In this document: positions 1 to 64,000 of the stretch, piece by piece
How the letters are laid out: each line of letters opens with the position of its first letter
Position numbering within the stretch: position 1 is the first letter of the stretch
Assembly: GCF_000620505.1 (NCBI RefSeq)
Contig: NZ_JIBC01000005.1
Coordinates: forward strand, 62,001 to 126,000
DNA from: Sulfitobacter sp. 20_GPM-1509m
GTDB taxonomy: Bacteria > Pseudomonadota > Alphaproteobacteria > Rhodobacterales > Rhodobacteraceae
Reading direction: 5' to 3'
Length of the DNA: 64,000 nucleotides
Program-made: the position numbers and the translations under genes
The notes under the pieces: generated by a model
Seen by the model: the letters and a program-made list of their open reading frames with translations, nothing else
The model's database searches: none
What the model was told of the DNA's origin: nothing

Positions 1-746
1 AGCCCGTCGCGTTCAGCATCAATCGCCAATGAATTGTCCGCAAACTCGCGCCCCAACACCGTGGCCAGCCGCCCGTGCAGCGCGTCGAACATATCGCCCG
101 TCTGCGCTTCGGCCACGAACACCGTGCGCGGGCTGTCGTTGCTGATGTCGCGCAGCTCGAACCGCACAAAGGGCTCGGCCATCGCCAGCCGCTTGATGAT
201 GTCGGTGATCGCCTGCGCCTCGGCGCGGTCGGTGCGCATGAACTTCAGCCGCGCGGGCGTGGCATAGAACAGATCGCCCAGCGTCACCACGGTGCCTGCA
301 TTCAGCGCCACGGGCCGCACCTTGCCCATTGCGCCGCCTTCGACCTTGATCTGGAACGCTTCGGCCCCCGGCACGCGGCTGGCAATGCTCAGACGGCCCA
401 CCGCGCCCAGACTGGGCAACGCCTCGCCGCGAAAGCCGAACGTGTGGATGTTCAACAGGTCGGAGCCGTCGATTTTCGACGTGGCATGGCGGCTCAGCGC
501 CAGCGCCAGATCGTGCCCGGCAATCCCGCAACCGTCATCGGTCACGCGGATCAGCGTCTTGCCGCCATCCGCAATGTCGATGGTCACACGCCGCGCGCCC
601 GCATCCAGCGCGTTTTCCACCAGTTCCTTGACCGCCGAGGCCGGCCGTTCAACAACCTCGCCCGCCGCAATGCGGTTGATCGCGCCCTCGTCCAACTGCC
701 GGATCACCGGGCGTGAATCGTTGATATTGTTGTCTACTATGGCCAT
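1..746 (-). CDS. mutL: DNA mismatch repair protein MutL, N-terminal part (cut by window edge)
   Basis: This frame has no stop before the left edge, so about 248 N-terminal residues are visible. They form the GHKL ATPase of MutL, which couples MutS mismatch recognition to strand incision or helicase loading. Family motifs read directly: IAAGEVVERPASAVKELVEN (motif I, with the Mg-ligand Asn), DDGCGI (motif II) and ATSKI...TFGFRGEALPSL (motif III). The start at 746 gives a short leader (MAIVDNNINDSRP) before the conserved IRQLDEGAINRIAAGE region. Neighbours suggest no operon partner in view. The identification is secure; the C-terminal dimerisation/endonuclease part lies outside. Confidence 0.96.
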   Translation of the reverse strand, partial: MAIVDNNINDSRPVIRQLDEGAINRIAAGEVVERPASAVKELVENALDAGARRVTIDIADGGKTLIRVTDDGCGIAGHDLALALSRHATSKIDGSDLLNIHTFGFRGEALPSLGAVGRLSIASRVPGAEAFQIKVEGGAMGKVRPVALNAGTVVTLGDLFYATPARLKFMRTDRAEAQAITDIIKRLAMAEPFVRFELRDISNDSPRTVFVAEAQTGDMFDALHGRLATVLGREFADNSLAIDAERDG

Positions 747-914
747 ACCGCGATATCTAGCATGGCCGGGCCCGATTCTGAAAGCGTGAAGCCTGAGTTA
801 TCCACTGCCCTTTTCCAGGCCCCACCCTGTCAAAAAGGGGCAAGCCGCCCGCTGCGCCCCGCCCCTTCTCTGGTTCTTAAAATCCAACCCGAAGGGCCGA
901 CTTACGGAACGCTG

Positions 915-2234
915 TCAAATCTCCTCAGGCAGCACCAGATTCAACACAACCGCAACCAGCGCCGTCGGCGCCACCGCACTTGTCGCCAGCGTCGACAGGA
1001 CACCGGGCAGATATTGCACCGCCGTCGGCACCAGGTTCAGACCCAAGCCCGCCGTCAGCGCCACGGCGATGATCACCATGTTGCGGCGGTTCATCTTGAC
1101 CTCGGTCAGCACGTTCAGACCGGCCGCCGCCACCATCCCGAACATCACGATCACCCCACCGCCCAGCACCGGCAGCGGCATCGACGCGATCACCGCCCCG
1201 ATCTTGGGCAGCAGCCCGCAAACGATCAGCACCAGCCCGCCAATGGTCACCACATGGCGCGACATCACACCGGTCATGCCGACGATGCCGACGTTCTGGC
1301 TGAACGATGTGTTGGGCAAACCGCCAAAGACCGCCGCCACCGCCGTGCCCAGCCCGTCGGCATATGTGGCACCGGCAATCTCGTCATCCGTCGCATCGCG
1401 CCCCGCGCCGGCCTTGGTGGTGGCCGAGGTGTCGCCCACGGTCTCAATCGCAGAGACCACACACACCAGCGTCACGGCAATCACGGCACCCAGATTGAAC
1501 TCGAAGCCGAAGGGCATCGGCGTGATGCCGGTGATCCACGCGGCCTTGCCCACGGCGGCAAAGTTGACCATGCCAAGAATGAACGCCAGCACATAGCCCG
1601 CCAGCAACCCGATCAGGATGCCCGAGTTGCTGAGCGACCCCTTGGCAAAGAATTTGACCGCTAACGCCACCACAACCACGGTCAGCGCCACGGCCCAGTG
1701 TTTAAGCGACCCAAAGCTTTCCGCCGCCATCTGGAAATCGGCTGCGCCGCCTGCGGCGTATTTGATCGCGGTCGGGATCAGGTAGAGACCAATCGCCAGA
1801 ATGACCAATCCCGTGACCAGCGGCGGGAACAGCCACCGCAGGCTTTTGATAAAGGCCCCCAGACAAAAGTGCAGAGTGCCCCCGATCAGGCAGGCGGTCA
1901 GCGCCACGCCCATCCCTTGGGTCGCGGCAACGCCCGCCAGCACACCGACAAAGGCAAAGCTGGTGCCCTGCATGATCGGCAACCGCGCCCCCACAGGGCC
2001 AAACCCGATGGTCTGGAACAGCGTCGCAATCCCTGCAAACAGCATCGCCATCTGGATCAGATAGACCTGCTCCGGCCCGCCAAAGGCCAGCCCCGCCGCA
2101 CCGGCCACGATGATCGACGGCGTGACGTTCGAGGCAAACATCGCCAGAACGTGTTGAAAGCCCAGCGGAATCGCCTGGACCATGGGAGGGGTCTCGTTGG
2201 GGTCCGCATAGGCCCCTTGTGAAATATCGCTCAT
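915..2234 (-). CDS. NCS2 family nucleobase permease, probably xanthine/urate type
   Basis: A 439-residue polytopic inner-membrane protein of the nucleobase:cation symporter-2 (xanthine/uracil permease) family. Many hydrophobic segments span residues 20-430. The family signature with a Gln-Asn-x-Gly core is visible as SFSQNVGIVGMTGV near residue 310, and the Q-N pair is typical of xanthine/urate rather than uracil carriers. It is transcribed away from a 5-hydroxyisourate hydrolase gene about 230 bp upstream, which favours urate or another oxidised purine as substrate. The substrate is inferred from this context and not readable from sequence alone. Confidence 0.88.
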   Translation of the reverse strand: MSDISQGAYADPNETPPMVQAIPLGFQHVLAMFASNVTPSIIVAGAAGLAFGGPEQVYLIQMAMLFAGIATLFQTIGFGPVGARLPIMQGTSFAFVGVLAGVAATQGMGVALTACLIGGTLHFCLGAFIKSLRWLFPPLVTGLVILAIGLYLIPTAIKYAAGGAADFQMAAESFGSLKHWAVALTVVVVALAVKFFAKGSLSNSGILIGLLAGYVLAFILGMVNFAAVGKAAWITGITPMPFGFEFNLGAVIAVTLVCVVSAIETVGDTSATTKAGAGRDATDDEIAGATYADGLGTAVAAVFGGLPNTSFSQNVGIVGMTGVMSRHVVTIGGLVLIVCGLLPKIGAVIASMPLPVLGGGVIVMFGMVAAAGLNVLTEVKMNRRNMVIIAVALTAGLGLNLVPTAVQYLPGVLSTLATSAVAPTALVAVVLNLVLPEEI

Positions 2235-2466
2235 TGTTGGCTGTCCCTACACGGTTGAATACGGCCGTCTTGATGCGGCTCATGAAAAACTATGCGGCCT
2301 CGATACGGGACCGATCAAGCAAAACCTCTTGCACGGTCACAACTGCGGCGCTGCACCCGGAAACTGCCAACAATACGGGCGCAGACAAAGGGGCAGGCCT
2401 GCGGAAATCCTTTTGCGCTTCGGGCACCGCTGTGGTCATGCTGTGCCAAAATCAGGAGAGAATGCA

Positions 2467-2826
2467 ATGGCCTCGGGATATCTGACAACGCATGTTCTGG
2501 ACACCAGCACCGGCAAGCCCGCCGTCGGCCTGTCCGTCACCCTTTACCGGTTCGAAGCGACCGCCAAGGTCAAGGTGTCCCACATGGTCACCAATGCCGA
2601 TGGCCGCACCGACAGCCCGATCCTGCCCGAGGACGGCTTTCGCGAAGGCCTGTATGAACTGGAATTCGAGGCAGGCGATTATTTCGATTCCATCGGCGTG
2701 CCCGCCGAAAGTCCACGCTTTCTGAACCGCATCCCGATCCGCTTTGGCATCTCGGACATCGACGCGCACTATCACGTGCCGCTGCTGCTTTCGCCCTTCG
2801 GCTATTCCACCTATCGCGGCAGCTAA
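2467..2826 (+). CDS. uraH: 5-hydroxyisourate hydrolase (transthyretin-like)
   Basis: A 119-residue protein of the transthyretin-related HIU hydrolase family, which hydrolyses 5-hydroxyisourate to OHCU after urate oxidation. It begins GYLTTHVLDTSTGKPA (active-site His in THVLD) and ends in the diagnostic C-terminal tetrapeptide YRGS after HYHVPLLLSPFGYSTY. The start at 2467 is chosen because AGGAGAG lies 8 to 14 bases upstream and the family begins right there; longer in-frame starts are unsupported. No signal peptide, so cytoplasmic. It is divergent from the NCS2 permease; urate oxidase and OHCU decarboxylase are not in view. Confidence 0.96.
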   Translation: MASGYLTTHVLDTSTGKPAVGLSVTLYRFEATAKVKVSHMVTNADGRTDSPILPEDGFREGLYELEFEAGDYFDSIGVPAESPRFLNRIPIRFGISDIDAHYHVPLLLSPFGYSTYRGS

Positions 2827-2830
2827 GCCC

Positions 2831-2887
2831 CTTCATCTTGCCAGATAAACTCCGGGGGAGGCGCAAAGCGCCGGGGGCAGCGCCCCC
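2831..2887 (+). repeat. Dispersed intergenic repeat, divergent copy A
   Basis: A degenerate 22-23 base core (2831-2853, ending in CTCC) is followed by GGGGG and two short hairpins: 2860-2864 with 2868-2872, and 2873-2878 with 2882-2887. The arrangement matches the copies near 13.5, 45.5 and 61.1 kb. It lies between the convergent ends of uraH and the permease gene of the metal transporter, where it might also act as a weak terminator. The core is the least conserved of the four copies. Confidence 0.5.
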
Positions 2888-2899
2888 CTGCAAGGGACG

Positions 2900-3805
2900 C
2901 TATTTGCGCGCCGGCCCTACCAGTGCCGCACCCGCAACCAACACACCGGACACCGTGGCGATCATCCCCGCCGCACTGACCGAATCCTGCGCGCCCAGCC
3001 ACAGCGGGCCATAGCCGGCCAAAACATAACCGATCACCGCCGCCAGCGTCGCAAACAACACCGACCAGGCGATTTGGGTCTCCAGCCGGTTGGTCATCAG
3101 CCGCGCCGCCGCGGGCGGGCAGATGAACATGGCAATCACGATGATACTGCCAACCGCGTCAAATGCCGCCACCGCAGCCACCGCCGCCACAACCACCAGC
3201 GCCAGCCCCAGCGGCCCCGTGCGCAGGCCCATTGTGCGGGCAAAGCCTTCGTCGAAGGTCGAGATTTTCAGCGGCCGCCAGAACACCGCGATAAACAGCG
3301 CCACCACCACCAGCGCCCCGACCATCCGGGGCAGCTCAACTGGCAGATAAGCCAGCGCCTGCGGGTCCCACAACGACGACCAGCCGGTCGCATCCAGCCA
3401 GATCAGGCTTTCCAGATTGCCGTACAGCGCATGTTCCACGTCCAGATGCACGCTGGAAGTGTCCGACATCTCCAGCAACAGAACACCGCCTGCGAACATG
3501 GTGGTGAACACCACACCCATGGCCGCGCCCGGCTCGATCTTGCCCAGCCGCCGGATCGCCTCGATGGCCGCCACGGCCACCAGTGCGGCCCCCGCAGCAC
3601 CCAGCAACATCGGCACGCTGGCCACCAGTCCCGTCACCAGAAACGCCACCACGATCCCCGGCAGCACCACATGGCTGATCGCATCCCCAATCAGTGCCTG
3701 CCGCCGCAACAGCAGGAAATTCCCCGGCAAGGCACAGGCAACAGCCACACAGATGCCGATCAGCATCGGCACCAGCGACAGCGGGACAAATTCGGAACCG
3801 GTCAT
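2900..3805 (-). CDS. sitD: Metal ABC transporter permease (Mn/Zn/Fe family), SitD-like
   Basis: A 301-residue ABC-3 family permease with about eight hydrophobic segments. The conserved N-terminal region LLRRQALIGDAISHVVLPG matches the family's cytoplasmic and first membrane segments, and the C-terminal GSIIVIAMFICPPAAA is the typical core helix. Its start overlaps the previous permease gene by 4 bp (ATGA), indicating translational coupling. It is the last gene of a substrate-binding / ATPase / permease / permease operon. Mn is favoured over Zn because of the binding-protein type and upstream boxes, but this is inference. Confidence 0.9.
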   Translation of the reverse strand: MTGSEFVPLSLVPMLIGICVAVACALPGNFLLLRRQALIGDAISHVVLPGIVVAFLVTGLVASVPMLLGAAGAALVAVAAIEAIRRLGKIEPGAAMGVVFTTMFAGGVLLLEMSDTSSVHLDVEHALYGNLESLIWLDATGWSSLWDPQALAYLPVELPRMVGALVVVALFIAVFWRPLKISTFDEGFARTMGLRTGPLGLALVVVAAVAAVAAFDAVGSIIVIAMFICPPAAARLMTNRLETQIAWSVLFATLAAVIGYVLAGYGPLWLGAQDSVSAAGMIATVSGVLVAGAALVGPARK

Positions 3806-5007
3806 GGTGTTACCCCTTGCGGCGCGGGCAACCGCGCGTCGATGTCTCTCAACTGATCGGGGGTCAGGACGCTGCTCATCTCGGTCAACCCGTCATAGCG
3901 CAGGGCCGCGGCGGCATAGGCCTGATCACTGCGCACAACCTGCCAGCGGGCCTCGTCCAGCAACGCCTGGGCCGCATGGGCGCGCCCCTTGTCGGTCGCC
4001 ACGCCATCGCCCCGCATCAGCCCGCCCCGTTCCATCAGCCGCTGTGTCAGGCGTTCATAGATCGGTTGCCCCTGGGCCAGCGCCAGCAATCCCTGTCGCA
4101 GGTGAACACGGCGCTGGTACTGGCGGTGCTGTACCACCGATGACACCACGCCCCGCCCCGGCGCGCACAGCAGCGAAATCATGAACAGGGCAAAACTGAC
4201 CAGCACGATGATCGGCCCCGTCGGCACATCCGGCACCGCTGCCGAAATCGCAGCGCCCACATAGCCCGACAGCCCGCCGACAATCCCCGCCCCCAACAGC
4301 ACACGGTCCACACGCTCGGTCCAGAACCGCGCCGTCACGGGCGGGATGATCAGCAACGCCACGATCAGGATCAGCCCAACGATCTTCAGCCCAACAACCG
4401 TTACGGCCAGAACGATCCCCATCATCGCCAGATCAATCCGGTTCACATTCCGTCCTGTCGCCAGGGCAAAGTCGGGATCAAAAGCGACCAGCGTCAGCGG
4501 TCGCCGCAGGATCAGCACCAGCGCCAGCGTCAGCGCCGCCGCCAACACCAGCACCAGCGCATCGGATTGCAGCATGCCTGCGGTCGAGCCCAGCAGAAAG
4601 CTTTCCAGCCCCGCTTGTCGACCGCTGGACATGGTCTGGATATAGGTCAGCACCACGATGCCAAAGCCGAAGAACACCGACAGCACCGCCCCGATCGCCG
4701 CATCCTCGGCCAGCCGCGTGCGGGTGCTCAGCCAGTTCACGCACAGCAAACCGATGGCCGCTGAAACCGCACCCCCTGCCAGCAGGCCGATCAGGTTGCG
4801 CCCGTCCCCGCCCATGGCCACCATCAGCACAAAGGCCAGCCCGACCCCGGGCAGGGTGGCATGGCTGACCGCATCGCTGACCAATGCGCGTTTGCGCAGG
4901 AACAGGAACGATCCGCCGACGCCACCCGCGATACCCAGAATGCCCGCACCCAGCGTCACCAGCGTCGCGTTATACCCCAGCCCCAAAAGCAGCGCGTCCC
5001 AGATCAT
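3802..5007 (-). CDS. sitC: Metal ABC transporter permease with regulator-like C-terminal extension, SitC-like
   Basis: At 401 residues this protein is about 110 longer than a usual ABC-3 permease. Residues 1 to about 283 are the membrane domain (FLRKRALVSDAVSHATLPG at 36-54; LILIVALLIIPPVTARF at 212-228). Residues 285-401 are hydrophilic and resemble the winged-helix and dimerisation parts of a DtxR/MntR repressor: a helical stretch with ERLTQRLMERGGLMR, then WQVVRSDQAY and EMSSVLTPDQLRDIDARL. Fusions of this type are known in the family, but the usual metal-ligand His and Cys residues are not evident here. It overlaps genes on both sides by 4 bp (ATGA). Confidence 0.88.
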   Translation of the reverse strand: MIWDALLLGLGYNATLVTLGAGILGIAGGVGGSFLFLRKRALVSDAVSHATLPGVGLAFVLMVAMGGDGRNLIGLLAGGAVSAAIGLLCVNWLSTRTRLAEDAAIGAVLSVFFGFGIVVLTYIQTMSSGRQAGLESFLLGSTAGMLQSDALVLVLAAALTLALVLILRRPLTLVAFDPDFALATGRNVNRIDLAMMGIVLAVTVVGLKIVGLILIVALLIIPPVTARFWTERVDRVLLGAGIVGGLSGYVGAAISAAVPDVPTGPIIVLVSFALFMISLLCAPGRGVVSSVVQHRQYQRRVHLRQGLLALAQGQPIYERLTQRLMERGGLMRGDGVATDKGRAHAAQALLDEARWQVVRSDQAYAAAALRYDGLTEMSSVLTPDQLRDIDARLPAPQGVTP

Positions 5008-5837
5008 CGCGCGGCGGCCCCGGTCCCTGTACCGATCAACGTATCAGCCAGCGCATCCATCTGCGCGCCCGCCAGCCGCCCGCCATAGGCGGTTTGCAGG
5101 TTCGTTTGGGTAAAGGTCGTCGCGACCGGCCCTTCGGCAACGGCCTGTGTGTTGATCAGGAACACATCGTCGAAATAATCACGCACAGTGCTCAGGTCAT
5201 GATGCACCGCCACCACCGTCTTGCCCGCATCGCGCAGGCCCTTCAGCACGTTGATGATCGCCTGCTCTGTCGCCGCATCGACCCCCGCAAAGGGTTCGTC
5301 CAACAGATACAGGTCCGCCCCCTGCGCCAATGCACGCGCCAGGAACACCCGTTGTTGCTGTCCGCCCGAAAGCTGTCCGATCTGGCGGGTGGCAAAATCG
5401 GTCATGCCGACACGCTCAAGGCAATCCATGGCCTGCGCGCGATGTTTGGCGCGGACCCGTCCCAACAGGCCCAACTGGCCGTACATGCCCATCAACACCA
5501 CGTCGATCACACGCGTCGGGAAATCCCAGTCGACGCTGGCCCGTTGCGGAACATAGGCGATGTGGTCCCGCTGCCATGCCATCGGTTGTCCCAGGACGGT
5601 CACCGTACCCGCAAGCGGTTTCAGGATACCCAATGCAGCCTTGAGCAGGGTCGACTTGCCGGCCCCGTTCGGCCCGATGATCGCCGTCATATGACCTGCG
5701 CGCACGGTCATATCGACGGAAAACACCGCAGGTTTCTGCCCATAAGACACCGTCAGCCCGCGTATCGCCAGCGGGCTGGCCAGACGACGTTCGGCGTCGG
5801 TGGGCGCGTCCTTGTCCCGTGCCAATGTGATTGTCAT
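5004..5837 (-). CDS. sitB: Metal ABC transporter ATP-binding protein, SitB-like
   Basis: A 277-residue ABC ATPase that energises the two downstream permeases. Visible motifs are Walker A GPNGAGKST (about residues 55-63), Q-loop YVPQR, signature LSGGQQQRV, Walker B LYLLDEPF followed by AGVD, and the switch-region HHDL. The short N-terminal lead before LAIRGLTVSYGQKPAVF is normal. It begins 3 bp after the binding-protein gene ends and overlaps the next permease gene by 4 bp, so the operon is tight. Confidence 0.94.
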   Translation of the reverse strand: MTITLARDKDAPTDAERRLASPLAIRGLTVSYGQKPAVFSVDMTVRAGHMTAIIGPNGAGKSTLLKAALGILKPLAGTVTVLGQPMAWQRDHIAYVPQRASVDWDFPTRVIDVVLMGMYGQLGLLGRVRAKHRAQAMDCLERVGMTDFATRQIGQLSGGQQQRVFLARALAQGADLYLLDEPFAGVDAATEQAIINVLKGLRDAGKTVVAVHHDLSTVRDYFDDVFLINTQAVAEGPVATTFTQTNLQTAYGGRLAGAQMDALADTLIGTGTGAAAR

Positions 5838-5840
5838 GGC

Positions 5841-6827
5841 TCAGGCTCCCTGATTCAACTGACCGGACATCCCGCCCGCGGGCACGTCGGCACCCAGCGC
5901 ACGGGCAATGGTGGTCACGTTGTGGTCGATCATGCCGATATACGTCCCCTCATAGGTGCCATCCTGCCCCATGGCGTCACTGAACAGCTCGCCGCCCACA
6001 CGCACGTCGTGGCCACGGGCCGCAGCCCCCTCAACGAGCGCACGCATGTTGCGATCCGACACCGAGCTTTCGACAAAGACCGCGCTCAGCCCGCGTGTCA
6101 CGATGGTGTCAACCAGCGCACTGACGCGGTGCAATCCGGCCTCGCTTTCGGTGGAAATCCCCTGAATGCCGATGACCTCGAACCCATAGGCACGACCAAA
6201 GTAGCCAAAGGCGTCATGGGCCGTCAGCAGCACCCGCTGTTCGGGCGGCACCTGTTCCAGCGTGTGACGGGCATAGACATCCAGCTCCCCCAGTCGCGCG
6301 GCATAGGCCTGCGCATTGGCGGCAAAGACATCGGCCATCTCGGGGCGCACCTCGCCCAGCACGCGGCCGATCTCGGTCACCACGCCTGTAAACAGCTCTG
6401 GTGCCATCCAGACGTGCGGGTCATAGCGATTTTCATAATCTGCATGGGCCAGAAGCTGCTCTTTCGGCAGCGCCTCGGCCACGGCAAAGACCTGACGTTG
6501 GCGCGCGAGGGTGTGGAAGAATTCCTCCATCTGCGCCTCAAGGTACAGACCATGCCACAGGACCGCGTCGGCCCGGGTCATGGCAACGATGTCGCTGCGG
6601 GTCTGGCGGTACGAATGCGGATCGACCCCCGGCCCCATCAGCGCCTTGACCGTTACCGCGTCGCCGCCGACTTCGCGGGCGGCGTCTGCGATCATGCCCG
6701 TGGTGGCAACCACGCTCAGCGGGGCTGCGGCAAAGGACGGGCGGGCCAGCACGCTGGCGGTCAGGGCAGCGAAACCACCCAAGGCTGCACGGCGGGACAT
6801 GGAATGTGTGTATGTTTTATGTGTCAT
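5841..6827 (-). CDS. sitA: Metal ABC transporter substrate-binding protein (TroA/MntA/SitA type)
   Basis: About 328 residues. The N-terminus MTHKTYTHSMSRRAALGGF has a twin-arginine-like SRR motif followed by a hydrophobic stretch ending in FAAA, so a periplasmic (possibly Tat) protein is likely. Metal-site landmarks of cluster A-I binding proteins are present: GVDPHSY, YDPHVWM, a Glu in FVESSVSDRNMR, and GTYEGTYIGMIDHNV near the end, a Mn-type feature. No His-rich loop, as seen in many ZnuA, is present. The start at 6827 is preferred over an upstream in-frame start because that would run through the operator-like boxes; TTTGGAG precedes the chosen ATG, although closely. Confidence 0.9.
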   Translation of the reverse strand: MTHKTYTHSMSRRAALGGFAALTASVLARPSFAAAPLSVVATTGMIADAAREVGGDAVTVKALMGPGVDPHSYRQTRSDIVAMTRADAVLWHGLYLEAQMEEFFHTLARQRQVFAVAEALPKEQLLAHADYENRYDPHVWMAPELFTGVVTEIGRVLGEVRPEMADVFAANAQAYAARLGELDVYARHTLEQVPPEQRVLLTAHDAFGYFGRAYGFEVIGIQGISTESEAGLHRVSALVDTIVTRGLSAVFVESSVSDRNMRALVEGAAARGHDVRVGGELFSDAMGQDGTYEGTYIGMIDHNVTTIARALGADVPAGGMSGQLNQGA

Positions 6828-6838
6828 GGCTCCAAATA

Positions 6839-6883
6839 TGAGAATCATTCGCAACAAGTCAAGATAATTGAGAATGGTTCGCA
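6839..6883 (-). promoter_or_regulatory. Two tandem Fur-family-like boxes upstream of the metal transporter operon
   Basis: On the minus strand two 15-bp near-palindromes are present: TGCGAATGATTCTCA (6853-6839) and TGCGAACCATTCTCA (6883-6869). They are identical at 13 of 15 positions and their centres are exactly 30 bp apart. Each has a 7-1-7 inverted structure, matching 6 of 7 and 5 of 7 pairs. They lie 12 bp upstream of the proposed sitA start and resemble operators of the Fur/Mur family, which controls sit operons in alphaproteobacteria. Which regulator binds is inference. Confidence 0.65.
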
Positions 6884-6908
6884 ATAAGGCGCCCAAAGTG
6901 CCTGTTTT

Positions 6909-7859
6909 TCAGTCGAAAGAGATCACGAATGCCGCCCCTCCCGTGGCGTTCTGGTCGTCCAGCGTGATCCGGGCACCGTGGGCAGACAGCAGGGTTTGCA
7001 CGATTGTCAGGCCCATACCCGTGCCGCCCGCATCGCGGCGGGTGGTAAAGAACGGATCGAAAATGCGCCCGGCGTTGCCCGCGCCGATGCCGCGGCCATC
7101 GTCCACGATGTGCAACGACTGCCCCCGACAGGCCAGCATCAGCCGCGTGGCCCCGTGCGCGGCAGCGTTCTGCGCCATCTGGTCGATCACCACGGTCAGA
7201 TCGCTCAGCGACAGGGGCACCGTGCCATCCTGTTCGACAATGATCTGCACGTCGCCAACCTTGGCAGGCAATGCCTGCAGCTGGGTCTGCCCCGGTCCGC
7301 TGCTTTGGCTGGCCGCTGCATGGCGCTGCAATTGTGTCACCAGAGCTTGCATCCGCGCGGCAGACGCTTCGATCGTGTCGATCAACTGGGCCTGATCGCG
7401 TGCAGGCAGGTCCGATTGCAACAGCTCTGCCGCGCCACGCAGGCTGGTCAGGGGCGATTTCAGCTCGTGCGTGACATGATCGGCATAGGCCCGCAGGCTG
7501 GCCGCCCGCGATTGCAGCGTGTCGCCCATGGCGATCACACTGGCCCCCAACGCGCCGAACTCGGGCGTGCCGAAATGCGTGGGCGGAGTGGCGTCGCTGC
7601 GCCCCTCGCGCACAGCGCGCGCATAGGTGGTCAGCCGCGCCACAGGCCGCAGCACCAACCGCCACAGCAAAAACGCCAGAACGGCGGTCGACACCACCGC
7701 CATCCAGAACAGCAACCACCCGGTCTCGCCCCAGCCCAGAATGTTACCTGCCAGCCGGAACCACACGATCCCGATCAGCGGCAGACACAGAACCGCCGCC
7801 AGCGTCCCGCCGATGACAAAGGCCAGCGGCGGACGCCACTTTGCCTTTATCCGCGACAT
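6909..7859 (-). CDS. Sensor histidine kinase
   Basis: A 316-residue membrane histidine kinase. Two transmembrane helices (about 10-36 and 45-70) frame a very short extracytoplasmic loop, so any signal is probably sensed within the membrane or through a partner. A HAMP-like linker (RLVLRPVARLTTYARAVREG) leads to the phospho-acceptor His131 in HVTHELKSPLTSLRG, then N box (VIDQMAQNAAAHG), G1 (VDDGRGIG), F box (IFDPFFTTR) and G2 (GTGMGL). The start overlaps the response regulator gene by 13 bp. The overall layout recalls CreC-like kinases, but the ligand is unknown. Confidence 0.93.
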   Translation of the reverse strand: MSRIKAKWRPPLAFVIGGTLAAVLCLPLIGIVWFRLAGNILGWGETGWLLFWMAVVSTAVLAFLLWRLVLRPVARLTTYARAVREGRSDATPPTHFGTPEFGALGASVIAMGDTLQSRAASLRAYADHVTHELKSPLTSLRGAAELLQSDLPARDQAQLIDTIEASAARMQALVTQLQRHAAASQSSGPGQTQLQALPAKVGDVQIIVEQDGTVPLSLSDLTVVIDQMAQNAAAHGATRLMLACRGQSLHIVDDGRGIGAGNAGRIFDPFFTTRRDAGGTGMGLTIVQTLLSAHGARITLDDQNATGGAAFVISFD

Positions 7860-8533
7860 GGGCCCATCCGCACGCCAACACCATGCACCGTCTCGACCGC
7901 ATCGGCGCAGCCCGCTTCGGCCAGCTTGGCCCGCAGGTTGCGCAGGTGGCTGTCCACGGTCCGGTCGCTGACATGGATGTTGGCCCCATACATCGCATCG
8001 GTCAGCGCGGGCCGCGAGGCGACCTGCTCGGGCCGTTGCATCAGGTGATCCAGCAGCGCCATCTCGCGGTTGGTCAGCGCCAGCGGCACGCCGGCAACGG
8101 CACAGTGGTGGCGGGCCGCGTCCACCTCCAGAACACCCCGCGTGCGTGTCGTCCCCTGTTGCACAACGCTGCTGCGGCGCAGGATGGCACGCACGCGGGC
8201 CACCAGTTCGCGGGGCGAGAACGGCTTGGTCACATAGTCATCGCCGCCCAGTTCAAAGGCCAGCACGCGGTCGATCTCGTCCTCGCGCGCGGTCAGGAAC
8301 AGCACCGGCGTCTGATCCGTGGTGCGCAGTTCGCGGCACATTGCCAGCCCGTCCATCTCGGGCAGGCCGATGTCCAGCACGATCAGGTCAAACCGCCCGG
8401 TGCGGCCCTTGGCCAACCCTTCAGCCCCGTCGCCTGCAGCCTCGGTGCGGAACCCGGCCTGTTCCAGTGCGATGCGCAACACATCGCGGATTTGCGCATC
8501 ATCATCGACAATCAGAATGGTCTGGGTGCTCAT
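7847..8533 (-). CDS. OmpR-family response regulator
   Basis: A 228-residue two-domain regulator. The receiver domain (1-120) has the acidic pair in VDDD, the phospho-acceptor Asp54 in LIVLDIGLPE, a Thr in LFLTARE and Lys in YVTKPF. The C-terminal winged helix (about 130-225) carries LTNREMALLDHLMQ and VDSHLRNLRAKL typical of OmpR/PhoB DNA-binding domains. It overlaps the upstream membrane-protein gene by 4 bp (ATGA) and the kinase gene by 13 bp. Its targets are not evident from sequence. Confidence 0.95.
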   Translation of the reverse strand: MSTQTILIVDDDAQIRDVLRIALEQAGFRTEAAGDGAEGLAKGRTGRFDLIVLDIGLPEMDGLAMCRELRTTDQTPVLFLTAREDEIDRVLAFELGGDDYVTKPFSPRELVARVRAILRRSSVVQQGTTRTRGVLEVDAARHHCAVAGVPLALTNREMALLDHLMQRPEQVASRPALTDAMYGANIHVSDRTVDSHLRNLRAKLAEAGCADAVETVHGVGVRMGPCRG

Positions 8534-10032
8534 TGGGTCAACTGCTTTGCTTCAATGGCCTGCAAGCTACGGCGCAGCCGCGCGTTGCGAAAGCCCCATT
8601 CCCACCAGTCCGCAGGTTCGAACAGCTCCGGCCCGATGCCCGGCTGCAGCATCGGACACAACGGATACCCTGTTTTTGCCTCGTGTCTGGTGACGGCGGG
8701 CAAGGCCCCTTCACCCAGGTAGCGGCAGATGTACCAGGAATCCTTTACCACCTCTTGCGTCAGATTGTGGCGCGCGATGATCCCGTCAAAGTTGATGAAA
8801 GCACAGACATAGAGGGTCACCACGCCAATGCCGCCCGAGCGCAGCAGCATCCAGCCGGTGTCCTTGCGCGCCGCAACCTGCCAGACCACGACACCCAGCC
8901 CCGCAGCGACCACGCCCATCCAGATAAAGGCCGACACCCGCAGCCGCGTCAGCCCGAACACATCGACATAGGTGTCCAGCCGCACCACCGACGCCAGCAC
9001 CAGCGCCAGTGTCTGCGCCAGCCACGCCAGCAGCAAGACCCGCAACAACGGCTTCTCCTCGGCAAAGGGACGCGCCATCACCGCAAACAACCCCGCCAGC
9101 AGCGCCGTCACCAGCAATGGATAGGCGCCGCGATGGGCATATGTCGCATGGCTCATCCCCTCGGGCAGGCCCGCGTCACCATACAGCATGACGATATCCA
9201 TCACCGTCTGCACCGCGAACATCGCGTTGAACAGCACCAGCGACCGCGCGACCGAACCTGCGTTGATCACACCGACATGCCGTACCGTGTGGCGCGCGGG
9301 GGCGGGCATCAGCCTGCTGTGCAGGCGCGCAATCACCAGACAGGGCCAGATCAGCAGCGCCATCAATCCCCAGAACACCCCGCGCCACAGGTTCACATCG
9401 GGCAGGCGCAGATCGTTCAGGCTTTGCGACCAGCGATCCAGCACCGGGTTCGCTTCCAGCAGCAGCAAGGCAAAGACACCGCCCAGGATCACCGGCACGG
9501 CCCAGGCCATGACCAGTCGCTCCAGATCCCAGCCAGACGGCTTTACCGACACCATTTGCCGCGCGGCCTGCGCCCCGTCGCGCACCGTGGCCACGGGACC
9601 GACCCACCACAACCGCAGCGCACTGCGGATCACCGCGGCACGCCTGATCCCCGCGACAAAGACCACAACCAGCGACAGACCGATCATGCTGATCACCACC
9701 GACAGCGGCTGCACCAGCTCGACCAGCGGCAGCACCGCCAGCGCCACGCCACCGCCTGCCTGCCATGCAACCCGCGCGGGCACATCTGCCAGCCAGATCG
9801 CCACACCGCCCAAAATCGCACAGAACAGCGCCAGCGACACACCCGCCGACACCTGCCAGACCAGCGCATCCGACAGCGCGATCAGTGCCACCAGCAGCGC
9901 CAGCCTCACCGGTCCCGTTCGGTCGCCTTGCCACCCGATCTTCTTGCGTGGCGAGGGCGGGTTGCTGCCTTCCAGCCACCAGCCATCGTTTTGCATCGCC
10001 AGCGGCACGCCGCGCATGATTGCCGTTTTCAT
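8530..10032 (-). CDS. DUF4173/DUF4153-type polytopic membrane protein
   Basis: A 500-residue membrane protein of unknown function, assigned by overall appearance to the DUF4173 family found beside two-component systems in Rhodobacteraceae. After a polar N-terminus (1-40) there are about 10-11 hydrophobic segments up to residue 420, then a soluble tail of about 80 residues with WYICRYLGEGALP and GYPLCPMLQPG. It is the first gene of the operon and overlaps the response regulator by 4 bp. The coupling suggests it is the sensory or target partner of the two-component system. The family assignment is moderately sure; the function is unknown. Confidence 0.75.
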   Translation of the reverse strand: MKTAIMRGVPLAMQNDGWWLEGSNPPSPRKKIGWQGDRTGPVRLALLVALIALSDALVWQVSAGVSLALFCAILGGVAIWLADVPARVAWQAGGGVALAVLPLVELVQPLSVVISMIGLSLVVVFVAGIRRAAVIRSALRLWWVGPVATVRDGAQAARQMVSVKPSGWDLERLVMAWAVPVILGGVFALLLLEANPVLDRWSQSLNDLRLPDVNLWRGVFWGLMALLIWPCLVIARLHSRLMPAPARHTVRHVGVINAGSVARSLVLFNAMFAVQTVMDIVMLYGDAGLPEGMSHATYAHRGAYPLLVTALLAGLFAVMARPFAEEKPLLRVLLLAWLAQTLALVLASVVRLDTYVDVFGLTRLRVSAFIWMGVVAAGLGVVVWQVAARKDTGWMLLRSGGIGVVTLYVCAFINFDGIIARHNLTQEVVKDSWYICRYLGEGALPAVTRHEAKTGYPLCPMLQPGIGPELFEPADWWEWGFRNARLRRSLQAIEAKQLTQ

Positions 10033-10201
10033 CTGTCCTGCCTCTCAAGTCATTTTTTCTGCCTCTTCAATGCCAAAGCATTCGCGCAAGCCCCGCGTGC
10101 CGTTTGTGCAGTTTTTGCGCAAAGGCTGACGCCGCGCCGCATCTTGCGCTTGAACCACGCCCGTGCCAGTTTTCAGACCTTGTTCCTTTGAAGGTGACCC
10201 C

Positions 10202-11194
10202 ATGCTTCAACCCGCAACCACATCGCAGGACGCGCACCTGCCGCAACTGACCCTGACCCGCAATCCGGGCATGGATCTGGATATGAACTGGGTCCGCGCG
10301 GTGCAGGCCAACACCTCGGCCATCGAACGCCGTGCCGCGACACTGCCCGCCCGCCGATCGGTCAAGAAGGACTATCAGGCGGCCTGGCTGCTCAAGGCGG
10401 TGACCTGCATCGACCTGACCACCCTGTCAGGCGACGACACCGCCGCCCGTGTCCGCCGCCTGTGCGCCAAGGCGCGCCAGCCGGTGAACGCGCAGGTGCT
10501 GGCAGCACTGGATATGCCGGGCATCACCACCGGCGCGGTCTGTGTCTATCACGAGATGGTCGAAACTGCTGTGGCCGCGCTGGAGGGGTCAGGCATTCCA
10601 GTCGCTGCCGTTTCCACCGGCTTTCCTGCGGGCCTGTCCCCCTTCGATCTGCGGATCGAGGAAATCCGCCGCAGCGTCGCCGCGGGGGCATCCGAAATCG
10701 ACATAGTCATCTCGCGCCGTCACGTGCTGGAAGGCAACTGGCAGGCGCTCTACAACGAAATGCGCGAAATGCGCACCGCCTGCGGCGAGGCCCACGTCAA
10801 GGCGATCCTGGCCACGGGCGAATTGGGCACACTGCGCAACGTCGCCCGCGCCTCGCTGGTGTGCATGATGGCCGGCGCCGATTTCATCAAGACATCCACC
10901 GGCAAGGAAAGCGTGAACGCCACCCTGCCCGTCAGCCTGACCATGATCCGCGCGATCCGCGACTATCACACCGCCACCGGCATCCACGTCGGCTACAAAC
11001 CTGCGGGCGGGATTTCCAAGGCCAAGGACGCGATCACCTATCTTGCCCTGATCAAGGAAGAGCTCGGCGCACGCTGGCTGCAACCCGACCTGTTCCGCTT
11101 TGGCGCGTCGTCCCTGTTGGGCGACATCGAACGCCAGCTCGAACACCACGTCACCGGCAACTATTCCGCCACTCACCGCCATCCGATGGGATAA
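10202..11194 (+). CDS. deoC: Deoxyribose-phosphate aldolase
   Basis: About 330 residues. It cleaves 2-deoxyribose-5-phosphate to acetaldehyde and glyceraldehyde-3-phosphate in the cytoplasm. Class I aldolase landmarks are present: AVCVY strand, VSTGFPAG, HVKAILATGELG with the Schiff-base Lys region, FIKTSTGKESVNATLP, and GYKPAGGI with the second catalytic Lys. It is longer than E. coli DeoC (about 259) because of an N-terminal extension, as in eukaryotic-type DeoC. The start at 10202 is preceded by GAAGGTGA. Three bases separate its stop from the ALDH16 gene, implying an operon for deoxyribonucleoside use. Confidence 0.95.
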   Translation: MLQPATTSQDAHLPQLTLTRNPGMDLDMNWVRAVQANTSAIERRAATLPARRSVKKDYQAAWLLKAVTCIDLTTLSGDDTAARVRRLCAKARQPVNAQVLAALDMPGITTGAVCVYHEMVETAVAALEGSGIPVAAVSTGFPAGLSPFDLRIEEIRRSVAAGASEIDIVISRRHVLEGNWQALYNEMREMRTACGEAHVKAILATGELGTLRNVARASLVCMMAGADFIKTSTGKESVNATLPVSLTMIRAIRDYHTATGIHVGYKPAGGISKAKDAITYLALIKEELGARWLQPDLFRFGASSLLGDIERQLEHHVTGNYSATHRHPMG

Positions 11195-11197
11195 ATC

Positions 11198-13516
11198 ATG
11201 ACCGTGAAAGAGATTTTTCAGACGATGGACTATGGCCCCGCTCCCGAATCCGCCGAAGAAGCCCTGACATGGCTTGTCGATCAGGGCAGCCGTTTCGGCC
11301 ATTTCATCGACGGCCAGTTCACCAAACCCGCGACAGGATTTGACAGCACCAACCCCGCCACGGGCGAGGCACTGGCCACCCTGACACAAGCCACGCAATC
11401 CGACGTGGACAAGGCCGTGGCCGCCGCACGCAAGGCCCAGCCCAAGTGGGAAAAACTGGGCGGTCCGGGCCGTGCGCGTTTCCTTTATGCCATCGCGCGC
11501 CTGCTGCAAAAACACAGCCGCCTGTTCGCGGTGCTGGAAACGCTCGACAACGGCAAACCGATCCGCGAAAGCCGCGACATCGACATTCCACTGGCGCAGC
11601 GGCATTTCTATTACCACGCCGGCATGGCGCAACTGATGGACGACGCCCTGCCCGACCGCGCGGCCTTGGGCGTTTGTGGCCAGATCATCCCGTGGAACTT
11701 CCCGCTGCTGATGCTGGCATGGAAAATCGCGCCCGCGCTGGCCATGGGCAACACCGTGGTGCTGAAACCGGCAGAATACACCTCGCTGACCGCGCTGCTG
11801 TTCGCCGACATCTGCCGTCAGGCCGGCCTGCCTGCGGGCGTGGTCAACATCGTGACCGGCGACGGGGCGGTGGGCGAAATGATCGTGAACGCCGATGTGG
11901 ACAAGATCGCCTTTACCGGCTCCACCGCCGTGGGCCGCCGCATCCGCGAGGCGACCGCAGACACCGACAAGGAACTGACGTTGGAGCTGGGCGGCAAGTC
12001 CCCCTACATCGTCTTTGACGACGCCGATCTGGATTCGGCTGTCGAAGGGCTGGTTGATGCCATCTGGTTCAATCAGGGACAGGTCTGCTGTGCTGGTTCG
12101 CGCCTGTTGGTGCATGAACCCGTGGCCGAACGGTTCTATGCCAAACTGCGCGCCCGCATGGACAAACTGCGCATCGGCAACCCGCTGGACAAAAGCATCG
12201 ACGTGGGCGCCATCGTCGATGCGACCCAACTGAAAACCATCACCGACATGGTCGCCGCCAACAGCGATGGCGACATGCACCAGACGGCCTGTGACCTGCC
12301 CGCACGCGGCTGTTTCTACCCGCCGACACTGATCACCGGCCTCGATACCGCGCACCCGCTGATGCAAGAGGAAATCTTTGGCCCGGTTCTGGTCGCCACC
12401 ACCTTCCGCACCCCATCCGAAGCGGTCGAGCTGGCCAACAACACCCGCTACGGGCTGGCCGCGACCCTGTGGACCGAAAACATCAACCTTGCGCTGGACG
12501 TGGCCCCGAAACTGGCCGCCGGTGTGGTCTGGACCAATGCCACCAACCTCTTTGACGCTGCCGCAGGCTTTGGCGGCGTGCGCGAAAGCGGCTTTGGCCG
12601 TGAAGGCGGCTGGGAAGGGCTGGCTGCCTACACCAAACCCAAAGACGCAAAGAAACCCCTGTCGCTAATCGCCCCCTTCGAGGGCGACAAAGGCCCCGCC
12701 GACGGCATCGACCGCACCGCGAAATTGTACATCGGCGGCAAACAGGCGCGCCCCGACGGTGGCTATTCGACGCCGGTCTATGGCAAGAACGGAACGCTTC
12801 TGGGCCATGCTTCCCAGTCCAACCGCAAGGACCTGCGCAACGCGGTCGAAGCGGCACAGGCGGCCAAGGGTTGGGGCAAGACCACCGGCCACCTGCGGGC
12901 GCAAATCTTGTACTACATCGGCGAAAATCTGTACGCCCGCGCCGACGAATTCGAATCTCGCCTGAACGCCCTGCAAGGGGGCCGTCACGGTGCGACAGAG
13001 GTACAAGACAGCATCAATACCCTGTTCACCGCCGCAGCCTGGGCCGACAAATACGATGGCCAGGCCCACGGCGTCCCGATCCGCGGCGTGGCGCTGGCGA
13101 TGAAGGAACCCACCGGCGTGATCGCGGCACTGTGCCCCGACGCGCACCCGCTGCTGGGGCTGGTGTCGCTGATAGCCCCCGCCATCGCCATGGGCAACCG
13201 CATCATCCTGGGTGCCTCGCAACCCTTCCCGCTGGTGGCCACCGACTTTTACCAGATCCTCGACACGTCGGACGTGCCTGCGGGCGTGGTCAACATCCTG
13301 ACCGGCCCGCACGAGGCGCTGGCCGACACCATGGCCCGCCATATGGATATCGACGCGGTCTGGTCCTTCTCGGACCCGGCCCTGTCGGAAACCATCCGCA
13401 AGGGATCGTCCAGCAACCTGAAACGCACATGGATCGGCACCAGCCTGCCCACAACCAAGGACACGCTTGCCGCCGCGACAGAAGTCAAAAACATCTGGAT
13501 TCCCTACGGCGAATAA
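11198..13516 (+). CDS. ALDH16-type double-domain aldehyde dehydrogenase
   Basis: A 772-residue fusion of two ALDH domains. The first (about 30-490) is complete: [12 protein letters not shown], catalytic Glu263 in TLELGGKSP and Cys297 in [12 protein letters not shown]. The second (about 510-770) retains the fold ([30 protein letters not shown]) but no cysteine nucleophile motif follows, so it is probably a non-catalytic partner. This is the arrangement of ALDH16; a bacterial member from Loktanella has been studied structurally. Beside deoC it most likely oxidises acetaldehyde to acetate, which is inference. Confidence 0.92.
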
Positions 13517-13520
13517 CGGG

Positions 13521-13568
13521 TTTCTTTTGGCTCCAAATATCCCGGAGTTTGAGGCAGAGCCTCAAAAA
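13521..13568 (+). repeat. Dispersed intergenic repeat, copy B
   Basis: A 22-bp core at 13521-13542 matches copy C (61136) at 19 of 22 positions. It is followed by an 8-bp hairpin with an AGA loop (TTTGAGGC at 13548-13555, loop 13556-13558, partner GCCTCAAA at 13559-13566). It starts 4 bp after the ALDH16 stop codon, between convergent transcription units. Confidence 0.7.
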
Positions 13569-13591
13569 AAGCGCCCGCCAAAGGCGGGCGC
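13564..13591 (-). terminator. Intrinsic terminator for the M16 peptidase operon
   Basis: A perfect 9-bp GC stem (13571-13579 with 13583-13591) has a 3-base loop. On the minus strand it is followed by seven T residues (13570-13564). It ends the long minus-strand transcription unit coming from the M16 genes. Confidence 0.85.
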
Positions 13592-13641
13592 AAACATCGC
13601 ACGACCCGTCAGGGTCTCATTTTCCGATCACTGCGCGGGTA

Positions 13642-14961
13642 TCACTCAGGCAGCGGGCCGGTTTCCAGCCCGACAGGCTTGCCCACGACCACGAATTGCA
13701 AGCCTTCAGGGTCTAGCAATTCGCCCGCAACCCGTTTCACATCGGCCAGCGTCACCGCCTCGACCTTGTCATTGCGCGTCGCGATATAATCGATCGGCAG
13801 GCCCAGCATCTGCATCCCCACCATGATCTGCGCAATCGGCGCGTTGCCGTCAAAGCGCAACGGATAGGCACCGGTCAGAAAGGTCTTGGCGTCGCGCAGC
13901 TCGTCCTCGGTCACGCCCTCAGCAGCAGCCTTGGCCCATTCGTCACGGATCACGGCAATCGCCTCGGCAATCCGGTCGTTGGCCGAAGCGACATGACCCA
14001 TGTACACCGCCGCATAGTCGCGCGGCACCAGATAGGAATAAACACCATAGGTCAGCCCGCGCTTTTCGCGCACTTCGGTCATCAGACGGCTTTCGAACGA
14101 CCCGCCGCCCAGGATCTGGTTCAGCACCGTGGCCGCAAAGAAATCGGGGTCGTCCTGCGCCATGCCCGGCTGTCCGAACAGCGCCACGGATTGCGGCGTG
14201 TCATAGTCGATCACGGTCACGCCTGCGGGGATGTTCACCTCTGCCATCTCAGGCATCGGTGCTCCGGTCTCGGGCAGATCGCCCAACAGCTTGTCCAGCA
14301 GCGGGCCCAGTTCCTCGGGGGTGATGTCGCCCACAACGCCGACGTACAGGCGATCCTTGGCCAACACCGCCTGATGCGCTGCCACCAGATCCTCGCGGGT
14401 CAGCGCCGCGACGCTTTCAGCCGTGCCACGGAATGAGGTGGCATAGGGGTGGTCGCCATAGGCCAGCTTGTCGAATTCACGGCTGGCCAGTTCGTCGGGG
14501 TCCTTGTCGTCCGACGCAATCCCGGTCAACACCTGTTGGCGCACCCGCTCGACCGCGTCGGGGGCGAATGTCGGCTCCAGCAACGAGGCGCGCAGCAGGT
14601 CCACCGCCTGATCGCGGTTCTCGGTCAGAAAGCGTGCGGACACGGCCAGCGAATCGTCGCCCACGTCATAGCCGAACGATGCCGCCAACCCTTCCAGCGC
14701 TCGGGCAAAGCCGCGCGCGTCCAGGTCGCCCGCACCCTCTTCCAGCAATCCGGTCATCAGGTTGGTGGCCCCACGCTTGCCCGGCGCATCCAGCGACGCA
14801 CCGCCGCGAAACCGCAGCTCCATTGCCGTGAACGGAATCGACGGTTCCTGCACCAGCCATGCGGTGATCCCGCCGGGGCTGACAACTTCGGTGATCTCGA
14901 CCTCAGCGCGGGCGGGCAGCGCCAGCACCACGGTCATCATCAATGCAAGGATATATCTCAT
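13642..14961 (-). CDS. M16 peptidase-like protein, probably non-catalytic subunit
   Basis: 439 residues with a signal peptide (MRYILALMMTVVLALPARAE). It has the pitrilysin-family double-domain fold, but the zinc motif HxxEH is replaced by GLLEEGAGD near residue 70. The C-terminal half keeps REKRGLTYGVYSYL, the Arg/Tyr substrate-binding signature of non-catalytic subunits. Its start overlaps the catalytic partner gene by 4 bp (ATGA), so the two are probably made together and form a periplasmic heterodimer comparable to other bacterial M16 A/B pairs. Confidence 0.92.
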   Translation of the reverse strand: MRYILALMMTVVLALPARAEVEITEVVSPGGITAWLVQEPSIPFTAMELRFRGGASLDAPGKRGATNLMTGLLEEGAGDLDARGFARALEGLAASFGYDVGDDSLAVSARFLTENRDQAVDLLRASLLEPTFAPDAVERVRQQVLTGIASDDKDPDELASREFDKLAYGDHPYATSFRGTAESVAALTREDLVAAHQAVLAKDRLYVGVVGDITPEELGPLLDKLLGDLPETGAPMPEMAEVNIPAGVTVIDYDTPQSVALFGQPGMAQDDPDFFAATVLNQILGGGSFESRLMTEVREKRGLTYGVYSYLVPRDYAAVYMGHVASANDRIAEAIAVIRDEWAKAAAEGVTEDELRDAKTFLTGAYPLRFDGNAPIAQIMVGMQMLGLPIDYIATRNDKVEAVTLADVKRVAGELLDPEGLQFVVVGKPVGLETGPLPE

Positions 14962-16298
14962 TGGTCTGCCTCCACGGGTTTCGCCAGCCAGCCGGTGACC
15001 GATCCTTCGATGCGCAGCACCTTTTTCGCCACGGCCATGATGTCGTCAGCCGTCACCGCCTGCAGCACATCGGGCCAGTCCTGCACATCCGCAACCGTCA
15101 GCCCCGAGGCCAGCGCCGCACCATAGCGGTTCGCCACGCCGTCGGCGTCATCGCGGGCATAGATCTGCTGCGCGCGCAATTGCAGCTTGATCCGCTCCAG
15201 CTGCTCGGCATCCACGCCGTCCTTCATGAAGCTGGCCAGCGCCGCGTCCATCGCATCCTCGGCCTGTTGCAGGCTGACATCCGGTCCGGGCACCACGATC
15301 AGGTCAAAGGTCGTGTCATCCAGCGAAACGCCGCTGTAGAAAGCGCCCGAATAGACCGCCACCTGCGTGTCGAATTGCAGCTTTTCCGCCAGATAAGAGG
15401 TGGTGCCGCCGCCCAGAATCTCGGCAAGGATGGTCAGCGCAGCCGCGTCTTTCTGGTCACCCGCGTCCCGTTCGGGGGCAAGGTAGGACCGGTTCACATA
15501 GGGCTGTGCCACGCGCGGATCGCGAAAGATCACGCGGCGGGCGGCCGTCTGCGGCGGCTCCTGGGTGCGCACACGCTCGGGCAGGTTCGGCTCGGCGGGG
15601 ATCACACCATAGTATTTCTCGGCCAGTGTCTTGACCTCGGCGGGGTCGACATCGCCCGCGACCACAAGGATCGCATCGTTGGGCGAATAATAGATGTCGT
15701 AAAAGTTCAGCGCGTCGTCCAGATCCAGCGCCTGCATCTCGTGCATCCAGCCGATCACCGGCACGCCGTAGCGGTGGTTCAGGTACTGTGCTGCGTTCAT
15801 CTGCTCGCCGAACAGCGCACGCGGATTGTTCTCGGTGCGCATGTTGCGTTCTTCGATGATCACATCGCGCTCTGTTTCGATGTTTTCAGGGGTCAGACGC
15901 AGATTCTCCATCCGGTCCGCCTCCATCTTCATCATCAGCCCCAGCCGGTCGGCTGCGATGCGCTGGTAGTAGGCGGTGTAATCATAGCTGGTAAAGGCGT
16001 TGTCCCGACCGCCATTGGCGGCCACCGTGGCCGACAGCTCGCCCGCGGCCATGTTGTCGGTAGCCTTGAACAGCAGGTGTTCCAGGAAATGCGCCACGCC
16101 TGACGACCCCTTGGGCTCGTCCGCCGATCCGGCCTTGTACCAGACCATATGCGTGACGACCGGGGCGCGGTGGTCTTCGACCACCACGACCTGCATGCCG
16201 TTTTCCAATTCGAATGTTGTGACGTTTTCGTTTGCCGCCCAGGCCGCCATAGGCAAAAGGGCCGCGATCAGTGCCATGACGGCGCGCAGATGAGTCAT
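14958..16298 (-). CDS. M16 family zinc metallopeptidase, catalytic subunit
   Basis: 446 residues with an N-terminal signal peptide (MTHLRAVMALIAALLPMAAWAA). The inverted zinc motif HFLEH (His70, Glu73, His74) in GVAHFLEHLLFK is intact, followed downstream by NAFTSYDYTAYY and the distal Glu region RDVIIEERNMR. It should be the active protease of the periplasmic pair encoded with the next gene. It lies about 80 bp downstream of the DUF3035 lipoprotein gene on the same strand, in a conserved envelope-biogenesis array. Confidence 0.94.
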   Translation of the reverse strand: MTHLRAVMALIAALLPMAAWAANENVTTFELENGMQVVVVEDHRAPVVTHMVWYKAGSADEPKGSSGVAHFLEHLLFKATDNMAAGELSATVAANGGRDNAFTSYDYTAYYQRIAADRLGLMMKMEADRMENLRLTPENIETERDVIIEERNMRTENNPRALFGEQMNAAQYLNHRYGVPVIGWMHEMQALDLDDALNFYDIYYSPNDAILVVAGDVDPAEVKTLAEKYYGVIPAEPNLPERVRTQEPPQTAARRVIFRDPRVAQPYVNRSYLAPERDAGDQKDAAALTILAEILGGGTTSYLAEKLQFDTQVAVYSGAFYSGVSLDDTTFDLIVVPGPDVSLQQAEDAMDAALASFMKDGVDAEQLERIKLQLRAQQIYARDDADGVANRYGAALASGLTVADVQDWPDVLQAVTADDIMAVAKKVLRIEGSVTGWLAKPVEADQ

Positions 16299-16381
16299 CT
16301 GTAATCCTATTCCGGTCGCAATTACGATGACAGATGGTCATGACACTGTCCGGATATCAACCGTGGTGCCGTCTTTGTGAC

Positions 16382-16906
16382 CTAGTTGCCGAAACGCGTG
16401 TTCGCTGGCGGCGAAGACGGTGTCGGAACGCCCGCGCGCCGATAGGCCGTAGCCACCTTTTGCGGGTCAATCGCCTGACGTTTGTAGGCCTGATTGTAGC
16501 GGTCGACCGGCACGATGCGATACTGGGTAAAGCGGCCCCGACGCTTGCGGAACGCTTCGTCCTCTGCGGCAAGGGTCGTGCGGATGTCCGCCGTGCGGCC
16601 AAAGCGGCTGGCATGGTTCACAACCGCGCCGTCGCTGGCAGGAATGGCAGCCGTGGGCGAGCCGCGGCGGCCGCCCAGCTTGTCGACACTCTCGTCCAAG
16701 GGTCGCAGATCGACCAGATTCGCCTGACCGGGGGTCGGCGTCGGCAAAGCGGCATAGCTTTCAGGCTCTTCCAGCGGCTTTGACGGGGTCACGATGAATT
16801 CATCCGGCCCGTCCGATGTGCCACGCAGATCGCGCAGGCCTGTGTTGGCGCAGGCTCCCAAAGCCAGCGTCACCGTCAATGCCATCAGTCCGCGTATCAG
16901 GCGCAT
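16382..16906 (-). CDS. DUF3035 family lipoprotein (possible BamF-type)
   Basis: About 174 residues. The start at 16906 is preferred because it gives a lipoprotein signal peptide, MRLIRGLMALTVTLALGAC, with lipobox LGAC and GGGAG upstream; a longer frame exists but has no leader. The mature part is Pro-rich (DEFIVTPSKPLEEPESYAAL, LPTPTPGQANLVDL), typical of DUF3035, a family sometimes annotated as BamF of the outer-membrane barrel assembly machine in Rhodobacteraceae. It follows lspA, whose product would process its signal peptide. The BamF role is not shown by the sequence. Confidence 0.8.
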   Translation of the reverse strand: MRLIRGLMALTVTLALGACANTGLRDLRGTSDGPDEFIVTPSKPLEEPESYAALPTPTPGQANLVDLRPLDESVDKLGGRRGSPTAAIPASDGAVVNHASRFGRTADIRTTLAAEDEAFRKRRGRFTQYRIVPVDRYNQAYKRQAIDPQKVATAYRRAGVPTPSSPPANTRFGN

Positions 16907-16973
16907 CGCCGTCTCCCACCAATTGCCCAAACAGGCCTTTGCCCACTGACTTATCGCAGCAGGCGGGGCAATG

Positions 16974-17444
16974 TCACGCCCGCTTTTTATCCTGCGCGAA
17001 AAACACCAGCCCGATTGCACCCGCAAAGATGAAGATATCCCCGACGTTAAAGACAAACGGGTTGCGGATGCCACAGCATGACATGTTCAGGAAATCCAGA
17101 ACATAGCCATAGAACACACGGTCCACGACATTGCCCAGCGCTCCGCCGATCAGCAGGCCCGCGCTGACGAAAACGATGGGCCGCTGGGGCGCGCCGCGCA
17201 GCCACCACAGCACGGCACAGCAGATCAGCAGCGCCAGCACCACAAGAACCCAGCGCGCCAGATCGCCGTCACCGTCCATCAGGCCAAAGTTGATGCCCCG
17301 ATTTTCGCCATAGCGAAAATTCAGCAGCGGCGGCAGCACGTCGATCGCCCGCACCCGTGCCAGCTCCATGCCGTGCACGACGGCATATTTGCTGACCTGA
17401 TCCAGAAGCAGGGCGATCAACGCCGATATGGCAACCAGACGCAT
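16974..17444 (-). CDS. lspA: Lipoprotein signal peptidase (SPase II)
   Basis: A 156-residue inner-membrane aspartyl protease that cleaves prolipoprotein signal peptides. It has four hydrophobic segments and both catalytic aspartates, Asp108 in GNVVDRV and Asp136 in FNVGDIFI. The early Asp-Gln pair in LLLDQVSKY and the NRGINFGL motif are also conserved. It starts 2 bp after purH ends, so it is co-transcribed with it and with the downstream lipoprotein gene. Confidence 0.96.
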   Translation of the reverse strand: MRLVAISALIALLLDQVSKYAVVHGMELARVRAIDVLPPLLNFRYGENRGINFGLMDGDGDLARWVLVVLALLICCAVLWWLRGAPQRPIVFVSAGLLIGGALGNVVDRVFYGYVLDFLNMSCCGIRNPFVFNVGDIFIFAGAIGLVFFAQDKKRA

Positions 17445-17446
17445 GA

Positions 17447-19036
17447 TCAGTGCCGGAAGTGACGCATGCCGGTCAGCACCATCGCCAGACCCGCCTCGTC
17501 CGCTGCCGCGATCACCTCGTCATCGCGCATCGAGCCGCCGGGCTGGATGATCGCCGTGGCGCCAGCTTCGGCAGCGGTGATCAGACCGTCGGCAAAAGGG
17601 AAAAACGCATCGGATGCCACGACCGACCCTTGCGTCAACGGAGCGGACAGGCCCAGCGCCTCGGCCATGTCCTGCGCCTTGCGCGCGGCGATGCGCGTGC
17701 TGTCCACGCGGCTCATCTGGCCGGCACCGACGCCCACGGTCGCGCCATCCTTGACGTAGATGATCGCGTTGGATTTGACGTGCTTCGCCACAGTCCATGC
17801 AAACAACAGATCGTTCAGTTCCTGCTCGGACGGGGCGCGTTTGGTCACGACCTTCAGATCCTCGCGGGTGATCCGGCCGACGTCCTTGTCCTGCACCAGA
17901 AACCCGCCCGACACCTGCCGCACAGCCAGTGCAGCGGCGCCCGCAGTGGCCAGACCGTCGGTGGTCAGCAAACGCAGGTTCTTCTTTTGGCTAAAAATAT
18001 CCATTGCCTCGGCGCTGGCACCGGGCGCGATCACAACTTCGGTAAAGATACCGGTGATCTCGCGCGCCGTATCGGCGTCCAGCGGCTGGTTCAGGGCGAT
18101 GATGCCACCAAACGCGCTGGTGCGGTCGCAGTCGAACGCACGGTTGTAGGCCTCTTTCAGCGTCGCACCGCGCGACACGCCGCAGGGGTTGGCGTGTTTG
18201 ATGATGGCGCAGGCGGGGCCTTGGGCCGGATCAAACTCGCTGACCAGCTCGAACGCCGCATCGGTGTCGTTGATGTTGTTATAGGACAGCTCCTTGCCCT
18301 GATGCTGCTTGGCGGTGGCGACACCGGGACGCGCGCTGCCATCGGTGTAGAACGCTGCACCCTGATGCGGGTTCTCGCCGTAGCGCAGACCCTGCGCCAG
18401 CGTGCCTGCAAAACTGCGGCGGCGGGGCGTGCCACCAACTTGCGCCGCCATCCATGTGCTGACGGCGGTGTCATAGGCCGCAGTGCGCCCGTAAGCCGTC
18501 TGGGCCAGACGCTGCCGCAGGGCATAGGTGGTCTGACCGTCGTTGGCCTCAAGCTCGGCCAGCACCACGTCATAATCCTCAACGTCGACCACGATGTTCA
18601 CAAATCCGTGGTTCTTGGCCGCCGACCGGATCATCGCAGGGCCGCCGATGTCGATGTTCTCGATCACTTCGTCATAGGCCGCGCCCTTGGCGACGGTTTC
18701 CTCGAAGGGGTAAAGGTTGACCACCACCAGATCAATCGCACCGATGTTGTGGGCGTCCATCGCCGCGCGGTGGTCGGCATTGTCACGCAGGGCCAGCAGA
18801 CCGCCGTGCACCACAGGGTGCAGCGTCTTGACCCGCCCGTCCATCATCTCGGGATAGCCGGTGACATCCGCCACGTCCTTGACCTCCAGACCAGCCGCCC
18901 GCAGCGCCGCCGCGGTGCCGCCGGTGCTCAGCAATTCGACCCCCCGCGCGGCCAGGGCCTGACCGAATGGCACGAGGCCGGTCTTGTCAGATACGGAAAT
19001 CAGCGCGCGGCGCACGGGATAGAGGTCGGTGGTCAT
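17447..19036 (-). CDS. purH: Bifunctional AICAR transformylase / IMP cyclohydrolase
   Basis: 529 residues; catalyses the last two steps of IMP synthesis. The N-terminal MGS-like domain ([35 protein letters not shown]) is the cyclohydrolase. The C-terminal transformylase carries [20 protein letters not shown] (the Lys-His active-site region) and [14 protein letters not shown]. The length is normal. A curiosity is the segment coding [11 protein letters not shown] (18002-17981), whose DNA matches the core of the dispersed intergenic repeat at 20 of 22 positions. Confidence 0.98.
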
Positions 19037-19060
19037 GGTAATCAGCAGCCTTTTTGCGGC

Positions 19061-20803
19061 CTAGTCGGCCATATCAAGTTCATCTCGGGACAGGTCCCTG
19101 ATGCCAATGGCAGTCTCCTGCGCCTTGGACAAGGACCAGCGAATGCGCGTGGCATACTGCATTGCGCGCCCCATGAGAACAATCTGTTGTGTCGCACGTG
19201 GCTTTAATCGGCCTTTTTCCAGGTAAACACTTGGATCAAGACGCAATTCATAATTGCCATCATGGCGAAAAACCCAGATTTCACCGCTTTTCAGCGCCAT
19301 CGAGATGGCCGCACCGCCCAAATCAAGGGTCGCATCGACCTCGGGGTGCAGGTGAAACCGGATCGCGAAAGGCACGCCTTGCAGCTTGCCCGCATCCAGC
19401 GCGCGGTCGAAACGGCGCTTGTCGGCGTCATCCAGCGCCAGCAGCATATCCTCGCCCGCCATGCCGCGCCCGTCAAAGGTCAGCTCGAGCGTGCGCGCAT
19501 GGGTCAGCCCATGGGTGCTGACGAAACCATCATGCCCGCCCTGAAACCGGATGCCGTCGTTGACCTGGCTCATCTCGATGGGCACCGATTGCGGCGTATC
19601 CACCAGCATCTCCGTGGCACCCGAGCTGTCGGCATCGCCCAGCCGCGCGCTGGAATAGCCGTCCAGCACCAGCGTGCTGTGCGACGGCGTTGCACGCCCC
19701 GCCCGTCGCCATTCCGCCCCGAACGATCCGCCGGGACCACAGTTCACGATCAGCGGACGCCGCCCCGAGGTCAGTTCGAAGGCCAGGGTCGAGGCATGGG
19801 CATTGCGGCTCGCCTTGCCACTGGCGGGCGGGCTGGCATCGACAATCACGCTGGTGCGTCCCGCGCTCAGCCGGGCATAGCCCATCGACAGCCCGTCCGG
19901 TTGCCGTGTCTTGATCCCGCTGGCGGCCAGCGCGTGATCCAGCCAGCCCTCTTGCCCGCGCCCGCCACCGTGAAACCGCGCCAGCGCGCCGTCTGCATGA
20001 CGCAGGGTGCGCAGGGTGGGTGCGATACGTTCGATGGCGTCCAGATGGGCGGCAGGGGCTTCGCGTCCTGCCTCGCTCAGCGTGGCGGCGGCCCAGGTCA
20101 GCAGGGTGAACACGTCCAGCAATTCTTCGGGGTTGCGGGTGGGCAGGCCGCCCTGTTCGTCGATCTGGTTCTGACATTCCCGCGCCAGCGCCTTGATCGC
20201 AGGCTCGGCCAGCAGCTCCATCCCCTCCAGCGACAGGCCCGCATAGATCAAACCGGTCAGCGCCTCGAACCGCGGCAGGCCGGGCGCGGCGGAATGCCAG
20301 CGTTTCGACAGGAACCGCGTTTGCTGGGCCAGCGACAGATAGAACGCATCCCCCAGCGCCTTGTCCTGCCCGCGTAGAACGAACAGTGCATGGTTGATCC
20401 ACCGGATCAACCGCCGACCCGTCAGGTCCGGCGTCCAGCCTGCGCCCGATCCGCGGCCATAGCGGTCGATCCAGCCCCACAGCCACCGCTGTGCCGCCTC
20501 GCGCGTGGCGATGTCACCGACGGCGGCCAGATCGTCCAGCCATGCAAAGCCGTGCAGTTCATCCGCAAAGGCCGCATCGGGCACAGTCAGATCCCACAGG
20601 CCCACATCAGGCGCTGCGATCAGGTGCCCCGCAAACAGGTAATTGCCCGCTGACAATTGCCGCCCGCGCGCATAGCTGCCGATGGTTTTGGGTTCGGGAG
20701 AGGAGACAAAAGCCGTTGCCGCCCGCGCGCGCGTCGCCAACCGGGCATGCAACCGGTTGAGAAAACGCGTCTTTCGCGCGGTGAACCCCAAGGGTTCAGA
20801 CAT
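19061..20803 (-). CDS. Heparinase II/III family protein
   Basis: 580 residues with an alpha-toroid N-terminal half (WLWGWIDRYGRGSG, RLIRWINHALFVLRG) and a C-terminal beta-sheet domain (RNAHASTLAFELTSGRRPLI, NCGPGG, ATPSHSTLVLDG). This fits the heparinase II/III-like lyase family acting on uronic-acid polysaccharides. There is no obvious signal peptide, and no polysaccharide gene cluster surrounds it. In Rhodobacteraceae it sits constitutively between rsmB and purH, suggesting a housekeeping role rather than glycan foraging, which is inference. Confidence 0.88.
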   Translation of the reverse strand: MSEPLGFTARKTRFLNRLHARLATRARAATAFVSSPEPKTIGSYARGRQLSAGNYLFAGHLIAAPDVGLWDLTVPDAAFADELHGFAWLDDLAAVGDIATREAAQRWLWGWIDRYGRGSGAGWTPDLTGRRLIRWINHALFVLRGQDKALGDAFYLSLAQQTRFLSKRWHSAAPGLPRFEALTGLIYAGLSLEGMELLAEPAIKALARECQNQIDEQGGLPTRNPEELLDVFTLLTWAAATLSEAGREAPAAHLDAIERIAPTLRTLRHADGALARFHGGGRGQEGWLDHALAASGIKTRQPDGLSMGYARLSAGRTSVIVDASPPASGKASRNAHASTLAFELTSGRRPLIVNCGPGGSFGAEWRRAGRATPSHSTLVLDGYSSARLGDADSSGATEMLVDTPQSVPIEMSQVNDGIRFQGGHDGFVSTHGLTHARTLELTFDGRGMAGEDMLLALDDADKRRFDRALDAGKLQGVPFAIRFHLHPEVDATLDLGGAAISMALKSGEIWVFRHDGNYELRLDPSVYLEKGRLKPRATQQIVLMGRAMQYATRIRWSLSKAQETAIGIRDLSRDELDMAD

Positions 20804-20903
20804 GGGTATATCCCGTCATGGGGTCTGTCTCGCTGCCTCGTGCACTGTGGCGGTGCGCTCTGATGGCGCTTGCAGCAGATGATAACCCGTAAGAAGCCCT
20901 GAG

Positions 20904-22205
20904 TCACCGCTCTTTGCGCAGCACCGCGATGTAAAATCCGTCCATGCCGCCCAGGTCGGCCCAATAGTCGGGGCGCAGGCGCAGTCCGCCCTCTTCGGTG
21001 ATCCAGCCCGTGTCGATGCCCGCCACGTCCAGGGCCGCGCGGTCCACGGCCATATCGCCGTGGCGTTCCAGCGCCTCGATGATCTGCACCTCTCCCTCGT
21101 CCGGCAACAGGCTGCATGTGCAATAGACCATCCGCCCGCCCGCTTCGAGCAGCCCCCAGGCGTGGTCGATCATCCGTGCCTGAAGGTCGATCAGGCCGCC
21201 GAATTCGCTGCCGTCCTTTGCATAGGGCAGGTCAGGGTGCCGCCGGATCGTGCCGGTCGCGGAACAGGGCGCATCCAGCAGGATCGCGGGCCAGGTGCCT
21301 TGCAACTCCAGCACATCGCCAGCCTGCACGGTTGCTTTCAGCCCCGTGCGCGTCAGGTTTTCGCGCAGACGGCCCAGACGGCTTTCCGAGATGTCCACGG
21401 CCGTCACCTCTGCCCCCGTCGCGGCCAGTTGCAGCGTCTTGCCGCCCGGTGCCGCGCACAGGTCCAGAACGCGTGTGCCGGATTGCGCCTGCAACAACCG
21501 CGCGGGGATGGCGGCAGCGGCATCCTGCACCCACCAGTCGCCGGCCTCGAACCCGGCCAGCGCCGACACCTGCCCCGCATCCGCCACGCGCACCGATCCG
21601 GTCGGCAGAACGGTGCCACCAACGGCTTTCGCAACCGCTTCTGCATCACCCTTCACGCTCAGATCCAGCGGCGCGCCCGCGAAATGCGCGGCCTCCATTG
21701 CCGGCATCGCCTCGTTGCCCCATGCCTCGGCCAGTGGGCTGCGCAGCCATTTCGGCAGACGCGGCACCCGCAGGGCTTCCCATTGCGCAGGGCCGGTGTC
21801 GGCCACCTTGCGCAGGACCGCGTTCACCAGCCCCTTGAGGTGGCCATAGCGTTTGTGGCGGCTGATGATCTGCACCAGGTCATTGACCACCCCATGCGCC
21901 GCCCCGCCATTGCACAGCTCGACCGCGCCCAGCCGCAGCGCGTTCAGCACGGTCAGCGGCGGGACCTTGTTCAGGTGTTTCTTCAGCACACGGTCGGCGC
22001 GTTCCATCCCGCGCAGCGTATCCGTGGCCAGCCGCTGCGCCCTTGCGCGGTCGGGGGCGTCCAGACGGTCCAGCTGTCCCGCGCCGATCAGCTCGGCCAT
22101 CAGGCGGCCATCGTCCTGAATCTGGTCCAGCAGCCAGATGGCACTGCGCCGTGCGGGCACCCCCGACTGCGGTTTGCCCGCCTCATGTGTGCTGTTGTCT
22201 GCCAT
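20904..22205 (-). CDS. rsmB: 16S rRNA (cytosine-967-C5)-methyltransferase
   Basis: 433 residues. The N-terminal NusB-like RNA-binding domain (about 20-150) is followed by a SAM-dependent methyltransferase domain. Motifs seen: VLDLCAAPGGKTLQLA (SAM site), TAVDISESRL, ILLDAPCSATGTIRRHPD (motif IV PC, with the Cys that releases product) and GGRMVYCTCSLLPDEGE (motif VI TC, with the nucleophile Cys). It heads the minus-strand array continuing into the heparinase-like gene about 100 bp downstream. Confidence 0.95.
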   Translation of the reverse strand: MADNSTHEAGKPQSGVPARRSAIWLLDQIQDDGRLMAELIGAGQLDRLDAPDRARAQRLATDTLRGMERADRVLKKHLNKVPPLTVLNALRLGAVELCNGGAAHGVVNDLVQIISRHKRYGHLKGLVNAVLRKVADTGPAQWEALRVPRLPKWLRSPLAEAWGNEAMPAMEAAHFAGAPLDLSVKGDAEAVAKAVGGTVLPTGSVRVADAGQVSALAGFEAGDWWVQDAAAAIPARLLQAQSGTRVLDLCAAPGGKTLQLAATGAEVTAVDISESRLGRLRENLTRTGLKATVQAGDVLELQGTWPAILLDAPCSATGTIRRHPDLPYAKDGSEFGGLIDLQARMIDHAWGLLEAGGRMVYCTCSLLPDEGEVQIIEALERHGDMAVDRAALDVAGIDTGWITEEGGLRLRPDYWADLGGMDGFYIAVLRKER

Positions 22206-22279
22206 GTCGCGCCCTCGCGGGTTGTTCTGTTCCCCAACGGGGGTATATCAAGGGGTGAGACAGGGAAAGCACCCATACG

Positions 22280-22474
22280 ATGACTGACGAACCGAAATCC
22301 GACCTGCCCCCCGATTTGCCCCCCGCCGCCCAACGCGCCTTGGCCGAAGCCGAAGCGCGTCGCAAGGCTGCCGAACCGCTGGACCTGCCCACCGAACACG
22401 GCGGGCGTATCAACGGTCTGGAACCTGTGCGCTATGGCGATTGGGAGAAAAAGGGTCTGGCGATCGACTTCTGA
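22280..22474 (+). CDS. DUF1674 / SDHAF4-like small protein
   Basis: 64 residues. The C-terminal block EHGGRINGLEPVRYGDWEKK with a final GLAIDF is the hallmark of DUF1674, homologous to succinate dehydrogenase assembly factor 4, which helps maturation of the flavoprotein SdhA. The N-terminal half is Pro/Ala-rich and charged. It is divergent from rsmB (75 bp apart), and its stop lies 3 bp from the convergent LysR gene's stop. The role in SDH assembly is inferred from the eukaryotic family. Confidence 0.88.
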   Translation: MTDEPKSDLPPDLPPAAQRALAEAEARRKAAEPLDLPTEHGGRINGLEPVRYGDWEKKGLAIDF

Positions 22475-22477
22475 GGC

Positions 22478-23359
22478 TCAGGCGCGTTCCAGCGCCTCGG
22501 CCAGCAGGTCATAAACCAGCCTGATCCGGCGATTCGTCTGCACCTCGCGGTGCACCGTCAGCCATGTGGACACCATCACCGGTGCGATCTGCGGCATGAT
22601 CCGCACCACGTCCGGCGTGTTGCGGGCCACGGTTTCGACCATAACCGTCACGCCCAATCCCTGACGCACCATTTCCCAAACCGCGACACCGCTGGCCGAG
22701 GTGGCCCGTATCATCGCCGCTGTCACCGGCAGGCCGTGCCGGTTCAGCGCATCGACCCCCGACGCATCCGCATCAAAGCCGATGAAATCCAGCTGCTGGA
22801 AATCGGCCAGCGTCTGCGGCGTGCCCTTTTCGTACAGATAATCCGCAGATGCGTACAAATATGCTGGCACGTCTGGCAGCTTGCGGGCGATCAGCTCTGG
22901 CTGTTTCGGGGCCACGTGACGAATGGCGATGTCCGCCTCGCGGCGTTGCAGGTCGCGCACCGCGTTGCTGGCGATCACGTCGACGATGATGCCGGGGGCG
23001 GTCTTGCGCAGGTCAACCAGAACGGCGGGCAGCCAATAGGCGGACATCGCATCGCTTGCGGTGATGCTGACCCGCCCTTCAAGATTGTCGGAACGCCCCG
23101 CTGCAGCCATGGCCAGCGCATCCGCCGCCGCGCCCATCCTGCGCACATGGGCCAGCATGTCCTGCCCTGCAGGGGTCAGCACCAGCGACCGGCCAACCCG
23201 CTCGAACAACACCACGCCCAGCGCCGCCTCGAGCGCCGCGACCTGCCGCCCCAAAGTCGGCTGTGTCAGCCCCAGCGCCCGTGCGCCCGCTGACAGCGAC
23301 CCATGCTCCGCCGTCGCCAGAAATCCGCGCGCCTGTGTCCAGTCGATGTTCTTATCCAT
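22478..23359 (-). CDS. LysR family transcriptional regulator
   Basis: About 293 residues. The N-terminal winged helix-turn-helix (SLSAGARALGLTQPTLGRQVAALEAALG, about 22-49) is followed by a periplasmic-binding-protein-like effector domain (about 90-290). The start at 23359 (MDKNIDWTQARGF) is preferred; further in-frame starts upstream (ATG 23371, TTG 23377) add only a few residues. A palindrome covers the start region. It is divergent from a methyltransferase gene, a likely but unproven target. Confidence 0.92.
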   Translation of the reverse strand: MDKNIDWTQARGFLATAEHGSLSAGARALGLTQPTLGRQVAALEAALGVVLFERVGRSLVLTPAGQDMLAHVRRMGAAADALAMAAAGRSDNLEGRVSITASDAMSAYWLPAVLVDLRKTAPGIIVDVIASNAVRDLQRREADIAIRHVAPKQPELIARKLPDVPAYLYASADYLYEKGTPQTLADFQQLDFIGFDADASGVDALNRHGLPVTAAMIRATSASGVAVWEMVRQGLGVTVMVETVARNTPDVVRIMPQIAPVMVSTWLTVHREVQTNRRIRLVYDLLAEALERA

Positions 23360-23373
23360 GCATTTATGCATAA
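23358..23373. promoter_or_regulatory. Palindrome overlapping the LysR gene start
   Basis: Two ATGCAT hexamers separated by two bases (23358-23371), with a perfect TTATGCATAA (23364-23373). It overlaps the preferred LysR start codon and faces the divergent methyltransferase gene, so it could be an autoregulatory LysR site. This is sequence symmetry only. Confidence 0.3.
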
Positions 23374-23451
23374 TCAAAGTACAGATTCAGGCAATTTCTT
23401 TTTAAGCAGCCCCCCGCTAGCTCTGCGTCAACCTGAACAGAAAGACACCCC

Positions 23452-24066
23452 ATGCCCAGCGCCGCCGCCTTTTGGACCAAAGCCGCACCGAAATACGCCA
23501 AGTCGCCCATCAGTGACTTGGCGACCTATGAACACACGCTTGCGCGCACCCGTGCGTTTCTGCCGCCCGATGCCAAGGCGCTGGAAATCGGCTGTGGTAC
23601 GGGCACCACGGCGTTGAAACTGGCGGGGGACGTGAAAAGCCTGTTGGCCACGGACATCGCCGAGGGCATGATCGCCGTGGCCCAAGAGAAAACCGCGCCC
23701 GCCAACCTGCGATTTGCCACTGGCATCCCCGGCGATGCCGCACTGGCGGGGGACGCCCCCTTTGACGTCGTGCTGGCGTTCAACCTGCTGCATCTGGTGC
23801 CCGACCTGCCGCAAACGCTGCGCAGCATCCACACGCTGTTGCGCCCCGGCGGACGGTTTATCAGCAAATCCGCCTGTTTGCGTGATGGCAGTGTGTTCAT
23901 GCCGCCGTTGATCTGGGTGATGCAACGTCTGTGCAAGGCACCCTATGTGGGCAAATTCAACGCGCCCCATCTGGAGCAAACCATCGCGCAAGCGGGATTT
24001 AAGATCGAGGTGGCAGAGACACACGGCAAAAGCTTTAACCGGTTTATCGTCGCCACAAGGCTCTAG
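23452..24066 (+). CDS. Class I SAM-dependent methyltransferase
   Basis: 204 residues. The Rossmann-fold SAM site is clear: KALEIGCGTGTTAL (motif I), LLATDIAEGMI (acidic loop) and FDVVLAFNLLHLVPDLP (motif IV), followed by LLRPGGRFISKS. It belongs to the UbiE/Methyltransf_11-like group with small-molecule substrates; the substrate cannot be read from sequence. It is divergently placed to a LysR regulator. Its TAG stop shares the palindrome CTAG with the stop of the convergent downstream gene. Confidence 0.88.
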   Translation: MPSAAAFWTKAAPKYAKSPISDLATYEHTLARTRAFLPPDAKALEIGCGTGTTALKLAGDVKSLLATDIAEGMIAVAQEKTAPANLRFATGIPGDAALAGDAPFDVVLAFNLLHLVPDLPQTLRSIHTLLRPGGRFISKSACLRDGSVFMPPLIWVMQRLCKAPYVGKFNAPHLEQTIAQAGFKIEVAETHGKSFNRFIVATRL

Positions 24067-24422
24067 TTCAGGCGAAACGCCGCGCTGTCGCCTTGCCCCT
24101 TGTCCGAGGTGAACCGGATGCGTCCGGGTTCGACCCGGACCTCCTGACAATTGTACCCCAGAGCGTCCCCGCCCCAATAAAGGTCGCGGCAAAAGTAATT
24201 GCCCTGCCATTTCCATGTCCCCGTCACATCCCAGGCCGCGCCTTTGCCGGTGATGCTGCCATCGGGGCGGACCTCAAGCTTGACCAGAGGGCGGGTCAGG
24301 GTCTTGCCGTTGACCAGCTTGATAAAGTCTGCCTGCGAAGTCACGATATCCTGCTCGGCCTGCACAGGCAGGGAGAGAGTCAGGGCCGCGAGAGTTGTAC
24401 AAATACCAAGCTTGAAGGACAT
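24063..24422 (-). CDS. Small exported protein of unknown function
   Basis: About 119 residues from ATG 24422, giving a signal peptide (MSFKLGICTTLAALTLSLPVQAE). The mature part contains TGTWKWQGNYFCRDLYWGGD and NCQEVRVEPG, with two cysteines that could form a disulfide in the periplasm. It resembles short secreted roseobacter proteins with no assigned function, and I do not recognise a catalytic motif. Its stop overlaps that of the convergent methyltransferase. Confidence 0.75.
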   Translation of the reverse strand: MSFKLGICTTLAALTLSLPVQAEQDIVTSQADFIKLVNGKTLTRPLVKLEVRPDGSITGKGAAWDVTGTWKWQGNYFCRDLYWGGDALGYNCQEVRVEPGRIRFTSDKGQGDSAAFRLN

Positions 24423-24514
24423 GATTAAAGTCTCGGCTGAACTGAGATACACAAAGAGATACGGACGCGGCCGCACTTTGGTTCACTCAACCGAGAATTT
24501 TTTGACCAATAGCC

Positions 24515-25330
24515 TCAGTCGTTCAAACCAAGCACGTCCATCATGTCATAGGCCCCAGGTGCCTTGCCCTGCGTCCATTTCGCAGCACGGATCGCGCCAC
24601 GGGCAAACAGAACGCGATCGGTCGCCATGTGGCGCAGCACGATACGTTCGCCCGGACCTGCAAACATGACATCGTGTTCGCCCACGATATCCCCACCGCG
24701 AATCGCACTGAACCCGATATCGCCGCGTTTGCGCGCGCCGGTGATGCCGTCGCGCCCGCTGTCGCGCACGTCATTCAGCGCCACGCCACGGCCTTCGGCG
24801 GCCGCCTCGCCCAGCATCAGCGCGGTGCCCGAGGGCGCGTCAACCTTGTGGTGGTGGTGCGCCTCGATCACTTCGACGTCGAAATCCTCGTCCAGTGCGG
24901 CGGCCACGCGTTTGGTCAATTGCACCAGCAGGTTGACCCCAAGGCTCATGTTGCCCGCGCGCACGATGACGCAGCTTTGCGATGCGGGCTGCAGTTCGGC
25001 GATCTGCGCGTCGGTCATGCCGGTGGTGCCGATGACATGGGCCACGCCTGCATCGGCACAAAGCGCTGAAAACGCCAGCGTCGCTTCGGGGGCGGTGAAA
25101 TCAATCACCACATCCGCCGCCGCAATGGCTTTGGCCGCGTCATCCGTTGCAACCACACCGCTGGCCGCACCACCCATGGCCTGTCCCACGTCCTGCCCGA
25201 CCCAATCGTGGCCCCTGCGTTCGATGGCAGCCGCCAGATGCACGCCCTTGGTCTCGGCAATGGTGCGGATCAGCATCTGACCCATGCGCCCAGAGGCTCC
25301 GGTCACGGCAATTCCAATAGTGTCGTCCAT
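24515..25330 (-). CDS. dapB: 4-hydroxy-tetrahydrodipicolinate reductase
   Basis: 271 residues; NAD(P)H-dependent step of lysine/diaminopimelate synthesis. It has the nucleotide-binding [10 protein letters not shown] at the N-terminus, [20 protein letters not shown], the catalytic [16 protein letters not shown] and the C-terminal [15 protein letters not shown]. The start at 25330 is chosen because the family begins just before [12 protein letters not shown]; a longer frame upstream is unsupported. It faces away from rbfA (about 90 bp). Confidence 0.97.
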
Positions 25331-25419
25331 GGGTGTCTTCCCTGAATAAGCGGTTTGTCGCAGGTCTAGCCTGTGCGGGGCGGCTTGGCAAAGCGTCCGG
25401 GCTGTCCTAGATGGGGAGT

Positions 25420-25815
25420 ATGGCAAAGAACAAGTCCCCTGACGGCGCCGGTCCGTCCCAACGTCAACTTCGGGTTGGTGAATTGATCCGCCGCACTTTG
25501 TCCGAAGTGCTGGCACGCGGTGACGTGCACGACCCCGAGCTGAACCGTATGTCGATCACGGTGGGCGAGGTGCGCACATCGCCCGACCTGAGGATCGCCA
25601 CGGCCTATGTGCTGCCGCTGGGTGGCGACGGCAAGGACGAGGTGCTGAAGCTGCTGGCCCGCAACAAGGGCGAGTTGCGGCATGTCGTGGGCAAGAAGCT
25701 GGCGTTGAAATTTGCGCCCGATCTGCGGTTCCAGCTGGATCAGACCTTTGACCAGATGGACGACACCCGTCGGATGCTGAACCAGGACGCGGTGCGCCGG
25801 GACACCGAAAACTGA
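25420..25815 (+). CDS. rbfA: 30S ribosome-binding factor RbfA
   Basis: 131 residues, a KH-type late 30S maturation and cold-adaptation factor. Conserved segments: [38 protein letters not shown], and the C-terminal [20 protein letters not shown]. An in-frame ATG nine bases earlier is possible. The stop overlaps the next gene's start (TGATG), and truB follows, giving a ribosome/RNA-maturation unit. Confidence 0.96.
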
Positions 25816-26555
25816 TGCGCGCGCTGTTGATTGGCGTGCTGGTCTGGCTGACCTGCGGGCCGGTCTGGGCGACGGACTGCGAGAACCGTCGCTATCTGGG
25901 CACGTCCTATACCGTGTGCACCGTCGATCTGACTCAGGAAACGCTGAAGCTGTTTCTGCGCGACGACAACGGCAAGATCTACGGCAGCTTTAACGCGATC
26001 AACCAGGCGCTGGCTGCTGCGGGCAATACGCTGGGTTTTGCCATGAACGCGGGCATGTACCACGAGGACCGCGCGCCGGTGGGTCTGTTCCTTGAGGATG
26101 GCAAGCAAGAGATGGGGCTGGTGACATCCGCCGGGCCGGGCAACTTTGGCCTATTGCCCAATGGTGTGCTGTGTCTGCGCAAGGGTCGGGCCGATGTGAT
26201 CGAAACGCTGCGGTTTGAGCGCGAGAAACCGCGCTGTACCGGTGCGACGCAGTCCGGCCCGATGCTGGTGATCGACGGCGAACTGCACCCGCGCTTTCTG
26301 GTCGACAGCACCTCGCGCTATGTGCGCAACGGGGTTGGCACGACGGCGGATGGTCGAAAGGCCGTCTTTGTGATCTCGAACGCCTTTGTCACCTTCCATG
26401 AATTCGGCAGCTTTTTCCGTGACGCGCTGAAACTGCCGCAGGCGCTGTATTTCGACGGCAATATCTCGCGGCTGTATGCGCCGGATCTGGGACGGCACGA
26501 TCCGGGCCGCCGTCTGGGGCCGATCATCGGCACCGTGGCGCGCAAGGCACCGTAA
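25815..26555 (+). CDS. Phosphodiester glycosidase (NAGPA-domain) family protein
   Basis: 246 residues with a signal peptide ([20 protein letters not shown]). The body matches the phosphodiester glycosidase domain related to mammalian uncovering enzyme: FAMNAGMYHEDRAPVGLFLEDG, NGVLC, ATQSGPMLVIDGELHP, and ALYFDGNISRLYAPD near the end. Cysteines are present at several positions, consistent with export. It is translationally coupled to rbfA, with no evident functional link. The substrate is unknown. Confidence 0.85.
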   Translation: MRALLIGVLVWLTCGPVWATDCENRRYLGTSYTVCTVDLTQETLKLFLRDDNGKIYGSFNAINQALAAAGNTLGFAMNAGMYHEDRAPVGLFLEDGKQEMGLVTSAGPGNFGLLPNGVLCLRKGRADVIETLRFEREKPRCTGATQSGPMLVIDGELHPRFLVDSTSRYVRNGVGTTADGRKAVFVISNAFVTFHEFGSFFRDALKLPQALYFDGNISRLYAPDLGRHDPGRRLGPIIGTVARKAP

Positions 26556-26565
26556 GGCGCATCAA

Positions 26566-26594
26566 TTGACAGCACAGACGCGCTCGGCTAGGCC
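26566..26594 (+). promoter_or_regulatory. Possible sigma-70 promoter upstream of truB
   Basis: A consensus -35 hexamer TTGACA (26566-26571) is followed after 17 bases by TAGGCC (26589-26594), a weak -10. It lies about 40 bp before the truB start. The -10 is poor, so this is tentative. Confidence 0.3.
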
Positions 26595-26633
26595 GCACGC
26601 TCTGATTTTCACGACGATCCGCAAGGGGACACC

Positions 26634-27539
26634 ATGGGCCGCAGATCCAAAGGACGCGACATTTCCGGCTGGCTGGTCATCGACAAGCCTGCCGGCCCCA
26701 CGTCGACCACCGTGGTCAACAAGGTGCGCTGGGCGATGAACGCCAAGAAGGCAGGCCATGCCGGCACGCTGGACCCCGACGCCACCGGCGTGCTGGCGAT
26801 TGCACTGGGTGAGGCGACAAAGACCGTTCCCTACATCACGGACGCGCTCAAGGCGTATACGTTCACCGTGCGGCTGGGTCAGGCCACCAACACCGACGAC
26901 GCCGAGGGCGAAGTGATCGCGCAATCGGACAAGCGCCCGACCGACGACCAGATCAAGGACGCGCTGGGCGCGTTCGTGGGTGACATCATGCAGGTGCCGC
27001 CGCAGTTCTCGGCGGTCAAGATCGACGGACAGCGCGCGTATAAGCGCGCCCGCGACGGCGAAGAGATGGAGATTGCAGCACGCCCCCTGTGGGTCGAAGA
27101 GCTGTTGATGGTCGGGCGGCCCGACGCGGATCACGTGACGCTGGAAATGACCTGCGGCAAGGGCGGCTATGTGCGGTCGATCGCCCGCGATCTGGGGGCG
27201 GCGCTGGGCTGTTTTGCCCACGTGCGCGAGCTGCGCCGCATCTGGTCCGGCCCCTTTGACGCTGCGGACGGGCTGACCATGGAGCAGGTCGAGGCGATGG
27301 CGGGTGACCCCGCGCTGGACGCCCATCTGCGCCCGGTCGAGGAAGGGCTGGCCGATCTGCCAGAGTTGAAAGCCACCGCCGAGGGCGCGGTGCGTCTGCG
27401 CAACGGGAACCCCGGCATGGTGCTGCCGTCGGACGTGGAATACGGCGACGAGGTCTGGGTGTCTTTCGAGGGCAAGGCCGTGGCTGTGGGCCGCTATAAG
27501 GCGGGCGAGGTGCACCCGGCGCGCGTGTTCAACCACTGA
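26634..27539 (+). CDS. truB: tRNA pseudouridine(55) synthase
   Basis: 301 residues. It makes pseudouridine 55 in the T-loop of tRNAs. Motif [14 protein letters not shown], the catalytic Asp in [24 protein letters not shown], and [15 protein letters not shown] in the C-terminal half are all present. A ribosome site GGGGACACC precedes the ATG. It lies about 80 bp after the NAGPA-domain gene and near rbfA, an order common in alphaproteobacteria. Confidence 0.98.
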
Positions 27540-27644
27540 CCGCGCGGGCCGTTCGGGGCGGGAGCCTCCGGCGGGGATTGTCGGAACCGGAGAATACGGG
27601 CCGGTTGATTGACCTTGGCCCCCGTGGCCCCGCATAACGGCGGC

Positions 27645-28178
27645 ATGATCACACGCACACACACCAAGGGCGATGCCCCTTCGACAGCGATCTATTCGGA
27701 TTGCGAACGCTATCGGTACAGCCTGACACGGGTCTGGGACGGCAATGCGGCACGGGTGACCTTTGTCATGCTGAACCCGTCGACTGCGACAGAGGTCCAG
27801 AACGACCCCACGGTGGAACGCTGCGAGCGGCGGGCGCGGGCCTTGGGCTATGGCGCGTTTTGCGTGACGAATATCTTTGCCTGGCGCGACACCGACCCGC
27901 GCAAGATGCGTGCCGCGGCCGATCCGGTCGGGCCGCAGAACGACGCGACCATCGTGCAGGCCGCAGACTGGGCCGATGTGGTGATTGCCGCTTGGGGCAC
28001 GCATGGGGCGCATCTGGACCGTGGCCCGCAGGTGGCGCGGTTGTTGGCACAGTCCGGCCAGCCGCTGTTTCACCTGGGCCTGTCCAAGGCCGGCCACCCG
28101 CGACACCCGCTGTACCTGCCCTACACCCAGACGCCCGAGCCATGGCATCCGGCGGACCCGATGTTAGCCCGGGATTAA
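27645..28178 (+). CDS. DUF1643 domain-containing protein
   Basis: 177 residues. VTFVMLNPSTATEVQNDPTVERC and the following GAFCVTNIFAWRDTDPRKM are the diagnostic block of DUF1643, with AAWGTHG and the C-terminal HLGLSKAGHPRHPLYLP. Members are small soluble proteins often found in mobile or defence contexts, but here it sits in an ordinary chromosomal setting. Function is unknown. The start at 27645 (MITRTHTKGDAPST) is preferred; a longer in-frame version adds 12 residues. Confidence 0.85.
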   Translation: MITRTHTKGDAPSTAIYSDCERYRYSLTRVWDGNAARVTFVMLNPSTATEVQNDPTVERCERRARALGYGAFCVTNIFAWRDTDPRKMRAAADPVGPQNDATIVQAADWADVVIAAWGTHGAHLDRGPQVARLLAQSGQPLFHLGLSKAGHPRHPLYLPYTQTPEPWHPADPMLARD

Positions 28179-28209
28179 CCATAGTGTTGAAATGGCTTTG
28201 AAAATTCAG

Positions 28210-28259
28210 GCGACCTATGGCCTTATTCCTATGGAGCAATCTGTAGGAAGTTAGGTCGC
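28210..28259. promoter_or_regulatory. Inverted and direct repeats just upstream of the RTX gene
   Basis: GCGACCTA (28210-28217) and its complement TAGGTCGC (28252-28259) flank a 34-bp spacer. Inside, CCTATGG occurs twice (28214-28220 and 28228-28234), offset by 14 bp. The block ends 2 bp before the RTX start codon, so it could form a stem in the 5' untranslated region or be an operator. No regulator is identified. Confidence 0.35.
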
Positions 28260-28261
28260 GA

Positions 28262-29287
28262 ATGTTGTGGTTGGCGGGATTGATGGGTTTGATGGCTGTT
28301 GGCGCGGTCAGCTTCGTGGACATGTCCGGGAGTGAGGACGACACCGACGCCGATGCTGACCCGCTGGAGTCGATGACGCAGGACGCGCCGCGCATTGGCG
28401 AAGATATTGACCTGACCGCAACCGCCCCGGCTGAACCGGATGTTAACACCTCTGATGCCTCGATTCTTGTGGGTGTGGATACTACCGAAACCATGACCGG
28501 CACCGAAGATGACGACCAGATCGGCGGCTATGACGGCGACGATACCATTCATGGCGGCAGCGGCGACGACGACATTTACGGCATGGACGGTGACGATACG
28601 CTGGACGGAGATGCCGGCGACGACACGTTGCATGGCGGCGACGGGCGCGATCTGGTGCATGGCGGGTCGGATGACGATGCGCTGTATGGCCACAACGGCG
28701 ACGACACGCTGTCGGGTGATGATGGCAATGACATGTTGCAGGGGTCGCAGGGCGATGACCTGCTGGCCGGGGACGACGGGAACGACGCGCTGCACGGCGG
28801 ACTGGACGACGACACGCTGGATGGTGGCGCGGGCGAGGACACCCTGTTTGGCGGCTGGGGCGATGACGTGGTGATTGGCCTGAACCACGACGCGGACACT
28901 GGCGAAATCAACGATGGCGACGACAAGGATTTCCTGAACGGTGGTGGCGGTGACGATCTGATCGTGGCCGGGTCCGAGGATGTGGTGACCGCAGGCGACG
29001 GTGCCGATACGATTGTCATGGGCGACTGGATCGAGGACGAAAAATCGGTCGAGATCATGGATTTCGACGCCACGGACGACAGCATCGTGCTGGTCTGGAA
29101 CGACAGCGATGCAGGGCCGGAACCGGTCATCACCCTGCAACCGGACCCCACCGATGCCGACATCGTTCATGTGCTGATGGATGGCGTCACCGTGGCCGAT
29201 GTGACAGGCGGCACGACACTGACGCTGGGCGACATCGCCCTGATCCCGCTGAGCGCGGCGCAAACCAGCGGGATTGCCGGTCTGTAA
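28262..29287 (+). CDS. RTX (hemolysin-type) calcium-binding repeat protein with N-terminal anchor
   Basis: 341 residues, extremely Asp/Gly-rich. A hydrophobic segment (about 1-20, MLWLAGLMGLMAVGAVSFV) is followed by an acidic linker, then about a dozen GGxGxDxxx-type nonapeptides between residues 75 and 245 (GGSGDDDIYG, GGDGRDLVHG, GGAGEDTLFG), which bind Ca2+ in parallel beta-rolls. A C-terminal beta region ends the protein. It could be membrane-tethered or secreted. No type I secretion genes are adjacent. The function is unknown. Confidence 0.85.
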   Translation: MLWLAGLMGLMAVGAVSFVDMSGSEDDTDADADPLESMTQDAPRIGEDIDLTATAPAEPDVNTSDASILVGVDTTETMTGTEDDDQIGGYDGDDTIHGGSGDDDIYGMDGDDTLDGDAGDDTLHGGDGRDLVHGGSDDDALYGHNGDDTLSGDDGNDMLQGSQGDDLLAGDDGNDALHGGLDDDTLDGGAGEDTLFGGWGDDVVIGLNHDADTGEINDGDDKDFLNGGGGDDLIVAGSEDVVTAGDGADTIVMGDWIEDEKSVEIMDFDATDDSIVLVWNDSDAGPEPVITLQPDPTDADIVHVLMDGVTVADVTGGTTLTLGDIALIPLSAAQTSGIAGL

Positions 29288-29454
29288 GCCCGCCAGTTTG
29301 GCCGCGCGAATAAATCTTTGCCTTCGTGACAGAATCCCCCTATACGCTCCCATCGCGCCCGCCCTTTGTGGCTGGTGCGACACTCTCCATGGGCCCTGCT
29401 GGACGACATCCCGGCTTGCGCCATCACCTTAACCTTTTTGAAAAGGAGACCCCG

Positions 29455-29724
29455 ATGTCGATTACTGCTGAAGAAAAGCAACGCGTCATGAAAGAATTCG
29501 CAACTGCTGAAGGCGACACAGGTTCGCCCGAAGTGCAGGTTGCCATCCTGACAAGCCGCATCTCTACCCTGACAGAGCACTTCAAGACCCACAAAAAAGA
29601 CAACCACGGTCGTCGTGGTCTGCTGAAGATGGTTGCCCTGCGCCGCAAGCTGCTGGACTACCTGAAAGGCAAAGATGAAGCGCGCTATCTGGACCTGATC
29701 AAACGCTTGGGCATCCGCCGCTAA
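29455..29724 (+). CDS. rpsO: 30S ribosomal protein S15
   Basis: 89 residues. It binds the central 16S rRNA domain early in 30S assembly. [17 protein letters not shown] and [20 protein letters not shown], with a final LIKRLGIRR, are diagnostic. A strong AAAAGGAG site precedes the ATG. It is followed by a clear terminator. Unusually, pnp, its common neighbour, lies 2.6 kb downstream beyond two inserted genes. Confidence 0.99.
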
Positions 29725-30064
29725 GTATTTGTTTCCATCCCGGCGCAGGCATCGTGCTGCGCCGGATCAGAACGCCCGCCCTCACCGGCGGGCGTTTTGC
29801 GTTCGACCTTTACGGTTTCAAACAATCGAACAATTTCAGCACCCCTGCGACAAACTGTCCACATTTCTCGCAAAATCGGCCAGTTTTGGGTCGTTCGCCT
29901 GCCATCCGGGTCGGTTTTGGTCCCTTTGTCTTACAATCTAGGGGTATCATTCCCGGTCAAGGGGCCAAAAAACAACAACCCTGGCGCGAAATCGGTCCCA
30001 TCTTCATGGGCTGGTCCCTTCCGAACCGCAACAGCGCCCGGACCACCGACAGAAGGATGCCCTT
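29725..30064 (+). other. 340-base gene-free stretch between rpsO and usp
   Basis: It contains the rpsO terminator at its start. The rest, probably the leader and promoter region of the usp-symporter unit, shows no convincing coding potential, tRNA or recognisable riboswitch. Short open frames here have no family resemblance. Confidence 0.6.
29771..29799 (+). terminator. Intrinsic terminator after rpsO
   Basis: A perfect 10-bp stem (29771-29780 with 29787-29796) has a 6-base loop; its closing TT is continued into a TTTT run ending at 29798. Confidence 0.88.
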
Positions 30065-30502
30065 ATGACGACGAAATTGTTGATCGGGCTGGACGGTCAA
30101 AGCTCGGGTGACCGTGCTTTGGCCTTTGCTGAGAACCTTGCCAAGTTAATCGGAACGGCAGAGCTGCTGGTTGTCTATGTGATCGAATGGTCGCCCTATT
30201 CGTTCCAGACACCCGAGGAGAACGCCGAACGCCACAAACGCCGCGAAGAGGAAATCTCGACGGCGATGGAGCGGGTGGTGACACCGGCCCTTGCCCGGCT
30301 GGAAGCCTCTGGCATCAAAGCCCAGGGCATGGTGCGCCATGGCAACGTCGCCGACTCGCTGGATTCGATTGCTGCGAAGCAAAACGCGTCGCAGATCATT
30401 GTCGGACGGTCCACCGAAACCGGGTTGAGCAAGCGCATCTTTGGCAGCTCCACCGCCAATCTGGTCATGGGTGCAAACGTGCCCGTGACGGTTGTGAACT
30501 AA
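30065..30502 (+). CDS. Universal stress protein (UspA family)
   Basis: 145 residues with a single Usp domain. The N-terminal LLIGLDGQSSGDRALAFA and the C-terminal ATP-binding loop IIVGRSTETGLSKRIFGS followed by NVPVTVV are conserved, placing it in the nucleotide-binding UspA/UspFG-like group. It ends 11 bp before the AGCS symporter gene, so the two are probably co-transcribed. GAAGGATG precedes the start. Confidence 0.94.
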   Translation: MTTKLLIGLDGQSSGDRALAFAENLAKLIGTAELLVVYVIEWSPYSFQTPEENAERHKRREEEISTAMERVVTPALARLEASGIKAQGMVRHGNVADSLDSIAAKQNASQIIVGRSTETGLSKRIFGSSTANLVMGANVPVTVVN

Positions 30503-30513
30503 GGAGAGCCCCC

Positions 30514-32064
30514 ATGAACATCATGCAAAAAACGGCCCTGACCCTTGCGGTCTTCTCGGCGACGGCGGCTCCGGCACTGGCGCAGGAACCGGGCAGCCTG
30601 GACGCGCGGGTGAACGAAGCCTTTGCGGCCTTTACCGGCCCTTTCGTCAACCTGATCTTTGCCCCCTTCCCGGGCACCAGCTTTCCGTGGATCGTCATGT
30701 GGCTGGTGGTGGCTGCAACGGTTTTCACCCTGTATTTCGGTTTTGTGCAGTTCCGCTTCTTCAGCCATGCCATTGCACTGGTCAAAGGTGACTATTCCGA
30801 CCCCAATGACGCGGGCGAGGTCAGCCACTTTCAGGCGCTGGCCACGGCGCTGTCGGGGACGGTCGGCCTGGGCAATATCGCGGGGGTGGCGGTGGCCGTC
30901 GGCATCGGCGGGCCGGGGGCCACGTTCTGGATGATCCTTGCGGGTCTTCTGGGAATGGCGTCCAAGTTCACCGAGTGTACGCTGGGCGTGAAATACCGCA
31001 ACGAATACCCCGATGGCACCGTGTCGGGCGGCCCGATGTACTATATTTCCAAGGGCTTTAGCGAACTCGGCCTACCCGGCGGCAAGTTCCTTGCGGTTCT
31101 GTTCTCGATCTTCTGCATCTTGGGCGCATTTGGCGGGGGCAACATGTTCCAGGCCAACCAGGCGCACGCGCAGCTTGCCGGGATTATCGGCGACTATCCG
31201 GGCTGGATCACCGGCGTCATCTTTGCCGCCATCGTGTTTGCCGTGATCGTGGGCGGGATCAAATCCATCGCCAATGTGACCGAAAAGATCGTGCCGTTCA
31301 TGGGCATCCTCTACGTCGGTGCGGCGTTGATCATCCTGGTGGTGAACTATGACAAGATCGGCTGGGCCTTTGGCCAGATCTTCGAAGGCGCGTTCAGCGG
31401 GCTGGGTGTTGCGGGCGGTCTGGTCGGTGCGCTGATCCAGGGCTTTAAACGGGCGGCTTTCTCGAACGAAGCGGGCGTCGGTTCGGCGGCCATCGCCCAC
31501 TCGGCGGTGCGCACCAAAGAGCCGATCACCGAAGGGTTCGTATCCCTGCTGGAACCGCTGATCGACACGGTCGTGATCTGCACGATGACTGCGCTGGTCA
31601 TCACCATTTCGCAGCAGTTGATCGTTGACCCGGACACGGGACGTTTCGTGCTGAACGAAGCGGGCACGGCGATTGCGACCGTTGACGGCAACACCGGCGT
31701 GGCGCTGACATCGGCGGCCTTTGCGTCGGGCATCAGTTGGTTCCCCTATGTTCTGGCGGTTGCGGTGATCCTGTTCGCCTTCTCCACCATGATCTCGTGG
31801 TCGTATTACGGGCTGAAGGCGTGGACCTATCTGTTTGGCGAAGGCAAGACATCCGAGCTGACCTTCAAGCTGATCTTCTGCGTGTTCATCGTGATCGGTG
31901 CGGCGGCCAGCCTGGGCCCTGTCATCGACTTCTCGGACGCGGCGATCTTTGCCATGGCGGTGGTCAACATCTTTGCGCTGTATTTCCTGATGCGGATCGT
32001 GCGGGCCGAGTTGAATTCCTATGCCAGCCGCCTGAAATCCGGCGTGATCACCAAGTTCAACTAA
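30514..32064 (+). CDS. Alanine or glycine:cation symporter (AGCS family)
   Basis: 516 residues, about eleven transmembrane helices. The AGCS landmark LATALSGTVGLGNIAGVAVAVGIGGPGA is visible near residues 110-137, with GGPMYYISKGF and FSNEAGVGSAAIAHSAVRT later. An N-terminal hydrophobic segment ending ALAQE resembles a signal peptide, seen in many family members. It imports alanine, glycine or serine with Na+ or H+. The start at 30514 follows AAGGAGAG; a longer frame overlapping usp is unsupported. Confidence 0.95.
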   Translation: MNIMQKTALTLAVFSATAAPALAQEPGSLDARVNEAFAAFTGPFVNLIFAPFPGTSFPWIVMWLVVAATVFTLYFGFVQFRFFSHAIALVKGDYSDPNDAGEVSHFQALATALSGTVGLGNIAGVAVAVGIGGPGATFWMILAGLLGMASKFTECTLGVKYRNEYPDGTVSGGPMYYISKGFSELGLPGGKFLAVLFSIFCILGAFGGGNMFQANQAHAQLAGIIGDYPGWITGVIFAAIVFAVIVGGIKSIANVTEKIVPFMGILYVGAALIILVVNYDKIGWAFGQIFEGAFSGLGVAGGLVGALIQGFKRAAFSNEAGVGSAAIAHSAVRTKEPITEGFVSLLEPLIDTVVICTMTALVITISQQLIVDPDTGRFVLNEAGTAIATVDGNTGVALTSAAFASGISWFPYVLAVAVILFAFSTMISWSYYGLKAWTYLFGEGKTSELTFKLIFCVFIVIGAAASLGPVIDFSDAAIFAMAVVNIFALYFLMRIVRAELNSYASRLKSGVITKFN

Positions 32065-32074
32065 ACTGATCGCC

Positions 32075-32103
32075 GGGTGCGGGCGGACCAATCGCCCGCA
32101 CCC
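32075..32103. terminator. GC stem-loop after the AGCS symporter gene
   Basis: A perfect 11-bp stem (32075-32085 with 32093-32103) has a 7-base loop. No T run follows directly; it may act with the second hairpin 13 bp downstream. Confidence 0.5.
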
Positions 32104-32115
32104 TCAGACACTTGC

Positions 32116-32155
32116 AGCCGCGCCCCGCACATGCCGGGCGCGGCTGTTTCGTTTT
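32116..32155 (+). terminator. Intrinsic terminator after the AGCS symporter gene
   Basis: A perfect 10-bp stem (32116-32125 with 32136-32145) is followed by GTTTCGTTTT, a T-rich tail. It separates the usp-symporter unit from pnp. Confidence 0.78.
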
Positions 32156-32333
32156 GGGGACCCAGACGCAATATCGCCATAGCAGCAAAGGCTTTCCATA
32201 TAGGGCAAAACACTGTATGCCCCGCCAATCTGAGATCGGCGCCCGGACTCCAGCGCCCGAAAAGAAGATACCGGAGTCAGGGGCAATACGGCCCCTAAGC
32301 AAATGGCCGATGTGGCCAACCTGAGGAACGTAG

Positions 32334-34466
32334 ATGTTTAACGTAACGACCAAATCAATGCAGTGGGGCGAAGAGACGCTGACACTGGAAACCGGAAAAG
32401 TGGCCCGTCAGGCGGACGGGTCGGTGATCGCCACGCTGGGCGAAACTTCGGTTATGGCAAACGTAACTTTTGCCAAGAAACAAAAACCCGGTCAGGACTT
32501 TTTCCCGCTGACCGTCCATTACCAAGAAAAATACTATGCTGCGGGCAAAGTGCCCGGCGGCTTTTTCAAACGTGAGGCCCGCCCCACCGAGAAAGAAACC
32601 CTGACCGCGCGTTTGATCGACCGTCCGATCCGCCCGCTGTTCGTCCCCGGCTTCAAAAACGAAGTTCTGGTGATGTGTACTGTTCTGTCGCACGACCTGG
32701 TCAACGACCCGGACATGGTTGCGATGATCGCCGCCAGCGCCGCGCTGACCATTTCGGGTGCGCCTTTCATGGGCCCGATCGCCGGTTGCCGCGTGGGCTT
32801 TGAAGGTGGCGATTACGTCCTGAACCCCACAGTCGACGACATGCAGGACCTGCGCCTGAACCCCGATCAACGTCTGGATCTGGTTGTTGCCGGCACCAAA
32901 GACGCCGTGATGATGGTTGAATCCGAAGCTTACGAGCTATCGGAAGCCGAGATGCTGGGTGCGGTGAAATTTGCACACGAGCAGATCCAGCCGGTTATCG
33001 ACCTGATCATCGACCTGGCCGAAAGTGCCGCGAAAGAGCCGTTCGATTTCCAGCCTGCCGATTATTCGGAACTGTCCGCAGCCGTCAAAGCGGCCGGCGA
33101 AGCCGAAATGCGCGCAGCCTTTGCGATCAGCGACAAGCAAGAGCGCACAACAGCCGTTGCCGCCGCCCGCGAGACCATCATGGCCGCGCTGTCGGACGAG
33201 CAAAAAGAAGATGCGAACCTTGGGTCCGCTCTGAAGAAACTGGAAGCGTCCATCCTGCGTGGCGACGTGGTGAAAACCGGCAAGCGTATCGACGGTCGTA
33301 AAACCGACGAGATCCGCGACATCGTGTGCGAAACCGGCTTCTTGCCGCGGACACACGGTTCGGCTCTGTTCACACGTGGTGAAACGCAAGGCCTGGTCGT
33401 GACCACGCTGGGCACCGGCGATGACGAACAGTTCATCGACGCGCTGCACGGCAACTTCAAATCCAACTTCCTGCTGCATTACAACTTCCCTCCCTATTCG
33501 GTTGGTGAAGTGGGTCGCGTCGCAGGTCCGGGCCGCCGCGAGATCGGCCACGGCAAGCTGGCATGGCGTGCGTTGCAGGCGGTTCTGCCCGCATCCACCG
33601 ACTTCCCCTACACCATCCGCGTTGTGTCCGAGATCACTGAATCGAACGGCTCCAGCTCGATGGCATCTGTCTGCGGCGGTTCGCTGTCGATGATGGACGC
33701 GGGCGTTCCGCTGAAAGCGGCCGTGGCCGGTGTGGCCATGGGTCTGATTCTGGAAGAAGACGGTTCCTACGCGATCCTGTCGGACATCCTGGGCGACGAA
33801 GACCATCTGGGCGACATGGATTTCAAAGTGGCAGGCACCGAAAACGGGATCACCTCGCTGCAAATGGACATCAAGATCGCAGGCATCACGCCCGAGATCA
33901 TGGAAAAAGCCTTGGCGCAGGCCAAAGCGGGCCGTTTGCACATCCTGGGCGAAATGGGCAAAGCCCTGACCGGCGCGGCCGACTTCTCGGTGCACGCACC
34001 GCGTATTGAAACCATGCAGGTTCCGACGGATAAAATCCGCGAAGTCATCGGTTCGGGCGGTAAAGTGATCCGTGAAATCGTTGAAGTGTCGGGCGCCAAG
34101 GTCGACATCAACGACGACGGCATCATCAAGATTGCGTCGCCCAACGGCGAAGCGATCAAGAAAGCCTATGACATGATCTGGTCGATCGTGGCCGAGCCGG
34201 AAGAAGGTGCCGTTTACACCGGGACCGTTGTGAAGATCGTCGATTTCGGCGCCTTCGTGAACTTCTTTGGCAAGCGCGATGGTCTGGTTCACGTCAGCCA
34301 GATCGAAAACCGCCGCCTGAACCATCCGTCGGATGTGTTGAAAGAGGGCCAAGAGGTCAAAGTGAAGCTGTTGGGCTTTGATGACCGTGGCAAGGTGCGC
34401 CTGTCGATGAAAGTCGTCGATCAGGAAACCGGTGAAGAAATCAAGAAAGAAGAAGACGCCGAATAA
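32334..34466 (+). CDS. pnp: Polyribonucleotide nucleotidyltransferase (PNPase)
   Basis: 710 residues, the phosphorolytic 3'-5' exoribonuclease of the degradosome. Two RNase PH domains (about 10-230 and 300-550) carry [21 protein letters not shown]-type and [34 protein letters not shown] motifs. They are followed by a KH domain ([15 protein letters not shown]) and an S1 domain ([20 protein letters not shown]) at the C-terminus. The length is normal. The spacing to rpsO is unusual because two genes intervene. Confidence 0.99.
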
Positions 34467-34490
34467 GGCGCTTCTGTTTTTCTGAAATAG

Positions 34491-34524
34491 AAAAGGCCCC
34501 GGTATCGCTACCGGGGCCTTTTTT
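34491..34524 (+). terminator. Strong bidirectional intrinsic terminator after pnp
   Basis: A perfect 14-bp stem (34491-34504 with 34509-34522) has a 4-base loop TCGC and a T6 tail on the plus strand and an A-run partner on the other side. It serves both pnp and the convergent old-yellow-enzyme gene. Confidence 0.93.
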
Positions 34525-34539
34525 CGTTTGTGGTTTGCG

Positions 34540-35655
34540 TTACTCGGCGGCTTGGGCCGTGCCATCCATGATCGGGTAGTCGGTGTAGCCCTTGGCCCCG
34601 CCACCGTAAAACGTATCCGGGTTCGGATCGTTATAGGGGCCGTCCATGGCAATGCGTTTGGTCAGATCGGGGTTGGCGATGTACAGCTTGCCAAAGGCGA
34701 CGGCATCCGCGCGCCCGTCTTCGATCCATTTTGCCGCCTCTTCGGGGGTAAAGCCGCCGTTGACGATGAACGGACCGTCAAAAGCCTTGCGCATGGCGTC
34801 CACGACCTTGGTGTTCTCGGGATCGCCCGAGCGGACAACGTGCAGATAGGCCAGCCCCTTGCCCGACAACGCCTTGGCAGCGGCGACATAGGTTTCCATC
34901 GGGTTTTCATCCTTGGACCCGCCTGCGCCGCCTGCAGGGGACAGACGCACGCCCACGCGGTCCGCGCCCAGCACGTCGATCACGGCATCGACACCTTCGA
35001 CCAACAGGCGCACGCGGTTTTCGACCGAGCCCCCGTATGCGTCGTCGCGGGAGTTGACCGAGGAGCGCAGGAACTGGTCGATCAGGTAGCCGTTTGCCCC
35101 ATGGAATTCGACGCCGTCAAAGCCTGCCTTGTCGGCGCATTTGGCCGCATGGCGATAGTCTTCGATCACGCCAGCAATTTCGTCCACCGACAGCGCGCGG
35201 GCTTCAGGGTGGGCCACGGTCGGGCCATCGGGGTGCAGGTCACCGACAAAGGCTTCGCCCTTGGGGGTCCAGACGCTGGACGACACAGGAGCCGCACCGT
35301 CGTGGAAGACGTTGTGGCTGATCGCGCCGACGTGCCACAGCTGGCAGAAGATGCGCCCGCCCGCCGCGTGCACTGCGTCGGTGACGGGCTTCCAGCCGTC
35401 GACCTGCGCATCGCTGAAGATGCCGGGGGTCCAGGCATAGCCCTGCCCCTGACGGCTGATGTTGGTCGCCTCGGTGATCACAAGCCCGGCACCGGCGCGC
35501 TGGCTGTAATAGACCGCGTGCAGGTCGGTCTGGACGTTTTCGCCCGGCGTGGACCGCGCCCGCGTCAGCGGGGCCATCACGATGCGATTGGGCGCGGTGA
35601 TGCGGCCCAGCTTTAACTCTTTGAACAGCGGGGCGTGTGCCGGAACATCAGCCAT
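34540..35655 (-). CDS. Old yellow enzyme family ene-reductase (NemA-like)
   Basis: 371 residues, an FMN-dependent TIM-barrel reductase of activated alkenes, maleimides or nitro compounds. Recognised features: LGRITAPNRIVMAPLTRAR (FMN site), QRAGAGLVITEATNISRQG, CQLWHVGAISH, and the active-site segment DGVEFHGANGYLIDQFL with the His-x-x-Asn pair, then VENRVRLLVEG. The start at 35655 is chosen; an in-frame ATG 15 bases upstream is possible. It is divergent from an Lrp-type regulator, a plausible controller. Confidence 0.94.
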   Translation of the reverse strand: MADVPAHAPLFKELKLGRITAPNRIVMAPLTRARSTPGENVQTDLHAVYYSQRAGAGLVITEATNISRQGQGYAWTPGIFSDAQVDGWKPVTDAVHAAGGRIFCQLWHVGAISHNVFHDGAAPVSSSVWTPKGEAFVGDLHPDGPTVAHPEARALSVDEIAGVIEDYRHAAKCADKAGFDGVEFHGANGYLIDQFLRSSVNSRDDAYGGSVENRVRLLVEGVDAVIDVLGADRVGVRLSPAGGAGGSKDENPMETYVAAAKALSGKGLAYLHVVRSGDPENTKVVDAMRKAFDGPFIVNGGFTPEEAAKWIEDGRADAVAFGKLYIANPDLTKRIAMDGPYNDPNPDTFYGGGAKGYTDYPIMDGTAQAAE

Positions 35656-35811
35656 GTCAGAAGTCTCCATATGTTTGGAATGTCATTTGATATATCTCAT
35701 TACTCCAACGTCTGCGTTCAATGGCAGTTCCGTTCGTTGCCGCACAGTTAGGGCTTGGCTTTTGAACAGGACGCTTTGTATAAGCACCAGAATCCATGAC
35801 AGGGGTGATTT

Positions 35812-36270
35812 TTGAAATATTCCTCTTCCGAAAAGACGTTGCTGCGAGAACTTCAACGCGATTGCAGCCAATCCCTGGCACAAATTGCCGAAAGCTGCGG
35901 AATGGCGCAAAGCACGGTCTGGCGCAAGATTCAGGACCTTGAGGCGTCAGGCACCATATTGGGTCGCGTTGCCTTGTTGTCCCCTGCACATGTCGGCTGC
36001 AAGCTGACGGTTCTGGCCGCCATCACCCTGCGCGATCACGCTGAAACGACGGTGTCCGGCTTTGCCGCGCTGATCGCGGGCCATCCCGAAGTGGTCGAAT
36101 GTCTGGCCACCTCGGGGGCGGCGGACTACCAGATGAAGGTACGGGTGGCGGACGTGGAAGCCTATGAGCATTTCATGACGAACACCCTGCTCCGCAGTCC
36201 CTTTGTGCGCGAGGTGCAGTCGTCATTCGTGCTCAAGGAACTGAAATCGACGACCGAGCTGCCGCTGTGA
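35812..36270 (+). CDS. Lrp/AsnC family transcriptional regulator
   Basis: 152 residues. An N-terminal helix-turn-helix (LAQIAESCGMAQSTVWRKIQDLEASG, about 23-48) is joined to a RAM/AsnC ligand domain (about 65-145; VVECLATSGAADYQMKVRVAD, PFVREVQSSFVL). The start is TTG with AGGGGTG upstream, because no ATG lies near the conserved domain start. It is divergent from the ene-reductase gene 156 bp away. Confidence 0.92.
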   Translation: MKYSSSEKTLLRELQRDCSQSLAQIAESCGMAQSTVWRKIQDLEASGTILGRVALLSPAHVGCKLTVLAAITLRDHAETTVSGFAALIAGHPEVVECLATSGAADYQMKVRVADVEAYEHFMTNTLLRSPFVREVQSSFVLKELKSTTELPL

Positions 36271-36310
36271 CCGCTGGTACAGGACAAGCTTTCGCGCTAG
36301 CGATACTACC

Positions 36311-37012
36311 ATGCACTCGCTGATTATCCATATGTCCAGCGCAACCCAGCGCCGCGCCAATGTCGCAGAGCTGATGCAGACCCTACCCGATGCGCAGGTG
36401 ATCGAGGCCGTGCGCGGTGCCGAGGCAGGGGTCACACCCGCGAACGGTGACATCCACCATCCGCGCTATCCATTTCCCATCGGCGCGGGGGAAGTCGGCT
36501 GTTTCCTGTCGCATCGCGCCTGTTGGCAGCGGATCGTGGACCAAGGCTGGGACTATGCCCTGATCGCCGAGGATGATCTGGCGCTGGACACAGACCACTG
36601 GCCGCATGTCCAGTCGCTGATTGCCGGTCACGCCACCGCTGACAGTTATTTCCGCATTCCGGCAAAGACCCGCGAGACAGCAGCACAGGTGGTGGCCAGC
36701 GATGGCCTTTGCACGCTGATGTTGCCCCGCGTGATCGGCCTGCAAACCGTGTTTCAACTGGTGGGCCGGAATGCCGCGCAACGTTTGTTGGCCGCGACCG
36801 AAGTGCTGGACCGCCCTGTGGACACTTTCCTGCAGATGCACTGGGTTCATGGCCAGCCTGTCCACACCATCCTGCCCAACGGTGTGCGGGAACTGACGGC
36901 GGATCTGGGCGGCTCGACCATCCAAAAGAAAACCCGCACCAGCGGAAAGCTGATGCGGGAGATCAATCGCTGGCGGTATCGCCGCGCAGTGGCTGCGCGA
37001 CCGCAAACCTGA
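36311..37012 (+). CDS. Glycosyltransferase family 25 protein
   Basis: 233 residues. The N-terminal MHSLIIHMSSATQRRANV and the conserved GEVGCFLSHRACWQ followed by YALIAEDDLAL (EDD catalytic/metal motif) identify GT25, the LPS galactosyl/glucosyl-transferase family also found in LOS biosynthesis. It is soluble and presumably acts at the inner face of the membrane. It follows the Lrp gene by about 40 bp and converges with a peroxiredoxin gene, leaving a 2-base gap. No LPS cluster is adjacent, but FkbM and GT11 genes lie within 4 kb. Confidence 0.88.
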   Translation: MHSLIIHMSSATQRRANVAELMQTLPDAQVIEAVRGAEAGVTPANGDIHHPRYPFPIGAGEVGCFLSHRACWQRIVDQGWDYALIAEDDLALDTDHWPHVQSLIAGHATADSYFRIPAKTRETAAQVVASDGLCTLMLPRVIGLQTVFQLVGRNAAQRLLAATEVLDRPVDTFLQMHWVHGQPVHTILPNGVRELTADLGGSTIQKKTRTSGKLMREINRWRYRRAVAARPQT

Positions 37013-37014
37013 GA

Positions 37015-37668
37015 TTACTTGGGCAGCGGTGCCTTGCGCAGGTACGGCAGGACCGTCTCAAAATCACCGAACTTGGCCTTGGCATCCTCGTTGGAGACGG
37101 ATGCCGGAATGATCACGTCATCGCCTACGTTCCAGTTGGCAGGTGTCGCCACACCATGGCCGGTCGATGTTTGCAGGGCGTCAAGCGCGCGCAAGACTTC
37201 GGCAAAGTTGCGGCCAACGGTCATGGGATAGGTCATCGACAGCTTCAGCTTTTTATCGGGGCCGATGATGAACACCGACCGCACCGTGGCGCTGTCATTG
37301 GGGGTGCGACCGTCGGGCAGATAGGCCTCGGCGGGCAGCATGTCGAAGGCTTTGGACACTTCCAGACCGCTGTCGGCGATGATCGGGAAACCGGCCTCGG
37401 CGCCCGACGAGGATTCGATGTCGCCCTTCCATTTCTTGTGATCTTCAACGCCGTCGACGCTGACCCCGATCACCTTTGTGCCACGTTTGGCCCATTCATC
37501 GGACAACTGCGCAACCGCACCGAATTCGGTGGTGCAGACGGGGGTGAAATCCTTGGGGTGCGAAAACAGGATGGCCCAGCTGTCGCCGATCCAGTCGTGC
37601 AGGCCAAAGCTGCCCTGGTCGGTTTCGACGGTCAGGTCGGGAATGGTGTCGTTGATGCGCAGGGACAT
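37015..37668 (-). CDS. 1-Cys peroxiredoxin (Prx6 type)
   Basis: 217 residues. The peroxidatic Cys45 lies in SHPKDFTPVCTTEFG, the Prx6 form of the PxxxTxxC motif, and no other cysteine is present in the protein, hence the 1-Cys mechanism. The C-terminal extension (DALQTSTGHGVATPANW, then DVIIPASVSNEDAKAKFG) is the Prx6 dimer domain. The start at 37668 follows GGAGGAC. It is divergent from an aldehyde dehydrogenase gene, suggesting linked oxidative or carbonyl stress functions (inference). Confidence 0.95.
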   Translation of the reverse strand: MSLRINDTIPDLTVETDQGSFGLHDWIGDSWAILFSHPKDFTPVCTTEFGAVAQLSDEWAKRGTKVIGVSVDGVEDHKKWKGDIESSSGAEAGFPIIADSGLEVSKAFDMLPAEAYLPDGRTPNDSATVRSVFIIGPDKKLKLSMTYPMTVGRNFAEVLRALDALQTSTGHGVATPANWNVGDDVIIPASVSNEDAKAKFGDFETVLPYLRKAPLPK

Positions 37669-37801
37669 GAATGGTCCTCCTAGTTTGAATTCTATTGCAC
37701 AATGTAGTGTGGCTTTGCTCGCGTTGCATCCCCTGACTTGCGTGTCATTTGGTCCGGTGACACAGTGCGCGCAAATCATGATCCGCAATGGAGGCATTAT
37801 C

Positions 37802-39241
37802 ATGCTGGAGAAACGCGACTTTTACATCAATGGCAAATGGGTTGCTCCGATCGAGGGCAAGGACCACAACGTCATCGACCCGTCGACCGAAGAGCCCTGC
37901 GCTGTAATCTCGCTGGGTGGCAAGGCCGATGCCGACGCTGCCGTTGCCGCAGCCAAGGCCGCATTGCCGGGCTGGATGGCCACCCCTGCAGAAGAGCGCA
38001 TCGCGCTGGTCGAAAAGCTGGTCGAGGTCTACAAGGCCCGCGCCGACGATCTGGCCGCCGCCATGAGCACCGAAATGGGCGCGCCCATTTCCATGTCGAA
38101 AACATCGCAAGTGGGTTCGGGCACCTGGCATCTGTCCAACTTTATCGCGGCTGCGAAAAAGTTCGATTTTGTCCGCCCGCTGGGCGATCACGCGCCGAAC
38201 GACCGGATCATCTATGAAGCGGTTGGCGTTGCGGCGCTGATCACGCCATGGAACTGGCCGATGAACCAGGTCACGCTGAAGGTGGGCGCGGCTGCGATTG
38301 CAGGCTGCACCATGGTCCTGAAACCGTCGGAAGAAAGCCCGCTGAACGCGATGATCTTTGCCGAGTTGATGGACGAGGCAGGCTTTCCCGCCGGTGTGTT
38401 CAACCTGGTCAACGGTGACGGCGCAGGTGTCGGCAACACCCTGACCGGCCACAAGGATGTCGACATGGTCAGCTTTACCGGCTCGACCCGCGCGGGCACG
38501 CTGATTTCGAAAAACGCCGCCGACACGCTGAAACGTGTGCATCTGGAGCTGGGCGGCAAAGGCGCCAACCTGATCTTTGACGATGCCGACGACAAGGCCG
38601 TGAAACGCGGCGTTCTGCACATGATGAACAACACCGGCCAATCGTGCAACGCGCCCAGCCGTATGCTGGTCCAGCGCGGCGTTTACGACCGCGCGGTTGA
38701 AGAGGCTGCTGCCGTGGCCAATCAGGTTACCGTCGGTCCCGCCTCGGAAGAGGGCAAGCACATCGGTCCCGTGGTGAACGAAGTGCAGTGGAACAAGATC
38801 CAGGACCTGATCCAGAAGGGCATCGACGAAGGCGCCCGCCTGATCGCCGGTGGCACGGGCCGTCCCGAAGGGATGAACCGCGGGTTTTATGTCAAACCGA
38901 CCGTCTTTGCCGACGTGAACCCCGACATGACCATCGCGCGCGAGGAAATCTTTGGCCCCGTGCTGTCGATCATCCCCTTCGACACCGAAGAAGAGGCGGT
39001 CGAGATTGCCAACGACACGGTCTATGGTCTGACCAACTACGTCCAGACCCAGGACGGCACGCGCGCCAACCGTCTGGCCAAACAGTTGCGGTCGGGCATG
39101 GTCGAAATGAACGGCACCAGCCGCGCGGCAGGTTCGCCCTTTGGCGGCATGAAGCAATCGGGCAACGGTCGTGAAGGCGGCGTCTGGGGCATCGAGGATT
39201 TCCTCGAGGTCAAGGCAGTCTCTGGCTGGGCGGCTGAATAA
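37802..39241 (+). CDS. NAD(P)+-dependent aldehyde dehydrogenase
   Basis: 479 residues, single-domain ALDH. Present: ITPWNWPMNQVTLKVG (cofactor region), catalytic Glu in HLELGGKGAN (about residue 248) and Cys282 in NNTGQSCNAPSR. The C-terminal [14 protein letters not shown] and NGTSRAAGSPFGGMKQSG are typical. The NWPMNQ and NTGQSCNAP patterns point to the group that oxidises aliphatic or aromatic aldehydes; the exact substrate is unknown. The start at 37802 has GGAGG seven bases upstream; a longer frame is unsupported. Confidence 0.94.
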   Translation: MLEKRDFYINGKWVAPIEGKDHNVIDPSTEEPCAVISLGGKADADAAVAAAKAALPGWMATPAEERIALVEKLVEVYKARADDLAAAMSTEMGAPISMSKTSQVGSGTWHLSNFIAAAKKFDFVRPLGDHAPNDRIIYEAVGVAALITPWNWPMNQVTLKVGAAAIAGCTMVLKPSEESPLNAMIFAELMDEAGFPAGVFNLVNGDGAGVGNTLTGHKDVDMVSFTGSTRAGTLISKNAADTLKRVHLELGGKGANLIFDDADDKAVKRGVLHMMNNTGQSCNAPSRMLVQRGVYDRAVEEAAAVANQVTVGPASEEGKHIGPVVNEVQWNKIQDLIQKGIDEGARLIAGGTGRPEGMNRGFYVKPTVFADVNPDMTIAREEIFGPVLSIIPFDTEEEAVEIANDTVYGLTNYVQTQDGTRANRLAKQLRSGMVEMNGTSRAAGSPFGGMKQSGNGREGGVWGIEDFLEVKAVSGWAAE

Positions 39242-39264
39242 TCAGCCCTCCACACTCAATGCAC

Positions 39265-39301
39265 ACACAGGGCGGGGGTTATCCCTCGCCCTGTGTTTTT
39301 C
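39265..39301 (+). terminator. Bidirectional intrinsic terminator overlapping the FkbM 3' end
   Basis: A 10-bp stem (39265-39274 with 39287-39296), with an inner GGG/CCC extension, is followed by a T run on the plus strand. The stem includes the last codons and stop of the convergent FkbM-type gene, so the terminator is embedded in coding sequence. Confidence 0.78.
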
Positions 39302-39953
39302 TGGCCCACTGTTCCCAGACAAACGGATAGACCCATTCGCAATCATGGGTGCGCGACAACCCTTCGCGGATCGCGTCCCGCCGCGCCACATCGTCAGCGC
39401 TGTATTTGTGGAACTGAACCACCAGCTGGTCCACATGGGCCATGAACCCGCTATCAATCATCGCAGGCAGCAGATCATATTCGCCCCCTTCGATGTTCAT
39501 TTTGATTACAGCGACATCAGTCAGCCCCAACCCTTCGACCACAGGTCCCAGTGCCTTGACCACGCCAGTGACCGTTGGCCCCTCACTGACCAGTGCCGAC
39601 GAGGCGTTGGCCTGATCCGACATTTCCAGTACGCCGTCGGCGCTGCCGAGCGCATAGGCGTGCACATGGGCGCTTGTGTTGTCCGCAAACCGTTCTGCCA
39701 TTGCACTGGCAAAGCTCGGGTGTGGCTCGAAAATATGGGACACGACGCCATAGCGGCTGATCATGTCATCAGACCACTGACCCAGATAGCCGCCTATGTC
39801 GAGCACCACATCACCGGGTTGAACCTGCGGAAACTGCGCGGGCGTGTGGGCCCCGTGCGCCTTGCGAAAGGCGCGATAGGGCGCACGCGCTGCGCGATAC
39901 GACGGGCTTGTCGCAATGTTCCACAGTTTGATCAGTTCACTCTTGATCGTCAT
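39279..39953 (-). CDS. FkbM family methyltransferase
   Basis: 224 residues. The FkbM block shows GDVVLDIGGYLGQWSDDM (SAM motif I), SHIFEPHPSFA (acidic loop) and VAVIKMNIEGGEYDLLP (the IKxDIEG-like motif). Members O-methylate sugars or polyketides, and in glycan contexts they usually act on surface polysaccharides. It is divergent from a GT11 fucosyltransferase (80 bp), supporting a glycan-modifying role. The start at 39953 is the family-like beginning. Confidence 0.88.
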   Translation of the reverse strand: MTIKSELIKLWNIATSPSYRAARAPYRAFRKAHGAHTPAQFPQVQPGDVVLDIGGYLGQWSDDMISRYGVVSHIFEPHPSFASAMAERFADNTSAHVHAYALGSADGVLEMSDQANASSALVSEGPTVTGVVKALGPVVEGLGLTDVAVIKMNIEGGEYDLLPAMIDSGFMAHVDQLVVQFHKYSADDVARRDAIREGLSRTHDCEWVYPFVWEQWARKTQGEG

Positions 39954-40032
39954 GTTCGTCCCTTTGATCTGGCCCGGTTTCGCAAATTCACGTACGCATC
40001 ACAGACAGATAACCGTTAACCGGGGCAACGTC

Positions 40033-40884
40033 ATGATTTTTTCCCGCCTGCACGGACGTCTGGGCAACCAGATGTTTCAATATGCCGCCGCCCGCGCGTT
40101 GGCGGAACGGCAGTGCACGCGCGTGGTGCTGGACGATCGCACGGCGCTGCATAAGGGTGACGGCACGCTGTTGCGGGTGTTCGACCTGCCCGATCTGGCT
40201 GAGGCGCCGTTGCCCCCTGTGAAACACCAGCAGCCGCTCGCCTACGCGGCGTGGCGCGGGTTGGGCAAGCGGCCGCGCATTCGACGTGAGAAGGGACTGG
40301 GCTATAACCCGGACTTCGCACATTGGGCAGACGACAGCTATTTGCACGGCTACTGGCAGTCGGAGCAGTACTTTGCCGACATCGCGGACACGCTGCGCAG
40401 CGCCTATGTCTTTCGCACGCCCATGTCGGCGCAGAACGCGGACATGGCCGCGCGTATCGCCCGTGGGCCGTCGGTGGCATTGCACGTACGGCGTGGGGAC
40501 TATGTTAAGGTCAACACCATGGCGCTGTGCGATCAGGCTTATTACGACGCGGCACTTGCCGCCATTCGCTTGCGTATGGATGCCGACCCCACCGTATATG
40601 TCTTCTCGGACGATCCCGACTGGGCCAAGGCCAATCTGAAGCTGCCTTTCGACAAGGTTGTGGTGGATTTCAACGGACCCGATGCCGACTACGAAGACCT
40701 GCGCCTGATGACCCTGTGCCAGCACAACATCATCGCCAATTCTTCCTTCAGCTGGTGGGCGGCATGGTTGGGCGAGACGCCAGACAGCATCGTGGCAGGC
40801 CCTGCCCGGTGGTTTGCCGATACGTCCATGTCCAACCCCGACATCCTGCCCGCCCGCTGGATCAGCGTCGGCACAACAGCTTAA
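40033..40884 (+). CDS. Alpha-1,2-fucosyltransferase (GT11 family)
   Basis: 283 residues. Diagnostic GT11 features are the N-terminal LHGRLGNQMFQYAAARALA and the GDP-fucose-binding HVRRGDYVK at about residue 155, followed by VYVFSDDPDWAK and NIIANSSFSWWAAWLG. It would add alpha-1,2-fucose to O-antigen or capsule glycans. The start at 40033 is chosen because the conserved motif follows at once; the ribosome site is weak. Its stop overlaps that of the convergent RluA-type gene in TTAA. No GDP-fucose synthesis genes are in view. Confidence 0.92.
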   Translation: MIFSRLHGRLGNQMFQYAAARALAERQCTRVVLDDRTALHKGDGTLLRVFDLPDLAEAPLPPVKHQQPLAYAAWRGLGKRPRIRREKGLGYNPDFAHWADDSYLHGYWQSEQYFADIADTLRSAYVFRTPMSAQNADMAARIARGPSVALHVRRGDYVKVNTMALCDQAYYDAALAAIRLRMDADPTVYVFSDDPDWAKANLKLPFDKVVVDFNGPDADYEDLRLMTLCQHNIIANSSFSWWAAWLGETPDSIVAGPARWFADTSMSNPDILPARWISVGTTA

Positions 40885-41528
40885 AACGGCGCCTTGGCGC
40901 GAAAGCGGATCGATTTTCCGCTTTCGGGGTGCTTCACGCGCAGTTCCTCGGCGTGCAGCATCATGCGTGGGTAATCGGCGGCGGCCCCATGGGCATAGAA
41001 TGGATCACCCAGGATCGGATGGCCCAAGGCCAGCATATGCACGCGCAACTGATGGGTGCGGCCCGTGTGCGGCACCAGCCGCATACGCGCGCTGTCACCG
41101 TACCGCTTGACCACGCGCCAGTCGGTCACGGCGGGCTTGCCCGTCTCGTGACAGACTTTTTGCAGCGGGCGGTTCGGCCAATCCACGATGACCGGCAGAT
41201 CGACGGTGCCGTTGTCATCCTCCGGCTCGCCCTGCACCAGCGCCACATAGGCCTTTTGCGTCTTACGTTCGGCGAACTGTGTCGACAGGGTGCGCTGCGC
41301 GTGGGGCGACAGGGCAAAGATCATGACGCCGCTGGTGTCGCGGTCCAGACGGTGCACCACCAGCGCCGTCGGAAAAACCGCCTGAACGCGGGTGATCAGG
41401 CAATCGGCCAGATGGTCGCCGCGCCCCGGCACGCTCAGCAGGCCCGCAGGTTTGTCGACGACGACGATGTCCGCATCGTCGTGCAAAAAGACCAGCGGAT
41501 CGGTCGGGGGCGCATAAACAGTTTCCAT
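40881..41528 (-). CDS. RluA family pseudouridine synthase
   Basis: 215 residues. DADIVVVDKPAGLLSVPG and the catalytic Asp in VVHRLDRDTSGVMIFAL are diagnostic, with LVPHTGRTHQLRVHMLALGHPILGD at the C-terminal half. No S4 domain is present, and the short length fits the RluA/TruC-like group acting on 23S rRNA or tRNA32. Both ends are tight: the stop overlaps the GT11 gene, and the start is 55 bp from the divergent SnoaL-like gene. Confidence 0.92.
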   Translation of the reverse strand: METVYAPPTDPLVFLHDDADIVVVDKPAGLLSVPGRGDHLADCLITRVQAVFPTALVVHRLDRDTSGVMIFALSPHAQRTLSTQFAERKTQKAYVALVQGEPEDDNGTVDLPVIVDWPNRPLQKVCHETGKPAVTDWRVVKRYGDSARMRLVPHTGRTHQLRVHMLALGHPILGDPFYAHGAAADYPRMMLHAEELRVKHPESGKSIRFRAKAPF

Positions 41529-41583
41529 GCTGCTGCTTTCCAGATGTAGGCTGTGGTTTCAACCCATGATGAAAGGCCCCCTT

Positions 41584-41994
41584 ATGCACGCGACCATTCA
41601 GGCATTCCACGATGCGGTTCTGGCCAAGGACGACGACGCGATCCTGCCGCTGTTCGCCGAAGACATACGGTTCATGCCGCCGACCTATTGGAAGACGTGG
41701 ACCGGGCGTGCGGCCGTGGCGGCGGTACTGGGCCATGTGAACGCGGTATTCACCGATTTCTCTTATCGCCGCGTGCTGGGCGAAGGGCGCGACTGGATGC
41801 TGGAGTTTCAGTGCAAGGTCGACGGGCTGGACGCCGTGGGTGTTGATCTGATCACGCTGAATGACGAGGGGCTGGTGCAGGAATTCGAGGTGGTGATGCG
41901 CCCATACAAGACGGTCGGAGCGCTGCGCGAGGCGATGATGGCGCGGATCGCCAAGGACCCCAGCTTTGCCACCTTTCGCGAGGCAATCAGCTAG
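41584..41994 (+). CDS. SnoaL-like / NTF2-fold protein
   Basis: 136 residues. The sequence (IQAFHDAVLAKDDDAILPLFAEDIRF..., WTGRAAVAAVLGHVNAVF) has the alpha+beta cone features of the NTF2/SnoaL superfamily. These are small enzymes or ligand binders of varied function. No catalytic residues can be assigned. It converges with RarD, sharing CTAG in the overlapping stops. AAGG lies upstream of the chosen ATG; an earlier in-frame ATG exists. Confidence 0.75.
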   Translation: MHATIQAFHDAVLAKDDDAILPLFAEDIRFMPPTYWKTWTGRAAVAAVLGHVNAVFTDFSYRRVLGEGRDWMLEFQCKVDGLDAVGVDLITLNDEGLVQEFEVVMRPYKTVGALREAMMARIAKDPSFATFREAIS

Positions 41995-42911
41995 GCGCGG
42001 CGGCCGCGCATCTGCCGGATCATCGAGATGGTATAAAGCACCAGCGCGCCCCAGATCATCGGAAAGGCAATCATCCGCGCCTGACCAAAAGGTTCCTTGA
42101 AGACAAAGACCGCCACCAGAAAGATCATCGTCGGCGCAATGTATTGCAACACGCCGATGGTGGTCAGACGCAACCCTTTTGCCCCGTTGGCATAGAGAAT
42201 CAGCGGTACCGCCGTGACCAAGCCGCAACCCAGCAGCAGCCATGTGTCGGTGCTGTTGCCCGCCATGAAATGACCTTGGCCGGTGGCGGTCAGATAGCCC
42301 ACATAGGCCAGTGCAGGCAGCAGCAGGATCAACACTTCCAGCAGGAACCCCTGGTTCGGCCCGATGGGCAGTTGTTTCTTGGCCAACGCATAAAAGCCCC
42401 AGCTGACCGTAAGACCAATGGCCGCCCACGGCACCGCCCCCAACGTCGTCGCCAGCACCACAACCGCGCACAGCGCAAGCGCCACCGCGGCCAGTTGCAG
42501 CTTGTCCAGCTTTTCACCCAGCAGCAAAGCGCCCAGCGCCACGCTGAACAGCGGGTTGATGTAATAGCCCAGCGCCGCATCCAGCGTCCGGTCTGCTGCG
42601 ATGGCCCAGACGTAGATGCCCCAGTTAAAAGTGATCAGCGCGGCAGTGACACAGCCCATCGCCAGCGTACGCGGACTGCGCAGTGCAGTGCGGATGTCAC
42701 GGGTGCGGCCAAGGAAGATCAGCAGCGCACCTGCAATCGGCACCGCCCAGATGATCCGGTGCGCGACAATTTCGGCGGCAGGCACGTGGCTGACAGCCTT
42801 CAGGTACAGCGGCAGAAAGCCCCACAGAACATAGGCACCGAGCGCGAAGCCAAGGCCCTGGGCCGTGTCCCCGCTGGCAGGGTTTACATTCGGAGCGGGA
42901 GGCGTGCGCAT
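41991..42911 (-). CDS. rarD: RarD-type EamA/DMT transporter
   Basis: 306 residues, ten transmembrane helices in two EamA repeats. The RarD subfamily is recognised from GAYVLWGFLPLYLKAVSHVPAAEIVAHRI, NWGIYVWAIAADRTLDAALGYYINPL and VPLILYANGAKGLRLTTIGVLQYIAPT. It is probably an amino-acid or metabolite exporter; the substrate is not known. Its start lies about 60 bp before the end of the next, same-strand dehydrogenase gene. Confidence 0.92.
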   Translation of the reverse strand: MRTPPAPNVNPASGDTAQGLGFALGAYVLWGFLPLYLKAVSHVPAAEIVAHRIIWAVPIAGALLIFLGRTRDIRTALRSPRTLAMGCVTAALITFNWGIYVWAIAADRTLDAALGYYINPLFSVALGALLLGEKLDKLQLAAVALALCAVVVLATTLGAVPWAAIGLTVSWGFYALAKKQLPIGPNQGFLLEVLILLLPALAYVGYLTATGQGHFMAGNSTDTWLLLGCGLVTAVPLILYANGAKGLRLTTIGVLQYIAPTMIFLVAVFVFKEPFGQARMIAFPMIWGALVLYTISMIRQMRGRRA

Positions 42912-42973
42912 GGGGGTATGTCCTGATGGTGTGCCTGTTGCCTAGCACCCGCCTTCAGGGTGCGCCAGAGCCG

Positions 42974-45421
42974 TCAGACCTTGGTACGCGCGCCTGTCGG
43001 ATCATAGAAGGGCTTCAGCGAAGCTTCCGCTGCGTAACGCCGGCCCGCCACGTCAATTTCATAAGACGAGGCCAGCACATCCGCCACGGATTGCCCCCCG
43101 CAAGGCACATAAGCCATGCCCATGGCCGCACCAAAGTGATGACCATACGCCCCCGAACTGAGCTGTCCCACGATCTTGCCATCCCGCAGCACAGGCTCAT
43201 TGTGATAGAGCAGCGGTTCGGGGTCGGTCAGGCGGAATTGCACCAGACGACGCTCCAGCCCTGCCTCTTTCATTCGCAGCACAGCTTCACGCCCGACAAA
43301 GGCCGGCTTGTCCAGCTTGACCGCAAAGCCAAGGCCCGCTTCCAGAACATGATCCTCGGCGGTGATGTCATGGCCGAAATGGCGGAAACCCTTTTCCATC
43401 CGGCAGGTGTCCATCATGTGCATCCCGCACAGCCTGGCCCCCATCTGCTGACCTGCGGCGTGCAGCACCTCGAACACGTGGCCTGCCATATCGGCGCTGA
43501 TGTACACCTCCCAACCCAGTTCGCCCACATAGGTCACGCGGTGCACACGGGCCAGCGCCATGCCGATCTCGATCTCTTGGGCGGTGCCGAACGGGTTGAT
43601 GTCGTTGCTGAAATCGGCAGGCGACACCATCTGCAGCAGCTTGCGGGCGTTGGGGCCCATGACGGCCAGCACCGCCTCGCCTGCTGTCACATCGGTCAGA
43701 ACAACGTTGTGATCCCCCTTGTGGCGCATCATCCATGTCTGGTCGGCCAGCCGCGTGGCGGCGGGGGTCACGACCAGATAGGCGGTTTCGCTCAGACGGG
43801 TCACGGTCACGTCCGCCTCGATCCCGCCGCGCGGGTTCAGGAACTGGGTGTAGACGATACGGCCCACGGCCACGTCATATTGCCCGCCGCCGATGTGGTT
43901 GAGAAAGGCGCAGGCGTCCGGCCCCTCGACACGAATCTTGCCAAAGGACGACATGTCGTAAATGCCGACATTCTCGCGCACGGCGCGGTGTTCGGCGGCG
44001 ATGTTGTCAAAAAAGGTCTGCCGTTTCCAGCTGTAGGCATATTCCGGCGTCTGGCCGGGGTTGGCGTACCAGTTGGCCCGCTCCCACCCGGCCAGTTCGC
44101 CCATGACAGCGCCCTGTTCCAGCAGGTGATGGTGGAACGGCGTGCGGCGGATACCGCGTGCGGTGGCCTTCTGGCGATAGGGGAAGTGATCGGCATAAAG
44201 CAGGCCCAGCGTTTCCGTGGAGCGGGCGGCAAGATAGGTCTTGTTGCCCTGAAACGGCTGCATCCGCGCGATGTCCACATCGCCCAGATCAAACGGCTTT
44301 TCGCCCGCCTCCATCCATTGCGCCAGCGCCATACCGGCGCCACCTGCCGACTGGATGCCGATCGAGTTGAAGCCCGCCGCGACCCAGACGTTGTCCATCT
44401 CGGGCGCAAGGCCAAGGTGGTAGGCGTCATCGGGGGTAAAGCTTTCGGGGCCGTTGAAAAAGGTATGGATGCCCGCATCCGCCAGCATCGGCATGCGGTT
44501 TACGGCGGCTTCAAGGATCGGTTCGAAGTGGTCGAAGTCCTCGGGCAGTTGGTCGAATTCAAAGTCGTGCGGGATGCCGTTCACCGCCCAGGGCTTGCTG
44601 ACCGGCTCGAAAGCGCCCAGCAGGATCTTGCCCGCGTCTTCCTTGAAGTAAGTGCATTCGTCGGGGACGCGCAGCACCGGCATCTGGGTCAGGCCGGGGA
44701 TCACTTCGGAGACGATGTAGAAATGTTCGCAAGCTTGCAGCGGTACGTTCACCCCAGCCATCCGCCCGACCTGATGGCCCCACATGCCCGCGCAGTTCAC
44801 GATCATGTCGCAGGCGATGTGACCGTTGCTGCCGTCCGCGCCCTGCCAGTCCACGCCTGTCACGCGACGGCCTGCGCGGGTGATGTTGGTAACGGCGGCA
44901 CGTTCATGGATGTGCGCCCCGTGCTGCCGCGCGCCCTTGGCCAGCGCCAGCGCGATGTTGGACGGATCACCCTGCCCGTCCAGCGGCAGGTAAACACCGC
45001 CCGTAACACCGTCGATGTTCAGGTGTTCATATTTCACCTTGACCTCGGAGGGGCTGATTTCCTGCACCTCGACGCCAAAGGCACGGGCCATGGCCGCCTG
45101 CCGGTGCAGCTCTTCCAGACGCTCGGTCGTCAGGGCGGCGGTGATCGAGCCAACCCGTTTGAAGCCCGTTGCCACGCCTGTTTCGGCTTCCAGATTGCCG
45201 TAAAGCTCCTGCGAATATTTCGCGAGTTTGGTCATGTTGGCCGACGCGCGCAGCTGGGCGATCAAGCCTGCGGCGTGCCATGTGGTGCCTGATGTAAGTT
45301 GTTTGCGTTCCAACAGCACGACATCTCGCCACCCCAGTTGCGTCAGGTGATAGGCGACGGAGCAACCGATGACACCGCCACCGATGATGACAACGCGGGC
45401 ATGTGTGGGCAGGTCGGGCAT
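42974..45421 (-). CDS. FAD-dependent oxidoreductase with GcvT domain, sarcosine-dehydrogenase-like
   Basis: 815 residues. The N-terminal DAO-fold FAD domain begins VVIIGGGVIGCSVAYHLTQLGW, with the His-containing flavin-attachment-like segment TSGTTWHAAGLIAQLRASAN; TSGTTWHAAGL is typical of sarcosine dehydrogenase and its relatives. From about residue 430 a tetrahydrofolate-binding GcvT domain follows (VGIYDMSSFGKIRVEGPDA; YVGELGWEVYI; MEKGFRHFGHDI). It should oxidise an N-methyl amine and pass the carbon to tetrahydrofolate. It is last in the operon, 75 bp after the homocysteine methyltransferase gene with a repeat copy between them. Confidence 0.88.
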   Translation of the reverse strand: MPDLPTHARVVIIGGGVIGCSVAYHLTQLGWRDVVLLERKQLTSGTTWHAAGLIAQLRASANMTKLAKYSQELYGNLEAETGVATGFKRVGSITAALTTERLEELHRQAAMARAFGVEVQEISPSEVKVKYEHLNIDGVTGGVYLPLDGQGDPSNIALALAKGARQHGAHIHERAAVTNITRAGRRVTGVDWQGADGSNGHIACDMIVNCAGMWGHQVGRMAGVNVPLQACEHFYIVSEVIPGLTQMPVLRVPDECTYFKEDAGKILLGAFEPVSKPWAVNGIPHDFEFDQLPEDFDHFEPILEAAVNRMPMLADAGIHTFFNGPESFTPDDAYHLGLAPEMDNVWVAAGFNSIGIQSAGGAGMALAQWMEAGEKPFDLGDVDIARMQPFQGNKTYLAARSTETLGLLYADHFPYRQKATARGIRRTPFHHHLLEQGAVMGELAGWERANWYANPGQTPEYAYSWKRQTFFDNIAAEHRAVRENVGIYDMSSFGKIRVEGPDACAFLNHIGGGQYDVAVGRIVYTQFLNPRGGIEADVTVTRLSETAYLVVTPAATRLADQTWMMRHKGDHNVVLTDVTAGEAVLAVMGPNARKLLQMVSPADFSNDINPFGTAQEIEIGMALARVHRVTYVGELGWEVYISADMAGHVFEVLHAAGQQMGARLCGMHMMDTCRMEKGFRHFGHDITAEDHVLEAGLGFAVKLDKPAFVGREAVLRMKEAGLERRLVQFRLTDPEPLLYHNEPVLRDGKIVGQLSSGAYGHHFGAAMGMAYVPCGGQSVADVLASSYEIDVAGRRYAAEASLKPFYDPTGARTKV

Positions 45422-45445
45422 GGCGGTCTCCGGGATTGGGCGGGG

Positions 45446-45495
45446 TCAGCGGGGGCCAGCCCCTGCACCCCCGGGATATTTGGGGCCAAAAGAAA
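45446..45495 (-). repeat. Dispersed intergenic repeat, copy D
   Basis: The 22-bp core (45495-45474, minus strand) matches copy C at 20 of 22 bases and abuts the stop codon of the homocysteine S-methyltransferase gene. It is followed on the minus strand by GGGGG and a GGGGC/GCCCC hairpin. This copy lies inside a probable operon, so it may affect message processing or relative expression. Confidence 0.7.
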
Positions 45496-46383
45496 TCAGG
45501 GGCGGGTGAGGGTGTGACCTGATGCTGTCAGGCGGCGGGCAATTTCAGCGATATGGGCGGGGCTGACTTCGCAGCAACCACCGACGATGGTGGCCCCTGC
45601 GTCGACCCATGCCATGACGTGATCGGCATAGGCTGCAGGGGTGAAATCGTGGCGGGTTTGCAGGTCAGCGACGGTGGGGCGCGATTGCAGGAATTCTTCG
45701 GTGATGCGCTGAAAGCCGTTGGCATAGGCGCCGTAAGGCAATGTGCCTTGCGACAGGATGGCGAGGGCTGCGGGGATCACCTCGGGGGCAGAGCAGTTGA
45801 CAAGAACGGCGACGGCCTGCCCTGCAGCGATGGGCAATATGCCTGCCACCGCTTCACCCGAGCGCAATTTGGTGCCGTCGCGGTCATCGACGGTGATGGA
45901 CAGCCAGACAGGTTTGCCCGCGGTGGCAGCCCCCGCCAGCACGCTGCTGGCGTGGTCCAGCGAGGCCACGGTTTCGCAGATCAGTAGGTCGCAAGAGGGC
46001 GCAAGCAGGCCCGCGACTTCGGTGTAAAGTGGGATCGCGGTTGCGGGATCAGGGTGCAGGTCAGGCCGGTATGAGGCAACCAGCGGACCGATAGAGCCTG
46101 CAATCACCGGCGCCTTGCTGTTGCGCGCCTCGGTCAATGCGCGGTCCATCAGGGTCTGGAACTGACCCTCCACGTCGGTGCCGACAAAGCGGTCGCGGTG
46201 GATGGCGTAGGTGTTCGTTGTGGCCACGGTCGCCCCTGCGGCGCCAAAATCGCGGTGCACCTCGGCCACAAGTCCCGGGTGGTCGATCATCACCTGGGTG
46301 GACCACAACGGTGTGGGCCTGTCGCCTGCACGGTGGATCAGCTCTTGGCCCATGCCGCCGTCGAGAAGGATGATTTGTGTCAT
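45496..46383 (-). CDS. Homocysteine S-methyltransferase family protein
   Basis: 295 residues, TIM-barrel Pfam S-methyl_trans family. The three zinc-thiolate cysteines are present: Cys197 in LVNCSAPE and Cys270-Cys271 in VGGCCEVSP. Other blocks are LLDGGMGQELI and TTNTYAIHRDRF. It transfers a methyl group to homocysteine to form methionine. Between two dimethylglycine/sarcosine-type dehydrogenase genes the donor is likely glycine betaine or a related methylated compound, but S-methylmethionine is also possible. Confidence 0.9.
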   Translation of the reverse strand: MTQIILLDGGMGQELIHRAGDRPTPLWSTQVMIDHPGLVAEVHRDFGAAGATVATTNTYAIHRDRFVGTDVEGQFQTLMDRALTEARNSKAPVIAGSIGPLVASYRPDLHPDPATAIPLYTEVAGLLAPSCDLLICETVASLDHASSVLAGAATAGKPVWLSITVDDRDGTKLRSGEAVAGILPIAAGQAVAVLVNCSAPEVIPAALAILSQGTLPYGAYANGFQRITEEFLQSRPTVADLQTRHDFTPAAYADHVMAWVDAGATIVGGCCEVSPAHIAEIARRLTASGHTLTRP

Positions 46384-46408
46384 TTCATGTGTTCCAAGGA
46401 TGAGTGTT

Positions 46409-48856
46409 TCAGGCCCGCAAACGGGTGTTCTGCGGGTCCCACAGCGGCCCTTCGGGCTGCACCACGGCGCGGTGTTTGGTGCCGAAAATATCGACCTGCA
46501 GTTCCGTACCTGCCACCGCCAGATCGGCGCGCACCATGCCCAGCGCGATGGACGCGTTCACGCGGTAACCCCAGTCGCCGCTGGTGGTTTCCCCTACAAC
46601 CGCACCGTCATGCCAGAGCGTCGACATATAGGGCGCATCCGCATCGCCTGCGTCGACGATCAGGGTGACGAACCGTTTGGCAGGGCCGCGCTGGTGTTCA
46701 GCCAGCAATGCTTGCTTGCCGGGGAACTCCTGTGGCTTGTCCAGCTTGATGAAACGGTCAAGGCCGCCTTCGAACAGGGTGTAATCGGTGCTGAGGTCAC
46801 CCTTCCACGTGCGATAGCCCTTTTCGATACGCATGGCGTTCAGGGCGTACATGCCAAAGGGTTTGGCGCCTGCTTCGGTCACGGCCTGGTACAGCGGACC
46901 AATGTCCGCGTTGGCCGCGTGGATTTCCCAGCCCAACTCGCCTGCGAAGGACACCCGTGCCAACGCACAGGGCCTGCCCGCGACGGTTGCTGCCTGATGG
47001 GTCAGCCAAAGGGCGGTCAAGTCGGCCTGAGTCTGCAGACGTTCAAACAGGGCGCGGCTGTTGGGTCCGGTGACGATCAGCGTTCCGTACTCTTTCGTAT
47101 GGTCTGTCGGCGTCAGCCCCTCGGGCAGGTCGCCGTGCAACACGTCCCAGTCGTGCCACTGCGCCGTAGCTGCGGTGATCAGGGTAAAGGCGTCCTCGTC
47201 GTGTCGCAGGATCGACATTTCGGTGAGGATGCGCCCCCGGCTGTCGGGGAAATAGCCAAGGTTCATGCGCCCGACCTTGGGCAGGCCGCCCGCTATCTTG
47301 CTGCGCAGGTATTCGGCGGCTCCTGCCCCTGACAGGTTGAACCGCGAGAAGCCGGGCAGGTCCAGCACGCCCACATCGTCGCGCACCGCTTCGACCTCTT
47401 CGCGCACGCGCAGCGCCCACGGGCCGTTGCGATCCCATGTCTGGGTGGCCGCCTCGCTGGTGTCGTCGCCGGGTGCCGCAAACCAGTTGGCGCGCTCCCA
47501 GCCGTTATAGGCACCCATGACACCGCCCTTGGCCAGCACCTGATCGTGGGCAGGCGACAGCTTGCGGTCGCGGCCAGCGGGCCAGGCGTGGTGGGGGAAG
47601 TGCATGGCGTATTCGTGGCCGTAGGTTTCCAGCGCCTTTTGATTGCAATAATCCTGATCGGTGTAATCGGTGTAGCGGCGCGGGTCGCAGGACCACATAT
47701 CCCATTCGGTCTGCCCCTCGGTCACCCATTCGGCCAGTACCTTGCCCGCACCGCCGCCCTGGGTGATGCCAAAGGTGAACACGCAAGCCTCGAACGCATT
47801 GGGCACGCCGGGCATCGGGCCGATCAGCGGCAGGCCGTCAGGCGCGTAGGGAATGGGGCCGTTGATCACCCGGCCCACGCCGGCGGTGCCAAGGATCGGC
47901 ACACGGGCCATCGCGTCCTCAATGTACCATTCCAGCCGCTCCAGATCGTCGGGGTAAAGCTGAAAGCTGAAGTCCTCGGGCATCGGATCGTCGGGGGTCA
48001 CCCAATGGGCGCGGCAGTTCCGCTCATAGGGGCCAAGGTTCAGGCCATTCTTGTCCTGACGCAGGTAATACGAGCTGTCCACGTCGCGCAGCAGCGGCAC
48101 CTTGCGGCTATTGTCGCGGGTCCAGTCGGCCAGTGCGGGGATTTCCTCGGTCAGGAAATACTGGTGGCTCATCACCGTCATCGGCACAGTGCGCCCGCCG
48201 TAGGGTTTGAACCATTCACCGACACGCTGGGCGTAATATCCGGCGGCGTTGACCACTTTTTCGCAGCGGATGTCGCCCTTGTCGGTGTGGACGATCCATT
48301 CGTTGCCCTGACGGCTGACGCCGGTGGCTGGACAGAACCGTTCGATGCGCGCGCCCATGGCACGCGCTCCTTTGGCCAGTGCCTGCGTCAATTGCGCGGG
48401 GTCGATGTCACCATCATCGGGGTCCCACAGCGCCCCTGCCAGATCATGCGTTTCGATGAATGGATAGCGGTCCTTGATGTCCGCCACCGCCATCATCTCA
48501 AGGTCCAGTCCCTGATAGCGGCCCATCGCACGGGCGCGTTCAAACTCTTGCATCCGTTCGCGGGAATGGCCCAGGCGCACCGACCCCGTGACGTGATAGT
48601 TCATCGGATAATCCACCGCCTCGGCCAGCCCCGCATACAGGCCCAGCGAATAGCGTTGCATGTTCATCACCGCCCACGACGTGCTGAAGCTGGGACAGTT
48701 TCCGGCGGCGTGCCACGTGCTGCCTGCGGTCAGTTCGTTCTTTTCCAGCAGCACGCAATCGGTCCACCCTGCCTTGGCCAGATGGTACAGCGACGAGGCG
48801 CCGACAACGCCGCCACCGATGATGACCACACGGGCCGTTGTGGGGAATGTGCTCAT
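46409..48856 (-). CDS. FAD-dependent oxidoreductase with GcvT domain, dimethylglycine-dehydrogenase-like
   Basis: 815 residues, a paralogue of the gene at 43-45.4 kb with the same length and architecture: FAD motif VVIIGGGVVGASSLYHLAKAGW, TAGSTWHAAGNCPSFSTSW (probable flavin-attachment region), then a GcvT folate domain from about residue 430 (VGVLDLPGFSRFNLSGAGA; FAGELGWEIH; RIEKGYRTWKGDLS). The TAGSTWHAAG form resembles dimethylglycine dehydrogenase. Assigning this as the DMG step and the other as the sarcosine step is inference. It overlaps the GFA gene by 4 bp (ATGA). Confidence 0.88.
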   Translation of the reverse strand: MSTFPTTARVVIIGGGVVGASSLYHLAKAGWTDCVLLEKNELTAGSTWHAAGNCPSFSTSWAVMNMQRYSLGLYAGLAEAVDYPMNYHVTGSVRLGHSRERMQEFERARAMGRYQGLDLEMMAVADIKDRYPFIETHDLAGALWDPDDGDIDPAQLTQALAKGARAMGARIERFCPATGVSRQGNEWIVHTDKGDIRCEKVVNAAGYYAQRVGEWFKPYGGRTVPMTVMSHQYFLTEEIPALADWTRDNSRKVPLLRDVDSSYYLRQDKNGLNLGPYERNCRAHWVTPDDPMPEDFSFQLYPDDLERLEWYIEDAMARVPILGTAGVGRVINGPIPYAPDGLPLIGPMPGVPNAFEACVFTFGITQGGGAGKVLAEWVTEGQTEWDMWSCDPRRYTDYTDQDYCNQKALETYGHEYAMHFPHHAWPAGRDRKLSPAHDQVLAKGGVMGAYNGWERANWFAAPGDDTSEAATQTWDRNGPWALRVREEVEAVRDDVGVLDLPGFSRFNLSGAGAAEYLRSKIAGGLPKVGRMNLGYFPDSRGRILTEMSILRHDEDAFTLITAATAQWHDWDVLHGDLPEGLTPTDHTKEYGTLIVTGPNSRALFERLQTQADLTALWLTHQAATVAGRPCALARVSFAGELGWEIHAANADIGPLYQAVTEAGAKPFGMYALNAMRIEKGYRTWKGDLSTDYTLFEGGLDRFIKLDKPQEFPGKQALLAEHQRGPAKRFVTLIVDAGDADAPYMSTLWHDGAVVGETTSGDWGYRVNASIALGMVRADLAVAGTELQVDIFGTKHRAVVQPEGPLWDPQNTRLRA

Positions 48857-49224
48857 GCGTCGGGGTCCTGTGCCGGGGGGATCTGGTAATAATCACCTTT
48901 GTCCTGCGTGAAGATATGGCGCGTCAGGGTCAGCCCCGTGGGGGCGTCAAGCGCGCCCATGGCGACGCCGATTTCATCCTCGGCATGGCTTTTCCAGAAC
49001 AAGGACGACCCGCAGGTGGGGCAAAAGCCGCGCTTGGCGGTGTCGCTGGCCTCGAACCAGCGCACGTCGCCTTGCATCTCGAAGGCCGACAGCGGGACCT
49101 GAACCGAGGCCCAGATGTGACCCGATTGCTTACGGCACTGCGTGCAGTGGCAGGCGGCGGGGTCTTTGGCCGTGGCGGTGGCGGTGAAGGTCACGCCGCC
49201 ACACAGGCAGCTTCCGGTCAGCAT
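48853..49224 (-). CDS. GFA-family (formaldehyde-activating-like) zinc protein
   Basis: 123 residues. The zinc cysteine set of the GFA/CENP-V fold is present: SCLCGG, ACHCTQCRK and FCPTCGSSLFW. Members bind glutathione or reactive carbonyls; a link to formaldehyde in this operon of demethylating oxidases is attractive but not proven. The start at 49224 (MLTGSCLCGGV) is preferred over a much longer frame that runs into the regulator gene. It overlaps the following dehydrogenase gene by 4 bp. Confidence 0.88.
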   Translation of the reverse strand: MLTGSCLCGGVTFTATATAKDPAACHCTQCRKQSGHIWASVQVPLSAFEMQGDVRWFEASDTAKRGFCPTCGSSLFWKSHAEDEIGVAMGALDAPTGLTLTRHIFTQDKGDYYQIPPAQDPDA

Positions 49225-49249
49225 TTGAGGGACTCCTTTGCCTTGGCCA

Positions 49250-49822
49250 TCAGTAGACAGGGGGTGCGATGACCCAGATCGCCACGGCGGGCGCGTCATG
49301 GGGATTGATCCAGCGGAACGGCTCGCCCCGGATACGGAAGCTGTCGCCGGGGTGGATTGTGTAACGCGTGCCTGCAATCTCCAGATCGAGCGCACCCGAG
49401 ATCAGGTAACCGACCTCTTGCGTGGGGCGGGTGACCGGATGGATGATTTCGGACCGCGGCGCAAAGGTAGAATGCACCATTTCAAAATCGTCGGTCAGAT
49501 CGGGGGACAGCAGTTCCTCGACCAGCCCCGCGATGGGTGAACCAATAGGACGGCGCGCCCCCTTGCGCACGATGTATCCGGCCTCGTGGGCGGGCGCGGC
49601 AGCGTGGCGGAACAACATCGACACCGATACGCCCAGATGGGCTGCGATGTGGCGCAGGTCGGTGATGGAAGGTTCGGACAGGTCACGCTCGACCTGGCTG
49701 AGCCACCCGACCGAACGGCCCAGCTCATCCGCCATGTCCTGCAAGGTGATCCCCCGCGCCTTGCGCAGGGCGCGCAGATCGGCGCCCAGCGTTTTGGCAG
49801 TGTCGGGGGCAGATTGCATCAT
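49250..49822 (-). CDS. XRE-cupin transcriptional regulator of the methylamine operon
   Basis: 190 residues. An XRE helix-turn-helix (about 14-68, ITLQDMADELGRSVGWLSQVERDLSEPSI) is followed by a cupin ligand domain (about 115-190; EVGYLISGALDLEIAGTRYTIHPGDSF). This fused type often senses small amines or amino acids. It starts the operon: the GFA gene begins 25 bp after its stop. Two 25-bp operator-like sites lie 14 and 54 bp upstream of its start, suggesting autoregulation. Confidence 0.92.
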   Translation of the reverse strand: MMQSAPDTAKTLGADLRALRKARGITLQDMADELGRSVGWLSQVERDLSEPSITDLRHIAAHLGVSVSMLFRHAAAPAHEAGYIVRKGARRPIGSPIAGLVEELLSPDLTDDFEMVHSTFAPRSEIIHPVTRPTQEVGYLISGALDLEIAGTRYTIHPGDSFRIRGEPFRWINPHDAPAVAIWVIAPPVY

Positions 49823-49835
49823 ATGCGACTCGCGG

Positions 49836-49900
49836 TGAAAAATTAGGCCTGGATTTCACGGTGCGCCGTTGCAAATGAAAAATCAAGGCAAAATTTCACG
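49836..49900. promoter_or_regulatory. Twin 25-bp operator-like sites upstream of the XRE-cupin gene
   Basis: Site 1 (49836-49860) and site 2 (49876-49900) are identical at 19 of 25 positions and start exactly 40 bp apart, about four helical turns. Both begin TGAAAAAT and end ATTTCACG; inverted GTGAAA/TTTCAC arms are complete in site 1 and partial (ATGAAA/TTTCAC) in site 2. They lie just upstream of the regulator start at 49822. The most likely reader is the adjacent XRE-cupin protein. Confidence 0.7.
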
Positions 49901-49941
49901 CGGACAAAATGGCAGTAGCGGCTGCGCAAACCGGAAGACGG

Positions 49942-50736
49942 CTAAAGTGACTTGCCCCTGTCAGCCGCTGCCATCAGCCCGTCGCTGATCGTTTTCGATA
50001 TGTCGGCGTCGATCATTGCGTTCAATCCGGCCGCTGTTGTGCCCGCATAGTCAATCATCCATCTGACTTGATCGGCAGGCCGCGCGCTGTCCTGTGCCAG
50101 CATGGTGCCCCCTGCAAGGAAAAGCTGGCGCACAGCGCGGTCTGCCACCTGCGGGTCAATGCCCTGTCGTTCGGCGTGGTCCACCATGCACTGCGCAAAC
50201 AGGGCGACAAATCCCGGCACAGGGCCTGTCATTGCCGTGAAATGGTCTATCTGGCTTTCTTCAAACACCTGATCTGTCGCGCCGCAGGCCTCCAGGAGCC
50301 GGCGGACGACCTCACGATCCTGCACCGTCACGGCGTCACTGGCGAACCACGGGGAATAGGCCAGCGCCAGAGACGCGGCGGGACTGCTCATGGCGCGCAC
50401 CACGCGCGCGGCCCCTGTCTGTGATGCAATCCTGTCCGAGGTCACACCGGCCATCACCGAAATCACCAGCTTGTTGGTGGCGTCAATCTGGATGCCGGGA
50501 AAGCTGGCAGGCGGCACGCACAGGACGATCGTATCGCATGCATCCACCAGGCGTTTGTTGTCCGTGGTGACGTTGAGACCCGACGACTGCCCAAAGTCCG
50601 GCGCGGCTCCGGTGCGGTTGGAGACCCAGAACCGGTGCGGATCAACCGCGCCGCTTGCAAGCAGCGCTTTGGAAATCGCGCTGCCCAACATGCCCGCGCC
50701 GCCAATAATGCCAATGTTATTGCCCGAATGTGCCAT
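49942..50736 (-). CDS. Pyrroline-5-carboxylate reductase-like protein (ProC family)
   Basis: 264 residues. An N-terminal Rossmann motif IGIIGGAGMLGSAI, then IVLCVPPASF, and the C-terminal dimer domain segment AMTGPVPGFVALFAQCMVDHAE correspond to P5C reductase, but the normal catalytic loop (SGSGPAY-type) is altered to TGPVPGF. It may act on a related imine rather than being the housekeeping proline enzyme. The start at 50736 has AGGAG nine bases upstream. It lies downstream of the thiolase gene on the same strand, about 100 bp away. Confidence 0.75.
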   Translation of the reverse strand: MAHSGNNIGIIGGAGMLGSAISKALLASGAVDPHRFWVSNRTGAAPDFGQSSGLNVTTDNKRLVDACDTIVLCVPPASFPGIQIDATNKLVISVMAGVTSDRIASQTGAARVVRAMSSPAASLALAYSPWFASDAVTVQDREVVRRLLEACGATDQVFEESQIDHFTAMTGPVPGFVALFAQCMVDHAERQGIDPQVADRAVRQLFLAGGTMLAQDSARPADQVRWMIDYAGTTAAGLNAMIDADISKTISDGLMAAADRGKSL

Positions 50737-50837
50737 TGCTATGCTCCTGTTCCGCCAGGGCACCAGCTTGGTGGAAGGCACCGCGCCCTGTCAATTCAGC
50801 ACAGAACGCGGCCCTTCTCGGGATGCAATAGACGCGA

Positions 50838-52010
50838 TCAAATACGCTCGATGGCGATGGCCGTGCCTTCGCCGCCGCCGATGCAGATTGCGGCAACGCC
50901 ACGCTTGAGGTTGCGTTTTTCCAGCGCGTTCAGCAGCGTCACGATGATCCGCGCGCCCGATGCGCCGATGGGATGCCCCAAGGCACAGGCGCCGCCGTTG
51001 ACGTTCACAATGTCATGGCTCAGCCCCATTTCGTGCATGAAGGCCAGCGGCACGACGGCAAAGGCTTCGTTCACTTCCCACAGGTCCACGTCCTCCTTGG
51101 TCCAGCCGATGCGTGCCAGCAGCTTTTGCGCGGCAGGCACCGGGGCCGTGGTGAACAGGCCCGGTTCCTGTGCGTGGCTGGCGTGGCCCAGTATGCGCGC
51201 ACGCACGGTCAGTCCGCGTGCCTTGGCCGCCTCGGCCGAGCTCAGGACCAAGGCCGCAGCACCATCCGAGATTGACGACGAATTGGCCGCCGTGACGGTG
51301 CCGCCCTCGCGGAACGCAGGCTTGAGCTGAGGGATCTTTTCCGGCCGGGCGCTGGCGGGCTGTTCGTCGGCGCTGACAGTGACGGAGCCTTTGCGCGACG
51401 TGATGTCCATGGCGGCAATTTCATCGGCAAAAGCACCGCTGTTCTGCGCCTCGAGCGCGCGGCTGAGCGAGGCCAGCGCATAGTTGTCCTGCGTTTCACG
51501 GGTGAACTGGAACGCCTCGGCGCAGTCTTCGGCGAAGGTGCCCATCAGGCGCCCCTTGTCATAGGCATCTTCCAGACCATCAAGGAACATATGGTCGATC
51601 ACCTGCCCATGCCCCAGACGCGCGCCATCGCGCATTTTGGGCAACAGGTACGGTGCCTGGCTCATGCTTTCCATGCCGCCCGCAATCATCAGATCGGTGT
51701 GGCCCAGCGCGATCTGGTCAAAGGCGATCATTGCCGCCTTCATCCCCGATCCGCACATCTTGTTCAGCGTGGTGGCAGGCACCTCCTTGCCCAGACCGCC
51801 GGCGAAACCGGCCTGACGCGCGGGGGCCTGCCCCTGTCCTGCGGGCAGCACACAGCCCATCAGGACCTCGTCCACCGTATCAGTACCGGCACCGGCCAGA
51901 GCCGCGCGAATCGCGGCGCCGCCCAACTCGGACGCAGACAGACCCGAAAGCGCCCCTTGGAAACTGCCCATCGGCGTGCGCGACGCGCCGGCAATGATCA
52001 CTTCAGTCAT
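50838..52010 (-). CDS. Acetyl-CoA C-acyltransferase (thiolase)
   Basis: 390 residues. The nucleophile Cys86 is in TLNKMCGSGMKAAM; the C-terminal NVNGGACALGHPIGASGARI carries the catalytic His, and AAICIGGGEGTA the second Cys. It condenses or cleaves acyl-CoA, either in acetoacetyl-CoA formation or beta-oxidation; context does not decide. The start at 52010 gives the normal N-terminus (MTEVIIAGASRTPMGSF). It is divergent from the STAS-domain gene (91 bp). Confidence 0.95.
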   Translation of the reverse strand: MTEVIIAGASRTPMGSFQGALSGLSASELGGAAIRAALAGAGTDTVDEVLMGCVLPAGQGQAPARQAGFAGGLGKEVPATTLNKMCGSGMKAAMIAFDQIALGHTDLMIAGGMESMSQAPYLLPKMRDGARLGHGQVIDHMFLDGLEDAYDKGRLMGTFAEDCAEAFQFTRETQDNYALASLSRALEAQNSGAFADEIAAMDITSRKGSVTVSADEQPASARPEKIPQLKPAFREGGTVTAANSSSISDGAAALVLSSAEAAKARGLTVRARILGHASHAQEPGLFTTAPVPAAQKLLARIGWTKEDVDLWEVNEAFAVVPLAFMHEMGLSHDIVNVNGGACALGHPIGASGARIIVTLLNALEKRNLKRGVAAICIGGGEGTAIAIERI

Positions 52011-52101
52011 ATATCACCTTCTGTTTGTTCTACCCGTGGTTACGAGTTGGTAAGACTTGCGTCCTTAATATGTGCCCGAGCGTCAGACGTTAGGGAATAC
52101 T

Positions 52102-52440
52102 ATGGAACTGTCGAGCAAAACAGAAGGCCAGGTACAGATTGTTGCGGTCCTTGGCACGCGGATCGACGCGGCGGTGGCCATCGAATTCAAGGATGCGATG
52201 CGGGCAGAGACCGCCAATGGCTCCGATCTGGTGATACTGGACCTGTCGGCGGTCGACTTTATCGATTCCAGCGGGCTGGGTGCAATTGTCGCCGCGATGA
52301 AACACCTGGCCCCGCAACGCAGGCTGGCCCTGGCAGGGCTGACCCCCACGGTGGACAAGGTGTTCAAGCTGACTCGTATGGATTCCGTGTTCAGCCTGTA
52401 CCCGACGCTGGATGACGCGCGCATCGCGCTGGTGGCGTGA
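52102..52440 (+). CDS. STAS-domain anti-sigma factor antagonist
   Basis: 112 residues, single STAS domain. The conserved phospho-acceptor Ser lies in VDFIDSSGLGAIVAAM. It should bind the HATPase kinase encoded next door and release its target when unphosphorylated. The next gene begins 1 bp after its stop. No sigma factor or PP2C phosphatase is encoded nearby, so the module's output is unknown. Confidence 0.92.
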   Translation: MELSSKTEGQVQIVAVLGTRIDAAVAIEFKDAMRAETANGSDLVILDLSAVDFIDSSGLGAIVAAMKHLAPQRRLALAGLTPTVDKVFKLTRMDSVFSLYPTLDDARIALVA

Positions 52441-52441
52441 C

Positions 52442-52927
52442 ATGGTTCTGAACGACAGCCGGGTTCATCCGGCACAACCGTCCCTGCAAAAGGTGCGTGT
52501 TCAGGTCGACAGCGGGCCAATGGCTGCGCGGCAGGCCTTTGATCTGCTGAAACGAGGACTGGCTGACCTTGCGCTGGACGTGGAGGAATTGGCCGCGATC
52601 GAACTGGTGCTGGCCGAGGTGGTAAACAACATTGTCGAACACGCCTATGCCAATGGCCAGCGCAGGGGGCCGATACATCTGTGCTGTCACCTGCGCCGGG
52701 ACGGGCTGCACTTCGAGTTTACCGATCTGGGGCTGCCGATACCGGGCAAAGGCACGCCACTGGGGTTGCCCGTGAACGTGGATGTCGACCTGGTGGACCT
52801 GCCAGAGGGCGGCTATGGCTGGTTCCTGATCCAGGACCTGGCAAAGGATGTAACCTATCACCGGCGCGGGCAGGTCAACCATCTGTCGCTGCGCATGGCC
52901 CTGTCGAAAAATGCGTGCGAGCTCTGA
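52442..52927 (+). CDS. HATPase_c serine kinase / anti-sigma factor (RsbW-like)
   Basis: 161 residues. GHKL-fold ATPase with N box in IELVLAEVVNNIVEHAYANG and G2-type GYGWFLIQDLAKDV, lacking any dimerisation-phosphorylation domain, as in RsbW/SpoIIAB. It would phosphorylate the adjacent STAS protein. Typical small length. The pair is a minimal partner-switching module. Confidence 0.9.
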   Translation: MVLNDSRVHPAQPSLQKVRVQVDSGPMAARQAFDLLKRGLADLALDVEELAAIELVLAEVVNNIVEHAYANGQRRGPIHLCCHLRRDGLHFEFTDLGLPIPGKGTPLGLPVNVDVDLVDLPEGGYGWFLIQDLAKDVTYHRRGQVNHLSLRMALSKNACEL

Positions 52928-53050
52928 TATTTCCGGGGAATTTGCCAAATATGGCAGGACTGTTCACGCAAATCCCAAAAGGGCCTGAATGGCTCCTCAT
53001 TCCCGCCTTGATCAACGGGCAAACATGCACCTGTAGCTGCATATAGCTTC

Positions 53051-53097
53051 CCTCGGTGTCGTGTGTAACAGCCCCCACCCAGTGCACGGCACCGAGG
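53051..53097 (+). other. Stem-loop in the ggt upstream region
   Basis: A 13-bp stem (53051-53063 with 53085-53097), with one G-U pair, closes a 21-base loop containing AGCCCCCACCC. No T-run follows, so it is not an obvious terminator. It may be an RNA element in the 254-bp gap before ggt, or part of a small RNA. Confidence 0.35.
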
Positions 53098-53149
53098 ACC
53101 TACTTTCCCACATCGCTGCACACTTGGCCTTTGGCATTTGCCCCGTTAG

Positions 53150-53170
53150 GTATCTGTTGTCAGATACAAC
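53150..53170. promoter_or_regulatory. Overlapping palindromes directly upstream of ggt
   Basis: GTATCTG (53150-53156) and CAGATAC (53161-53167) pair perfectly around TTGT. An alternative palindrome GTTGT (53156-53160) / ACAAC (53166-53170) overlaps it, giving TTGTCAGATACAA, similar to GntR-type operators. It lies 11 bp before the ggt start codon, next to the ribosome site GGAG. Confidence 0.45.
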
Positions 53171-53180
53171 TGGAGCCACC

Positions 53181-54758
53181 ATGCGCGATTTTCACTTCCC
53201 GGGCCGCTCGCCCGTCATGGCCACGAACGGAATGTGCGCAACGTCGCACCCGCTGGCCGCAGCCACTGCCATCGACATTCTCAAACGCGGTGGCAACGCC
53301 ATGGATGCCGCGATTGCGGGGGCTGTTTTGCTGGGCATTTGCGAGCCGCAGATGACAGGCATCGGCGGCGACTGCTTTGTGCTGTGGTCGATGCCCGGTG
53401 AAACCAAGGTCAACGCGCTGAACGGATCGGGCCGCGCGCCTGCCGGACTGGACGCCGCGTTGTTGCGCGACGCAGGCCACGACACCGTCCCGCTGGGCAG
53501 CCCTCATGCGGTAACCGTGCCGGGCGCAATCGACGCGTTCTGCACCCTGTCCGAGCGCGTGGGCAAGCTGGGCCTTGATGCGCTGCTGGCCCCCACCATC
53601 CATTACGCCGAAGCAGGCGTGCCCGTGGCCCCGCGCGTGGCCGCGGACTGGATTCCCTGCGCCGCGGCCCTGCAAGGGTCCGCCCGCGAGACGTTCATGG
53701 TCAACGGTCAGGTCCCAAAGCCCGGCCAGATGTTCCGCGCCCCCAAACAGGCCGAGGTGCTGCGCCGCATCGCCAAGGACGGACGCGATGCGTTCTACAC
53801 CGGTGAAGTGGCCGACGACATGATCGCCACGCTGACCGCGATGGGCGGCGTGCACACGGCACAGGACTTTGCCAACGCCGCCTGCACCGACACGAGCCCC
53901 GTGGCCGGCACCTACAAAGACATCGAAGTGGTCGAGCATCCGCCAAACGGTCAGGGTGCGGTGGCCTTGTTGCTGCTGAACATCCTCAAGAACTTTGACA
54001 TCGCGTCGATGGACCCTTTCGGCGCCCAGCGCGCCCATATCGAGGCCGAGGCCGCCAAGCTGGCCTATGACACCCGCAACCGCTTTTTGGCGGACCCTGA
54101 TCACATGACCAAACTGGACCACCTGCTGTCCGAGGACACGGCCGCCAAGCTGGCCGCGTTGATCGACCCCAAACGCGCGATGGCCAGTGCGACCGAAATC
54201 TCGGAAGCGGTGCACAAGGACACGATCTATATCACCGTCGTCGATGGTGACGGGATGATCGTGTCGCTGATCTATTCGATCTTCCACGGTTTCGGCTCGG
54301 GCATCGCCACGGACAAGTTCGGCATCCTGTTCCAGAACCGTGGCGCGGGCTTCTCGCTGGCCGAAGGGCACCCGAACGAGTTGAAAGGCGGCAAGCGCCC
54401 CATGCACACGATTATTCCGGGCATCATCCGGTCGAACGGCAAGCCGATCATGCCATTCGGGGTGATGGGCGGTCAGTACCAGCCCGCAGGCCACGCCCGC
54501 TTTGCCACCAACCTGACCGATTTCGGCATGGACCCACAGTCGGCCATCGACGCGCCGCGCAGCTTTCCCGAAAAAGGCGTGTTGCAGGTCGAGCGTGGGT
54601 ATTCCGACGCCGTACGCCAGGAATTGTCCGACATGGGCCACACGGTGCAAATTCCCGATTCGGCCCTTGGTGGTGCGCAGGCGATCAAGGTGCATGACAC
54701 CGGCGTACTGGAAGGAGCCAGCGATCCCCGCAAGGACGGCTGTGCGCTGGGATACTGA
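53181..54758 (+). CDS. ggt: Gamma-glutamyltransferase family protein
   Basis: 525 residues of the GGT Ntn-hydrolase fold. The N-terminal half has MCATSHPLAAATAIDILKRGGNAMDAA, typical of GGT. The self-processing nucleophile Thr is probably residue 348 in HKDTIYITVVDGDG, with later GAGFSLAEGHPNEL and PFGVMGGQYQPAGHA. No signal peptide is seen, unlike periplasmic E. coli GGT, so it may be cytoplasmic or act on a non-glutathione substrate. The start follows GGAGCCACC. It lies alone between a gap with palindromes and hspQ. Confidence 0.9.
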   Translation: MRDFHFPGRSPVMATNGMCATSHPLAAATAIDILKRGGNAMDAAIAGAVLLGICEPQMTGIGGDCFVLWSMPGETKVNALNGSGRAPAGLDAALLRDAGHDTVPLGSPHAVTVPGAIDAFCTLSERVGKLGLDALLAPTIHYAEAGVPVAPRVAADWIPCAAALQGSARETFMVNGQVPKPGQMFRAPKQAEVLRRIAKDGRDAFYTGEVADDMIATLTAMGGVHTAQDFANAACTDTSPVAGTYKDIEVVEHPPNGQGAVALLLLNILKNFDIASMDPFGAQRAHIEAEAAKLAYDTRNRFLADPDHMTKLDHLLSEDTAAKLAALIDPKRAMASATEISEAVHKDTIYITVVDGDGMIVSLIYSIFHGFGSGIATDKFGILFQNRGAGFSLAEGHPNELKGGKRPMHTIIPGIIRSNGKPIMPFGVMGGQYQPAGHARFATNLTDFGMDPQSAIDAPRSFPEKGVLQVERGYSDAVRQELSDMGHTVQIPDSALGGAQAIKVHDTGVLEGASDPRKDGCALGY

Positions 54759-54766
54759 TACAGACG

Positions 54767-54792
54767 GGGTGCGCGGGTCATACCGCGCGCCC
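54767..54792. terminator. Possible terminator between ggt and hspQ
   Basis: A 10-bp stem with one G-U pair (54767-54776 with 54783-54792) and a 6-base loop lies between convergent genes. There is no T run, so termination strength is doubtful. Confidence 0.35.
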
Positions 54793-54800
54793 GACGTCGC

Positions 54801-55127
54801 CTAGTTCAGCTGGAAGTGCAGGGGATAGGCGCCGTCCTGAAACGGACCGAACAGGTCAGGGATGTCCGGGTGATCCACCGGCTCGCCGGAATAATCCGCG
54901 ACCAGGTTCTGCTCGGACACATAGGCCACGTAATAGCTTTGGTCGTTCTCGGCCAGCAGATGATAGAACGGCTGTTCCTTGCGCGGACGGCTGTCCTCGG
55001 GAATCGCTTCATACCATTCGTCGGTGTTTGCAAATTGGGGGTCCACGTCAAAAACCACCCCGCGAAAGGGGTGTTTCTTGTGACGGACAACTTGTCCGAG
55101 GTGATATTTGGCGCGCAATCTCAACAT
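54801..55127 (-). CDS. hspQ: Heat shock protein HspQ (hemimethylated-DNA-binding YccV-like)
   Basis: 108 residues. The YccV domain is complete: GQVVRHKKHPFRGVVFDVDPQF, QPFYHLLAENDQSYYVAYVSEQNL, and VDHPDIPDLFGPFQDGAY. HspQ controls DnaA stability and protein quality via Lon in enterobacteria; here the function is inferred from the family. It begins with a short MLRLRAKYHL leader. Confidence 0.95.
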   Translation of the reverse strand: MLRLRAKYHLGQVVRHKKHPFRGVVFDVDPQFANTDEWYEAIPEDSRPRKEQPFYHLLAENDQSYYVAYVSEQNLVADYSGEPVDHPDIPDLFGPFQDGAYPLHFQLN

Positions 55128-55366
55128 AAGTTTTAGCCCCTATCGTTGGAACCTAGCCTTTTCAAGCAGGATTTGTCCACGAAACTGCGATCCTGAGCAC
55201 AGAAACAGTTTGTGGCATCCCCTATAACAGTGGTGGCGCGGCATCAAATCGCGGTCACCCGCCGATCTGCGCAAAGAGGATTTCCCCGAGCGACAAAATC
55301 GGCTATATTGAGTCAAAATAATCCGCCCGTTCAATGTGGTGGAACCCTGAGGCAGAGTGACAAAAA

Positions 55367-55948
55367 ATGAGCAGAACCTTGCGAGCTATGATCGCGCTGT
55401 TGGTGTTGGCCTCGTGTGGGGGCGGTGAATCGACTGCGCCACGCGGATTGGACGATGCCTGTGTCATTGCACAGCAGCGTCCGGAATACATGCGGGCCTT
55501 CCGCGCCACCGAACGCCGTTGGGGCGTGCCGGTGCACGTGCAGATGGCCACGATCCACCAGGAAAGCAAATTCATCGCCAACGCGCGCACGCCCTTCCGC
55601 TATGCGGCCGGGGTGATTCCCATGGGCCGCCAGAGCAGCGCCTATGGCTATGCGCAGGCGCTGGATGCAACCTGGGAAGAATACCAGCGCGAGACCGGAA
55701 AACACCGCGCCCGCCGCGACCGCATCAAGGATGCGACCGATTTCATGGGCTGGTATATGAACACCACCAACCAGCGGAACAGCGTGGCGCTGACCGATGC
55801 GCGCAATCAGTATCTGGCCTATCACGAAGGGCAGACAGGCTTTGCGCGCGGCAGCTACAACAGCAAGACGTGGCTGGTGCAGGTCGCGGGCAACGTTGAT
55901 GCCCGCGCCAATATGTACGCCACCCAGCTGGCCGGTTGCCGCCGCTGA
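55367..55948 (+). CDS. Lytic transglycosylase-like lipoprotein
   Basis: 193 residues. A lipoprotein signal (MSRTLRAMIALLVLASCGGG, lipobox LASC) anchors it in the envelope. The SLT-like domain has catalytic-type Glu in VQMATIHQESKFIANA and an SAYGYAQALDATWEEY segment, as in transglycosylases cutting peptidoglycan. It is short compared with soluble Slt enzymes. Convergent with lolA, 10 bp apart. Confidence 0.85.
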   Translation: MSRTLRAMIALLVLASCGGGESTAPRGLDDACVIAQQRPEYMRAFRATERRWGVPVHVQMATIHQESKFIANARTPFRYAAGVIPMGRQSSAYGYAQALDATWEEYQRETGKHRARRDRIKDATDFMGWYMNTTNQRNSVALTDARNQYLAYHEGQTGFARGSYNSKTWLVQVAGNVDARANMYATQLAGCRR

Positions 55949-55958
55949 CGGTCGGTCC

Positions 55959-56564
55959 TTAGCGGCCCGGTGCTTTGCCCGGGCTGCCTGTGTCGAACAT
56001 GCTGTTGGCCAGCGTGCCACCCACTTTCAGGTCGCCCAGCACCACTGTCGTGCTGGAACCGCTGCTGTCGTTGATCACCCACTGACGCAGCTGCACCGGG
56101 TTGCCGGTGAACTTCAGCTGGATATTGCCATAGTCGGGGTGTGCAGGGTCCTGCGCCGTCACCGTGGTGGCCGTGCCGTCATAGTCGTGCCCAGTGACCA
56201 TCCGCGCCTGCCCCAGATTCACATTGTCAGCCAGAATGATCGACAGCGGCGTTTTTGCCAGCGGATAGGTTTCGGGCGGGGCGTTGGATTTCGAATCGTA
56301 GATCACCACAGCGCCGCCACCGGCCACGACCAGCGCAGTTTCGGGGGCGTTGTATTCAAATCGCACGCGACCGGGGCGCTTGATGAAAATCTCGCCGGTG
56401 CTGATCGACCCGTCGTCGTTGATCTGCGTGAAATCGCCCTGTGCGGTACGCAGGGTGTTCAGGTATTGGGAAATCTCGTTCAGCGGCAGTTTGTCCGCCG
56501 CCGCGGCACCTGCCACGCTCAGCGCGATGGCACAGGCGGGAAGGAATGTTTTCAAGCTCAGCAT
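55959..56564 (-). CDS. lolA: Outer-membrane lipoprotein carrier protein LolA
   Basis: 201 residues with a signal peptide (MLSLKTFLPACAIALSVAGAAAA). The LolA-like beta-barrel pattern is present: FTQINDDGSISTGEIFIKRPGRVRFEY and VVAGGGAVVIYDSKSNAPPETYPLAKTPLSIIL. It shuttles lipoproteins from LolCDE to the outer membrane. It is on the same strand as ftsK, 230 bp upstream, an order common in Rhodobacteraceae. Confidence 0.94.
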   Translation of the reverse strand: MLSLKTFLPACAIALSVAGAAAADKLPLNEISQYLNTLRTAQGDFTQINDDGSISTGEIFIKRPGRVRFEYNAPETALVVAGGGAVVIYDSKSNAPPETYPLAKTPLSIILADNVNLGQARMVTGHDYDGTATTVTAQDPAHPDYGNIQLKFTGNPVQLRQWVINDSSGSSTTVVLGDLKVGGTLANSMFDTGSPGKAPGR

Positions 56565-56725
56565 GTTGGTTTGCCTCGTATTTCCAAGTGTTCATTGCAG
56601 ACAGATATAGGGAGGGCATCCTTGATATGCGATAACAAGCGCCGTTCCTTGCCGCATGACGGGCCAAAGACCGCCACCGTCCGGGGAGTCGCAATCAATG
56701 TAAACGGGTTATGGCAGACATGACT

Positions 56726-56776
56726 GGGGCGGCCCTTGCGGTTGGTGTCAGTCCCAAACCCCGCACAGGCCGCCCC
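56726..56776. other. Extended hairpin between ftsK and lolA
   Basis: Outer 9-bp stem GGGGCGGCC (56726-56734) with GGCCGCCCC (56768-56776), and an inner pairing TGCGG with CCGCA inside the 33-base loop. It lies 20 bp past the ftsK stop on the minus strand but is not followed by a T-run. It could be a terminator, a structured RNA or a processing site. Confidence 0.4.
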
Positions 56777-56796
56777 GGTTCCGAATTTTGGTCCGG

Positions 56797-59700
56797 TTAC
56801 TGTTCCGGCACCAGAATTTCGCGTTTGCCCACGTGGTTCGCCGCGCTGACAACGCCCTGATCTTCCATCTGTTCGACCAGACGCGCGGCCTTGTTATAAC
56901 CGATGGCCAGCTTGCGCTGGATATAGCTGGTGGAACACTTGCGATCCTTGACCACGATGGCCACTGCGGTGTCATACAGCGCGTCTTCGCTGTCGGTGTT
57001 GCCACCCAAGCCCAGAACCGCGTCGATGTTGCTTTCCTTGTCCTCGTCCGGCCCTTCGACCACGCCGCTGACATAATCCGGCGCGCCGTAGGCTTTGAGG
57101 TGGTTGACGATCTCCTCGACCTCTTCGTCGCTGACGAAGGGGCCGTGGCAACGGGTGATCTTGGCGCCGCCCGCCATGTACAACATGTCGCCCATGCCCA
57201 GCAGTTGCTCGGCCCCCATTTCACCCAAGATGGTGCGGCTGTCGATTTTCGAGGTCACCTGGAACGAGATCCGCGTGGGGAAGTTCGCCTTGATCGTGCC
57301 GGTGATCACATCGACCGAAGGCCGCTGTGTCGCCATGATCAGGTGAATACCGGAGGCACGCGCCATCTGTGCCAGACGCTGGATGCACGCCTCGATTTCC
57401 TTGCCCGCGACCATCATCAGGTCGGCCATCTCGTCGACGACCACGACGATATAGGGCAGCGCGACGGGCTGGAACTCTTCGGTCTCGAACATCGGCTCGC
57501 CGGTGTCGTCGTCAAAGCCTGTCTGGACCGTGCGGCTGAACATCTCGCCCTTGGCCAGCGCCTCGCGGACGCGACCGTTATAGCCTTCGATGTTGCGCAC
57601 GCCCATCTTGGACATCTTGCGATAGCGCTCTTCCATCTCGCCCACGGTCCATTTCAGCGCGACAACCGCCTTTTTCGGGTCGGTCACAACGGGGGACAGC
57701 AGGTGCGGGATGCCGTCATAGACAGACAGTTCCAGCATCTTGGGGTCGATCATGATCAGGCGGCATTCCTGTGGCGTCAGCTTGTACAACAGCGACAGGA
57801 TCATCGTGTTGATGGCCACGGATTTACCAGACCCGGTGGTCCCCGCGATCAGCAGGTGGGGCATCTTGGCAAGGTTGGCCACGACGCTGTCGCCGCCGAT
57901 GTCCTTGCCCAGTGCCAGCGGCAGGCGCATGTTGCTGTCGCCAAAATCACGGCTGGCCAGAATTTCACGCAAGACCACTTTTTCGCGGTGCTCGTTGGGC
58001 AGTTCGATGCCGATGACGGAACGACCCGGAACAGTCGACACACGTGCGGACAGCGCCGCCATCGAGCGGGCGATGTCGTCGGCCAGGCCGATCACGCGGC
58101 TGGCTTTCAAGCCCGGCGCGGGTTCCAGTTCGTACATGGTGACCACGGGACCGGGACGCACGCTGACAATCTCGCCCTTGACGCCATAATCGTCCAGCAC
58201 GCTTTCCAGCATCCGCGCGTTTTCTTCCAGCGCCTCGTCCGACAGGTGCAGACGCTGCACGGTTTCGGGGCTTTCCAGCAGGCTCAGCGGCGGCAGCTCG
58301 AACCCTGGGTGCGTGTCCTCAAAGGACAGCGCGGGCTGCGCTTCGGCGCGGGCCTGTTTGCTGGGCTGGACGACGCGACGGACGGGCTGTTGCACGACCT
58401 TGCGCGGTTCGGCCACGGGAATGACGGGTGCTTGCGCCTCGGGCTGTTGCAGCGCCAGCGCCTCGAAATGTTCCTCTTCCGCCTCGGCGTAGGGGTCCTC
58501 GATCATCTGATCGTCGAATTCCTCGGCCTGGGCATAGGCCATCGGTTCCGGCGCAGGCGCGCGCTCAGGCGTCACCGCCGGGGCCGCGACGGGCTTTGTC
58601 ATCGGTTTCGAGAAGTAGTCACGCGACGCCGTCAACGGCGGCTCGGCCCGCATCGCGGGCGCGGCAGCAGGCGCTGTCACCGGAGGCTCGGGCGGCAAAG
58701 CCGCCGGGCGTGTGGTGTTCAGAACCAGCGGCGCGGGGCGGCGGCTTGCAGCCAGACCATGTGTCAGTGGTTTTGGCGTGGTCTCCGCCTGCAAGACCGG
58801 AACTTGGCGCACACGGCTTTTGATCACGTCGGCGATCTTGGCCTTGATCCGGTCGTCGCCGGGGCCTTCTCCCACGTCAGCAGTGCTATAGGTTTCGATC
58901 AGCTCAGGCTCTGGCATCTCTTGTTCGGCTTGCGCGTCGGGGCGTTTGACCAGCCCGGGCATCCGCGCCAGCAACCCGGATTTCGGGGCGGTATCGGTGC
59001 GGAACATGGTCGGCGCAGACGCTTTGGCCGCGATGGGCTGGGCAAAGCTTTGCTGTGCTTCAAAGGCTGCGTTTTCCTCCGCCTCGATGCGCTTTTGTTC
59101 GCGCCGCTCAGCCGTCCGGGCCTGAAGCGCACGCGCGCCCTGCACGGCGCCGCTGGCCCCACGACCCAACAGCGTCATCGTCCACGCATAGACCATGATC
59201 AGACCGATCAGCAAAAACCGCCCGATCCGCTTCAGTTCCGGCATGGTAAAGCCCATCACAAAGGCAGACAGGACCACGATCCCGACGCCCATCAGCAACG
59301 ACATCGTCTTGACCGCAAAGGCCGACCCAAGCGGCAGGATCGTCAGGATCGCCCCCATGACCGTATCACCGAACAGACCGCCCAGACCAAAGGAGTGGGT
59401 CCGCAACCATTCGACGTCAGGTTCCAGCGTCGCGGCATAGATCGCACCAAAGGCCACCACGATCGGGGCAAAGATCAAACGGCCCACGGCCCGCTCGTCA
59501 CCCGCATGCAAGGCAAAGCGCACACCCCAGACCAGCAGCACGGCGGCAATGCCCCACGCGCCCCAGCCTGCGATCATGAACAAAGGTGCCGCAATCGACG
59601 CGCCCGTGCGGCCCAGCCAGTTTTGCACCGGCGCATCGGTCGACATCATCCAGTTGGGATCGTCCGGCGTATAGGACCCGATCATCGCAGCCGCCATCAG

Positions 59701-59808
59701 ACCGGCCACCAACAGGGCAATGCCAACCAGCTCCTTGCCCCGTTTTTCGATCGCCTCCGCCATGTTGGTATCCAACAGTGGATCGCGCCCGCGTGTCTGA
59801 TATGCCAT
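56797..59808 (-). CDS. ftsK: DNA translocase FtsK
   Basis: 1003 residues. Four membrane segments (about 30-200) anchor it at the septum, a Pro/Ala-rich linker follows (about 225-480), then the RecA-like motor with Walker A in [15 protein letters not shown] (near residue 660), Walker B region [16 protein letters not shown], and the gamma winged helix ([40 protein letters not shown]) at the C-terminus for KOPS recognition. It segregates chromosome ends with XerCD. The length is usual for alphaproteobacteria. Confidence 0.98.
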
Positions 59809-59823
59809 TGCTCTCGTCCCTCT

Positions 59824-61014
59824 TTATTGCGTGCCGTAAAGGTGGTCACGGATGGCCGTCAGGCCCCGCTCCACATCCGGCTTTGGGGCCACCAGGGCGA
59901 CCCGAATATATCCTTTGCCGGGGTTCACACCCGATGCGTCGTTCTGGCTGAGGTACGCACCGGGCAGCACCCGCACGCCGGTCGCCTGCCACAGGCTCAG
60001 CGCCGCTGCTTCGCCATCTTCGACAGGCAGCCACAGGAAAAAGCCCGCTTCGGGGCCCTTGTATCCCGGAACATTGCCCAGGATGCGGTCAGCCATGTCG
60101 TATTTCTCGCGGTACTGCGCGCGGTTGTCGTCCACATGCGCCCCGTCCGCCCATACGGCTGCGGCGGCCGCTTGCAACGGCAAGGGCAATGGCGCGCCCG
60201 TGTACATGCGCAACTGGCGCATACGCGCCGTGCTTTGCGGCCCGGCCACGACAAAGCCCGACCGCAGGCCCGGCAGGTTCGACCGTTTCGACAGCGAATG
60301 AAATGCGACAACCCGCTCGGGGTCCGCACCCGCATCGCGCGCCACCTGCAAGACACCCACAGGGGGCGCATCGCGGTAAATCTCAGAATAGCATTCGTCC
60401 GCGAAAATCTGGAAATCGTGCTGTTCCGCCAGTGCAATCAGATCGGACCAATAGGCATGATCGGCCACGGCCCCCTGCGGGTTGGCAGGTGAACAGATAT
60501 AACAGGCCACCGTGCGATCCAGCACTTCTTTGGGCAAGCTGGTGTAATCGGGCAGATGCCCCGATGCCTCGGTGGCGCTGACAAACACCGGCTCAGCCCC
60601 CACCGAAATCGCCGCCAGCATATAGACCTGGTAGAACGGGTTCGGCATCAGCACCACGGGGCGCTGGCCGTTCTTGCTCTCGGGGCACAGCGCCATTGCG
60701 ACGTTGTACAACCCTTCGCGGCTGCCGTTCAAAGGCAGGACATTCGTTTCCGGGTCCAGCGTCACGTCATAGCGGCGCGCCACCCACTCGCAAAAGGCCT
60801 GCCGCAGCTCGGGTGTGCCTTCGTTCGGCGGATAAGAGTTAAATCCGCCCGTATTTTCCGAAATCAGATCCGTGACCCAGGCCGGAAACGCATGTTTCGG
60901 CTCGCCAATGGTCATATGCACCACGTCCCCGCCGGGGGCGTGATGGTCCAACAGCGCGCGCAAACGCGGAAACGCATAGGCCGGAAGGTTCGAGAACCGC
61001 TCGGGAAAATTCAT
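59824..61014 (-). CDS. Class I/II PLP-dependent aminotransferase (DapC-like)
   Basis: 396 residues. Fold-type I landmarks: PPNEGTPELRQAFCEW, CSPANPQGAVADHAYW, FADECYSEIYRDAPPV and the PLP Lys in SKRSNLPGLRSGFVVAGP. The sequence resembles succinyldiaminopimelate aminotransferase of the Rhodobacter group. The start at 61014 (MNFPERFSNLPAYAFPRL) has GAGGCAG upstream; an extended frame is unsupported. It is encoded 15 bp upstream of ftsK on the same strand. Confidence 0.9.
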   Translation of the reverse strand: MNFPERFSNLPAYAFPRLRALLDHHAPGGDVVHMTIGEPKHAFPAWVTDLISENTGGFNSYPPNEGTPELRQAFCEWVARRYDVTLDPETNVLPLNGSREGLYNVAMALCPESKNGQRPVVLMPNPFYQVYMLAAISVGAEPVFVSATEASGHLPDYTSLPKEVLDRTVACYICSPANPQGAVADHAYWSDLIALAEQHDFQIFADECYSEIYRDAPPVGVLQVARDAGADPERVVAFHSLSKRSNLPGLRSGFVVAGPQSTARMRQLRMYTGAPLPLPLQAAAAAVWADGAHVDDNRAQYREKYDMADRILGNVPGYKGPEAGFFLWLPVEDGEAAALSLWQATGVRVLPGAYLSQNDASGVNPGKGYIRVALVAPKPDVERGLTAIRDHLYGTQ

Positions 61015-61135
61015 AAAACTGCCTCGGATCGGGATCGTTATCGCCCCGTTTGCCAAAGGATAGCGCAAGCCGCCCCAACTCGTCCACCAAAACCGCGCCA
61101 AAGCGGCAACTTGTGGCATTCGCGCACTGTGTGGA

Positions 61136-61190
61136 TTTCTTTTGGCCAAAAATATCCTGGGGGCGCCCGCAGGGCGGGGGCAAAGCCCCC
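61136..61190 (+). repeat. Dispersed intergenic repeat, copy C
   Basis: Core 61136-61157 (TTTCTTTTGGCC followed by AAAAATATCC), then GGGGG, a CCCGC/GCGGG hairpin, and a GGGGGC-AAA-GCCCCC hairpin (61176-61190). This is the reference copy for the family. It lies between two same-strand genes (aminotransferase and amidase). Confidence 0.7.
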
Positions 61191-61207
61191 GGATGCACGC
61201 CCTCAGA

Positions 61208-62536
61208 TCACGCCAGCGCCGCCTCTGCCGCAGCGCCCAGCCGCAACAGCGCTTCTTCGCAATCGGGCGGCATCATCAGCATCACGCCGCAGCTTGGGAC
61301 ACCTGTTGGCAAGGTCAGCGCGCTGAGCCCCAGCAGGTTGCCAATGCGCGTGTTGCGCAGGGTCAACAGGTTCTCGGTGCGGTAATAATCATCCTCGGTG
61401 TTCAACCGTTCCAGATCGGGCGGCAGGTTTGCCCCTGTCGGTGCAATCACCGCATCGTATCCCGCCACGGCCGCGTCATACCCGAACCGTGCCGCCTCCA
61501 GCGCAGCCCAGGCCGCGACATAATCCGGCCCGCTGACTTCGGCCCCCAGACGGAATCGTTTCAACACTTCCGAGAACATGGCATCCGGGTTCGCCTCGAT
61601 CACATCGCGCCACAGGCCGTAAGCCTCGGTCGGGATCAGCGGCCCGGCACAATCCAGCGCCTCCTGGACCGCGTCCACCTCGATCCGCTCGACGATGGCA
61701 CCTGCCGCCTGCATCCGCTCGACGGCACTTTCAAAGGCCGCCAGCGGTGCCTCGCGCACGTCTTGCAGGAATGCGGTTTTCACAATCGCCAGCCGCCGCC
61801 CCTTCAGGCTGGCCCCTGTCAGGTCGGCAGGCTTGCCGCCCTCCAGAATCGCCAAAAGCTGCGCGCAATCCTCGACGCTGCGGGCCAGCGGGCCGATGGT
61901 GTCGAATTTCAACGCCAGCGGCACGACCCCTTCCAGAGACAACCGGCCCGAAGTGGTTTTCAGCCCCACAAGATCGTTCCACGCCGCCGGGATGCGCACC
62001 GATCCGCCGGTATCGGACCCGATCCCCGCCGCTGCCAGGCCAAAGGCCACCGAGGCCGCCGCCCCCGAGGACGATCCACCCGGCACCGCATCGGCATTGT
62101 TCACGCAAGGTGGCGTTGCCGTCGACGGGTTATAGCCCAGTCCCGAAAACGCCAGTTCGCTCATATGCGTCTTGCCCAGGCAAACCAGCCCGGCCGCCGT
62201 CGCAGCCTCCAGCACAACCGCATCGCGATCCGGCACACGACCCGCGAGCAGCTTTGATCCGGCTTCGGTCGCCACGCCAGCCGTGTCGAACAGGTCTTTC
62301 CAGCTGACCGGCACCCCGTCCAGCAAGGACAGGCGATTTCCGCTGGCCGCACGCGCGGCGGCGGCCCCGGCTTCGGCCAGCGCCCGTTCCCGGGTGACAC
62401 GCGCATAGATGCGGTCGCGCAGGTCGTGGCCTTCGATGGCGTCCAGATAGACCTGCGTCAACGCCACCGGGTCAATCTCGCCCGCGCCGATCCCGCGCCC
62501 CAAATCGCTTGCCGTCATCCACAACCAGTCCTGCAT
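61208..62536 (-). CDS. Amidase signature family enzyme
   Basis: 442 residues. The Ser-cisSer-Lys triad is visible: PVSWKDLFDTAGV (Lys), GGSSSGAAASVAFG (cis-Ser region) and GSDTGGSVRIPAAWN (nucleophile). Members include GatA and various amide hydrolases; the absence of gatC/gatB neighbours argues for a general amidase. The start at 62536 is chosen as the normal N-terminus. It is divergent from the UbiH-type gene. Confidence 0.93.
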   Translation of the reverse strand: MQDWLWMTASDLGRGIGAGEIDPVALTQVYLDAIEGHDLRDRIYARVTRERALAEAGAAAARAASGNRLSLLDGVPVSWKDLFDTAGVATEAGSKLLAGRVPDRDAVVLEAATAAGLVCLGKTHMSELAFSGLGYNPSTATPPCVNNADAVPGGSSSGAAASVAFGLAAAGIGSDTGGSVRIPAAWNDLVGLKTTSGRLSLEGVVPLALKFDTIGPLARSVEDCAQLLAILEGGKPADLTGASLKGRRLAIVKTAFLQDVREAPLAAFESAVERMQAAGAIVERIEVDAVQEALDCAGPLIPTEAYGLWRDVIEANPDAMFSEVLKRFRLGAEVSGPDYVAAWAALEAARFGYDAAVAGYDAVIAPTGANLPPDLERLNTEDDYYRTENLLTLRNTRIGNLLGLSALTLPTGVPSCGVMLMMPPDCEEALLRLGAAAEAALA

Positions 62537-62619
62537 CGCACCGCTCCTTTTGCATTTTCGCGACGGTAGCGACGCCTCGGCGCATGGACAATCCCTGCTG
62601 CGCGCTCATATTGGATGTC

Positions 62620-63846
62620 ATGAACACAGATACCGATATTGCCGTCATCGGCGGCGGGCTGAACGGCCCCCTTCTGGCGCTTGCCATGGCGTCCCAAGGC
62701 CACCGCGTCACCGTCATCGACGCCACCGCGCAATCCGTGCGCAAGAACGCCGCCTTCGACGGGCGGTCCTATGCCGTGGCGCTGACATCGCAGCGACTGC
62801 TGGCGGGGTTGGGCCTGTGGGACCAACTGGCGGACAACGCGCAGGCAATGCTGGAAATCAAGGTGACCGACGGGCGTGCGGGTGAAGGGCCATCGCCATT
62901 TTTCATGCACTTTGATCATGCGGAAATCGAAGAAGGTCCAATGGGTTACATGGTTCAGGACCGGCACCTGCGCCGCGCCCTGATCGATGCGATGGATGCC
63001 AGCGACCATATCACCCAACTGTCCGGCCATGCTGTCACCGGCCAGCGCGCCCATCCGGCGGGCATCACCCTGACGCTGGACAACGGCAAGCTGTTGACCG
63101 CGCGGCTGGCCGTGGGGGCGGACGGGCGCGCCAGCGGCACGGCGCAGCGTGCGGGCATCAAGCGGATCGCGTGGTCCTATGACCAAACCGCGCTGGTCTG
63201 CGCCATCGAACACGACCTGCCGCACCACGGCATCGCGCACCAGTTTTTCATGCCGCAGGGGCCGCTTGCGATCCTGCCTTTGCCCGGCAATGTCAGTTCC
63301 ATCGTCTGGTCGGAAACCGACGCGAACGCGCGCGCTTTCAACGCCCTGCCGGATGCGGACTATATCGACATGCTGCGCCCGCGCTTTGGCGATTTTCTGG
63401 GCGACATCCGTCTGACCGGCAAACGCTGGACCTATCCGCTGGGCCTGTCGCTGACGACCGAAATGGTGGCCGACCGTGTCGCGCTGATCGGCGATGCGGC
63501 ACATGGCGTGCACCCGATTGCAGGTCAGGGCCTGAACGCAGGTATGCGCGACATCGCTGCACTGGCCGAAGTGCTGACCGACGCCACACGGCGCGGCGAA
63601 GACATCGGCAGCGTGGCCACGCTGGCGCGCTATCAGGAATGGCGGCGGTTCGACAACACCGCTCTGGCGATGGCGACGAACGCATTCAACCGTCTGTTTT
63701 CAAACGACAACCCCATCCTGCGGATCGGGCGCGACATTGGCATGGGGGTGATCGGTGCGCTGCCCGGCCTGCGCCGTGGTGCCATCCGCGAGGCTGCGGG
63801 ACTGACCGGAGAACTGCCGCGACTGATGCAAGGCAAACCGCTGTGA
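62620..63846 (+). CDS. UbiH/UbiF-type FAD-dependent monooxygenase
   Basis: 408 residues. The N-terminal ADP-binding VIGGGLNGPLLALAMASQGH and the C-terminal GDAAHGVHPIAGQGLNAGMRD (FAD/NADPH site of the ubiquinone hydroxylase family) are clear, with a middle DGR motif in AVGADGRASG. It likely hydroxylates a polyprenyl-phenol during ubiquinone synthesis; which ring position is not decided. The start at 62620 begins MNTDTDIAVIGGG. It converges with a Trm112-family gene. Confidence 0.9.
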   Translation: MNTDTDIAVIGGGLNGPLLALAMASQGHRVTVIDATAQSVRKNAAFDGRSYAVALTSQRLLAGLGLWDQLADNAQAMLEIKVTDGRAGEGPSPFFMHFDHAEIEEGPMGYMVQDRHLRRALIDAMDASDHITQLSGHAVTGQRAHPAGITLTLDNGKLLTARLAVGADGRASGTAQRAGIKRIAWSYDQTALVCAIEHDLPHHGIAHQFFMPQGPLAILPLPGNVSSIVWSETDANARAFNALPDADYIDMLRPRFGDFLGDIRLTGKRWTYPLGLSLTTEMVADRVALIGDAAHGVHPIAGQGLNAGMRDIAALAEVLTDATRRGEDIGSVATLARYQEWRRFDNTALAMATNAFNRLFSNDNPILRIGRDIGMGVIGALPGLRRGAIREAAGLTGELPRLMQGKPL

Positions 63847-63869
63847 CGACCCCCCTGCCCTACTGAAAA

Positions 63870-64000
63870 TCAGTCGATCACGCGCGCTTCGCTGTCCAGC
63901 ATGATCGGAATGCCGTTGCGGATCGGATAAGCCAGCTTGGTCCCCTCCGAGATCAATTCCTGCGCCTCGGCGTCATAGCGCAGCGTCGCCTGAGTGCGCG
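63870..64000 (-). CDS. Trm112 family (UPF0434) protein, C-terminal part
   Basis: The 43 visible C-terminal residues read as [14 protein letters not shown], then [20 protein letters not shown] and a final SEARVID. This matches the small UPF0434/Trm112 zinc-binding-like proteins (YcaR type), which have a CPxT followed by L-x-YD and the [14 protein letters not shown] block. The N-terminus, with the CP motif, lies beyond the right edge. The exact role is unsettled; some homologues activate methyltransferases. Confidence 0.88.

Follow-up and report, generated by a model that had tools for sequence, protein, structure and literature searches.

A conserved Rhodobacteraceae gene cluster with a proposed XRE-cupin regulator of its own and a probable role in the lower part of glycine-betaine breakdown

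The closest described relatives of the gene cluster analyzed here come from two species. In Roseobacter litoralis, a trio of SARDH, homocysteine S-methyltransferase (HMT) and DMGDH4 genes (RLO149_c039090-c039110) has been described, and the accessible text of that report proposes that the HMT represents a new class of betaine-homocysteine methyltransferase (BHMT) and notes a similar gene in R. denitrificans (Kalhoefer et al., 2011; PMC3141670). In Ruegeria pomeroyi, SPO3400 and SPO3396 have been assigned (Lidbury et al., 2015; PMC4744692), and an annotated homocysteine S-methyltransferase, SPO3398, sits between them. Its position and name suggest that SPO3398 is the ortholog of the HMT described below, and the annotation of SPO3396 and SPO3400 suggests that they are likewise orthologs of the flanking flavoenzymes. 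Ruegeria genetics assign the first demethylation of betaine to the cobalamin system MtgBCD; in R. pomeroyi, mtgC and mtgD are both needed for betaine use, and methionine does not rescue the mutants (PMC12478193). Purified P. inhibens Bmt, which is the MtgE protein, makes methionine from both betaine and DMSP (PMC12366255).

The locus that we analyzed lies in the window, by which we mean the whole stretch of 64,000 nucleotides examined from Sulfitobacter sp. 20_GPM-1509m (contig NZ_JIBC01000005.1, positions 62,001 to 126,000). It shares with RLO149_c039090-c039110 and SPO3396-SPO3400 the same three enzyme types, the neighborhood and the proposed betaine role. Since the cluster and its reading were published in 2011 for R. 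litoralis, as the accessible text of that report shows (PMC3141670), neither is new. What appears to be new is a conserved pair of palindromes before the XRE-cupin gene, together with evidence against a homocysteine route and against a formaldehyde role; operators of an XRE-cupin protein are not described in the accessible text on either species. The features, numbered from the first position of the window, are as follows.

49876..49898: upstream copy of the palindrome TGAAA-N13-TTTCA, a proposed operator lying 40 bp from the gene-proximal copy
49836..49858: gene-proximal palindrome TGAAA-N13-TTTCA, proposed operator
49250..49822, minus strand: XRE-cupin transcriptional regulator, 190 aa (HTH_31/HTH_3 and Cupin_2 exceed their Pfam cut-offs)
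48853..49227, minus strand: GFA/CENP-V-family protein, 124 aa (Pfam GFA, 80.9 bits)
46409..48856, minus strand: F1, FAD/GcvT flavoenzyme on the DMGDH side of the family, 815 aa
45496..46383, minus strand: HMT, homocysteine S-methyltransferase-like protein, 295 aa (nearest solved structure MmuM)
42974..45421, minus strand: F2, FAD/GcvT flavoenzyme nearer SARDH/DMGO by pairwise score, 815 aa
41991..42911, minus strand: RarD-type EamA transporter, 62 bp downstream of F2, syntenic in many relatives

Coordinates and Pfam confirm the layout given in the original prediction, namely five minus-strand genes in this order with one 4-bp overlap and short gaps. The distances along XRE, GFA, F1, HMT and F2 are 22, -4, 25 and 74 bp, the overlap of GFA and F1 being ATGA, and all five proteins score above curated Pfam cut-offs (HTH plus cupin; GFA; DAO, FAO_M, GCV_T and GCV_T_C, twice; S-methyl_trans). 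The RarD-type transporter may be co-transcribed. With its predicted end at 49900, the cluster also includes the regulatory stretch that precedes the XRE gene. Terminator and promoter scans of the locus gave no more than shuffled sequences did, the HMT-F2 gap folded no better than shuffles, and Rfam gave no match.

The host genome is Pseudosulfitobacter-like, and its nearest named relative, P. pseudonitzschiae DSM 26824, has copies of the five proteins that are 93-98% identical. We compared 80 loci that contain an F1 ortholog (72-95% identical): F2 is present in 73, XRE in 64, HMT in 63, GAF/fRMsr in 46, LysE in 43 and GFA in 42, each figure being a minimum because contig ends truncate some of the loci. 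Their genes usually run thiolase - GAF/fRMsr - XRE - LysE - GFA - F1 - HMT - F2 - RarD - RluC. With few exceptions the order around F1 is the same, and parts are missing in many loci. As gene set and order are kept, the cluster is not a chance array and, as judged from these relatives, is an ordinary marine cluster, widely conserved in Rhodobacteraceae, with a neighborhood that recurs across the family. In the window, a ProC-like gene replaces the GAF gene, a feature that among the 80 loci is common only to the nearest relative.

That the cluster has "its own regulator", as originally predicted, is the best-supported part of the operon reading. The XRE-cupin protein has the same order of HTH and cupin domains as PuuR-type repressors but scores 44 bits against PuuR (cut-off 211) and has a proposed operator of its own, TGAAA-N13-TTTCA, present twice. 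At least one such palindrome occurs in all 65 XRE upstream regions (64 loci plus the window), compared with 0.1 expected from base shuffles; the spacer is 13 bases in every region, spacers of 11-17 having been allowed in the search. The window has two, against 0.01 expected. Two exact sites are present in 48 of the 65 regions, and in 45 of these they lie 33-40 bp apart, mostly 39. The other 17 have one exact site, accompanied in four cases by a near-match at the paired distance. The consensus is RTGAAAWW-N9-WWTTTCAY. As a blind test of the link between site and regulator, the exact pair was sought genome-wide: of 121 genomes of the family, the window's own among them, 37 contain it, once each, and the reversed control gave 0. 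All 30 pairs fetched, from 30 of the 37 genomes, adjoin the XRE-cupin gene. In the window's genome there are ten other single matches and no other exact pair. Seven genomes have F1 with an MTTB gene and without XRE; in six of them the closest relative of XRE shares about 30% identity with it and in the seventh 40%, compared with 64-79% in four control genomes. Together these observations strongly support the link, and the palindromes would be operators of the XRE-cupin protein's own gene. On the minus strand, the upstream palindrome carries CTTGAT, a candidate -35-like element. We found no earlier report of these sites, a weak negative given that subscription journals were mostly outside our literature search.

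F1 and F2 each contain DAO, FAO_M, GCV_T and GCV_T_C over their full length, above all four cut-offs, and the best solved relative of each is mammalian DMGDH; among the NCBIfam families listed, neither reaches an equivalog cut-off. With mammalian DMGDH and SARDH and Arthrobacter DMGO they have in common the FAD-GcvT architecture, the covalent-FAD His and a His/Tyr dyad described for DMGO and human DMGDH (PMC5082570), but they are only 26-35% identical to these enzymes and form Rhodobacteraceae clades of their own. The FAD His and the catalytic dyad are kept in 22 of 22 F1 and 22 of 22 F2 proteins, and the GcvT catalytic position is Glu in F1, as in DMGDH, and Asp in F2, as in DMGO. F1 and F2 are 32% identical to each other and fall into two separate, fully supported clades. 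By these sequence criteria they are two old paralogs, DMGDH-type flavoenzymes with their catalytic residues intact.

The original prediction had pointed to phylogeny against DMGDH and SARDH, and the outcome is mixed. In the tree F1 does lie on the side of DMGDH, yet it is not the genome's nearest relative of that enzyme: the genome encodes five full-length FAD/GcvT family members in all, other paralogs lie as near DMGDH or nearer on long branches, and three are 36-38% identical to the rat enzyme versus 35% for F1. F2 is placed apart in the tree; in pairwise comparisons no other protein of the genome scores higher against DMGO, or against SARDH, the latter a lead only. The SARDH sequence used for both tree and pairwise scores, a provisional reference, joins the side of the tree opposite F2, again on long branches, because of which the deep joins are unsafe. 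The best reading is that F1 and F2 probably demethylate dimethylglycine and sarcosine onto tetrahydrofolate.

What neighbors the flavoenzymes elsewhere bears on their substrates. A gene of the MTTB family, which comprises quaternary-amine methyltransferases, adjoins F1-F2 in 8 of the 80 loci (F1 alone in one of them); all eight loci are without XRE and GFA, and seven are without HMT. MTTB genes are present in all 38 genomes searched. The window's genome has three (MtgB-family), unlinked to the operon, one of which encodes a protein 64-70% identical to those beside F1-F2. This copy scores 188 bits to a solved betaine methyltransferase, a distant likeness, and another copy scores about 410 bits. 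The linkage supports a role for F1-F2 in quaternary-amine breakdown without fixing the substrate. Further candidate parts of the MtgBCDE betaine demethylase and split methionine synthase (PMC12478193), also unlinked, are an MtgE-type protein (NF005718, 576 bits) and separate pieces of a methionine synthase with B12 and pterin domains; an intact MetH was not found in this genome. HMT itself is not MtgE, to which it is 27% identical.

We consider it probable, at roughly 60%, that the genes form a catabolic operon under local regulation that serves the later steps of glycine-betaine breakdown. The XRE-cupin protein would bind both palindromes before its own gene and repress the operon until its cupin pocket holds a small ligand, which is probably a methylated amine or one of its products. 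F1 and F2 would strip dimethylglycine and sarcosine of the last two N-methyl groups; FAD would be reduced and the methylene handed to tetrahydrofolate, with glycine and 5,10-methylene-THF as products. Removal of betaine's first methyl group would take place elsewhere, through MtgBCD, and HMT would be an accessory enzyme that converts homocysteine to methionine; its small methyl donor would more likely belong to the S-methylmethionine or sulfonium kind than be betaine. Domains, residues and conservation support the methylated-amine and one-carbon cluster with two demethylating flavoenzymes that had been predicted. This reading draws support from the DMGDH architecture and best structural relative of both flavoenzymes, from the conserved FAD His, His/Tyr dyad and Glu/Asp at the GcvT site, from the MTTB genes beside F1-F2 and in the window's own genome, from that genome's split methionine synthase pieces in place of an intact MetH, and from the palindrome pair tied to the XRE gene across genomes. 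It is also supported by P. pseudonitzschiae DSM 26824, a type strain with nearly identical copies, which can use betaine as its nitrogen source for growth (Zecher et al., 2020; PMC7574528). Against it count the three paralogs nearer rat DMGDH than F1, the distance of the linked MTTB from the solved betaine methyltransferase, and the accessible account of Roseobacter species that have the cluster and grew on betaine, yet failed to grow when dimethylglycine was supplied externally (PMC3141670).

It is possible, if unlikely, that two modules meet at one place, one for methionine (a GAF protein resembling methionine-sulfoxide reductase, a LysE exporter and HMT) and one for demethylation (F1-F2), under a regulator that responds to methionine or to the one-carbon state. 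No close HMT was found in 7 of the 38 genomes searched, all of which keep XRE-F1-F2, and in 7 further genomes HMT lies away from F1-F2; in three of the latter it stays with the thiolase, GAF/fRMsr and LysE genes. On this distribution, HMT is dispensable and separable from the flavoenzymes. The GAF protein scores about 94-111 bits to solved GAF proteins, including a methionine-R-sulfoxide reductase. However, the window's cluster has neither the LysE nor the GAF gene. For F1-F2, the two-module arrangement is compatible with betaine breakdown; where it departs from that reading is the signal to which the operon would respond.

We regard as unlikely the idea that the operon serves another N-methylated compound, either a different betaine or an N-methyl amino acid. 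The five FAD/GcvT paralogs, three of them nearer DMGDH than F1, would leave room for it, and the linked MTTB subfamily resembles the betaine enzyme only distantly, so that another quaternary amine may stand at the head of the substrate chain. However, a tandem of two enzymes suits the removal of two methyl groups in succession, and the accessible part of R. pomeroyi proteomics, which gives no locus names, reports that predicted dimethylglycine and sarcosine demethylation proteins increase on betaine. Homarine catabolism was also considered as a role for the operon and dropped; it is barely mentioned in the literature that we found.

A lower role in betaine breakdown leaves the first step to other genes, whereas the original prediction was of a self-contained operon, with betaine demethylated via homocysteine by the operon's own methyltransferase and F1 and F2 finishing the pathway. 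The conserved order F1-HMT-F2 in most loci speaks for this, as does the naming of the same three genes in the accessible R. litoralis report (PMC3141670), but we consider it distinctly unlikely. HMT keeps the homocysteine-binding Asp/Glu and three zinc Cys. These it shares with its best solved relative, the S-methylmethionine-homocysteine methyltransferase MmuM (5dml), but it falls below the cut-off of that family (NF007020, 133.7 bits of 215) and far below that of BHMT (NF005718, 61.5 bits of 338). Tyr77 and Tyr160 of mammalian BHMT, which we take to be betaine-site residues, are replaced throughout 69 HMT orthologs, the former by Ala or Ser (with a few Thr, Cys and Pro) and the latter nearly always by Thr. 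MmuM, MetH and the MtgE protein are also without tyrosines at these positions. Since Bmt/MtgE makes methionine from betaine in vitro (PMC12366255) and its counterpart in the window's genome is without them, their absence leaves activity possible. Nevertheless, an R. pomeroyi mtgC mutant does not use betaine even with methionine, despite the annotated SPO3398 (PMC12478193, PMC4809877, PMC4744692), and betaine's first step is published as MtgBCD. The residues, together with the absent and unlinked HMT genes, make the 2011 proposal that HMT is the missing BHMT less likely.

DMGDH-type enzymes can release formaldehyde without folate, and the protein upstream of F1 does have the Pfam GFA domain. 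It is nevertheless very unlikely that GFA is an escape route for formaldehyde carbon left unloaded on folate, as had been predicted: the protein has no NCBIfam match, to TIGR02820 (a model included in the search), PRK05417 or any other, its nearest structure is 8ajq and Paracoccus Gfa (1x6m) gives a marginal 13 bits, the genome has seven GFA-family genes, of which the other six (partial sequences) include one that touches TIGR02820 far below cut-off, GFA was not found at about half of the 80 loci, and Paracoccus Gfa itself did not catalyze the reaction under standard conditions (PMC4682968).

It is conceivable, although we hold it improbable, that HMT forms a separate class of homocysteine methyltransferase and that the XRE-cupin sensor balances methionine synthesis against methyl oxidation. 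If so, HMT would use a donor of an unrecognized kind while the flavoenzymes feed the folate pool, under one local switch in marine Rhodobacteraceae. Glycine betaine is a major marine osmolyte, and the literature that we found names the Rhodobacteraceae enzymes of its two final demethylation steps on homology alone. Our evidence on HMT helps to settle whether it is the missing betaine-homocysteine methyltransferase proposed in 2011. Finally, the operator pair offers a direct handle on the operon, since the ligand of its regulator would reveal the true substrate.

Upstream of XRE, the XRE-cupin regulator gene of the operon, a ProC-like gene occupies the place that a GAF/fRMsr gene holds in most relatives:

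Window 49942-50781, ProC-like gene with a P5CR_dimer domain, scoring below the proC equivalog cut-off
L040:1841-2362, GAF protein ORF upstream of XRE at one such relative, with matches to solved GAF proteins

Among the 80 loci around orthologs of F1, the 815-aa FAD/GcvT flavoenzyme of the operon, a ProC-like gene at this position is common to the window and its nearest relative, L011, only, and 46 carry ORFs similar to the L040 GAF protein, which scores 94-111 bits against solved GAF proteins, including a methionine-R-sulfoxide reductase.

The window's own genome (G000) encodes further full-length FAD/GcvT flavoenzymes and three MTTB-family (quaternary-amine methyltransferase) genes:

C8:31455-36550, two flavoenzyme genes in a divergent pair
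C2:378099-380579, fifth flavoenzyme in the genome
C4:464317-465807, MTTB-family gene
C8:93687-95180, MTTB-family gene
C4:180058-181572, MTTB-family gene

The paired flavoenzymes share 43% identity, and DMGDH is slightly closer to them than to F1; a GAF/histidine-kinase-like gene comes next after the pair. The fifth adjoins a gene similar to a FAD-linked oxidase subunit. The MTTB protein of C8:93687-95180 scores 728 bits against 4yyc and ~410 bits against the solved betaine methyltransferase.

Outside the window, the genome holds 10 candidate single sites for TGAAA-N13-TTTCA, the proposed XRE operator.

In R. pomeroyi, an antisense transcript, cis78, has been reported to lie opposite the homocysteine S-methyltransferase gene SPO3398 (PMC4809877). 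Position and name suggest that SPO3398 is the ortholog of the operon's homocysteine S-methyltransferase-like gene.
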